Virus record (IMG/VR): IMGVR_UViG_3300031687_000058
Coordinates: 1-33,810 of that record
Strand: one strand, 5' to 3'
Source of the DNA: a virus
DNA length: 33,810 nucleotides
Under the pieces are notes generated by a model. That model saw only the letters and a program-made list of their open reading frames with translations. It was not told the origin of the DNA and ran no database searches. How positions within the stretch are numbered: position 1 is the first letter of the stretch; each line of letters starts with the position of its first letter. Positions 1 through 33,810 of this stretch are shown piece by piece. The position numbers and the translations under genes are program-made.

Positions 1-1
1 A

Positions 2-547
2 GCTTACACATTTTCTAGTGACCAAGAACCTAGCGATATGCGTGTATCGTTTGACCCTAACACATCGGGAGCATTTGCCATAACCTATCGAGGTACATCC
101 CAGTACCAATGGGTGATAAGCGGTAATATCGTTGGCTCAAACATTATTTTTCAAGCTAAAGATGCAGTTACGTCTGCATACTCTAATAATCTAGCGATTG
201 AATTTGACCCCGCCACAGCCCTAAAATTTGTTACTGTAAGCACAGCAGCTAATAACTCTTTTAAAGGCTTTGCTGTTGTAGGCACAATCGGGAAAAACCC
301 AGTTTTTAACCTAACCTCTACAAACTTTTTAGGCACATCAACAGCCGCTTATACTAACGGGCAGACCGCTACAATAATGCTACAGGGTGGCGTGTCTACC
401 AATCAATCAAGTCTTGCGATTGGCTCAACCTACTATGTTCAGATTGATGGGACATTAGCGACAAGTGCAGATTCTACTTCTGGCGCACCATCTGTAATTG
501 CTGGAAAAGCCGTCAAAGCAACAACTCTACTACTTAAAGGTGTTTAA
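2..547 (+). CDS. Tail fibre protein, C-terminal part (5' end outside window)
   Basis: The frame is open to the left edge (reading from base 2 as AYTFSSDQEP), so the first in-frame ATG at 38 is almost certainly internal. The last ~70 residues (TIMLQGGVSTNQSSLAIG, YYVQIDGTLATSADS, AGKAVKATTLLLKGV) form a beta-rich C-terminal module that I recall at the ends of fibre and tail proteins of marine phages. The protein probably sits on the tail and contacts the host surface. The truncated fibre gene at the right edge (33412 onward) could be the same gene, but the two pieces do not join in frame directly, so intervening sequence would be needed. No catalytic motif is visible. Confidence 0.7.
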   Translation, partial: AYTFSSDQEPSDMRVSFDPNTSGAFAITYRGTSQYQWVISGNIVGSNIIFQAKDAVTSAYSNNLAIEFDPATALKFVTVSTAANNSFKGFAVVGTIGKNPVFNLTSTNFLGTSTAAYTNGQTATIMLQGGVSTNQSSLAIGSTYYVQIDGTLATSADSTSGAPSVIAGKAVKATTLLLKGV

Positions 548-549
548 CA

Positions 550-834
550 ATGCAAACAATTACATTTAACACAGGCAACGTATCAGTCTACACATTCGCA
601 GACGATGCAACTATTACTGCTACCGCAGACAGTATCACTACACCCGACTTTATTATCGGTGATATGAACTCCAGCAATGCAACTATACACACAGGCGTAA
701 CAGTACCTGATGGTTGGCAGGGTGCAAAGCATACCTTTGACGGCAGTGCATGGGGTAATGTGGCTGGTTGGGTTGACCCAAAAGTCGCACAGATTGCAGC
801 ACTACAAGCGCAGATTGATGCGCTAAACCCATAG
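550..834 (+). CDS. Small fibre-associated protein of unknown function
   Basis: A 94-residue protein starting 2 nt after the preceding fibre stop, so probably translationally coupled to it. The body is beta-rich and hydrophilic (residues ~1-75) and ends in a short heptad-like helix (PKVAQIAALQAQIDALNP) that could be an oligomerisation or fibre-contact element. Small proteins directly downstream of fibre genes are often fibre chaperones or minor tip proteins; that is inference from position only. No membrane segment, signal peptide or enzyme motif is seen. Confidence 0.65.
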   Translation: MQTITFNTGNVSVYTFADDATITATADSITTPDFIIGDMNSSNATIHTGVTVPDGWQGAKHTFDGSAWGNVAGWVDPKVAQIAALQAQIDALNP

Positions 835-843
835 GAGAAATTT

Positions 844-948
844 ATGCCAACAGTAAAAGGTAAGAAGTACCCTTACACAGCCGCAGGTAAAAAAGCCGCA
901 ACAGCAGCTAGTAAGCCAAAGAAAAGTCCAAAGAAAAAAGGATACTAA
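844..948 (+). CDS. Short lysine-rich protein (34 aa)
   Basis: A 34-residue ORF beginning MPTVKGKKYPYTAAGKK, preceded by a good ribosome binding site (AGGAGA, 834-839). It is strongly basic, with Lys/Ala-rich low complexity throughout. Very similar short ORFs (M-P-x-V-x-GKKYPYT-x-x-GK-x-A) occur beside structural genes in many marine podoviruses in my recollection; no function is known. It may bind nucleic acid or be a minor virion component. Confidence 0.65.
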   Translation: MPTVKGKKYPYTAAGKKAATAASKPKKSPKKKGY

Positions 949-950
949 AA

Positions 951-1091
951 ATGAAGGGTGTAAAACATTATTTAAAAAATGGTACTGAATGGAAAGGTTC
1001 TATTCATAAGACTAATGGAAAAGCTATGACAGGTGCAAAACACACTGCTTCTAGTAAGCCGTTATCTCATAAAAAAAATACTAAAAAGTAA
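951..1091 (+). CDS. Short basic protein with KGVKHY...GTEWKG motif (46 aa)
   Basis: A 46-residue ORF starting 2 nt after the preceding stop. The sequence MKGVKHYLKNGTEWKGSIHK followed by TGAKHTASSKPLSHKK matches a small basic family that I associate with marine phage structural clusters; function unknown. Its stop overlaps the next start as TAATG (1089-1093), consistent with translational coupling. The high Lys/His content suggests nucleic-acid or virion association, which is inference. Confidence 0.65.
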   Translation: MKGVKHYLKNGTEWKGSIHKTNGKAMTGAKHTASSKPLSHKKNTKK

Positions 1092-1321
1092 TGTGGTCAA
1101 TCTTAGTAACAACTATGCTTGCAGTGACTGAAGTACCTGCAATGCCTGTTATAATTTTTAGCTATCCAACCCTTAAACAATGTAGATTAGAATTAATAGA
1201 TATTTCTAAAAAGTTAGATTATGAGTTAATTGTTAATCCTATGTTGGGATACATATCACAGAAAAAAACAGAAGAAAAAACTACTGTTGCTTTCTGTGCT
1301 AAGAATTTACAAAGTATTTAA
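1091..1321 (+). CDS. Small protein with hydrophobic N-terminus, possibly exported
   Basis: A 76-residue protein. Residues 1-23 (MWSILVTTMLAVTEVPAMPV) are hydrophobic and could be a signal peptide or anchor, though no charged n-region is present. Two cysteines (near residues 31 and 69) could form a disulfide if exported. Both ends use TAATG overlaps (1089-1093 and 1319-1323), which supports a real coupled gene. A lysis-accessory or cell-envelope role is possible from position but not shown. Confidence 0.55.
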   Translation: MWSILVTTMLAVTEVPAMPVIIFSYPTLKQCRLELIDISKKLDYELIVNPMLGYISQKKTEEKTTVAFCAKNLQSI

Positions 1322-1503
1322 TGAACTCTAGTCCACTAGAAGTGTACCCTGTGCATGTTTTACCTACCTCAGCCCCTGTAGGTCAAGAACTTTTAATTGA
1401 ACCTTCAGTAAACAGAGTAAACGCAGAGTATCTTGTAGTGCAACCATCAAGAGAGCCTTACGGGGTTCCTCAAGAATATACAAGGAGGTTGTGGATATGC
1501 TAG
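1321..1503 (+). CDS. Hypothetical 60-aa protein
   Basis: Starts in a TAATG overlap with the preceding gene and overlaps the start of the next one by a few bases. It is proline-rich (P at many positions through residue 50) with no recognisable domain, signal or membrane segment. Support comes only from packing and coupling; it could also be a leader ORF carrying the strong AGGAGG of the next gene (1483-1488). Confidence 0.45.
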   Translation: MNSSPLEVYPVHVLPTSAPVGQELLIEPSVNRVNAEYLVVQPSREPYGVPQEYTRRLWIC

Positions 1504-1922
1504 CAGAATTAGCTATTGCTAATGCGGCTTTTCAAGTAATTAAGCAAACACTAAGTAACGGCAAGGAAATTGCTGATGCTGGATCTGCGTTAACAAAATA
1601 CTTTGGTGCAAGCCAAGCTATAGAGCAAAAGGCTAAATTAGGTACAGGTGACGTACTAGCCGCCTATCAAGCAAAACAGGCTTTAGAAAGGCAAGAAAAA
1701 GAACTTGAGTTTATGCTCAACAAACAGGGACTTTTAGGGTATTACAAGTATCAACAATTTCGTGATGAGTTTAATAAAAAGCAAAAGTCTGATGCTAAAA
1801 AACGAAAGATTAGACAAGCTAAAATTAACTCAAATATTAATGAAGGTTTACTTGTACTAGGGATTGTTATAATTATAGTCGCTGCTGCCTTTGGCGTTTT
1901 TTATTATATAAGGACTTATTGA
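1497..1922 (+). CDS. C-terminally membrane-anchored coiled-coil protein
   Basis: The ATG at 1497 is chosen over an in-frame GTG at 1491 because AGGAGG (1483-1488) lies 8 nt before 1497 but only 2 nt before 1491. The 141-residue product has an Ala-rich helical N-terminus, a charged coiled-coil-like middle (residues ~55-110, rich in K/Q/E/R) and one strong membrane segment near the C-terminus (~117-136, GLLVLGIVIIIVAAAFGVFYY). I recall proteins with a similar N-terminus (MLAELAxANAAFxVIKQT) in marine phage structural clusters; function unknown. The neighbouring gene also encodes a coiled coil with a C-terminal membrane segment, so the pair may act together at the membrane, for example in lysis or DNA entry. 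Confidence 0.65.
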   Translation: MLAELAIANAAFQVIKQTLSNGKEIADAGSALTKYFGASQAIEQKAKLGTGDVLAAYQAKQALERQEKELEFMLNKQGLLGYYKYQQFRDEFNKKQKSDAKKRKIRQAKINSNINEGLLVLGIVIIIVAAAFGVFYYIRTY

Positions 1923-2209
1923 AAGTGTCAGAACAACGATTTGATAGGATAGAAAATAGTCTAGAATCTTTAACAGCTAAAGTAGATAGAATGGCAGAAC
2001 TAATGAACGCTATCATCCGAATGGAAGAAAAACAATTAGCTATTCAACACAGGCTAGATAACATAGATACTAGAATTAATTTACATGGTACTGAGATAGA
2101 CCACCACTCAGTTCAAATAGCTAAGGCTAGGGGCATGGCTTCTGGTTTTGTAGCACTAGCTGCTATTTTTGGTGGCCTGAGTTCTTATTTAATGGGGAAG
2201 GTTCAATAA
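1919..2209 (+). CDS. XhlA/DUF7201-like coiled coil with C-terminal TM segment (lysis candidate)
   Basis: The start is TTG at 1919, overlapping the previous TGA; GTG at 1925 is an alternative with better spacing from AAGGA (1910-1914). The 96-residue product is a heptad-rich coiled coil (residues ~5-60: RFDRIENSLESLTAKVDRM ... RLDNIDTRI) followed by one membrane segment (~70-92, GMASGFVALAAIFGGLSSYLM). This topology is that of XhlA haemolysin/lysis-accessory proteins and the DUF7201 small phage proteins. A holin-accessory or spanin-like role is plausible; the family match is from memory. Confidence 0.55.
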   Translation: MKVSEQRFDRIENSLESLTAKVDRMAELMNAIIRMEEKQLAIQHRLDNIDTRINLHGTEIDHHSVQIAKARGMASGFVALAAIFGGLSSYLMGKVQ

Positions 2210-2887
2210 ATGACATATAGAGAAATTATAGACGGAGTGTTGCGTAGGTTAAGAGAGGATCAATTAGGTTCTGATTGGACAGGTGATTTATCTTCAGCTA
2301 GCGGCCCAACTGATTATCAAAAAATGATTGGTGACTTTGTTAATGATGCAAAGTATGAAGTAGAACATTACTGGGATTGGCAAGTTCTGAGAGTAACGTC
2401 TGCTATTTCTACTACAAGCGGAACTATGTCTTACTCTTTAGTGGGTGCAGATAGAGACTTTAAAGTTTTAGATGTTATAGATACAAAAGAAGGAGTGCAT
2501 CTAAAACAAATGTCTAGTGCTGAACTAAATCTAAAAGTATTTCCTACTGCTAATATAGCTACAGGACAACCTATTGGATATGGTTTTAATGGCATAGACA
2601 ATAATTTAGACACTGTAGTTGATATTTGGCCTGTGCCTAATGACACACGACAGATTAATTTTAACGTAGTTAAACCACAAGATAAATTAACGCAAGCATC
2701 TACTAATTGTTATGTTATTGAGCAAGCTGTTATTTTAGGTGCTTATCTGAGAGCTTTATCTGAACGAGGTGAGGACGGAGGAACTCAAGTGTCTGTAGCT
2801 GCGGTAGAATACAACAATGTAATATCAAGAGCAGTGCAGATTGACGCTGGTAAGACTCAAATGGAGACTGTGTGGTATGCCAACTAA
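2210..2887 (+). CDS. Head-tail adaptor / tail tubular A-like protein
   Basis: A 225-residue protein starting immediately after the preceding stop. The N-terminus MTYREIIDGVLRRLRE, then YQKMIGDFVNDAKYEVEHYWDWQVL, is the pattern I associate with podovirus adaptor (gatekeeper) proteins that form a ring under the portal. It is followed directly by the nozzle-like gene, the usual adaptor-nozzle order (T7 gp11-gp12; P22 gp4-gp10). Predominantly helical at both ends with a beta middle; no membrane segment. The last 11 nt overlap the next gene. Confidence 0.65.
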   Translation: MTYREIIDGVLRRLREDQLGSDWTGDLSSASGPTDYQKMIGDFVNDAKYEVEHYWDWQVLRVTSAISTTSGTMSYSLVGADRDFKVLDVIDTKEGVHLKQMSSAELNLKVFPTANIATGQPIGYGFNGIDNNLDTVVDIWPVPNDTRQINFNVVKPQDKLTQASTNCYVIEQAVILGAYLRALSERGEDGGTQVSVAAVEYNNVISRAVQIDAGKTQMETVWYAN

Positions 2888-4502
2888 GCCCTTATCCCCG
2901 TTAGTGCTAGACTCGGTAGGAGTCTTTGGATTAAACACTCAAGCTAACGCTTCTAGTCTAGATCACCGATGGTTAATTAAAGCAGAGAATATAATGCTTA
3001 CCTCAGAAGGTAGGTTAACTTCTCGTAAAGGGATTAGAGCTATTTCTAATTCTGTAGGCAATCACGCTGTAAAGTCTCTACATAATCATAAAAATACAAA
3101 CGGTACATATACTTTAATATCTTCTGCAAATAATAAAATATTTAAAATGGATTTTAGCACTTCTCCTGCTACATCTACTCAACAGAATTTTGCAAACAGT
3201 CCTCAAACTATTTCAGCAGATAATTGGCAATGGGTGCAGTATGATAATAATGCTATGGCAGTTCAGAAAGGACACAAGCCAATACATTATAATCAAACTA
3301 CTGGAGTATGGTCTGATTTAGAAGACGTAACAGGATATACATCACCTGTTGGTGTAACTACATTTAACCCTTCTTGTGTTTTATCTAAGTATGGTAGAAT
3401 GTGGGCAGCAGGTATTTCAGAAGACAAAGAAACTTTATTTTATTCTCAATCATTAAATCATCATAAATTTCAAGGTACTGGAGCTGGCGCAGTTAATATG
3501 AGGTCGGTATGGGGCTATGATGATATAGTTGCATTAGAGTCGTTCAACGGTAAGTTAATTATTTTTGGAAAGCAGAACATAGCTATCTATAATGATCCTT
3601 TTGATCCTAGTGCTGCTACTTTTGCTTTAGATGAAGTTATACACGGAGTAGGGTGTATTGCCCGTGACTCAGTACAAGCCTTTGGTGATGATGTTTTATT
3701 CTTATCTGCTGACGGTGTAAGATCCCTCAATCGTACTAAGATACAAGACAAGATGCCCCTAACAGACTTGACTAAGAATGTCAAGAGTGATATTATAAAA
3801 CATATTATTTCATCTAGTCCAGACGATATTAAGGCTCAGTTTAATCATTCTGGTGGTTACTATATTTTATCGTTTACAGGAATTAATGAAACATACATCT
3901 TAGACTTTAAAGCTCAGAATCCAGACATGACTCCCCGTGTTACTAAGTGGCTTACTGATTTCAGCAGAAGTCCTAAGTCTTACTTTTCTACTAATGAAGG
4001 TATTCTCTACATTGGACTAGGATCTAGTGTTGTAGGTAAAACATTTAATGGTGTAGTTGCTGATTACGATAACTATTTTGATGTAGACTACTCAGGCTCT
4101 ACCGCAATCAATAACGCATATCAAACAATATTTAAAACAGTATGGATGGACTTTGGAAACCCCGACACAGCTAAATTATTAAAACAGTTTTCTTGTGTTA
4201 TAGATGGGGGTCGTGAGCAAGATGTTACAGTTAATTGGTTTAGAGACTACAACAACACACAAGGCGATTCAGCCTCTTTTAATCTTAGGCCCTCATCTTC
4301 TGGAGTTACTGCTTTATACGGTTCCAGTACAAGTTTATATGGTGCGTCTAAATACTCACCTCTGTTCTTCCCTAGAGAGTACAGAATTAATTTAAGTAAA
4401 GCTGCTAAGGTGGTACAGATAGAAATGATAAATTTAATTAAAGGGTTTAAAGGGTCGCTACAGAGCATGACCGTTTTAGCTAAAGGGGGCAAGATTCGAT
4501 GA
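2877..4502 (+). CDS. Tail nozzle / P22 gp10-like beta-propeller protein
   Basis: The ATG at 2877 (MPTKPLSPLVLDSVGVFGLN) is preferred to an upstream in-frame ATG at 2841, which would give a long overlap with the adaptor gene and a non-typical N-terminus. The 541-residue product has the 'N-terminal Leu/Pro, then A-x-N-ML-T-S-E-G-R-L-T-S-R-KG' opening typical of podovirus nozzle proteins, which list DNA-stabilisation/tail-tube subunits, followed by repeated beta strands with aromatic residues consistent with a propeller. Role: distal tail tube that holds DNA in the virion. It overlaps the next start as ATGA (4499-4502). Confidence 0.65.
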   Translation: MPTKPLSPLVLDSVGVFGLNTQANASSLDHRWLIKAENIMLTSEGRLTSRKGIRAISNSVGNHAVKSLHNHKNTNGTYTLISSANNKIFKMDFSTSPATSTQQNFANSPQTISADNWQWVQYDNNAMAVQKGHKPIHYNQTTGVWSDLEDVTGYTSPVGVTTFNPSCVLSKYGRMWAAGISEDKETLFYSQSLNHHKFQGTGAGAVNMRSVWGYDDIVALESFNGKLIIFGKQNIAIYNDPFDPSAATFALDEVIHGVGCIARDSVQAFGDDVLFLSADGVRSLNRTKIQDKMPLTDLTKNVKSDIIKHIISSSPDDIKAQFNHSGGYYILSFTGINETYILDFKAQNPDMTPRVTKWLTDFSRSPKSYFSTNEGILYIGLGSSVVGKTFNGVVADYDNYFDVDYSGSTAINNAYQTIFKTVWMDFGNPDTAKLLKQFSCVIDGGREQDVTVNWFRDYNNTQGDSASFNLRPSSSGVTALYGSSTSLYGASKYSPLFFPREYRINLSKAAKVVQIEMINLIKGFKGSLQSMTVLAKGGKIR

Positions 4503-5152
4503 GTAATTACACGGTACAGATAGCGTGGTCAGGTAAGGATGCTTTAGCAGATTCAGATCCAGCTAAGGTTATTTCAGGAGATAGTTTTAATACTGAATTT
4601 GTAGCAGTTCAAACAGCAGTCAACTCTAAAGCAGAGTTAAATGGTAATGCAGCAGAAGCCTTTAGCGCAGCTACTCCTACGTCTGGTGATACAACTACTA
4701 AAGTAGCTACTACAGCCTTTGTTGCCGCAGCTATTACAACTGCCTCTTCTAATGCAGCTACAGTAAATGGATTTGCTTACCCTGTAGGGTCTGTCTACAC
4801 TTCTATTGTTGCTACTAACCCTGCTACTTTATTAGGAGTAGGCACATGGTCAGCTTTTGGTGCTGGCAGAGTTCTAGTAGGTATTGATTCTTCAGACGCT
4901 TCTTTTAATGTTGTAGAAGAGACAGGTGGTGCTAAGACAGACGCACACGCTCTTTCAATTAGTGAGATACCAGCACACACTCACGCTTCTGGATGGACAT
5001 TAGGCGGTGGTGATGGAAGTGCTAATGTATACGCTACGACCAATGGTGGCGCAGGGGCTCCTGCTTCTGGATCTACAGGTGGTGGAGCAACTCATACACA
5101 CGATATTGTACAGCCTTATGTCGTAGTTTACTTTTGGAAGAGGACAGCATAA
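4499..5152 (+). CDS. Short tail fibre-like protein with metal-binding HxH motifs
   Basis: A 217-residue protein. Residues 1-90 are an Ala/Thr-rich shaft-like region; from ~94 (YPVGSVYTSI ... LLGVGTWSAFGAGRVLVGID) it follows the collar/receptor-binding pattern of T4 gp12-like short fibres. Two HxH motifs, H160-T-H162 (IPAHTH) and H199-T-H201 (HTHDI), and the typical ending PYVVVYFWKR are seen directly; in gp12 such histidines hold a metal ion in the trimer. Predicted role: host adsorption from the tail tip. Glycine-rich loops between the two HxH motifs may be the variable surface. Overlaps its neighbours at both ends. Confidence 0.75.
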   Translation: MSNYTVQIAWSGKDALADSDPAKVISGDSFNTEFVAVQTAVNSKAELNGNAAEAFSAATPTSGDTTTKVATTAFVAAAITTASSNAATVNGFAYPVGSVYTSIVATNPATLLGVGTWSAFGAGRVLVGIDSSDASFNVVEETGGAKTDAHALSISEIPAHTHASGWTLGGGDGSANVYATTNGGAGAPASGSTGGGATHTHDIVQPYVVVYFWKRTA

Positions 5153-7092
5153 TGGCTAATTTTTATAGCAATAGCTCTAGTAACATGACAGGTGGAGATA
5201 CGCGTGGTGAAGATAACCCATATGGAGGATACGCTAACAAAACTACAGGTGCTGGAGGTTACAATAATCCAGCAGGAGGAAATCAAAATAATAATAAAAT
5301 AAAAACAACAATTCCTCCTTCAGCATCAAATATAAATAATGTAAAAACAATATTTGATACTATTTTTGGTAGAGAGCCTAATCCAGAAGCTTTAGCTCAC
5401 TACGCAGAAAAAATGCAGAGTTTAGGCCCTGCTGAAGTTTTAAAGCAGATAAGTGAAAGTCCAGAAGCAGTCCAGCTTAAAAATCAACCTATGAGATTTC
5501 CGTATACAAGCGATTTTGAAAACACTGGAATGTTATCACTAATGGGCAGTCCTAGTGAAACAAACACATACGCTGCTGCACCTACTCAATTTACTACTAG
5601 CGGTACAGGAGCTAATTACCCTGACGCTGTGCCTGATACAATGTTTACGGGAATAGGTAGTGGTCTTACTGGTGGTCTTACAAATTTAATGATAGATAAA
5701 GCAGCAGAAGGACTAGGTGCTGATAATTATCTTGGTGGTTTGTTAAATGCTTATAGTGATTTTGATCCTTTAGGTCAATTTGCTAGTCAAACTATGTACG
5801 GAATGAATGATGAAGCTAAAAGAAAGTATGCTAGATTAGAACTAGAAGACCCTAATTGGTCTAGTATGAGTGAAATTGATCGTGTAGCAAAGGCAAGATC
5901 CTCTCAGATAAATGACCAACTACCTAATGCTTACATACAAGGAAGTCAGAATCTTACTGACTCTCAATTAGCTGCTTTAAAACCAGAAGGTTTTCCTGCT
6001 TCTCAATGGGATTCTTTAAATTCTGACATGAAACTGTCATTAATAGGTGATAGTAAAAATAGCACAGGGGCTGGTTTTCTTAGTGTTTCTGGGAATGCTG
6101 CTGCTGGCGGTCTTCCTGCTGGCAATTCTAATGGGCAGGGTGGTCTTGATTACTTGAGTTTAATAGGAACTGGAGCCACTGGAGCCACTGGAGCCACTGG
6201 AGGAACTACAGGCACTGGAGGAACTACAGGCACTGGAGTAACTACAGGCACTGGAGTAACTACAGGCACTGGAGTAACTACAGGCACTGGAGGAACTACA
6301 GGCACTGGAGGAACTACAGGCACTGGAGGAACTACAGGCACTACAGGCACTGGAGGTGCTTTTACTGGAACTATGTTTAATGGGGAATATACAGGTGATG
6401 CTGTAAATCAGTTATCACAGGCTCGTTCACCTCGTAGTATGGACTTTAATAGTATATACGGAACTACTTCATTTAATCCAGCTACAGGTCAATTTGATCA
6501 ACAAACATCACCTGAATACAATCAATTTCAACAGGGTCTTCTAGGACAGCTTCAGGGCTCTCAGGATGCGTACCAGAGCTTTGATCCACAAGATGCTGCC
6601 TCAGAGTACCTACGTGGAGTAAATGCCCTTAGAGAGCCTATGAGGGAGCAACAGACAGACTCTAAGTTGAGTCGTTTAATTCAGTCTGGTAAACTAGGGT
6701 CTACGGTTGGTACACAAGCTTTAGCTCAATTAGAGACAGAGCAAGAAAGCCAACGGTTCCAAGAAGCAATACAAGCCCAACAATACGGGACTCAAATGCA
6801 AGACCGTATGTTACGCAATCAAGCTGGTATGTTTGGTCTTACTTCTCAGGTAGCCGCAGAGCAATTCAAACCACAACAACAAGCATTAGGTTCAGTACCT
6901 ATGCTACAACAAATCTACGGTTTTGCACAAGAGCCTCAGTTCCAACAAGGTCTAGCCGAACAAGGTATTGGCGCACAGCAAAGTGCTAATAATACAGCAA
7001 ACTGGATGAATCTAGGAACCTCAGTTTTAGGTAGTGACATAGGGCAAGATATATTAGGTGATGGTTGGGGTTGGTTAAAGAGCAAGCTTTAA
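5152..7092 (+). CDS. Internal virion/tail protein with DUF4214-like module and TGGTTG repeats
   Basis: Start ATG 5152 lies in a TAATG overlap with the previous stop and follows GAGGA (about 10 nt upstream); an upstream in-frame ATG at 5134 is less likely. Of 646 residues, 1-60 are Gly/Asn-rich and disordered; ~64-115 (VKTIFDTIFGREPNPEALAHY ... EVLKQISESPEAV) resembles a DUF4214-type helical module; 340-399 is a Gly/Thr collagen-like repeat; ~440-620 is Gln-rich helical sequence (YLRGVNALREPMREQQ ... ) of the kind found in podovirus ejection proteins. Its place before two more large proteins fits a three-protein ejection set (T7 gp14-15-16; P22 gp7-20-16). The assignment rests on position and composition. 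Confidence 0.6.
   Translation: MANFYSNSSSNMTGGDTRGEDNPYGGYANKTTGAGGYNNPAGGNQNNNKIKTTIPPSASNINNVKTIFDTIFGREPNPEALAHYAEKMQSLGPAEVLKQISESPEAVQLKNQPMRFPYTSDFENTGMLSLMGSPSETNTYAAAPTQFTTSGTGANYPDAVPDTMFTGIGSGLTGGLTNLMIDKAAEGLGADNYLGGLLNAYSDFDPLGQFASQTMYGMNDEAKRKYARLELEDPNWSSMSEIDRVAKARSSQINDQLPNAYIQGSQNLTDSQLAALKPEGFPASQWDSLNSDMKLSLIGDSKNSTGAGFLSVSGNAAAGGLPAGNSNGQGGLDYLSLIGTGATGATGATGGTTGTGGTTGTGVTTGTGVTTGTGVTTGTGGTTGTGGTTGTGGTTGTTGTGGAFTGTMFNGEYTGDAVNQLSQARSPRSMDFNSIYGTTSFNPATGQFDQQTSPEYNQFQQGLLGQLQGSQDAYQSFDPQDAASEYLRGVNALREPMREQQTDSKLSRLIQSGKLGSTVGTQALAQLETEQESQRFQEAIQAQQYGTQMQDRMLRNQAGMFGLTSQVAAEQFKPQQQALGSVPMLQQIYGFAQEPQFQQGLAEQGIGAQQSANNTANWMNLGTSVLGSDIGQDILGDGWGWLKSKL
6169..6348 (+). repeat. 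In-frame tandem repeat array (9-nt and 18-nt units)
   Basis: Three copies of ACTGGAGCC (6169-6195) lead into eight 18-nt units (6196-6339) of ACTGGAGGAACTACAGGC and a half unit (6340-6348). The reading frame is kept, giving (TGA)3 then (TGGTTG/TGVTTG)8. Units 3-5 share a gga-to-gta change that turns Gly into Val, so the three variant copies sit together, as expected from local unit duplication. The array probably varies in copy number. Confidence 0.9.
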
Positions 7093-7115
7093 AATATATA
7101 AAGGAGTAGAGACAC

Positions 7116-8981
7116 ATGGCAGGATTATTCGGCTCAGGCCCTCAATCAAACATTTTACAAGTAGTACAAGGGTCATATAATAGTATGCTCAATGCTGAAA
7201 AGCAGAAGGGTGTTTCTATGACAGCAGCTATGGGTGCTTTTGGACAAGCCATAAGCCCTAAAGCAATAGGCATGAATCAATTTAAGAATGATTTTAAAGA
7301 CGCAGATTGGACTAAGCCAGCAACATATCAAAAAGCTGGTGAACAAATTATGAAGTTTGATCCTAATGGTGGTCTAGCCATGATGGATAAAGGCAGGGCT
7401 TTAGCGGCTTCTTTGGCTCCTAAACCTCCTACATGGAAAGAAGTTAGTACAACAAATGCTGACGGTTCTTCCAACACTAAGTTTGTAGACATGAACACTT
7501 ATCAGGGACAGACCTATAACTCAGCAGCACCTCAAGTTGCTGACGAATGGAAGCCTCAATCAAGAACAGTAGATGGGGTAGAAATAAAAGGAGTGTTCCT
7601 TAAAAGTTCAGGAAAATGGAAATCTTTAGGTGGAACAGGAAAACCAAAAGATCCTTCTGCTCGTACAATGACAACCGTAGTAATAGATGGTGTAGATACT
7701 AGGGTATCTGTAAGCAATACTGATCCAAGCGATATAGAAACAGTAGGTACGGCCCCTGCTACAGCAGAAGGAACTAAAGCAGTAACATTTGGTGAACGTA
7801 TTTCAGGTGAAGAGTTAAAAAGGCAAGGTAAAAATTGGGCAAAAGCAGGTGTTTCTTATTCTTTAAAGAGCAACGGTGAATGGAAAGCTTACGATCCTAA
7901 AAAGGATAGCGAGAGTAATGCACAACAAACTTATACTCAAGTGAGTGGTGCTGATATGAACACTAAATATAATACAGACTTGTATGCGGCAGATAGAATG
8001 TATGAAGTAGGTAGTCTAGGAGGTGTGAAGTTATTAGAAGTTCCTAAAGCAACAGATACTAAAGCACCTAAACTGACCACTAGAATACAAGAAGCTCAGT
8101 TCATACATCCAGACGATACTACTAAACAACAAGAATATGTTTCAAACCAAACTAAGATACAAGAGGCAGGAGAGGCTGCTGGTACTAGCCCTATGCAGAA
8201 CGCTCAATTCCTATATCCAAATGATGTAGCTAAACAACAAGAGTACGTTCTTGAACAGACTAAAATAAAAGATGTTCAGAAGGGAACTAAATCTTTTTTA
8301 AGCACTTTAGATCCCGATAACTTCACTGTTTCTTCTTTGTCTGACTACATGGAAAGCATGACAACAGACAGTCCAAATGGTAACACTAACCTATTAGTCA
8401 GATATGAAGAGTTATCACCTAAAGCAGAAGAGGCTTTAATTGAAGCACAAAACTTAACGCTTACTTCTAGACGTAAAGCGGAATCTACGAGGCGATTAGC
8501 TTCAAATCCTGACGTTATAGAGTCCATGAGTTCTGGTGCATGGGCTAACTTCAAAGAAGGTCTAAAATCATTTTTAGGTAGTGAAGACGCAGTTACTGAA
8601 TTTAGAACTGAGTTTACTCGTATAAGCAACTCTCAGATTATTGGATCTCTTCCTGCTGGCCCTGCTTCTGATAAAGATATTGCATTAATAGCGGAAGGTT
8701 TTCCATCGGGTAGTTCAAACCCCGTAGTATTGACAAATTGGCTAGAGGCTTTTGCTAGACTTCAAGACGCTGATGCTGTTTACAACAAGTTTAAGAGTGG
8801 TTACATCTCTAAAAATAATAATACAAAAGGAATGCTACAAAATTGGGATAAGTTTATAGGAGTTCCTGAAGAGATGATAAACGCATATAAGGAGGCAATA
8901 AAAAATCCTAAGATAAATAACAAAAGTGTTTTGCGTGACTTCAAAAAGAAATACGGATTTAATCCAGAGGGGTTAATTTAA
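7116..8981 (+). CDS. Large internal virion (ejection) protein candidate 2
   Basis: A 621-residue protein with a strong ribosome binding site (AAGGAG, 7101-7106, 9 nt before ATG). No enzymatic motif is visible; it is largely hydrophilic and mixed beta/helical. An internal duplication is clear: AQF-I-HPDDTTKQQEYV (from residue 327) and AQF-L-YPNDVAKQQEYV (from residue 363), a 36-residue period. It lies between the repeat-containing protein and a large helical protein, and its stop overlaps the next start (TAATG, 8979-8983), supporting a shared complex, most likely the proteins injected ahead of DNA. Function inferred from position. Confidence 0.6.
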   Translation: MAGLFGSGPQSNILQVVQGSYNSMLNAEKQKGVSMTAAMGAFGQAISPKAIGMNQFKNDFKDADWTKPATYQKAGEQIMKFDPNGGLAMMDKGRALAASLAPKPPTWKEVSTTNADGSSNTKFVDMNTYQGQTYNSAAPQVADEWKPQSRTVDGVEIKGVFLKSSGKWKSLGGTGKPKDPSARTMTTVVIDGVDTRVSVSNTDPSDIETVGTAPATAEGTKAVTFGERISGEELKRQGKNWAKAGVSYSLKSNGEWKAYDPKKDSESNAQQTYTQVSGADMNTKYNTDLYAADRMYEVGSLGGVKLLEVPKATDTKAPKLTTRIQEAQFIHPDDTTKQQEYVSNQTKIQEAGEAAGTSPMQNAQFLYPNDVAKQQEYVLEQTKIKDVQKGTKSFLSTLDPDNFTVSSLSDYMESMTTDSPNGNTNLLVRYEELSPKAEEALIEAQNLTLTSRRKAESTRRLASNPDVIESMSSGAWANFKEGLKSFLGSEDAVTEFRTEFTRISNSQIIGSLPAGPASDKDIALIAEGFPSGSSNPVVLTNWLEAFARLQDADAVYNKFKSGYISKNNNTKGMLQNWDKFIGVPEEMINAYKEAIKNPKINNKSVLRDFKKKYGFNPEGLI

Positions 8982-10999
8982 TGTCTCAAAGAGATTTACC
9001 ACCAAACTATTTTAATATGGATTCTACGTCTGTTAGTCAAGAAGGGGGCAAAGAAGACCTACCTGAAGGATTCTTTTTATCGGCTACAGAAATTGCAGCT
9101 ATAGAAAATGAGAAAACTAATCAAGCAGATGTTCCTCAGTTACCAGATCCTAATGCACCCCAACAGCCTATACTCCCTTCAGAAATGTCACCTCAAGAAC
9201 AGTTTGAATCAACCTACCGTTCACCAGATGAAGTTGTTCTTGATGAGTTTAATAGGTTTGCAGACAGTTACGCCCCTGCTGGAATGGCGAGGGACTTAGT
9301 AGCAGACGCTGTATCAGTTATTGGCTCTATTAAAGGCGTACAACAAGGGGTAAAAATAGCAGACGTAGTTGCTAAACATCCTGTGGCTAAATTAGCTGTA
9401 ATAACTACTACAAGTGCTATAGCGGCAGGATTAGGTCAGTTTGCTGGAGAGGTAGCCGAATCTGCTGTAAAAGATGAAGATTTTAATTATCAGGATGCAT
9501 ATGATCAAAGCGTAGAGTCTGCCCAATGGGATGCGGCTGGTAACTTGCTATTAGGATCTTTTGGTATTATTAGTGCAAAAGTTATAAAGAAAAGCGGTCT
9601 AGATATGAGTGATGCTAAAAAAGCAGCTCAGGCTTTATTTGAAAAATACGGCACTACGTTAACACGCTATCAGGCTTCTGGGACTTGGGGTGCTAAACTG
9701 ATGGAAAACATAAGTCTAATTGGTTTGGACTTAACTAAAAGCGTAAAGAAAGTAGAAATAGCCCAAAGAGAAGCCTTGTCTAAAGAAATGGATCTTTTGT
9801 TAGACGGCCCTTCTATTGAAGGAATGGGTCAAAAGATAATTGAATTACATGCTGGAGCTAATAAAGGATTAAGTGACGAATATGGTGCTGCTCTAAAAGC
9901 TGTATTAAAGGACGTTCCTTCTGAATCTATTGATTTAAAAGGTTATAATGCGTGGGCTAAGAATAAACTTACACAAGAAGCAGGTACTCAAAAAGTAGGT
10001 GCGGTAGCAGACACTAACGAGTTTAAAGCTAAGGTAAACTCTTTACTAGGGAATAACAAAAAAGTTGTTTCTTTTGAAGACGTGAGTATACAACTTAAAA
10101 AGATAGGCGACATAGCACAACAAGCTCGTAAGTCTGGAGACTCGGTAGGGGCTAAATATGCTGGAGATGCTTTTGAGCAATTAGAAGGGGTAATGTTAAG
10201 CGCGGCTAATAAGCTAGGATCTACTTATGGAAGTGATTTAAAAGTTTTAAGAAGTTGGTATAAAGAAGCTAAAAAGACTTTAGATTCAGATATTATAAGT
10301 GCCGCTATGAATAAGAAACCTAGTGAAGTAGGTGAGTTTTTACATGGTTCTCCTGAAGCTATTAAAGCTTTTACTGACTTTATGAAATCGGCAAAAACAA
10401 GAAAAAACATCACTCAAGAAAAATCTGATATGTTATTAGATGAAGTTCGTAGGGGTTATCTAAACAGATTAATTCCGCTGTCTTCTACTTCTTCTGAGTT
10501 AAAAACTTTAAATAAAACATTAAGATATAAAAAACAAAGAGAACTAACTGAAAAGGTATTAGGCCCTCAAATGTTTGGTCGTCTTACTTCTATTTTAGAT
10601 ACTGCTGAGGTAGTAGCAAAACAGTTAGGTGACAGTAATGCTAGATTTAGTTTAGTAGCACAGTCAAAAACATCACAAGCTTATGCACAAGTTGGTGGTT
10701 TTTTACCTACCCTTGTTGCTGGCGCAGCTACGGCAGGAAGTCTTTTGACGTTACCTGTAGCAGCAGCTATAATTATTTCCCCTGCTATTTTAGGTAAGTT
10801 AGCTTCTAAGCCAGCAAAAATAAAAGAATGGAAAGCTTTAACTAAAATTCTAACAAACGCTAATATATCTGCTAACTCAACGACTGCTAAAGTTGCTTTG
10901 TCTAGATACATGAACTTCATGGACTCTATAAAAGACACTAAGCAAGAAGCTCAGGTAAATAGAAAGTTAGCTGAAGAACAAAGAAAAGCAGCACGATAA
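8981..10999 (+). CDS. Large internal virion (ejection) protein candidate 3 with hydrophobic segments
   Basis: A 672-residue protein. The first ~80 residues are Pro/acid-rich (DLPPNYFNMD, DLPEGFFL) and likely flexible. Two hydrophobic stretches stand out: ~135-156 (VAKLAVITTTSAIAAGLGQFAG) and ~572-607 (GGFLPTLVAGAATAGSLLTL, then AAAIIISPAILGKL). The middle is long and helical. Long helical proteins with a few membrane-compatible segments at this place in podovirus genomes form the channel across the cell envelope (as T7 gp16, P22 gp16/gp20). No transglycosylase motif was seen here; the following gene may supply the muralytic activity. Confidence 0.6.
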   Translation: MSQRDLPPNYFNMDSTSVSQEGGKEDLPEGFFLSATEIAAIENEKTNQADVPQLPDPNAPQQPILPSEMSPQEQFESTYRSPDEVVLDEFNRFADSYAPAGMARDLVADAVSVIGSIKGVQQGVKIADVVAKHPVAKLAVITTTSAIAAGLGQFAGEVAESAVKDEDFNYQDAYDQSVESAQWDAAGNLLLGSFGIISAKVIKKSGLDMSDAKKAAQALFEKYGTTLTRYQASGTWGAKLMENISLIGLDLTKSVKKVEIAQREALSKEMDLLLDGPSIEGMGQKIIELHAGANKGLSDEYGAALKAVLKDVPSESIDLKGYNAWAKNKLTQEAGTQKVGAVADTNEFKAKVNSLLGNNKKVVSFEDVSIQLKKIGDIAQQARKSGDSVGAKYAGDAFEQLEGVMLSAANKLGSTYGSDLKVLRSWYKEAKKTLDSDIISAAMNKKPSEVGEFLHGSPEAIKAFTDFMKSAKTRKNITQEKSDMLLDEVRRGYLNRLIPLSSTSSELKTLNKTLRYKKQRELTEKVLGPQMFGRLTSILDTAEVVAKQLGDSNARFSLVAQSKTSQAYAQVGGFLPTLVAGAATAGSLLTLPVAAAIIISPAILGKLASKPAKIKEWKALTKILTNANISANSTTAKVALSRYMNFMDSIKDTKQEAQVNRKLAEEQRKAAR

Positions 11000-11011
11000 A
11001 GGAACAAAATA

Positions 11012-11953
11012 ATGATAGAAGAGATGTTGGCTCAGTACGAGCGAGGGAAACAAGAGTTATCTGGAATGTGGGCCTCTATAGACGGTTCAATGATAGCTGC
11101 TAAAGCGTCTGACGCTATCAAAAGAGCAGCAGGTACTCCAGAAAATGCTAACATGGAACAAGCTATAGAAACGGCTAGGGCTGGCGGTAAGTCTGTTCAG
11201 TTAGAGCCTAGTCTATTTGAAGATACTACAGCCGACACGGTAGTTTCTGATCTAGAAGCAGAAGAGGTAGAAGTAGGTAATAGTTTTAATTTAGTAGATA
11301 AAATAATATCTGATTTTGATATATCAGAAGGTATATTTAAACACAAGAGCGCAGAAGGTGGATCAGACACTATGCCTTATGGCCTAAAGGCTGGCATGGC
11401 AGATTTAAACATGACAGATTTTACTGGTGATTCTGGAAAAGTAGATTACAAATCTGCTGCAACAAGTTTAATTAATATGAGAGTAGGACAACTTCAAAAA
11501 GCATACCCTGAGTTTGATTCTATGCGTAGTGGCTTACAAGAAACATTAATAAGCACTGTATGGAATCAAGGAATGTCGGGAGCAGATGAGTTAAAGAAAA
11601 GTCTTAATGCTGCTATGGGTCTTACAGGTGAGGCTCAAGTTGAGGCTGTACAGTCTAGCTTAAAGAATCAGCTATTAGATGGGGTGTCTACTAACGACCC
11701 TAAAGACGGTAAGATGAGGCCGCTAGGTGGTCTTGTATCGCGTAAAGCAGCAGACTATAACTTGGCTGCGTCAGACTACGGGTTTACTCCTATTTCGTCT
11801 TGGAAAATAGAAAAGGACGTAGTTAAGATAGGAGGTAAGACGTATAGGGAAAAGATCACTTATCTAGACGCAGAAGGTAATGAAATAATGTCTCACAGAA
11901 AACAGAGTAATAGGCACAGTAAGTCAGTTACTAATGAGGGATCTTTAGACTAA
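11012..11953 (+). CDS. Lysozyme-like (muramidase-type) protein, virion-associated or endolysin
   Basis: A 313-residue protein preceded by AAAGGAAC (10998-11005). Residues 1-100 are an acidic, helical N-terminal extension. From ~100 the order resembles T4/P21-type lysozymes: S-E106-G-I, then YGLKAGMADLN, a helical block ending in TLISTVWNQGM, and GGLVSRKAADYNLA, which matches the 'GL..RR..E..' helix of that fold. E106 would be the catalytic acid. A C-terminal segment (YREKITYLDAEGNEI) is extra. The gene ends the structural block, so it may be a virion muralytic protein for DNA entry, the endolysin, or both. The canonical G-x-x-TIGYGH motif is absent, so the fold call is tentative. Confidence 0.5.
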   Translation: MIEEMLAQYERGKQELSGMWASIDGSMIAAKASDAIKRAAGTPENANMEQAIETARAGGKSVQLEPSLFEDTTADTVVSDLEAEEVEVGNSFNLVDKIISDFDISEGIFKHKSAEGGSDTMPYGLKAGMADLNMTDFTGDSGKVDYKSAATSLINMRVGQLQKAYPEFDSMRSGLQETLISTVWNQGMSGADELKKSLNAAMGLTGEAQVEAVQSSLKNQLLDGVSTNDPKDGKMRPLGGLVSRKAADYNLAASDYGFTPISSWKIEKDVVKIGGKTYREKITYLDAEGNEIMSHRKQSNRHSKSVTNEGSLD

Positions 11954-11962
11954 ATCTTAGGC

Positions 11963-12006
11963 AAATAAAAAGGCCCCTTAGATTTCTCTTCGGGGCCTTT
12001 TTATTT
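11963..12006. terminator. Bidirectional rho-independent terminator between convergent blocks
   Basis: AAATAAAAAGGCCCC (11963-11977) and GGGGCCTTTTTATTT (11992-12006) pair perfectly over 15 bp with a 14-nt loop. The GC core is flanked by A and T tracts, so it has the U-tract on either strand. It lies just after the lysozyme-like gene (stop 11953) and reaches 2 nt into the stop codon of the convergent DUF3310 gene (12005-12007). Confidence 0.93.
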
Positions 12007-12238
12007 ACTTTTTTCTATTACCTACATTATCTTCTAACTCTATGAGAAGGTCTATGTAGTGTTTAATCTTTTCTAAGTCCTGTATACCGCCCTTATCACG
12101 CCACCTAGAGATGTATTTAACTATACTACCTTCGATAAAAGATAAATTATTAGCGTGTATGTATTCAATAGGCTGTATGCCACCCATTTGATAATGAGAA
12201 CCTCCTATCTGATTATGTAATGCTGAATCAGGTTCCAT
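12005..12238 (-). CDS. DUF3310 family protein
   Basis: A 77-residue protein with the full DUF3310 pattern: GGSHYQMGGIQPIEYIHANN, then SFIEGSIVKYISRW and KGGIQDLEKIKHYIDLLIE. The family occurs widely in phages, often with nucleotide-metabolism or replication genes; T7 gp1.7, a nucleotide kinase, carries a related region, so a nucleotide-handling role is possible. It is the last gene of the minus-strand transcript and shares its stop codon with the terminator stem. The start overlaps the preceding small ORF by 11 nt. Confidence 0.88.
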   Translation of the reverse strand: MEPDSALHNQIGGSHYQMGGIQPIEYIHANNLSFIEGSIVKYISRWRDKGGIQDLEKIKHYIDLLIELEDNVGNRKK

Positions 12239-12389
12239 CTTTAAAGTCCCCTCGTTCTATAGCTATCATTAATTTATCGTCAAACCTCTCTAACAAATCT
12301 TCAGCAGAAATACATAATATCTCAACTAACAAGTCTACATCGTAGTCCCTAGTTATGTCTTCAATTAATTCTTCTACTGTCTTAGCCAT
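12228..12389 (-). CDS. Small acidic hypothetical protein (53 aa)
   Basis: A 53-residue ORF: MAKTVEELIEDITRDYDVDL then VEILCISAEDLLERFDDKL and so on. It is acidic and helical with no membrane segment. It fills an otherwise empty gap, overlaps the resolvase stop by 8 nt (ATGGCTAA) and the DUF3310 start by 11 nt, which supports a real coupled gene. Sequence pattern suggests a small helical bundle; function unknown. Confidence 0.7.
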   Translation of the reverse strand: MAKTVEELIEDITRDYDVDLLVEILCISAEDLLERFDDKLMIAIERGDFKDGT

Positions 12390-12762
12390 TGACGTTCTTA
12401 CTCCACTTATTAAGGGCTTTCATATCATCTTGTGAAAACCATTTAATGTCGTGTTTATCACACCATCCTGCGTTAGTGAGTTTAGATCCTTTCCGTAGTT
12501 TTTGGTGAGGCTTAGACCAGACAAAGACAAGTATCTTATTTTCTTTTAGCATTTGGTCGTGGATAGCTTTGTACTTCTGAGTGTCTCCAGACCTAAAGAA
12601 TCCTTTAACTTCAATGAAGATATTACCCTTAATGAAGTCTGGATTGTAGGTCTTGTGAATGATGTAATTCATCTTCTCAGATTCATAACCCCACTCAGTA
12701 AGACCTACAGCAACCCTAGCCTCTAGTTTACTTCTGTACTTTGGCAGTTGCTTTTTTGACAT
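12382..12762 (-). CDS. T7 endonuclease I-like Holliday junction resolvase
   Basis: A 126-residue protein from ATG 12762 (MSKKQLPKYRSK), chosen because AAAGGA lies 8 nt upstream; the ATG at 12771 would have no spacing. It follows T7 gp3: YRSKLEARVAVGL, YNPDFIKGNIFIEVKG, and KLRKGSKLTNAGWCDKHDIKW. The PD-(D/E)XK catalytic set is visible as E14, D42, E51 and K53. The enzyme resolves branched DNA before packaging and helps degrade host DNA in T7. The 5' end overlaps the DUF1737-like gene by 35 nt. Confidence 0.92.
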   Translation of the reverse strand: MSKKQLPKYRSKLEARVAVGLTEWGYESEKMNYIIHKTYNPDFIKGNIFIEVKGFFRSGDTQKYKAIHDQMLKENKILVFVWSKPHQKLRKGSKLTNAGWCDKHDIKWFSQDDMKALNKWSKNVNG

Positions 12763-12916
12763 TTGGAACATCCTTTAATAATGCCTGTACCATTTGGCCT
12801 GTACCATCAATGAAGGGACTACTATGCAGTTCCCAACCTTCAGCTAAAAGTACGTTAATTTGTTCTTCAAAACGCTCTGGTCGCGGGGTCTGTACTACTT
12901 TATAGGTTAAACTCAT
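12728..12916 (-). CDS. DUF1737-like small protein
   Basis: A 62-residue protein with the pattern YKVVQTPRPERFEEQINVLLAEGWELHSSPFIDGTGQM, which matches DUF1737-type domains (YKVV...FE..VN.LL.EGWE). Function of the family is unknown. It starts 1 nt after the exonuclease stop and its 3' end overlaps the resolvase gene. Confidence 0.8.
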   Translation of the reverse strand: MSLTYKVVQTPRPERFEEQINVLLAEGWELHSSPFIDGTGQMVQALLKDVPNVKKATAKVQK

Positions 12917-12917
12917 A

Positions 12918-13757
12918 TTAATTAGTCTCAGTTATTTCAATTACTCTGGGCAAACTCCAAACCTCAGTTAGAAACTTAGGGCCTGTACTATACAGAAAAG
13001 TCCTAAGATCAGGGTAACAAGTATGCTTATAAGCGCAGTAAGAGCATTGTGTAGATAGCTTCATATTTCCACTTTTACCGTCTGGTACGGGATAACTACA
13101 TGGATCAGGCATTTCATCTTTAGATACAATATCTTTTAAGTGAGTGATCCTGTCCTCAATGCTCTTACCTTCTGTCAAGTCTATCATTGCTAAGGCTAAA
13201 TGTCCATTTCCTTTATCCATAGCTAACCAGCCACCCTCTTTAACACCGAGCCCTGCGCCATAGCCTTTTAACTGATCTACATAACCGAATGGATCATCAA
13301 ATTCTACAGTGTTATCCTTGAACTTTTTAAAGGCATAACTGGAGGCAGATTTAACGTCTATAAGTTTACCATCAATAGTACAGTCCATAGAGCCCTTGAC
13401 TCCATTAACCTCTACCTTATCTTGCTCATTAGCGACTGTATGCCCACCTAGACGTACTAACAGTAAGACTAACTCTTCTATGACATGACCATATAAGAAC
13501 TTAATCAACGTAGAGGGCTCTAATTCCTCTTTAGGGTAGTTTTTAGAGTTAAGCCATACCTGTCTATCAGGTTTGCCTACGGACGACATACGCAATCGTG
13601 TGGAGTCTCCCCTCTCTTCAAACAATGACTTAAATACAGCCTCCTTTACGTTAGTTCCAAACAGATCAAATACTGCATCAACATCTACGTTTGGATCTGC
13701 TTTGCTGTTTTTGACTACCGAATAAATATCTTCTACTAATGTGTTTAGTGTTTTCAT
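12918..13757 (-). CDS. RecB/Cas4-like PD-(D/E)XK exonuclease with four-cysteine motif
   Basis: A 279-residue nuclease. The catalytic core reads G-S-M-D125-C-T-I-D-G-K-L-I-D134-V-K136, with an upstream helix YGHVIEELVLLLVRLGG supplying the E/H site and a downstream QLKGYGAGLG helix. C220, C238, C241 and C247 (CSYP...QCSYCAYKHTC) could hold a metal or Fe-S cluster as in Cas4/AddB nucleases. It sits with DNA polymerase and resolvases, so it probably acts like T7 gp6: 5'-3' degradation of host DNA and recombination ends. Substrate polarity is not shown by sequence. Confidence 0.85.
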   Translation of the reverse strand: MKTLNTLVEDIYSVVKNSKADPNVDVDAVFDLFGTNVKEAVFKSLFEERGDSTRLRMSSVGKPDRQVWLNSKNYPKEELEPSTLIKFLYGHVIEELVLLLVRLGGHTVANEQDKVEVNGVKGSMDCTIDGKLIDVKSASSYAFKKFKDNTVEFDDPFGYVDQLKGYGAGLGVKEGGWLAMDKGNGHLALAMIDLTEGKSIEDRITHLKDIVSKDEMPDPCSYPVPDGKSGNMKLSTQCSYCAYKHTCYPDLRTFLYSTGPKFLTEVWSLPRVIEITETN

Positions 13758-13759
13758 TT

Positions 13760-14122
13760 TTATTTCTCTAAATACTTTAGTGCTGATTTAACTGCAAGTA
13801 TGCTATCACCAAGTAAACCTAATCCTTTATTACATCTACTACAGAGTAAGCCCCTAACCTTATTAGTTACATGATCGTGGTCTATACATAAAGACTTGCC
13901 TTCATCTACAAAACAGATACTACATAAATAGTTCTGTTCTTTAAGCATATCGTTATACTCTTGCATGGTTAACTTAAATTTATCTAAGTTTAGTTTTAGT
14001 CTATAATCTTTCCTACAAGACTTACAGGTTCCTTGTAGCTTGTCTTTCTTTGTCTTATCTTTATCAAAACCCCTTATAGGCTTCGTTATATTACAGATAT
14101 TACACATTTTAATGGCACTCAT
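13760..14122 (-). CDS. Recombination endonuclease VII family nuclease (T4 gp49-like)
   Basis: A 120-residue protein with two Zn-type cysteine pairs at the N-terminus (C7/C10, C33/C36), and the endonuclease VII core YNDMLKEQNYLCSIC, C67/C70, D81-H-D-H84, KVRGLLCSRCNKGLG with C94/C97 and N98. This His-Me finger family cleaves Holliday junctions and branched DNA; free-standing members can also be mobile. Its start overlaps the polymerase 3' end by 14 nt. It is the second predicted resolvase of the same transcript. The extra N-terminal cysteine quartet differs from T4 gp49. Confidence 0.9.
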   Translation of the reverse strand: MSAIKMCNICNITKPIRGFDKDKTKKDKLQGTCKSCRKDYRLKLNLDKFKLTMQEYNDMLKEQNYLCSICFVDEGKSLCIDHDHVTNKVRGLLCSRCNKGLGLLGDSILAVKSALKYLEK

Positions 14123-15842
14123 ACCAATTATTCCCTATCTTAGATTCACCGTCCAACGGGCAGTTCATATTTAAAGCTACACCAGCATTAATGATAGCTT
14201 CTACAGCCAATACCCCAAACCGTTCTGAGTGATCTTCTAGAACTTGAGTCTGATACTCATCGTGTATGTTACCTACAAAAGTAAAGTTTAACTTTTCTTC
14301 TCTAGCACTGTTGTATAATAACACAAGTGCTTTTTTCATAACAATCGCCCCTGCTGACTGTAAGAGAAAATTAGGGGCTGAGTGTTCAGACCTAACCCAT
14401 ATTTTACGTCCGTCTAGGCCCTTCAAATATCCCCTGTTAGAAGCTTTCTTAATCTTAGTAATGAGGTCAGCTAGTGAAGGAATGTTATTGAATAGAGTGG
14501 CTTTTAGTTTCTTACCTTCTGAGGCAGATCCATTGATTATAGTGCCCATCTTAACATCACCAGCCCCATAGCACAGAGCATAAATCATCGTTTTGGCCTG
14601 ATCCCTAGAAGGTAGTCCAGCCATTTCCTGATTGTAGGAGTGTATATCACCGTCTATAATCTGGTTGGTGTACTCTGCGTCATTCATATAGTGAGCAAGC
14701 ATTCTCAATTCTAAACCAGAAGCATCACAACCAACTAGCTTATACCCTTTGGGCACTATCCAGCACTCACGGCACTCTCTACCGTATGGGCTGTATGACG
14801 CAGGGACTTGAGCAACATTAGGGCTGCTATGAGTCATACGGTTTGTCTGCGCCCCTATAGCATTAACGTATCCATGTACTCTACCATCGTCTGCTACAGA
14901 CTCTACCCAACTTAGAACCATGCCCACTCGCTTCTGGAGTAATAGAAACTCTTTGATCATTACTGCTTCAGGTATGTCTACATTCTCCAGTACCTTTTCA
15001 TCTATCTTAGGTATGCCTGTCTCAGTAAACTCAGTAGGCTTCCAACCAAAATGGATCAAATAACGTCCTATCTGTTGGCGACTTCCTAAGTTAAAGATAG
15101 GGTATTCAAAGACACCATAGCTTCCTTGTGAGTTATGGTGAAAACCCTGCTCTCTATGCTTACCCATGATAGCTGCTTCAGTACCATCTTTCTTTAATGG
15201 GTTCTTAGGGTAGTTCTTTTCTACCCATACTGGCATAGGTGTAAAGCGTTTACGAACTGTAGCTTCTGCATTCATCATGCTCTCTTTGAGTTCAGCTAAC
15301 AATATAAAGGCTTTCTTTTCGTCCAGTAACCAACCACTACGGGTCTGTTCAGCTATGATTTTATGTACGTCCATCTCTAGTTGAATAGACTCTACAGAAA
15401 AATCATTAACTTCTTTGAGTAGTTTACGGTAGGTGAATAAGTTTACTTCAGTATCAGTAATACAATACTCTAACATCTCATCACTATAATAACTGAAGTC
15501 AGTAAATTTACCTTTTGGATAACCTAAACGCTGTCCCCATGACGCTAGAGAATGACCACCCTGTCGGGCAGGTTCTGCAAGTCTAGACAAGACTAGAGTA
15601 TCGGTTAGTTTGATGTTACTGAAGTCAATACCTAATAGACGTTCCAGTACAGGTATGTCATAACCTAGTATGTTGTGTCCTATTATCTCAGTAACGTCTA
15701 ACAGATCAGTCTTTAACTGAGCTAGATTATTTACATATTGGGTAGACGTTTTAGTATTAATGTCTAAGGTGACTACGCACCATATCTTGTCTGGATTAAA
15801 GCCATTAGCTTCAATGTCCAGAACTATAGATTTAGAAGTCAT
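14109..15842 (-). CDS. Family A DNA polymerase (T7-type)
   Basis: A 577-residue replicative polymerase. The 3'-5' exonuclease domain shows D9-I-E11 (Exo I), GHNILGYDIPVLE (Exo II) and YCITDTEVN (Exo III). The polymerase domain shows motif A D373-ASGLELRMLAH, motif B R413-DQAKTMIY421-ALCYG and motif C H527-D528-E529. The residue equivalent to E. coli Pol I F762 is Tyr421, as in T7. It is shorter than T7 gp5 (704 aa), so the thumb insertion that binds thioredoxin is probably reduced or absent. Start overlaps the helicase stop by 11 nt. With gp4-like helicase and gp2.5-like SSB it makes the replisome. Confidence 0.97.
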   Translation of the reverse strand: MTSKSIVLDIEANGFNPDKIWCVVTLDINTKTSTQYVNNLAQLKTDLLDVTEIIGHNILGYDIPVLERLLGIDFSNIKLTDTLVLSRLAEPARQGGHSLASWGQRLGYPKGKFTDFSYYSDEMLEYCITDTEVNLFTYRKLLKEVNDFSVESIQLEMDVHKIIAEQTRSGWLLDEKKAFILLAELKESMMNAEATVRKRFTPMPVWVEKNYPKNPLKKDGTEAAIMGKHREQGFHHNSQGSYGVFEYPIFNLGSRQQIGRYLIHFGWKPTEFTETGIPKIDEKVLENVDIPEAVMIKEFLLLQKRVGMVLSWVESVADDGRVHGYVNAIGAQTNRMTHSSPNVAQVPASYSPYGRECRECWIVPKGYKLVGCDASGLELRMLAHYMNDAEYTNQIIDGDIHSYNQEMAGLPSRDQAKTMIYALCYGAGDVKMGTIINGSASEGKKLKATLFNNIPSLADLITKIKKASNRGYLKGLDGRKIWVRSEHSAPNFLLQSAGAIVMKKALVLLYNSAREEKLNFTFVGNIHDEYQTQVLEDHSERFGVLAVEAIINAGVALNMNCPLDGESKIGNNWYECH

Positions 15843-17502
15843 AGTTACTTGTTTCCTGTATTATTGGGGCCTGACCAGCCTCTAATCGGCTAGTATCTGA
15901 GTTATAGAACAACCAGCCACCTACGCCTGTATTACCTGTCCTACGACATTTAACTAGCTGGATCTTAGTACAGTTTCTAGCATACTCATCTTCAGATAAT
16001 TTGTCACGACTTAATAAGATAGTATTAAACGCAATCTGGTTAATAGATCCTGAGCCTTTCATATCATATTCGTTTACATCGTGTGCATCCTTAGCACTAG
16101 GCTTACGCATATGACTGACTACAATGATACTGACTCCAGTTTCTTTAGCTAGTTTAAGGCACTTATCCATAAAGGCATCTACGGTTCCATTCTCATTGGA
16201 GGTCACAGCAGCCTGTAGAGGATCTAGTATTAGAACATCACAGTCTAGCCCTTTAACCATGTAACGCATCTTAGAGAACAGTTCATCTGCCTCTAGAGCC
16301 CCTTGATGGTCTAGTATATGTAACTTATCTGTATCAGCTAATTCCGAATACTTCTTATGTAACTGGTCGTAGTCCCGTTCAGGTTGAGGTACGTTAGATA
16401 TGTTCTGACCGATATGTACAGAGATTAATTTCTCTATTGTTTCGCCTACGTCAGCCTCTAGGAAAATACAACCTATACGCTTATTAGACTCCATCAACAT
16501 GTCGTAGACTAGATTATAGACTACTGTACTTTTACCGATAGATGTTAACGCCCCTAGTACCGTGATTTCACCAGCCGCTATACCACCATTCATCATGGCG
16601 TTTAGTGATCCGAATGCTTTAGGTAAAGGAGTCACCTCTTCAGTACCTCGCTTTACGAATAGATCCCAATTACCTGCATCTGACAAAGACACTACACCAG
16701 CAGGTCTATGAGGTTTAGCAGACCACCAGCACTCGGTAAACTCTTTAACCTTGCCTTTCATCAACATCTCAGAAGCATCTTTAAGAGGCATCTGCATCAC
16801 TTTTACTTTGTTAGGCGAGAATAAATCTACGATATTCTTAGTCGCGTCTGAACCTGCATCGTCTTGATCCATACAAAGTATGACACTATCAAACGACTCC
16901 AGAAACTCAAGTGATTCTTTGATACCCTTCACCGCACTACCTGAGCCGTTCTTTAAACTCACTACAGGCCATTTACCGTGAAACATAGAGCTAACTGCCA
17001 GTGCGTCTAACTCGCCCTCAGTGACCGTTATATAGCGTCCACCAGCACGACCCTCAAATACATTTTGACCGAACAGTCCTGCATCCCCTAGATTACCACT
17101 GCAAAAGAATTGCTTATACTTAGTTACCCGTGTCTTTAAGGCAACAATCTTATTGTCGCTGTTGTAGTACGGGTAGTGGTGTTTAGTGATATCTCCTTTA
17201 GCGTCATACTCTATTGTAACGCCAAACTTGTCTAGAATATCTTGGGATAATCTACGGTCTGGTATAGAGCCCTTAGTGCCCTTGATTAGATCCTCTTTAT
17301 TTACCTCTTTACGAGGAGGTGTAGGAACTACTGTCGATTGATTGTGCATTGATTCACCTGATTTAATAAAGTGACCACAGCCTACGGAATAGCAGGTAGA
17401 GTGCCCATCTTTATACTTAACTAAATTATCTTTAGACCCACACTTAGAGCAAGGGCCTCTACTGTCTACTTCTGCGTTACCAGCCGAATAGTTGATAGCC
17501 AT
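15832..17502 (-). CDS. Bifunctional primase-helicase (T7 gp4-like)
   Basis: A 556-residue protein with AGGA 9 nt before ATG. The N-terminal zinc-binding domain has C18-x2-C21 and C37-x4-C42 (T7 has x2 in the second pair). The TOPRIM primase domain shows TEGELDALAVSS and CMDQDDAGSDA. The hexameric helicase domain shows Walker A GALTSIGKST (K324), Walker B DVLILDPL, a VVSHMRK motif and QLVKCRRTGNTG near the C-terminus. It unwinds DNA and primes the lagging strand. Order helicase-then-polymerase with short overlaps suggests coupled synthesis. Confidence 0.97.
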   Translation of the reverse strand: MAINYSAGNAEVDSRGPCSKCGSKDNLVKYKDGHSTCYSVGCGHFIKSGESMHNQSTVVPTPPRKEVNKEDLIKGTKGSIPDRRLSQDILDKFGVTIEYDAKGDITKHHYPYYNSDNKIVALKTRVTKYKQFFCSGNLGDAGLFGQNVFEGRAGGRYITVTEGELDALAVSSMFHGKWPVVSLKNGSGSAVKGIKESLEFLESFDSVILCMDQDDAGSDATKNIVDLFSPNKVKVMQMPLKDASEMLMKGKVKEFTECWWSAKPHRPAGVVSLSDAGNWDLFVKRGTEEVTPLPKAFGSLNAMMNGGIAAGEITVLGALTSIGKSTVVYNLVYDMLMESNKRIGCIFLEADVGETIEKLISVHIGQNISNVPQPERDYDQLHKKYSELADTDKLHILDHQGALEADELFSKMRYMVKGLDCDVLILDPLQAAVTSNENGTVDAFMDKCLKLAKETGVSIIVVSHMRKPSAKDAHDVNEYDMKGSGSINQIAFNTILLSRDKLSEDEYARNCTKIQLVKCRRTGNTGVGGWLFYNSDTSRLEAGQAPIIQETSNYDF

Positions 17503-17693
17503 TTATCGTGATCCTTTTTTGTTAGGTAATGTGTCAATAAGTTAATGATTGCTGCTAGGGTAACTCTGTCGTTATCCCTTTGCCTAGTGGTCGAATACCA
17601 CCCTTCGTCCTCTACTGCATAGTCTAGGACGTTATAGTAATTCTTTAACTCAGATATTACCAACTCTTCAATCTGCTGATCTGTTAGATTCAT
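17466..17693 (-). CDS. Hypothetical 75-aa protein upstream of helicase
   Basis: MNLTDQQIEELVISELKNYY, a helical start, then a short charged region and IINLLTHYLTKKDHDKW. No motif recognised beyond a pattern I recall among small marine phage proteins. Its 3' end overlaps the helicase gene by 37 nt and its start overlaps the preceding ORF (ATGA), which supports expression. Confidence 0.65.
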   Translation of the reverse strand: MNLTDQQIEELVISELKNYYNVLDYAVEDEGWYSTTRQRDNDRVTLAAIINLLTHYLTKKDHDKWLSTIRLVTQK

Positions 17694-17878
17694 AGATCCT
17701 CCAGCCTAAGCTTTAACTTAGCTATCATATCCTCATTGTATGCTACAAACTGACCGCCTCTTTTAACACCCTCTTCATAGTTTGAAATTTCTGTTTCAAT
17801 CTTAGTACGGGCTTTAGACGCTGCAATCTTTTCCTTTAGTGATTTATTTTTCAGTGTCTTAATCATTAATTCAGTCAT
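17690..17878 (-). CDS. Small basic coiled-coil protein (62 aa)
   Basis: MTELMIKTLKNKSLKEKIAA followed by a continuous charged helix ending KLKLRLEDL. It looks like a short coiled coil with no other domain. ATGA overlap with the next gene and a 1-nt gap to the preceding stop show tight coupling. Function unknown. Confidence 0.6.
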   Translation of the reverse strand: MTELMIKTLKNKSLKEKIAASKARTKIETEISNYEEGVKRGGQFVAYNEDMIAKLKLRLEDL

Positions 17879-17879
17879 G

Positions 17880-18164
17880 TTATGGAAGTCTCATTATCTG
17901 GTTTATTTTTTCTTTTCTTTGACTATCAATTTTACCGTACAAATCATTGTATGCGATAGCTGAAACGATAGCACTCTGGCCTCTATGTAATAACGTGGCG
18001 CAGTTTAAGTAAGAAACTCCTAAGACTCGCAGTTCTACTAGCTTGTCTAATTCAGAAGACTTCCAGTACACTTGAGGGCCCCTGTATCTTTTATTATCTT
18101 CTTTTGGTTTGATTTCTTCAGTTCTGAAACTTGCAGGAATCTTTGGTTTGAATATTAAGCTCAT
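17880..18164 (-). CDS. GcrA/SANT-like helix-turn-helix protein (candidate regulator)
   Basis: A 94-residue protein. Residues ~33-80 (YWKSSELDKLVELRVLGVSY, then CATLLHRGQSAIVSAIAYND) follow the W-x4-E-x-L-x-E-L-x-x-x-G-x-S ... A-x-x-L-x-R pattern of GcrA- or Myb/SANT-type HTH domains. The N-terminus is basic and flexible. GGAG lies ~11 nt upstream of ATG. It is the only HTH-like protein I can see in the window, so it is a candidate binder of the control-region repeats. This is a fold guess from a short pattern. Confidence 0.5.
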   Translation of the reverse strand: MSLIFKPKIPASFRTEEIKPKEDNKRYRGPQVYWKSSELDKLVELRVLGVSYLNCATLLHRGQSAIVSAIAYNDLYGKIDSQRKEKINQIMRLP

Positions 18165-18315
18165 AATCTAATTGCTCCAATACTTTGTTCATATAATCTT
18201 CATATAATAGGTTTAGGTCAGCGTCCATCTCTTTAGGTTCGATAGTGCTTTTCCTGTAGGCTTTCTCATACTTAATCCTAGCATCCTCTACGGGATCATC
18301 TTTGATTGTCTTCAT
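18118..18315 (-). CDS. Hypothetical 65-aa protein
   Basis: Start is ATG 18315 (MKTIKDDPVEDARIKYEKAY) rather than an upstream GTG at 18336, because 18312-18315 forms an ATGA overlap with the lipoprotein gene before it and AAGAG lies upstream. Charged and helical, no motif recognised. Its 3' end overlaps the HTH-like gene by 47 nt. Confidence 0.55.
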   Translation of the reverse strand: MKTIKDDPVEDARIKYEKAYRKSTIEPKEMDADLNLLYEDYMNKVLEQLDYELNIQTKDSCKFQN

Positions 18316-18485
18316 AGCATATTCTCTTTGGCACACAAGGCTGCTGCCTGTACCTCTTCAGGGCCCCATGTAGCTTCGCTGTGAGTATACAACTCATCAC
18401 ACCATACTTGCTTGTAATCGTTCTGAGGTGGTGTGCCACAGCCAGCTATATAGACTACCATAAGTAATATCAATAACCGTTTCAT
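18312..18485 (-). CDS. Small lipoprotein (57 aa) in the early block
   Basis: The ORF begins MKRLLILLMVVYIAGCGTPP: a basic n-region, a hydrophobic core and a lipobox I-A-G-C with the acylated Cys at position 16. The mature part is ~42 residues with two more cysteines (near 29 and 51, in VWCDELY and AALCAKEN), which could form a disulfide in the periplasm. Start lies 1 nt before the preceding ORF's stop; end overlaps the next start as ATGA. A phage lipoprotein outside the lysis cassette could act in superinfection exclusion or envelope modification; an Rz1-like spanin is less likely because it lacks a proline-rich tail and an Rz partner. Confidence 0.75.
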   Translation of the reverse strand: MKRLLILLMVVYIAGCGTPPQNDYKQVWCDELYTHSEATWGPEEVQAAALCAKENML

Positions 18486-18686
18486 TTATACTCTCCCCAT
18501 GATTTCTTCATGGGCCAATTGCTGAACAAACTCTGAGTTTTCGTTAGTTAACTTTTCTAATTGATCATCTGATAAGGGATTTCCGTTAGCATCTATGGCT
18601 TCTGAAATATAAGCATCTACAAAATCTGGATAATCATTCATGCAAATACCGTCTACTGTCACATCTCTTAAATCATATATATTCAT
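18486..18686 (-). CDS. Small acidic protein with DVTVDGICMNDYPDF motif
   Basis: A 66-residue protein: MNIYDLRDVTVDGICMNDYP then FVDAYISEAIDANG and LSDDQLEKLTNEN. I recall this N-terminal pattern (D-G-I/V-x-x-x-DYPDF-x-DA-Y-I) in many phages as a conserved protein of unknown function. Acidic, soluble, no membrane segment. Confidence 0.75.
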   Translation of the reverse strand: MNIYDLRDVTVDGICMNDYPDFVDAYISEAIDANGNPLSDDQLEKLTNENSEFVQQLAHEEIMGRV

Positions 18687-18697
18687 TTTATTATCCT

Positions 18698-18895
18698 CTA
18701 TTTAGTTACAAATAATACAATGTCTTCACCTGTCGTTAGGCTCGATATTGGGATAGCTACACCGTCTTCTGGAGGTGGCTGTGCGCCTACATAAGCCCAT
18801 GACTTCCCTGCTTTAAAGTCAGCCTTAACAGCACTGACAAACTCAGGGTGATCTACTGTAAACATAGCACTCATTAAAATTATACCTAAAAACAT
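18698..18895 (-). CDS. Hypothetical 65-aa protein
   Basis: Start ATG 18895 has AGGAG 6 nt upstream. The N-terminus is hydrophobic for ~13 residues, then FTVDHPEFVSAVKADFKAGK and a short beta-like tail ending DIVLFVTK. No domain recognised. The first 12 residues may be a weak signal sequence or simply a buried strand. Confidence 0.6.
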   Translation of the reverse strand: MFLGIILMSAMFTVDHPEFVSAVKADFKAGKSWAYVGAQPPPEDGVAIPISSLTTGEDIVLFVTK

Positions 18896-18898
18896 ACG

Positions 18899-19063
18899 TT
18901 ACTCCTTTATTAATTCATCTTCTAATCTTAGCTTTTCTTCTAGTTCGGCTTCATACTCTAGAATTAAATCACCCATGTCCTGAACATGATCTTTTTGCCC
19001 GATACTATAACCAACTTTAGTTTTGTTTCCTTCATCAATACTATAACCAACTTTAGTTATCAT
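18899..19063 (-). CDS. 54-aa protein with duplicated TKVGYSI motif
   Basis: MITKVGYSIDEGNK is followed immediately by TKVGYSIGQKDH, then an acidic helical tail ending DELIKE. GGAG sits ~7 nt upstream of ATG 19063; the stop lies 4 nt before the next start. The N-terminal duplication is visible in DNA as two exact 21-bp copies (19002-19022, 19038-19058). Function unknown. Confidence 0.65.
   Translation of the reverse strand: MITKVGYSIDEGNKTKVGYSIGQKDHVQDMGDLILEYEAELEEKLRLEDELIKE
19002..19058 (-). repeat. Two exact 21-bp direct repeats, 36-bp period, within a gene
   Basis: The plus-strand sequence starting ATACTATAACCAACTTTAGT (plus one T) occurs at 19002-19022 and 19038-19058. The 36-bp period equals 12 codons, so the duplication keeps the frame of the minus-strand gene. 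Confidence 0.9.
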
Positions 19064-19065
19064 TT

Positions 19066-19296
19066 TTATTCTCCATTCTTTAATTCATCTAGTTCATTAC
19101 ATACTGCTGTGAGAATATCATCATCATCAATATCATCAAACGACCCTATGCTCAATACTTTATCTATACTCCACTCTACTTCAGGGCACTCGGCTCGTTC
19201 ATACATACTAGCTGGAATAAAGCCACCGCTTACAGTAACATCAACCCTTAGTTCCCATGACTCAACTTCTAAATCAAACGTATATTTACTACTCAT
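19066..19296 (-). CDS. Hypothetical acidic protein (76 aa)
   Basis: MSSKYTFDLEVESWELRVDV is beta-strand-like, with GGFIPASMYERAECPEVEW and an acidic C-terminal helix (DDIDDDDILTAVCNELDEL). I recall phage proteins with a Y-x-x-x-LEVE ... G-x-F-x-P pattern but no function. Well packed between neighbours (2-nt and 6-nt gaps). Confidence 0.65.
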   Translation of the reverse strand: MSSKYTFDLEVESWELRVDVTVSGGFIPASMYERAECPEVEWSIDKVLSIGSFDDIDDDDILTAVCNELDELKNGE

Positions 19297-19302
19297 AATT
19301 AC

Positions 19303-19782
19303 TTACTCCTTTAAATCATCTAGTTCTGACAATGCTAAGTTATAGCAGTCACTTCTAAACATAAACCCGTTTGATGGGTCTACATCATCTTTAAATTTCT
19401 TAACTGCCAATGTGTAATATAACTCTTTAGGTATAATTCCTGCAAAGTATAAAACTGACAAGTCACTCTTAATACGGGTGAATGCGTAATAGTCACAATT
19501 CTGTTTTGTATTGATTGCGTTTACTGAGCATTCATAATGAGGCTGTGGAATAGACCTGCATTGTTTAGACTTAACATCCACTGTAGATCCGTCTTGCATT
19601 ATGAGGTCGTAATCGTAGGTATTAGCTTGTTTCCAGCCTAAGTGGTGTGACAGTACCACCTCTCCTAGAAAACCGATTACATTACCCTTCCCTCGCGTTA
19701 TAGAGTTCTTTAATATACCCATCTCTTCAGACATATCTTGTGCCTGTTTTATTTGTTCTTTAGTCGTTATGATTGTTTGCAT
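19303..19782 (-). CDS. Predicted PD-(D/E)XK nuclease-fold protein
   Basis: ATG 19782 is preferred to GTG 19788 because AGGA lies 8 nt before it. The 159-residue product has GNVIGFLGEVVLSHHLG (E41), YDYDLIMQDG (D59) and S-T-V-D69-V-K71-S-K, the order E...D...(D/E)-x-K of this fold, followed by beta strands (YYAFTRI, LYFAGII). It could be a DNA endonuclease involved in host DNA breakdown or recombination. Family match is by motif order only; a structural or nuclease-dead role cannot be excluded. Confidence 0.65.
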   Translation of the reverse strand: MQTIITTKEQIKQAQDMSEEMGILKNSITRGKGNVIGFLGEVVLSHHLGWKQANTYDYDLIMQDGSTVDVKSKQCRSIPQPHYECSVNAINTKQNCDYYAFTRIKSDLSVLYFAGIIPKELYYTLAVKKFKDDVDPSNGFMFRSDCYNLALSELDDLKE

Positions 19783-19802
19783 TTTCACTTTCCTTTAGAG
19801 AC

Positions 19803-19829
19803 AAAAAAGAACAGTTTTACATCTTGTTC
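19803..19829 (-). terminator. Weak terminator or attenuator after the SSB gene
   Basis: On the minus strand GAACA (plus 19825-19829) pairs with TGTTC (plus 19809-19813) and is followed by six T residues (plus 19803-19808). The stem is only 5 bp. Placed 28 nt past the SSB stop, it could reduce read-through and so raise SSB relative to downstream genes. Confidence 0.35.
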
Positions 19830-19856
19830 AGGATGTTTTAGGAGAATTATATAATG

Positions 19857-20258
19857 CTAGAAGTCTGTAGTTTCTTCAGCATTCTCAAAGTCTAATGGAA
19901 TATCACCTGTACCCATCTCTAATACTTTGACTCGGTTAGCATAAGTCGCTAAACCATGTTGAGGGTGAATGTTACCGTGTTTCCACTGTACCCTTACTTT
20001 AGTACCTCTAGGCAACTCTTCAGTCATAGACATAGCCTGACCGTTATCGTCTAAAATATCAATACTATAGCCAGACTTAAACTTTCGTTGTGCTACACCT
20101 TGATAATCTTTAATGATAACGTCTAAAGCCGATAACTTAGCGGCCTCTTCTTTATCCATACATAATGTTATGTTATATCCTACGTCCTGACCCTGATATT
20201 GGTCTTCTGTTAAGACATGACTAAATGCGATATAACCTTCGGTTACTGATAGACTCAT
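19857..20258 (-). CDS. Single-stranded DNA-binding protein, T7 gp2.5-like
   Basis: A 133-residue protein with OB-fold-like strands (GYIAFSHVLTEDQYQGQDVG, YNITLCMDKEEAAKL, FKSGYSIDILDDNGQ, GTKVRVQWKHG) and an acidic C-terminal tail ending in an aromatic residue (DFENAEETTDF, F133). Acidic tail plus terminal Phe is the hallmark of T7 gp2.5, where it contacts polymerase and helicase. It is shorter than gp2.5 (232 aa). It sits behind a long structured leader (20259-20428), unusual in this tightly packed block. Confidence 0.8.
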   Translation of the reverse strand: MSLSVTEGYIAFSHVLTEDQYQGQDVGYNITLCMDKEEAAKLSALDVIIKDYQGVAQRKFKSGYSIDILDDNGQAMSMTEELPRGTKVRVQWKHGNIHPQHGLATYANRVKVLEMGTGDIPLDFENAEETTDF

Positions 20259-20287
20259 AATTAATTACTCTTTTTTAGATTACGTTT

Positions 20288-20389
20288 ATAGGTTTTAATA
20301 CCTATGATTTATCAACAGGCCCTAGCTGCTCTTCAGTGAAACTTCTTTATAATTATTTAAGGATTATAATAAAGTTTAATACTGAAGAG
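20288..20389 (-). promoter_or_regulatory. Structured 5' leader of the SSB gene (two inverted repeats)
   Basis: The 170-nt gap before SSB holds a long imperfect hairpin: outer arms CTCTTCAGT (20329-20337) and ACTGAAGAG (20381-20389), inner arms 20339-20353 and 20363-20377 pairing over 15 positions with three mismatches, loop 20354-20362. A second hairpin, ATAGGT (20288-20293) with ACCTAT (20300-20305), follows on the transcript. Possible roles: RNA processing site, mRNA stabiliser, or autoregulation by SSB. TATAAT-like sequences inside the large dyad lack a -35 partner. Confidence 0.6.
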
Positions 20390-20428
20390 TGCCTAAGTGC
20401 TAAGGAACTATTTTGAGTTTAGCATAGA

Positions 20429-20620
20429 TTAATCAATTAATAAATAGTCCTGCTGTGTAATTTCGGTGTAAAGTTCTATTTCAATAGTTTCGTCTAGCAT
20501 TTCATCCTCATCAATACTGTCCTCATCGTCATAAAATTGTGCGTCTTGTTTTAGACATTTTTTGCACAATTCAATATCCTCATCATCTAGTAATAGCCTG
20601 TCGCATGATTTGCATTTCAT
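20429..20620 (-). CDS. Small zinc-ribbon protein with acidic tail
   Basis: A 63-residue protein. C3-x2-C6 and C19-x2-C22 (MKCKSCDRLL ... ELCKKCL) make a compact Zn ribbon; residues 28-50 are almost all Asp/Glu (DDEDSIDEDEMLDETIEIE). I recall this MKCK-x-C-x-x-LL family in many marine phages, function unknown. A nucleic-acid mimic or RNA-polymerase-binding role would suit an acidic tail but is speculation. Confidence 0.75.
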   Translation of the reverse strand: MKCKSCDRLLLDDEDIELCKKCLKQDAQFYDDEDSIDEDEMLDETIEIELYTEITQQDYLLID

Positions 20621-20641
20621 AGTATATTTACCTCTAATGGT

Positions 20642-21016
20642 TTAGAACAATAATAAATCGTCTAAATCTAAGCCCGACTTAATAGCAGCATCCCTAGCCT
20701 TGTCTGCTGTATGAAAATTAACATACTCTCGCATTGAGGCTGTGTTTTGGTTTTGCCATTTATTGGCCCAATATTCTTGATCCTGATATAACTCGTATAA
20801 GGCTAGCTTGCTTTTTAAGGCTTCTCTAGTTTCAATTATATCGGGGTTTTTAGCGTACCCTCTCTCGTAGATATGATCCTGTGGATTTTCATCCTGTCTA
20901 GCATATCTCAACTGGTCTTGTAGCAAGTCCCTATCCTGCTGGTCTATAACAATCATGCCATAATCTGTAGTTAAAATTAAATCGCCTGTCTCTTGGTTTA
21001 TTTCAAATTTAAGCAT
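20642..21016 (-). CDS. Hypothetical 124-aa protein
   Basis: Begins MLKFEINQETGDLILTTDYG, a beta-rich opening, followed by a charged helical region (DLLQDQLRYARQDENPQDHI) and an aromatic stretch ending DLDDLLLF. No enzyme motif recognised. Start is 1 nt after the stop of the preceding gene. Confidence 0.65.
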   Translation of the reverse strand: MLKFEINQETGDLILTTDYGMIVIDQQDRDLLQDQLRYARQDENPQDHIYERGYAKNPDIIETREALKSKLALYELYQDQEYWANKWQNQNTASMREYVNFHTADKARDAAIKSGLDLDDLLLF

Positions 21017-21226
21017 TTATTCTATCCTCTGACTTTGTATTAATTCTATTTGCTTGAGTAACTCTTTAGACTTCTCAACCGCTAGACTGATCTGTAAAAA
21101 CTCATCTGCTAAAAACATGTCTTCAGGGTCTTCTTTTAACTTACGCTGTGTGCGCCAATAACTTAGATGTAATAAGTCTAGGGCCTCATAAACGTGCTTA
21201 GTGATATCATATTTATTGATAACCAT
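21017..21226 (-). CDS. Hypothetical helical protein (69 aa)
   Basis: MVINKYDITKHVYEALDLLH and a continuous helical body (AVEKSKELLKQIELIQSQRIE) suggest a small helical bundle. No motif recognised. It is packed 1-2 nt from both neighbours. Confidence 0.6.
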   Translation of the reverse strand: MVINKYDITKHVYEALDLLHLSYWRTQRKLKEDPEDMFLADEFLQISLAVEKSKELLKQIELIQSQRIE

Positions 21227-21228
21227 TT

Positions 21229-21423
21229 TTAATACTCCATTACTTGTCTTAATTGCATACGTTTCTTATACCCTATGCTTTGATAGCGGCACAAGGCGAT
21301 ATAGTCGGTGCTGGAGTAGACTTTGGAGTCTAATAGACCTGCTATATACCAGTAAAATGAATCCTCATTAGACGGCTTTATTAAGCGTCTAAAGGCACTG
21401 TCCTTTAATATGCTTCTCTTCAT
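21229..21423 (-). CDS. Hypothetical 64-aa protein
   Basis: The start at 21423 (MKRSILKDSAFRRLIKPS) is preferred to an upstream ATG at 21465 because it forms an ATGA overlap with the membrane-protein ORF upstream. Basic, aromatic (FYWYIAGLLDSKVYS), no known motif. Confidence 0.55.
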   Translation of the reverse strand: MKRSILKDSAFRRLIKPSNEDSFYWYIAGLLDSKVYSSTDYIALCRYQSIGYKKRMQLRQVMEY

Positions 21424-21539
21424 ATCGACCACCCTAGCAAAACCCCTGATATTAAGGCAAACCAAAGGATTCCACCCGTTAAGAATAAAAACACCTCTTC
21501 AGTGTCTATTGTCTTAATCCATTGTTTAATTTTAAGCAT
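21420..21539 (-). CDS. 39-aa single-pass membrane protein
   Basis: MLKIKQWIKTIDTEEVFLFL continues with TGGILWFALISGVLLGWSI: a short basic/amphipathic N-terminus and one membrane segment (~16-38). The start overlaps the preceding SH3-like gene by 8 nt and the stop overlaps the next start as ATGA, which argues that this short ORF is translated. Function unknown. Confidence 0.6.
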   Translation of the reverse strand: MLKIKQWIKTIDTEEVFLFLTGGILWFALISGVLLGWSI

Positions 21540-21714
21540 TTTTTACCACCACCTCTAAGCTTGTGAATTTATAGACTTTAGGGCCGCTAGCAAATCTAAC
21601 TAGCACTTGGCCCGTGTCTCTGTTTATCGACCCTATTATACCATAGGGGTTGTTACCGTATTCTAATTTGACCACATCACCTGCGCTATAGTCATTTAGA
21701 TTGTGATTTTTCAT
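21532..21714 (-). CDS. Small SH3-like beta-barrel protein (60 aa)
   Basis: DYSAGDVVKLEYGNNPYGII, GQVLVRFASGPKVYKF and SLEVVVKN give the alternating strands of an SH3/KOW-like barrel. Such small proteins are common in phage early regions, role unknown. Starts in a TAATG overlap (21712-21716) with the gene before it. Confidence 0.6.
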   Translation of the reverse strand: MKNHNLNDYSAGDVVKLEYGNNPYGIIGSINRDTGQVLVRFASGPKVYKFTSLEVVVKNA

Positions 21715-21887
21715 TATTCTGGAATCCTATAATTGATATAAGTTTCGGTATGTTTAGGCGTGAAATTACGATATTCAACAACGAGTTTTAATGACCTTTC
21801 GCCCCTCTCTAAACGTAAGGGATCATCACTTTCCTTATAGTGCCAATCGTGTTTTGTTAGCAGTTCTTTATAGTCTGATAATTTCAT
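21714..21887 (-). CDS. Hypothetical 57-aa protein
   Basis: MKLSDYKELLTKHDWHYKES, then LERGERSLKLVVEYRNFTP and a short C-terminal strand. AAGGA lies ~9 nt upstream of the ATG. The stop overlaps the next start (TAATG). It reads as an alpha-beta mini-domain; no family recognised. Confidence 0.6.
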   Translation of the reverse strand: MKLSDYKELLTKHDWHYKESDDPLRLERGERSLKLVVEYRNFTPKHTETYINYRIPE

Positions 21888-21890
21888 TTT

Positions 21891-22034
21891 TTATTGTCCT
21901 TTTTTGTTAAATATTTTATCTACAATAACGCCACCTAAGACCATGCAAGTTAGTGCAATATAGGCATCATCTGTAAACACAGAAACTAGAACAAGGGCGA
22001 TAAACGCCCCCGAAAAAAACCTAAGTATAATCAT
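21891..22034 (-). CDS. 47-aa membrane protein (two hydrophobic segments)
   Basis: MIILRFFSGAFIALVLVSVF, then DDAYIALTCMVLGGVIVDKI and a basic end (FNKKGQ). The two hydrophobic stretches (~4-20 and ~24-39) suggest a small hairpin membrane protein. AAAGGG lies 6 nt upstream of the ATG, and the ORF exactly fills the gap between neighbours. Confidence 0.6.
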   Translation of the reverse strand: MIILRFFSGAFIALVLVSVFTDDAYIALTCMVLGGVIVDKIFNKKGQ

Positions 22035-22037
22035 AAG

Positions 22038-22277
22038 CTACCCTTTTGCATATTGCATCATAAACCGTATATGCTCAAGCCTAGCAGCCCCTTTACGACT
22101 TGCTAGGTTCCCTAGCCATATAGCCACATCGTTACCTGACTTGCCCACCCCGCACCATATGCCCTTAGTTTCATACTTGCCGTCTTTACCTGCGGTTATC
22201 CATTGTCCTGCTTGTAAGCCTTTCCTTTGCTCTTGTGATAGTGTCCATATGTCCACAGTCTTTTGATATTTAGCCAT
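22038..22277 (-). CDS. Conserved hypothetical with VDIWTLSQEQRKGLQAGQW motif
   Basis: A 79-residue protein. The VDIWTLSQEQRKGLQAGQWI opening followed by a Gly-rich beta region (GIWCGVGKSGNDVAIWLGN) is a pattern I recall from several phages, function unknown. AAGGA is ~9 nt upstream of ATG. Basic C-terminus. Confidence 0.7.
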   Translation of the reverse strand: MAKYQKTVDIWTLSQEQRKGLQAGQWITAGKDGKYETKGIWCGVGKSGNDVAIWLGNLASRKGAARLEHIRFMMQYAKG

Positions 22278-22278
22278 T

Positions 22279-22392
22279 TTACTTGATCCTTTTAATTAGT
22301 TTATGAGTTCTTTTGACGACCCAAACGCAGACCGAAAAACAGATAATAGGTACGCTCAAAATAAGCGCGATAAATGCCATTGTTTCTATCAT
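22279..22392 (-). CDS. 37-aa single-pass membrane protein with basic tail
   Basis: MIETMAFIALILSVPIICFS, VCVWVV and then KRTHKLIKRIK: one membrane segment (~5-26) and a strongly basic C-terminal tail, as expected for an N-out/C-in small protein. It lies 1 nt after the preceding stop and 1 nt before the next start. Third small membrane protein of this cluster. Confidence 0.6.
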   Translation of the reverse strand: MIETMAFIALILSVPIICFSVCVWVVKRTHKLIKRIK

Positions 22393-22393
22393 C

Positions 22394-22681
22394 TTAAAAT
22401 ACCGCCTTATCATCTAAGTATACGATACCTTTACGGGTACATACATCGACCCTCAAGGCCCTTAGACGGCTCATAGTGGTTCTAGTGGGCCATTTACGCA
22501 GAGTCGTTACATTGGCCCTCGCAGTCTCGGTTTCATGGTCATAGGTAGCAATATGGTGCCCATGTAAGTAGATTAAAGACTCATCATAATTGGCCCGATA
22601 CTCTACCCCTGTATTGTCTTTAGACCATACACGGTCTTGGCACTCTATAGCAGTCCACATTTGCTCTTCAATTAAACGCAT
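22394..22681 (-). CDS. DUF8033-like conserved phage protein
   Basis: A 95-residue protein with NTGVEYRANYDESLIYLHGH-type strands, then HIATYDHETE and WPTRTTMSRLRALR. The combination 'T-V-x-Y ... VYLHGN-x-IA ... W.T.TT.SRLNA' corresponds to a phage domain I know as DUF8033. Function unknown. AAGGA precedes the ATG, which overlaps the previous stop as TAATG. Confidence 0.7.
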   Translation of the reverse strand: MRLIEEQMWTAIECQDRVWSKDNTGVEYRANYDESLIYLHGHHIATYDHETETARANVTTLRKWPTRTTMSRLRALRVDVCTRKGIVYLDDKAVF

Positions 22682-22860
22682 TATTTTGTTCCTTTTTTTA
22701 GATTAATTATTAATTCTCTGGCATTTTGTACACTTGAAAAAATACCATAATCACTAAATACAGCGGCCATCATTTCAGGATCATTGGAGACTAACGCCTC
22801 TTGAAAATTAAAATCATACTGTATCTCATCGGTTAATACTTTAAATTCGTTATCGGTCAT
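22681..22860 (-). CDS. Hypothetical acidic protein (59 aa)
   Basis: MTDNEFKVLTDEIQYDFNFQ followed by an acidic helical body and NARELIINLKKGTK. The start overlaps the preceding stop as ATGA (22857-22860) and the stop overlaps the next start as TAATG, so it completes a run of coupled genes. No motif recognised. Confidence 0.65.
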   Translation of the reverse strand: MTDNEFKVLTDEIQYDFNFQEALVSNDPEMMAAVFSDYGIFSSVQNARELIINLKKGTK

Positions 22861-23084
22861 GGTTTAAACCCCTCAAAAGAGTAGACATAGGGGTCCTCTA
22901 TAAACCCCTCTTCGTAAAAATAGGTTAATGCCCTTTCCCTAGCATCTAACAGACAACCGATGTGGAAGTCGTTAAAAGTGTCCGTTAAATTACCGTTTTT
23001 ATAGACATAAAATATGATACTGCCAGACCAAGTGATTTGGTGTAAGTCTTCAGTTTCTATTTCAAAAGTAGTATATGTTTTCAT
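22857..23084 (-). CDS. Hypothetical 75-aa protein
   Basis: MKTYTTFEIETEDLHQITWS with further beta strands (SIIFYVYKNGNL) and an aromatic helical end (RERALTYFYEEGF). No recognised family. ATGA overlaps at both ends. Confidence 0.6.
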   Translation of the reverse strand: MKTYTTFEIETEDLHQITWSGSIIFYVYKNGNLTDTFNDFHIGCLLDARERALTYFYEEGFIEDPYVYSFEGFKP

Positions 23085-23290
23085 TCGTCGCTCTCCATTT
23101 CATCTATTGTATAACCGTCTTCTTTACCTGCTTTGATAACGTAGTCTACTAACTGCGTCCAAGTCGTAAACTCTTGGGAACCTGTATATAATTGCTCTAA
23201 TTCCTCTCCAGTATTCCAATTACCAACCATGCTAACGGTCGCATATTCTGACATGTCACCGTAACAATCTATATTCTTAATTCTAATCAT
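23081..23290 (-). CDS. Hypothetical 69-aa protein
   Basis: MIRIKNIDCYGDMSEYATVS, then GNWNTGEELEQLYTGS and an acidic tail (TIDEMESDE). Beta start, helical end; no known motif. AGGAG lies upstream of ATG and the stop overlaps the next start (ATGA). Confidence 0.6.
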   Translation of the reverse strand: MIRIKNIDCYGDMSEYATVSMVGNWNTGEELEQLYTGSQEFTTWTQLVDYVIKAGKEDGYTIDEMESDE

Positions 23291-23316
23291 TTTGTACTCT
23301 CCTAAATAGTATAAGG

Positions 23317-23697
23317 TTAAATAGTGGCGTATATGTTGCCAGTTTTAAAGGATTGCGTATAGCATTGGTCTGAGGGTATGGAATCAACCTTTATGAATTT
23401 ACCTACATCAACCCTAGTCTCATCGGAATTGAATAAACTAGCTCCACCGTATGAGGACACTCGTAATACTGCGTCTTGGTCGTATCGGTCAAAAGCTATA
23501 TTTTTTAGACTTGTAAAGCCTAAGCCGTCTCTTAACGTAATCATATAAGATTGCTCTCGTTCACCTTCCCATGACCCCTCACATACTTCATATTTAAAAC
23601 CCTTCAATTCTAGATAATACTCAAACTCTTTACGGGTCTTATTTAGTTCTAATTGGGTCTTGTTTGGTCGGTCTGTACTCATAATAATCTTAGTCAT
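23317..23697 (-). CDS. Conserved hypothetical with WEGEREQSY motif (126 aa)
   Basis: Residues ~20-70 (RKEFEYYLELKGFKYEVCEG, then WEGEREQSYMITLRDG) resemble a small phage family with C-x-G-x-(W/Y)-x-G-x-x-E-x-S-(Y/F) that I have seen in podovirus early regions. The C-terminal half is beta-rich. GGAG precedes the start. Role unknown; position near the start of the block makes it an early gene. Confidence 0.65.
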   Translation of the reverse strand: MTKIIMSTDRPNKTQLELNKTRKEFEYYLELKGFKYEVCEGSWEGEREQSYMITLRDGLGFTSLKNIAFDRYDQDAVLRVSSYGGASLFNSDETRVDVGKFIKVDSIPSDQCYTQSFKTGNIYATI

Positions 23698-23717
23698 TTT
23701 GTACTCTCCAAAGGGGC

Positions 23718-23978
23718 CTATTTAGGCCCATAAAAGGGGTTTAAGTTAACCATAGTAAACATATAATTTATGTTACAAGGTCTAACTTCCTTGTCTAAAT
23801 AAGTAGATAATGCAATGGCTATGTCGTCTCTTGGGGTCATAGCCCTATGAGTAGAGAACCACCGATGACCACAACCATCAGCGCAGCATACGGAGAAATC
23901 ATCACCGCGATACTCTACTCTGTAATTAATGCCACTCACTACCGCAGTGGCGCATGTTCCTAGTTCTAAGTTATGCAT
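23718..23978 (-). CDS. Promoter-proximal early protein, Cys/His-rich (86 aa)
   Basis: First gene of the minus-strand block. Cysteines C9, C31, C32, C36 and histidines H38, H44 (FSVCCADGCGHRWFSTHRAM) could form a metal site. The rest is beta-rich with a hydrophobic end. Ribosome binding site is weak (AGAGT). First early genes in T7-like phages (0.3, 0.4 etc.) often counter host defence or take over host functions, so this position makes it a candidate for such a role; nothing in sequence identifies one. Confidence 0.6.
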   Translation of the reverse strand: MHNLELGTCATAVVSGINYRVEYRGDDFSVCCADGCGHRWFSTHRAMTPRDDIAIALSTYLDKEVRPCNINYMFTMVNLNPFYGPK

Positions 23979-24206
23979 AATTTAATACTCTATTTTGGTT
24001 TAACTTTAAAGTGACTCTAATAGGGGGATCTATTGAGCCACTATAAAGGTAAACAAAACGTACGCTTCTCGTTACACTCCAGCGACCGACTATTAAAGCC
24101 GTTACAACCCACCGATGAGGTCAGACTAGATCCAAGCTTTAGGGGCTCTAGATGGGTCGGTTAACTCCCATACAGATAGAATAGCAGGTCTAGTAATCGG
24201 TGCGCT

Positions 24207-24240
24207 CTAAATACGACACCTGAATACCTAAACACGACAC
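24207..24240. repeat. Tandem pair of CTAAAYACGACAC, with a diverged distant copy
   Basis: CTAAATACGACAC (24207-24219) and CTAAACACGACAC (24228-24240) have a 21-bp period, two helical turns. A diverged copy, CTAAACGCGACTT, is at 24472-24484 beside TCGACAC (24461-24467). Helical phasing suggests protein-binding sites just downstream of the candidate early promoter. Confidence 0.7.
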
Positions 24241-24248
24241 AGCTATAA

Positions 24249-24278
24249 AATATATTAGTCCTACTTATATAGGTACAA
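24249..24278 (-). promoter_or_regulatory. Candidate early promoter (minus strand)
   Basis: Read on the minus strand: TTGTAC (plus 24273-24278), 18 nt, TATATT (plus 24249-24254), within the AT-rich part of the control region and about 270 nt before the first early gene. Match to sigma70 consensus is only moderate, so other starts in the region remain possible. Confidence 0.35.
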
Positions 24279-24291
24279 TAGTTAATTAACT

Positions 24292-24329
24292 AAATGATAA
24301 AAGTATAACTAGACAAATGATAAAAGTAT
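24292..24329. repeat. Two exact copies of AAATGATAAAAGTAT
   Basis: Exact 15-bp copies at 24292-24306 and 24315-24329, 23-bp period. They lie immediately upstream (in minus-strand sense) of the candidate early promoter and could be activator sites, UP-element-like sequence or origin AT-rich repeats. Confidence 0.8.
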
Positions 24330-24505
24330 GGAAATGCTCTCTAACGAATAAAATAAGTTAGTCTATCCTAAGATATAGACCTAAGCTAAAACCACTCATA
24401 AGACAATCTAGGGCCCTTAATGGATATATAGACTTGATACCTGATCAGTATGTTCTAGAATCGACACTTATCTAAACGCGACTTGGTACAGATATTGCAT
24501 ACTTA

Positions 24506-24600
24506 GCAACAACCATGCCAACAATAGACAGACAACCTATACAATAATCATGCCAACATTAGCCACACTAGATTCACTAGCTATACAATAATCATGCCAA
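24506..24600. repeat. Direct repeats of CTATACAATAATCATGCCAA
   Basis: Exact 20-bp copies at 24537-24556 and 24581-24600 (44-bp period), with a third diverged copy, GCAACAACCATGCCAACA, starting at 24506. All three share CATGCCAA (24514, 24549, 24593). Spacing of 35 and 44 bp between cores. Confidence 0.85.
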
Positions 24601-24657
24601 GAATACCACGCTCATAGGTTCTTTCTCTTGTCAATTCTGGGCGCATATGTGACCCAT

Positions 24658-24773
24658 GAGTCAGGCCGTGACTATCAGACACACTCTGGTCACATTGTGA
24701 CTATCGGGCTGCCTTTGGTCATTCCGTGACTATTCGGCACTCTCTGGTCACATTATGACTCACAAGTCATGGG
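24658..24773. repeat. Four tandem 29-bp units with GTCA-N5-TGAC dyads (operator or iteron array)
   Basis: Units begin at 24658, 24687, 24716 and 24745, each exactly 29 bp. Units 2-4 start TGGTCA, unit 1 GAGTCA; GTGACTAT (ATGACTCA in unit 4) follows 10-11 nt into each. The core of each is a dyad: GTCAGGCCGTGAC, GTCACATTGTGAC, GTCATTCCGTGAC, GTCACATTATGAC. The spacers between dyads are less conserved. Repeated palindromes at fixed spacing are typical of repressor/activator operators and origin iterons. Confidence 0.85.
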
Positions 24774-24796
24774 GGGGCCCCCTGTGGCTAATGACT
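24756..24796. promoter_or_regulatory. G7C5 dyad flanked by TGACT/AGTCAT inverted repeats
   Basis: TGACT (24756-24760) and AGTCA (24765-24769) form one inverted pair; AGTCAT (24765-24770) and ATGACT (24791-24796) form another that encloses the G7C5 run (24771-24782, containing the palindrome GGGGGCCCCC). It abuts the fourth 29-bp unit and re-uses its TGAC half-site. A structural or protein-binding element is likely; function unknown. Confidence 0.55.
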
Positions 24797-24954
24797 GTAA
24801 ACGTATACAGGCTCATAGGCACATGGGAGGGAAAATGAGGAAATAAGAGGAAGAGGTATAATTAAGAAGTCAAGCATTAAGTGGATATTTAATAGGACAG
24901 AAGTAGAATCTGTAGACCAAACAGACTGTATTGAGGGGGAGGACTAGATTAGAC

Positions 24955-24983
24955 TTGACTTATGTTAATAAATATGTTATAAT
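24955..24983 (+). promoter_or_regulatory. Sigma70-type promoter for the terminase/structural block
   Basis: TTGACT (24955-24960), 17-nt spacer, TATAAT (24978-24983): one mismatch from the full consensus, with optimal spacing. Transcription would start near 24990 and give a ~190-nt leader to the small terminase gene. Host RNA polymerase is the expected user because no phage polymerase gene is seen. Confidence 0.8.
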
Positions 24984-24989
24984 AGTACA

Positions 24990-25180
24990 TTAGTGTCTTA
25001 GGGACGCTTTAGAGTAATCCTTTAAGAGTTTACAATAATAATAAATATAATAACCAAACTCCATCGGTAAGTATCACACGGGTAGAGCTATGTCACTAAA
25101 GTGATAAATCGCAACTACCTTATTGTATGTCTATAACTATTAGAATCCCCGTTTAGGCGGTCAAGAATCTAGGTCATTTA
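24990..25180 (+). promoter_or_regulatory. 5' leader of the plus-strand block
   Basis: No ORF with a ribosome binding site. It holds a small hairpin near the predicted start (GTGTC, loop, GACGC around 24993-25008) and the dyad GTCACTAAAGTGA (25091-25103), whose half-sites resemble those of the 29-bp array but with one more spacer base. It could be a regulatory leader. Confidence 0.4.
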
Positions 25181-25651
25181 ATGAGTAAATCAACAGAAGA
25201 ATTAAGTCCTCGTACTGGAAAGAAAAAGACTAAACATAAAGGAAGTTCATTACTCTATAAGGGTATGCCTCCTTTAAATCCAGCAGGAAGACCTAAAGGA
25301 AGTGTCGGTAAGTACACCCAACTCTCTAGAGAATTAATGTCTGAGAGAGGGCCTGATATAGTCAATAAGGTAATTGAGTTGGCTATGGAAGGAGATACTA
25401 CATGTCTGAAGATGTGTCTGGATAGAATACTGCCCCCTAAGAGGGATGTTGAAGTTAAACATGAAGGTGGTCAGGCTATAAACATCACTGTAGCTCAGTT
25501 AGGCAATCAAGCTCAGGATGCCATAGAACACGTAGGTGGTCAGGTTATAGAACACAGCCTATCTAAATCTATTGCAAAGAGTAAAAAGAAAGAGGACAAG
25601 GCATACGATGCTATAGTAGTGTCTGTTCTAGAAGAAGACGAGAATGAGTGA
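25181..25651 (+). CDS. terS: Small terminase subunit (DUF5681-like TerS)
   Basis: A 156-residue protein directly before the large terminase with an 8-nt overlap. It begins with a basic tail, then the DUF5681-type motif LNPAGRPKGSVGKYTQLSRE, and CLKMCLDRILPPKRDVEV, both typical of small terminases in this kind of phage. The C-terminus is charged. It should recognise the genome's packaging site and recruit TerL. It is the first gene after the sigma70-like promoter. Confidence 0.82.
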   Translation: MSKSTEELSPRTGKKKTKHKGSSLLYKGMPPLNPAGRPKGSVGKYTQLSRELMSERGPDIVNKVIELAMEGDTTCLKMCLDRILPPKRDVEVKHEGGQAINITVAQLGNQAQDAIEHVGGQVIEHSLSKSIAKSKKKEDKAYDAIVVSVLEEDENE

Positions 25652-26891
25652 TATACAGGTAAGTCTAACTCCTGCACAGATGGAGATATTTAACTCACCA
25701 GCTCGTTTTAAAGTAGCAGCGTGTGGTAGACGTTTCGGAAAGAGTTACCTTGCAGCGTGGACGTTATTGATTAAAGGTCTAGAGTCACAAAGCAAGGATA
25801 TATTCTATATAGCCCCTACCTTTCAACAGGCAAAAGACATTCTATGGGGATTGTTGAAAGATTTGGGTAGAGATGTGATAAAGTCTACTCACGAGAATAC
25901 AGCTACAATAACCCTAATAAATGGTAGGAAGATATACCTGAAGGGTTCGGACAGACCAGATACACTACGAGGTGTAGGTCTGGCATATGTAGTGATGGAT
26001 GAATATGCTTTTATGAAGCCCTCTGTCTTTGAACAGATCATCCGACCTACCTTAGCTGACGTTAAAGGTGAAGCCCTATTTATCGGAACACCCGAAGGGC
26101 GTAACCACTTCTACGATATATACATAGCTGCACAAGACGACCCTGAGTGGGAAGCCTTTAGTTTTAACTCTACTGATAATCCACTGATAGACCCTAAAGA
26201 GATTGAAGTTGCTAGAAGGTCTATGTCTTCACAGGCATTCCGTCAGGAGTTTGAGGCTTCATTTGAATCCTTCTCAGGCGGTATCTTTAAAGATGAATGG
26301 TTTGAAACCTCAGAAGAACCAGACTACGGACATTACATTGTCTCGGTTGACCCTGCTGGTTTTGAGCAATCTGCTAAAGATAGAGGAAAGTCTGGTTCTA
26401 AACTAGATGAAACCGCTATAGCTATAGTAAAGATTTGTGGTGATACTTGGTGGGTAAAAGATATATTACACGGTAGGTGGAACATAAAGAAGACCGCAGA
26501 GAATATACTTAACTCTGCAATAGATAACGAAGCGTCTACAGTAGGCGTAGAGTCAGGGGCTTTGAAGAATGCAATCATGCCCTATCTAGAAGACCTAATG
26601 AGAATACAAGGTCGATGGGTCGTAATCACTGATGTAACTCACGGTGGTAAAAAGAAGACTGACCGTATCACATGGGCCCTACAGGGTCGCATGGAACACC
26701 GAAAGATCAAGTTCAACAAAGACAGAGATTGGAAACACTTTGAAGATCAAATGATTTCTTTCCCTAGCCCACAAGTACACGATGATCTGCTAGATGCTTT
26801 AGCATACATAGATCAAGTATCAGTAGCAGATTTTACCAACTCTATCGAAATAGAAGAGTGGGAACCAATGGATTTAGAAGCAGGATATTAA
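25644..26891 (+). CDS. terL: Large terminase subunit (ATPase-nuclease)
   Basis: A 415-residue packaging motor. ATPase: Walker A GRRFGKS (28-34), Walker B YVVMD119-E120, coupling motif FIGTPEGR. Nuclease: VSVD236-PAG, VGVE303-SG, and D380-D-L-L-D384 supply the acidic cluster of the RNase H-like fold. It cuts concatemeric DNA and drives it through the portal. Slightly short for the family (usually 420-600 aa) but all motors and nuclease motifs are present. The portal starts 3 nt downstream. Confidence 0.96.
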   Translation: MSDIQVSLTPAQMEIFNSPARFKVAACGRRFGKSYLAAWTLLIKGLESQSKDIFYIAPTFQQAKDILWGLLKDLGRDVIKSTHENTATITLINGRKIYLKGSDRPDTLRGVGLAYVVMDEYAFMKPSVFEQIIRPTLADVKGEALFIGTPEGRNHFYDIYIAAQDDPEWEAFSFNSTDNPLIDPKEIEVARRSMSSQAFRQEFEASFESFSGGIFKDEWFETSEEPDYGHYIVSVDPAGFEQSAKDRGKSGSKLDETAIAIVKICGDTWWVKDILHGRWNIKKTAENILNSAIDNEASTVGVESGALKNAIMPYLEDLMRIQGRWVVITDVTHGGKKKTDRITWALQGRMEHRKIKFNKDRDWKHFEDQMISFPSPQVHDDLLDALAYIDQVSVADFTNSIEIEEWEPMDLEAGY

Positions 26892-26894
26892 AAT

Positions 26895-28850
26895 ATGATT
26901 GATCAAGAAGAAGACCAGTATCAAGGACTATCCTCTTGGCTAGGCGAACGTCTAGAAACATGGAAAAACCATCGTGACCAGAACTACCAAAAGAAGTGGG
27001 ATGAATACTATCGTCTGTGGCGTGGTATCTGGGCAGAGTCTGATAAACTACGCGACTCTGAATCTTCTCGTCTAATTAACCCTGCTCTACAACAAGCGGT
27101 TGAGTCTACTGTATCTGAATTAGAAGAAGCAACCTTTGGTCGTGAGAAGTGGTTTGATATTAGAGATGATGTATTAGATGAAAATCCCTCTGACATAGCA
27201 TACTTGCGTAAGGTACTACAAGAAGACCTAGAGTTAGATGGGGCTAAACAGGCCATTAACGAAGTTTTCTTGAATGGTGCTATCTACGGTACGGGAATTG
27301 CTAAAGTTGGCGTAGAAGAGAAGACAGAGCGTGTCATAGTAGAGACACAAGTAGAAGGTACGCTAGATGGAACTACAGAGCGTAAAGTAGTTGAAGTAAT
27401 TAGAATGGCAGTTCCATTGGAAGCAGTATCTCCAAAAGAATTTATAATTGATCCTGCTGCCTTGTCTATTGATTCAGCATTAGGAGTAGCGCAGGAGGTT
27501 ATTAAACCCCGTTACCATGTTGTCAAGGGCATTGAAGCAGGAACTTATCGGGATGTTCCATTAGGAGCAACCAACACAGGCATACATGACTTTGGATTTG
27601 ATCCAGAAGATAATGCTGGCGCAGAAGATGATCGTGTTAAAATCACTGAATACTGGGGCCTAGTTCCTAAGCGTTACTTATCTAAAGAAGCTGATTCTGG
27701 TGAAGAGTTTGACTATGACACAGATGAGTTAGTAGAGGCAGTAGTTACGTTAGCTAACGATGATGTGGTACTTAGGGCAGAAGAAAATCCTTATTTAATG
27801 AAAGATCGTCCTTTTATTGCTTATCAGCATGACCGTGTTCCTAATAAGTTTTGGGGTCGTGGTGTATGTGAAAAAGGATACAACCCACAGAAAGCATTAG
27901 ACGCTGAATTACGTGGTCGTATAGACGCTTTAGCCTTAACGACACACCCAATGATGGCAATGGATGCTACACGTATCCCTCGCGGCACTAAGTTAGACAT
28001 TAGGGCTGGTAAAACCATCTTAACTAACGGTGATCCTCGCGCAATTATCCAACCATTCAATTTTGGACAGTTACAGCAGCACACATTCCAAGAATCTGCT
28101 GAATTAGAGCGTATGATTCAAATGGCAACAGGTGCTATGGACTCAGCGACCAGTATGGCAGGAAATGCCCGTAACGGCACTGCTTCTGGAATGTCTATGA
28201 TGCAAGCAGCCTCAATTAAACGTCAGAAACGTACTCTATGTAACTTCCAAGCTGACTTTATGATCCCTTTCATCAAGAAATCAGTATATCGCAAGATGCA
28301 ATTTGATGAAGAACGCTATCCTGTACTAGATTACCAGTTTACACCTTACTCTACTATGGGAATTATGGCTAAAGAGCTAGAGACAACACAGACTGTACAG
28401 TTAATGTCTATGTTACCTCCTGAATCACAAGCCTTTAACATGTTATTGCTATCAGTATTTGAAAACTCTAGTCTAAATAACCGCGAAGAGATGATGCAAG
28501 CAGTACAGCAGATGATGCAGCCTAATCCAGAAGAACAAGAGATGCAACAGCAGCATATGCAGATGGAAATGGCAGCTAAACAAGCTGATACAGAGCTAGT
28601 AGGGGCTAAAACACAAGAAACATTAGCTTCAGCGTACAACAAACAAGCAGACGCTGCTATGAAGGTTCCTAACGACACTGATGCACAAGAACGTATCTTA
28701 GACCTACAGAAGAAAGCCATTGAGCTACAGAAGAAGCAAATGGAAGTGTCTACGTTAGAGTCTGAAGTAATACGAAACATTCCTGAGATGAAACATCTTG
28801 AGTCTGAAACAATGCTTAACTTAGCTAAAGCAGCACAGGCATTAAACTAA
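26895..28850 (+). CDS. Portal protein
   Basis: A 651-residue protein after terL. N-terminus YQGLSSWLGERLETWKNHRD, KKWDEYYRLWRGIW and RLINPALQQAVESTVSELEE are characteristic of podovirus portals with a helical clip/wing region; GNARNGTASGMSMMQAASIK is in the crown-ward half. The last ~130 residues are a Gln/Met/Lys-rich coiled coil (barrel-like). It forms the dodecameric ring at the packaging vertex. Length is typical of P22-type portals rather than T7 gp8. Confidence 0.92.
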   Translation: MIDQEEDQYQGLSSWLGERLETWKNHRDQNYQKKWDEYYRLWRGIWAESDKLRDSESSRLINPALQQAVESTVSELEEATFGREKWFDIRDDVLDENPSDIAYLRKVLQEDLELDGAKQAINEVFLNGAIYGTGIAKVGVEEKTERVIVETQVEGTLDGTTERKVVEVIRMAVPLEAVSPKEFIIDPAALSIDSALGVAQEVIKPRYHVVKGIEAGTYRDVPLGATNTGIHDFGFDPEDNAGAEDDRVKITEYWGLVPKRYLSKEADSGEEFDYDTDELVEAVVTLANDDVVLRAEENPYLMKDRPFIAYQHDRVPNKFWGRGVCEKGYNPQKALDAELRGRIDALALTTHPMMAMDATRIPRGTKLDIRAGKTILTNGDPRAIIQPFNFGQLQQHTFQESAELERMIQMATGAMDSATSMAGNARNGTASGMSMMQAASIKRQKRTLCNFQADFMIPFIKKSVYRKMQFDEERYPVLDYQFTPYSTMGIMAKELETTQTVQLMSMLPPESQAFNMLLLSVFENSSLNNREEMMQAVQQMMQPNPEEQEMQQQHMQMEMAAKQADTELVGAKTQETLASAYNKQADAAMKVPNDTDAQERILDLQKKAIELQKKQMEVSTLESEVIRNIPEMKHLESETMLNLAKAAQALN

Positions 28851-28851
28851 G

Positions 28852-29082
28852 ATGAAAGAAGATAAAGAATTTTTTGATGGTAGGTACAGGCTATTTGAGA
28901 CAGGCGGCTGGCAAGACTTAATACAAGAACTTGTAGTCATGTCTGAATCTTTAAATCAAGTATCAACCATTAAAGATGAAAAGTCCCTATACGAAGTACA
29001 AGGGCAACTGTCTATACTTAATATGCTGATCACATTAGAGGAACAGACAAAACTCATCGACACGGACAACTCTATTACATAG
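28852..29082 (+). CDS. Small conserved protein between portal and scaffold
   Basis: A 76-residue protein beginning 1 nt after the portal stop: EFFDGRYRLFETGGWQDLIQ, then TIKDEKSLYEVQGQLSILNM. I recall near-identical small proteins at exactly this place in marine podoviruses. Helical; possibly a portal- or scaffold-associated assembly factor. Function unknown. Confidence 0.75.
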   Translation: MKEDKEFFDGRYRLFETGGWQDLIQELVVMSESLNQVSTIKDEKSLYEVQGQLSILNMLITLEEQTKLIDTDNSIT

Positions 29083-29137
29083 GGCCTGTGTCATTTTATT
29101 AACTCCACAATCTATTTGATAGACGGAGAGTAACACT

Positions 29138-29929
29138 ATGGTAAACAACATTGTAGTTGATCCTATTGAGGATTTAGAAGAAACTGTAACTGAAGATTTC
29201 ACCTCCCTAGAAGATGGGGACACAGGTGAGCAACAGGAACAAGAATATGAAATGCCTAGTAAGTTTCAAGGCAAGTCCATCGAAGAAGTTGCTAATTCCT
29301 ACGCAGAACTTGAGAAAGAGTTAGGTCGTAAGGGTCAGGAAATCGGTGAACTACGAAAACTTTCAGATGAATTTCTTAAAACTCAAGTACAGGCTAATCA
29401 ACAAAATAATCCTAATTCTGAGGAAGAGGCTCCTGATTTCTACGAAGACCCACAAGCGGCAATCCGAAGAGAAATTGATAACCATCCTAAGATTAAGGAA
29501 GCTGAAGCAAATAATACAAAGAGTCGCAATAACGCGGCTATACAAGCTATTGCTCAGAAACATCCTGAAGCTCAACAGACAGTACAAACACCTGAGTTTA
29601 AGGAATGGATTTCCCAAAGTAAAATACGCCAGCGTCTGTTTCAAGATGCTAATGCTTACGACTTTGAAGCAGCCGATGAACTACTTAGCAATTGGAAAGA
29701 ACGCGCAATGATTTCCAAGACGCAAGAAGTTAAAACTGCTCAAGGACAATCTAAAGCAAAAGCTCTTTCATCAGGTAAAGCGGAAAGTAGGTCGTCTGGG
29801 GACTCCATTGGAGGTAAGAAAATTTACCGTAGGGCTGACCTCATACGTTTAAAAAATAGTGATCCTTCACGTTATGAATCACTCGGAGATGAAATCTATC
29901 GGGCATACGCAGAAGGACGCGTTAAATAA
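29138..29929 (+). CDS. Scaffolding protein
   Basis: A 263-residue acidic, helical protein just before the major capsid gene. The N-terminus is very acidic; MPSKFQGKSIEEVANSYAEL followed by EKELGRKGQEIGELRK is the scaffold signature I know from related podoviruses. The C-terminus is basic (KIYRRADLIRLKNSDPSRY), as in P22 scaffold, where a basic end binds coat. It guides procapsid assembly and leaves. GGAG lies ~8 nt upstream. Confidence 0.83.
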   Translation: MVNNIVVDPIEDLEETVTEDFTSLEDGDTGEQQEQEYEMPSKFQGKSIEEVANSYAELEKELGRKGQEIGELRKLSDEFLKTQVQANQQNNPNSEEEAPDFYEDPQAAIRREIDNHPKIKEAEANNTKSRNNAAIQAIAQKHPEAQQTVQTPEFKEWISQSKIRQRLFQDANAYDFEAADELLSNWKERAMISKTQEVKTAQGQSKAKALSSGKAESRSSGDSIGGKKIYRRADLIRLKNSDPSRYESLGDEIYRAYAEGRVK

Positions 29930-29935
29930 TATTAT

Positions 29936-29955
29936 AATTAACACTGGAGTTAATT
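29936..29955 (+). promoter_or_regulatory. Hairpin presenting the capsid gene ribosome binding site
   Basis: AATTAAC (29936-29942) pairs with GTTAATT (29949-29955) across a 6-nt loop ACTGGA. The Shine-Dalgarno GGAG (29946-29949) is mostly in the loop, 9 nt before ATG 29959. An AT-only stem is weak, so the site may stay accessible. Confidence 0.45.
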
Positions 29956-29958
29956 CAC

Positions 29959-30819
29959 ATGGCATTAGGTACAAATCACGTAACAGGCTCAACAGCAGCC
30001 GCCTTTATCCCCGAATTATGGTCGGATGAAGTAATTGCTGGATACAAGAAAAATCTTGTACTAGCTAATCTAGTAACTCGCATGAGTCACGTAGGTAAGA
30101 AAGGTGATTCAATTCACATTCCTTCTCCTAGTCGTGGTGCTGCAAACGCAAAAGCTGCTTCTACACAAGTAGTGCTTAATTCTCCTGCAACCGCAGATAT
30201 TCTAGTTCTAATTAACAAGCACTATGAATATTCAACTTTAATTGAAGATATTGTAGAGAAGCAAGCATTGTCCTCTCTACGCAGGTTCTACACTGATGAT
30301 GCAGGTTACGCCCTAGCTACTCAAGTAGATACTGATCTTTTCGCTCTAGTTCCTGCTTTAAATGGCGGTACTCAATTAGGCGGTGACGGTGGAAGTTCTT
30401 CTGCTGACATTACTGATGCAGGTATTCGTAAATTCATGCTTGTTATGGACAACAATGACGTTCCTATGACGGGTCGTTCTTTGGTAATTCCACCTGTCGC
30501 TAAGAGTGACTTGTTAGGAATTGCACGTTTTACTGAGCAAGCATTTGTTGGTAACGGTAATGCAATTAAAACTGGTATGATTGGTAACGTATATGGCGTA
30601 GAAGTGTTTGTATCTTCTGCTTGTCCTGTAGTTAATGCTACTCGTATTGGTGTAATGCTACATAAAGATGCTTTGGTACTTGCAGAGCAACAGAGTGTTC
30701 GTTCACAAACTCAATACCAGCAGCAGTATCTTGGTGACTTGTTCACTGCTGATACTATCTATGGTGTTAAAGAGTTGCGTGACAATGCAGGAATTAGTTT
30801 TATCGTACCTTCAGCTTAA
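29959..30819 (+). CDS. Major capsid protein
   Basis: A 286-residue protein after the scaffold. It opens TGSTAAAFIPELWSDEVIAG, then YKKNLVLANLVTRM and GDSIHIPSPSRG, the common beginning of P22 coat-like and related HK97-fold capsids (N-arm, 'F-I-P-E-x-W-S'). VVIPPVAKSDLLG-like and NVYGVEVFVSSACP strands fit the spine/P domain. Length and order (portal-scaffold-coat) support the call. It should be the most abundant virion protein; a hairpin-borne ribosome binding site precedes it and terminator-like hairpins follow it. Confidence 0.92.
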   Translation: MALGTNHVTGSTAAAFIPELWSDEVIAGYKKNLVLANLVTRMSHVGKKGDSIHIPSPSRGAANAKAASTQVVLNSPATADILVLINKHYEYSTLIEDIVEKQALSSLRRFYTDDAGYALATQVDTDLFALVPALNGGTQLGGDGGSSSADITDAGIRKFMLVMDNNDVPMTGRSLVIPPVAKSDLLGIARFTEQAFVGNGNAIKTGMIGNVYGVEVFVSSACPVVNATRIGVMLHKDALVLAEQQSVRSQTQYQQQYLGDLFTADTIYGVKELRDNAGISFIVPSA

Positions 30820-30849
30820 TTAATGCGAGGTGCATTGATTTTTCACAAG

Positions 30850-30905
30850 CTTAACTTAGTTAAGTAGCTAACAACAGAGGCCCTTACTACGGTGAGGGCT
30901 TCTAC
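30850..30905 (+). terminator. Terminator-like hairpins after the capsid gene
   Basis: CTTAAC (30850-30855) with GTTAAG (30859-30864), then the stronger GCCCTTAC (30880-30887) with GTGAGGGC (30892-30899; one G-U pair, loop TACG) followed by TTCTACTTATTTAT. The T-tract is broken, so termination may be partial, in the same place as T7's T-phi after gene 10. Confidence 0.55.
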
Positions 30906-30930
30906 TTATTTATAGTATCTAGGAAATTAT

Positions 30931-31176
30931 ATGCCCATCTACTCTTATAAGTGCGAAGACAATCACGTAACAGATCACTTATGTCCTATCTCAGACCGTA
31001 ACAATGCAAAATCATGTAAGGTTTGTAGAGCCGATGCTCATATGATTATCACCCCTGTTAAAGTATCTCTAGATCCAACTGATCCAGCTTTTGCTGGTAC
31101 GTGGTTAACTTGGGAACGTAACAGGGCAAAGCAAATGAAACAAGAACAACGAATACAGCAAAGCAGGGAGGGTTAA
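30931..31176 (+). CDS. FmdB-like zinc-ribbon protein
   Basis: An 81-residue protein: MPIYSYKCEDNHVTDHLCPI, then AKSCKVCRADAHMIITPVKV and SLDPTDPAFAGTWLTW. It has the FmdB layout (M-P-x-Y-x-Y-x-C ... C-x2-C). C29/C32 are intact; in the first knuckle C8 is present but the usual second Cys is replaced (D10-N11-H12), with H12 or C18 possibly completing the site. Such proteins lie beside capsid genes in several marine phages; role unknown. Confidence 0.75.
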   Translation: MPIYSYKCEDNHVTDHLCPISDRNNAKSCKVCRADAHMIITPVKVSLDPTDPAFAGTWLTWERNRAKQMKQEQRIQQSREG

Positions 31177-31209
31177 CCTATCTTTGGATTTCCTATAGAA
31201 GCTATCACT

Positions 31210-31614
31210 ATGATTCTAAGCGTCTTAGGCGGTGCTGTAATGAAGATGTGGTCACAATCACAGAAAGATAAGGCTGACCAGCAAAAAGCTCTCATACAGC
31301 GATTCTCGGCCTCTGAGGATAGTGTAGAGTCTGCTAGGGCCTATCAGAACCCTAACGCTCAATGGATCAGACGTTTCTTAGTTGTATCCTTTATGGCTAT
31401 GGCAGCTTTTATATTGATAGCTCCTATACTAGACCTTCCAACTGTAGTTCCTGTTGAAGTAACGAGTGGATTTAAGTTTCTATTCCTTGACTTCACAAAT
31501 ACAGTTACTGAATGGAAAACATTAAAAGGAATGGTTACTCCTGAGTGGCTACCTCATGCAATTATGGCTGTCGTAGGTATGTATTTCGGTCAGTCTATAG
31601 TTTCACGTAAATAA
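31210..31614 (+). CDS. Three-segment membrane protein, holin-like
   Basis: From ATG 31210 the product has 134 residues with membrane segments near 1-14, ~53-76 (IRRFLVVSFMAMAAFILIAP) and ~113-131 (HAIMAVVGMYFGQSIVS), and a charged region (QSQKDKADQQKALIQRF) between the first two. I recall holin-type 3-TM proteins of this layout in related phages. The frame is open upstream to 31177; an ATC at 31180 with GGAGG 8 nt before it would add 10 residues (residues FGFPIEAIT) and complete the first membrane segment, so the real start may be non-canonical. Confidence 0.65.
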   Translation: MILSVLGGAVMKMWSQSQKDKADQQKALIQRFSASEDSVESARAYQNPNAQWIRRFLVVSFMAMAAFILIAPILDLPTVVPVEVTSGFKFLFLDFTNTVTEWKTLKGMVTPEWLPHAIMAVVGMYFGQSIVSRK

Positions 31615-31639
31615 ATTTAAACACATAAGGTAAACAATC

Positions 31640-32752
31640 ATGGGACTAGATAGGGGTTTAAATTCTTCATCGACTAATCCATTAGGAATTGATGATGATG
31701 ATTACACAGCAACAACTAGGGGGGCACAAGGGCCGAAAGGTGACGATGGAGCTTCTACTCAAGACTACATAGATAAATTTAATACGGTAGTTACTAGCGC
31801 AGCCGCAGCAGTAACCAGCGCAACTAACGCAGCTAGTTCTAACTCACAAGCCGCAGCACAAGCGTCTACAGCCACTACTAAAGCAGCTACCGCAACTACC
31901 AAAGCATCTGAGGCATCAACCTCTGCGAGTAATGCCGCTACAAGCGCATCAACCGCCAGTACACAGGCTACTAACTCAGCTAACAGTGCCAGCGCAGGGT
32001 CTACATCGGCTACTAATTCGGCTAACTCAGCAACCGCTGCTGCGTCTAGCGCGTCAACAGCAACTACAAAATCTAATCAAGCAACCGCAAGTGCAAGCAC
32101 TGCCAGCACACAAGCTACTAATTCATCTAACTCAGCTACCGCTTCTGCGAACAGCGCAACGGCAGCAGCCAATAGCGCAACGGCAGGGGCTAACTCAGCT
32201 ACCGCTTCTGCGAACTCTGCAACGGCAGGAGCTAACTCAGCTACAGCAGCGGCAGCTTCTTTCGACTCATTTGATGACCGCTATCTTGGGGCAAAAAGCT
32301 CAAACGTAGGTGTTGATAATGATGGTAATTCCTTAATCACAGGCGCACTTTACTTTAACACAACAGCAAACTCCATGCGCGTCTACAATGGCTCAAGTTG
32401 GGCTGATGCTGGCTCTGCGGTAAACGGCACATCACAGCGAGTCGTCTACACAGCCACCGCTAACCAGACTACCTTTTCTGTTATCTACGATGCAGGATTT
32501 GTTGATGTATATCTGAACGGAATCAAATTACTTTTAGCTACAGACTTCACAGGTACGTCAGGAACTACTGTCGTCCTAGCAACAGGCGCAACAGTAGGAG
32601 ACATAGTTGATATAGTATCTTATGGTGCGTTTAACGTAGCTAATACTTACACAAAAGCTCAAACAGACAATTTAATCAGGTTTGAAATAGACGGGGGAGT
32701 TGCTAACTCTACCTATCTAACAACTCAATTAGTAGATGGAGGCACAGCGTAA
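31640..32752 (+). CDS. Tail fibre with Ala/Ser-rich shaft
   Basis: A 370-residue protein. N-terminus has a short collagen-like GAQGPKGDDGA; residues ~50-210 are a Ser/Ala/Thr/Asn coiled-coil shaft of many A-x-x-S-A-x-x-A units (about 7-residue steps); then FDDRYLGAKSSNVGVDNDGN and VYNGSSWADAGSA, a domain shared by many marine phage fibres; then FVDVYLNGIKL and a C-terminal beta region. AAGG ~8 nt upstream of ATG. It extends from the tail to the host and leads into two further fibre genes. Confidence 0.82.
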   Translation: MGLDRGLNSSSTNPLGIDDDDYTATTRGAQGPKGDDGASTQDYIDKFNTVVTSAAAAVTSATNAASSNSQAAAQASTATTKAATATTKASEASTSASNAATSASTASTQATNSANSASAGSTSATNSANSATAAASSASTATTKSNQATASASTASTQATNSSNSATASANSATAAANSATAGANSATASANSATAGANSATAAAASFDSFDDRYLGAKSSNVGVDNDGNSLITGALYFNTTANSMRVYNGSSWADAGSAVNGTSQRVVYTATANQTTFSVIYDAGFVDVYLNGIKLLLATDFTGTSGTTVVLATGATVGDIVDIVSYGAFNVANTYTKAQTDNLIRFEIDGGVANSTYLTTQLVDGGTA

Positions 32753-33408
32753 TGGCTAGTATCATTCAAATTCGTAGGGACACAGCATCCGATTGGACAA
32801 GCGCAAACCCTACACTAGCTCAGGGTGAACTGGGCTTAGAGACAGACACACTCAAATTAAAAGCAGGTACTGGCACAACCGCTTGGAACTCACTTGCTTA
32901 CTACACATTAGCCACAGCAGGATTCCTAGCTACCAGTGGTGGAACACTCACAGGGGCATTAACGACTAACTCAACTATTGATGGTCGTGATGTAGCTGCT
33001 GATGGTGCAACAGCAGACGCAGCATTACCAAAGGCTGGTGGCACTATGTCTGGCTTAGTCAATATGGCTGACCAGATACTACAGCGTACAGTCTTGAAAG
33101 ATTATGGCGAGACAAAGGTAGCTATGGCTGCACACGCTGTTGACCTTGAGTTAGGTAACGTATTTACCTACACGCTCAGTGGGGGACAGACAGTAACATT
33201 CACCAACCCTCCTGCCTCTGGCACTGCTGGATCATTTACCATGATTGTCACGAATGGCGGTAGTGCTACGCTCACATGGCCTACAAGTGTGGATTGGCCA
33301 GCAGGAATCGCACCTGCGCTGACCGCCAGTGGGGTGGATCTAATTTTCTTCACAACTATAGATGGTGGCACGATCTGGTACGGAACTGCTGTCTTGGCTA
33401 TGGGGTAA
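32752..33408 (+). CDS. Fibre protein with Mtd-like N-terminal domain
   Basis: A 218-residue protein starting in a TAATG overlap (32750-32754). Residues 1-50 (IIQIRRDTASDWTSANPTLA, then QGELGLETDTLKLKAGTG) match the N-terminal domain of the Bordetella phage major tropism determinant and similar fibres. The C-terminal half (VFTYTLSGGQTVTFTNPPAS, SVDWPAGIAPALTASG) is a beta domain common in phage fibre tips. No reverse transcriptase or variable repeat accompanies it here, so a diversity-generating system is not indicated. Confidence 0.82.
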   Translation: MASIIQIRRDTASDWTSANPTLAQGELGLETDTLKLKAGTGTTAWNSLAYYTLATAGFLATSGGTLTGALTTNSTIDGRDVAADGATADAALPKAGGTMSGLVNMADQILQRTVLKDYGETKVAMAAHAVDLELGNVFTYTLSGGQTVTFTNPPASGTAGSFTMIVTNGGSATLTWPTSVDWPAGIAPALTASGVDLIFFTTIDGGTIWYGTAVLAMG

Positions 33409-33411
33409 ATT

Positions 33412-33810
33412 ATGACTATTGAAAGAAAAGTAGGCATGGGGATTGCAGGTCAGCCTAGTGGTGATGCGGCTAATGTTGCAGATGTGTTTAGTACGCATTT
33501 GTTTACTGGTAATAACGTGCAGAATGTTATTAACAACGGCATAGACCTTGCGGGTGAAGGTGGTTTAGTTTGGCTTAAGCCTCGAAGTGGAAATGACCAT
33601 GCGCTATTTGATACAAATAGAGGCATTAAAAAAAGCATATTTACAAATTCAACTGGTGCTCAAGAGACAGCACCTGCTGCCTACCCTAGAGACTTAACTA
33701 ATTTTAACTCTAACGGGTTTACCTTAAATCAAGGTTATCATACTGGGGCTAATACTAATAATGTAAGTTCAGTCTCATGGACATTCCGTAAGAAGGAAAA
33801 GTTCTTTGAT
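33412..33810 (+). CDS. Fibre/tail protein with DUF7483-like domain (3' end outside window)
   Basis: The ORF starts 3 nt after the previous stop and runs off the right edge after 133 codons. MTIERKVGMGIAGQPSGDAA leads into GGLVWLKPRSGNDHALFDTN, RGIKKSIFTNSTGAQET and FNSNGFTLNQGY, the DUF7483-type pattern (GLVW-x-K-x-R ... H-x-L-FDT-x-RG ... F-x-S-x-GF) I know from marine phage tail proteins. Truncated by the window, not by mutation. Confidence 0.78.
   Translation, partial: MTIERKVGMGIAGQPSGDAANVADVFSTHLFTGNNVQNVINNGIDLAGEGGLVWLKPRSGNDHALFDTNRGIKKSIFTNSTGAQETAPAAYPRDLTNFNSNGFTLNQGYHTGANTNNVSSVSWTFRKKEKFFD

Follow-up and report, generated by a model that had tools for sequence, protein, structure and literature searches.

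To our knowledge, it has not been established how small marine phages that carry a T7-like replisome without a phage RNA polymerase begin DNA synthesis or label their DNA for packaging. In the window analyzed here, by which we mean the whole 33,810-nucleotide stretch of IMG/VR virus record IMGVR_UViG_3300031687_000058, a row of four GTCA-N5-TGAC dyads lies ahead of the terminase genes, and the question is what this array does. It belongs to a conserved, single-copy, composite cis-element, which gives the problem of replication start and packaging a precise target.

The dyads and their intergenic setting

The array sits in a gap between the first early ORF, which starts at 23978 on the minus strand, and the first late ORF, which starts at 25181 on the plus strand, with no ORF longer than 43 aa between the two; the initial annotation was right to place it between divergent early and late blocks. 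Minus-strand genes at about 12–24 kb encode a primase-helicase, a T7-like polymerase, an exonuclease, endonucleases and an SSB-like protein, and the plus strand carries terminase, portal, capsid and tail genes. One relative (L013) covers terL and, beyond the point where the window ends on the right, continues with sequence that matches the left part of the window; the map therefore closes, with the array in a large divergent gap. Pelagibacter and Rhizobium phages are among those with the nearest primase homologues, a loose hint at the organism and its host. Family searches of the window proteins matched neither a phage RNA polymerase, among those scanned, nor a CI-type repressor, in agreement with the earlier remark that neither was in view.

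The dyads start 29, 29 and 29 bp apart, as first described, except that the original frame (24658–24773) begins each unit 2 bp earlier and overlooks half-sites in register at both ends of the array (24630 and about 24766; Table 1). No other perfect GTCA-N5-TGAC copy exists in the 33.8-kb record (33810 bases); a first-order Markov model expects 0.4 per window, and 300 simulations gave at most 3, where sites were counted without requiring register. GTCA/TGAC pairs with other spacers (lengths 0–15) occur in the window at 0–1 sites each, and a scan of it for three dyads sharing half-sites within 140 bp returned only the array and one loose, irregularly spaced set at 13736–13854. TRF reports the array as a 29-bp repeat with 3.2 copies and 67% matches; given so low a match, it is not a recent perfect duplication.

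Table 1. Positions in the window of the array, its flanking features and the genes discussed
Feature	Position	Strand	Remark
Dyad 1, GTCAGGCCGTGAC	24660..24672	none	direct sequence reading
Dyad 2, GTCACATTGTGAC	24689..24701	none	direct sequence reading
Dyad 3, GTCATTCCGTGAC	24718..24730	none	direct sequence reading
Dyad 4, GTCACATTATGAC	24747..24759	none	direct sequence reading
Left half-site GTCA (in TTGTCAATTC)	24630..24633	+	30 bp before dyad 1; within clade-conserved box
Right half-site GTCA	24766..24769	+	19 bp past dyad 4; abuts G-run
G/C element, G-run/C-run (GGGGGGGCCCCC within)	about 24770..24783	none	one per genome
CTCATAGG box, left copy	24611..24618	+	
CTCATAGG box, right copy	24812..24819	+	
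Purine-rich tract	24824..24856	+	upstream of late promoter
Sigma-70 promoter TTGACT-17-TATAAT for terS-terL	24955..24983	+	
Putative small terminase TerS (DUF5681)	25181..25651	+	
Large terminase TerL	25644..26891	+	
Three-helix HTH protein, initially proposed binder	17880..18164	-	

The dyad array is half of a composite element, which also comprises the G/C element, box, purine-rich tract and promoter. The G/C element, overlooked at first, begins 23–24 bp, and in nearly all relatives 24 bp, past the point where the last dyad starts in window-clade genomes with an intact array, and 20 bp past it in L089 and L117; it is essentially the sole such sequence in each contig, and it survives where the dyads have decayed or been lost. 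The CTCATAGG box has two copies in the same region of a distant relative (L110). GC skew is +0.41 over 24780–24955, upstream of the late promoter. That promoter, absent from the first description, is near-consensus and lies about 184–260 bp past the G element in most relatives; it matches the consensus at 12/12 positions in L089 and was not found at a 10/12 threshold in L013, L015 or L110. An Rfam search returned nothing credible.

The gap holds other repeats. Direct repeat pairs AAATACGACAC / AAACACGACAC, at a pitch of about 18–21 bp, lie upstream of the early genes at 24205–24241 and 24455–24484 and recur in relatives, L021 and L027 among them; they may be an early-promoter or regulator element. 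An inverted repeat, AGTGACTCTAATAG...CTATTGAGCCACT (24010–24045), just upstream of the first early gene, is retained in relatives. Repeats of about 44 bp with ACAATAATCATGCCAA (24510–24613) are variable between relatives, and the equivalent segment of L007, L008 and L011 differs and holds DnaA-box clusters. Elsewhere, an 18-bp coding tandem repeat of 9.9 copies (6165–6342) lies inside the 5134–7092 ORF.

Conservation among relatives

Relatives were gathered by a TerL search that reached loci from 100% to about 50% identity. They are metagenome contigs of shared ancestry, so that counts of contigs are not counts of independent events. In about 20 of them (TerL 100–81% identity) the array is at the same place, and the region is retained in window-clade loci with enough upstream sequence. 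The number of dyads, near-perfect ones included, ranges from 2 to 7. Over 81 intervals, the pitch is 29 bp in 66 and 19 bp in 12, values that differ by one helical turn, with 30, 38 and 48 bp once each; the "zero spacing drift" reported initially thus holds in the window genome and not across its clade, which uses both 29 and 19 bp. In long contigs, dyad clusters occur at this locus only. Farther out, L089 and L117 (TerL 47%) have three dyads at a 29-bp pitch at the same place, and L110 (TerL 50%) has three there at 20 and 22 bp. Arrays in L021–L023 and L027–L028 have decayed, in register, and L031–L034 (about 70% TerL identity) have none.

Might the array be a neutral tandem duplication without function? 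Tandem repeats arise readily, and the flanking 44-bp repeats at 24510–24613 do vary between relatives. Against this, in two aligned groups, none of 80 half-site columns varies, compared with 18 of 168 columns in the N5 and spacers (Fisher P = 0.001), no array having been excluded on account of a mutated half-site. The initial annotation had seen conservation concentrated in the palindromes, which is true of the window's own units, and had proposed that dyads should stay conserved in related phages while spacers drift; among the closer relatives they do, which supports selection on the dyads. It had also held that an absent array or equally conserved spacers in related genomes would indicate neutral duplication; the closer relatives show neither. 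The quantized pitch and the persistence of the array to 47% TerL identity likewise argue against neutrality, which we regard as highly improbable.

Beyond these relatives, the control region matched no isolate phage at the DNA level, and the terminase-proximal regions of the isolate pelagiphages HTVC010P, HTVC111P and HTVC026P hold no comparable array. Host chromosomes provided no convincing case of a 29/19 array among the matches listed, which were instead TetR operators and other repeats. Triplets of GTCA-N5-TGAC by tetR genes, likely TetR operators, occur in L292 (331–381), L313 (221–271) and L357 (3223–3285). Many of the arrays from the collection scan fall within coding regions, in repeats or initiator genes, and were excluded from the intergenic count. 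In an unrelated contig, L092, dense GTCA/TGAC repeats (19-bp dyads, then units of about 39 bp) occupy 3935–4170, upstream of an Sf6-type TerS; in L133, several short palindromic repeat families, including GTCAATTTTTGAC at a 19-bp pitch, occupy 815–1220, with a terminase gene about 2 kb downstream. The exact G-run pattern was rejected as a general marker, as its matches were mostly chance ones and few were near a related TerL. Together, the dyads, the 29/19-bp rule, the G/C element and the terS neighborhood form a signature by which the same control region could be spotted in uncultivated phages.

Origin, packaging site or operator

The initial annotation offered "switch or origin," a fair shortlist, and we find more evidence for an origin than for a switch. 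The reading that we favor, tentatively, is that the array is an iteron-type replication origin, at which we infer protein binding, melting and initiation. In this view, the noncoding gap that separates early from late genes would contain a composite origin, and the array, a row of dimer-binding sites resembling iterons, would be its recognition half. Initiator dimers, phage- or host-encoded, would bind each GTCA-N5-TGAC dyad, and a pitch of 29 or 19 bp would rotate each dimer by a near-equal angle relative to its neighbor, making one wrapped complex possible. Such a complex could strain or melt the adjoining DNA, be it the G/C element, the purine-rich tract or the AT-rich left flank, and melting would give the T7-like primase-helicase and polymerase access, a role that in T7 falls to the phage RNA polymerase.

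This reading is favored by the invariant half-sites amid changing N5 and spacers, by the near-exclusive 29/19-bp pitch, by the confinement of dyad clusters to this locus in long contigs and by a half-site geometry equal to that of lambda iterons. Several further observations favor it. First, a copy number of 2–7 is typical of iterons. Second, where the same dyad arrays lie inside ORFs of unrelated phages, 8 of the 10 ORFs tested match replication-initiator or helicase-loader families. Third, the cumulative GC-skew minimum is at the array in array-bearing contigs, a genome-wide signal that gene orientation confounds; when noncoding sequence alone is counted, skew is negative before the element and positive after it in every genome checked, namely the window and 7 relatives, the positive side in the window being upstream of the late promoter. 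Fourth, three close relatives (L007, L008 and L011) carry 2–3 strict DnaA boxes (TTATCCACA/TTATACACA) about 135–185 bp before the first dyad; the boxes are absent in the window and the other relatives, and their confinement to one subclade probably reflects a single event. Against an origin stand the relatives in which the array is missing (L031–L034) or decayed (L021–L023, L027–L028). Nor is it obvious what the G/C element would do in an iteron origin, and no window protein scanned matched an O-like or Rep initiator in PHROGs or Pfam.

A cos or pac site, a possibility that the initial annotation left unconsidered, is a serious rival because of the constant position by terS and the adjacent G/C element, if a less probable reading. 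Here, the small terminase or a helper would bind the dyads, and TerL would cut the adjoining G/C element, as at lambda cosB/cosN. In the window clade, and in L089, L117 and L110 (TerL 47–50% to the window), terS-terL directly follow the array; so they do in L092, where the Sf6-type TerS is unrelated and the TerL different. Its G/C neighbor, at a fixed 20–24 bp from the last dyad start, is conserved better than the array itself, and related phages L041, L045 and L211 retain a G-rich element upstream of their terminase genes. The element coincides with the ends of three contigs (in one sample L106 ends on one side of it and L001 begins on the other, and L012 begins with GGGGGGG), for which a rough estimate gives P of about 0.001. 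Yet most contigs pass through the element, and G003 assembles into a circle whose ends overlap by 127 bp; assemblies can also break at homopolymers that vary between strains, and L031 and L033 have a homologous TerS but no array.

The binding protein, too, bears on the choice. The genes common to the window and G003 encode the replisome, SSB, a RusA-like nuclease, a nucleotide-kinase-associated protein, a small zinc-ribbon-like protein, TerS, TerL and structural proteins; among them, TerS alone would be expected to bind specific DNA, as packaging would have it, but its model has no HTH and only three confident central helices. Other candidates fared as follows. The HTH-like protein nominated initially does have a true HTH fold (AlphaFold pLDDT about 90 over residues 31–90) but is missing from the array-bearing G001 and G003, which rules it out as a universal binder; a PDB fold search with it gave generic HTH matches only, none significant. 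The 77-aa protein at 12005–12238, common to the window and G003, belongs to a nucleotide-kinase-associated family and is not a DNA binder. The AlphaFold model of TerS is too weak for fold assignment beyond DUF5681, and a winged-helix-like protein of L117 has no homologue in the window clade by profile comparison with the two families tried. It is possible that the binder is a host protein, or that different phage proteins serve in different lineages.

That the dyads are operators, bound by a phage or host regulator that times the divergent early and late transcription units, seems unlikely to us. The divergent gap would suit such an array, a consensus sigma-70 late promoter would need control, and GTCA-N5-TGAC triplets do precede tetR-efflux operons in Bacteroidota and, in Acidobacteria, neighbor a tetR gene. 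But in the promoter scan the array neither overlaps nor abuts a promoter that it might regulate: 196 bp separate the last dyad from the late promoter, and no strong conserved leftward promoter of the sigma-70-like type covered by the scan was found near the array. The dyads, further, occur at a single place rather than at several promoters, and neither G001 nor G003 has the candidate HTH protein.

Replication origin, the favored reading, and packaging site are not mutually exclusive. It is conceivable, if doubtful, that phages with a T7 replisome, having lost or never possessed an RNA polymerase of their own, begin replication at an intergenic, helically quantized array of dyad iterons fused with a G-run/purine-tract element next to the terminase genes, and that this composite element might also serve packaging, joining both processes at one site.

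Comparison with known systems

The likely TetR multi-dyad operators of L292, L313 and L357 share the same GTCA-N5-TGAC dyads, with a 19-bp pitch in L292 and L313, but they lie by a regulator gene start or promoter, whereas the window array has no adjacent regulator gene and overlaps no recognizable promoter. The T7 primary origin consists of phage promoters and an AT-rich segment. The window array would likewise serve a T7-like primase-helicase and polymerase; a T7-type origin would, however, call for a phage RNA polymerase and its promoters, and the window, with no polymerase match among the proteins scanned and no phage promoters, has a dyad array instead.

The lambda iteron ATCCCTCAAAACGAGGGA contains CCTC-N5-GAGG (PMC7466680). 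The iterons of oriLambda, which the O protein binds, resemble our array in being tandem dyads of 4-N5-4 half-site geometry, few and variable in copy number, at one site per genome. They differ in lying inside the O gene at a pitch of about 20 bp, whereas the window array is intergenic, at 29/19 bp, beside terS, and has a G/C element and no recognized O protein. As no O-like initiator was recognized, we do not class the array as a lambda-type iteron origin. At lambda cos, repeated binding sites (the R-sites of cosB) lie by a unique GC-rich element (cosN) upstream of terS-terL, much as the putative sites here lie by the G/C element. The R-sites, however, are not regularly arrayed dyads, and cosN has them on its terS side, whereas the window array lies on the early side of its G/C element.
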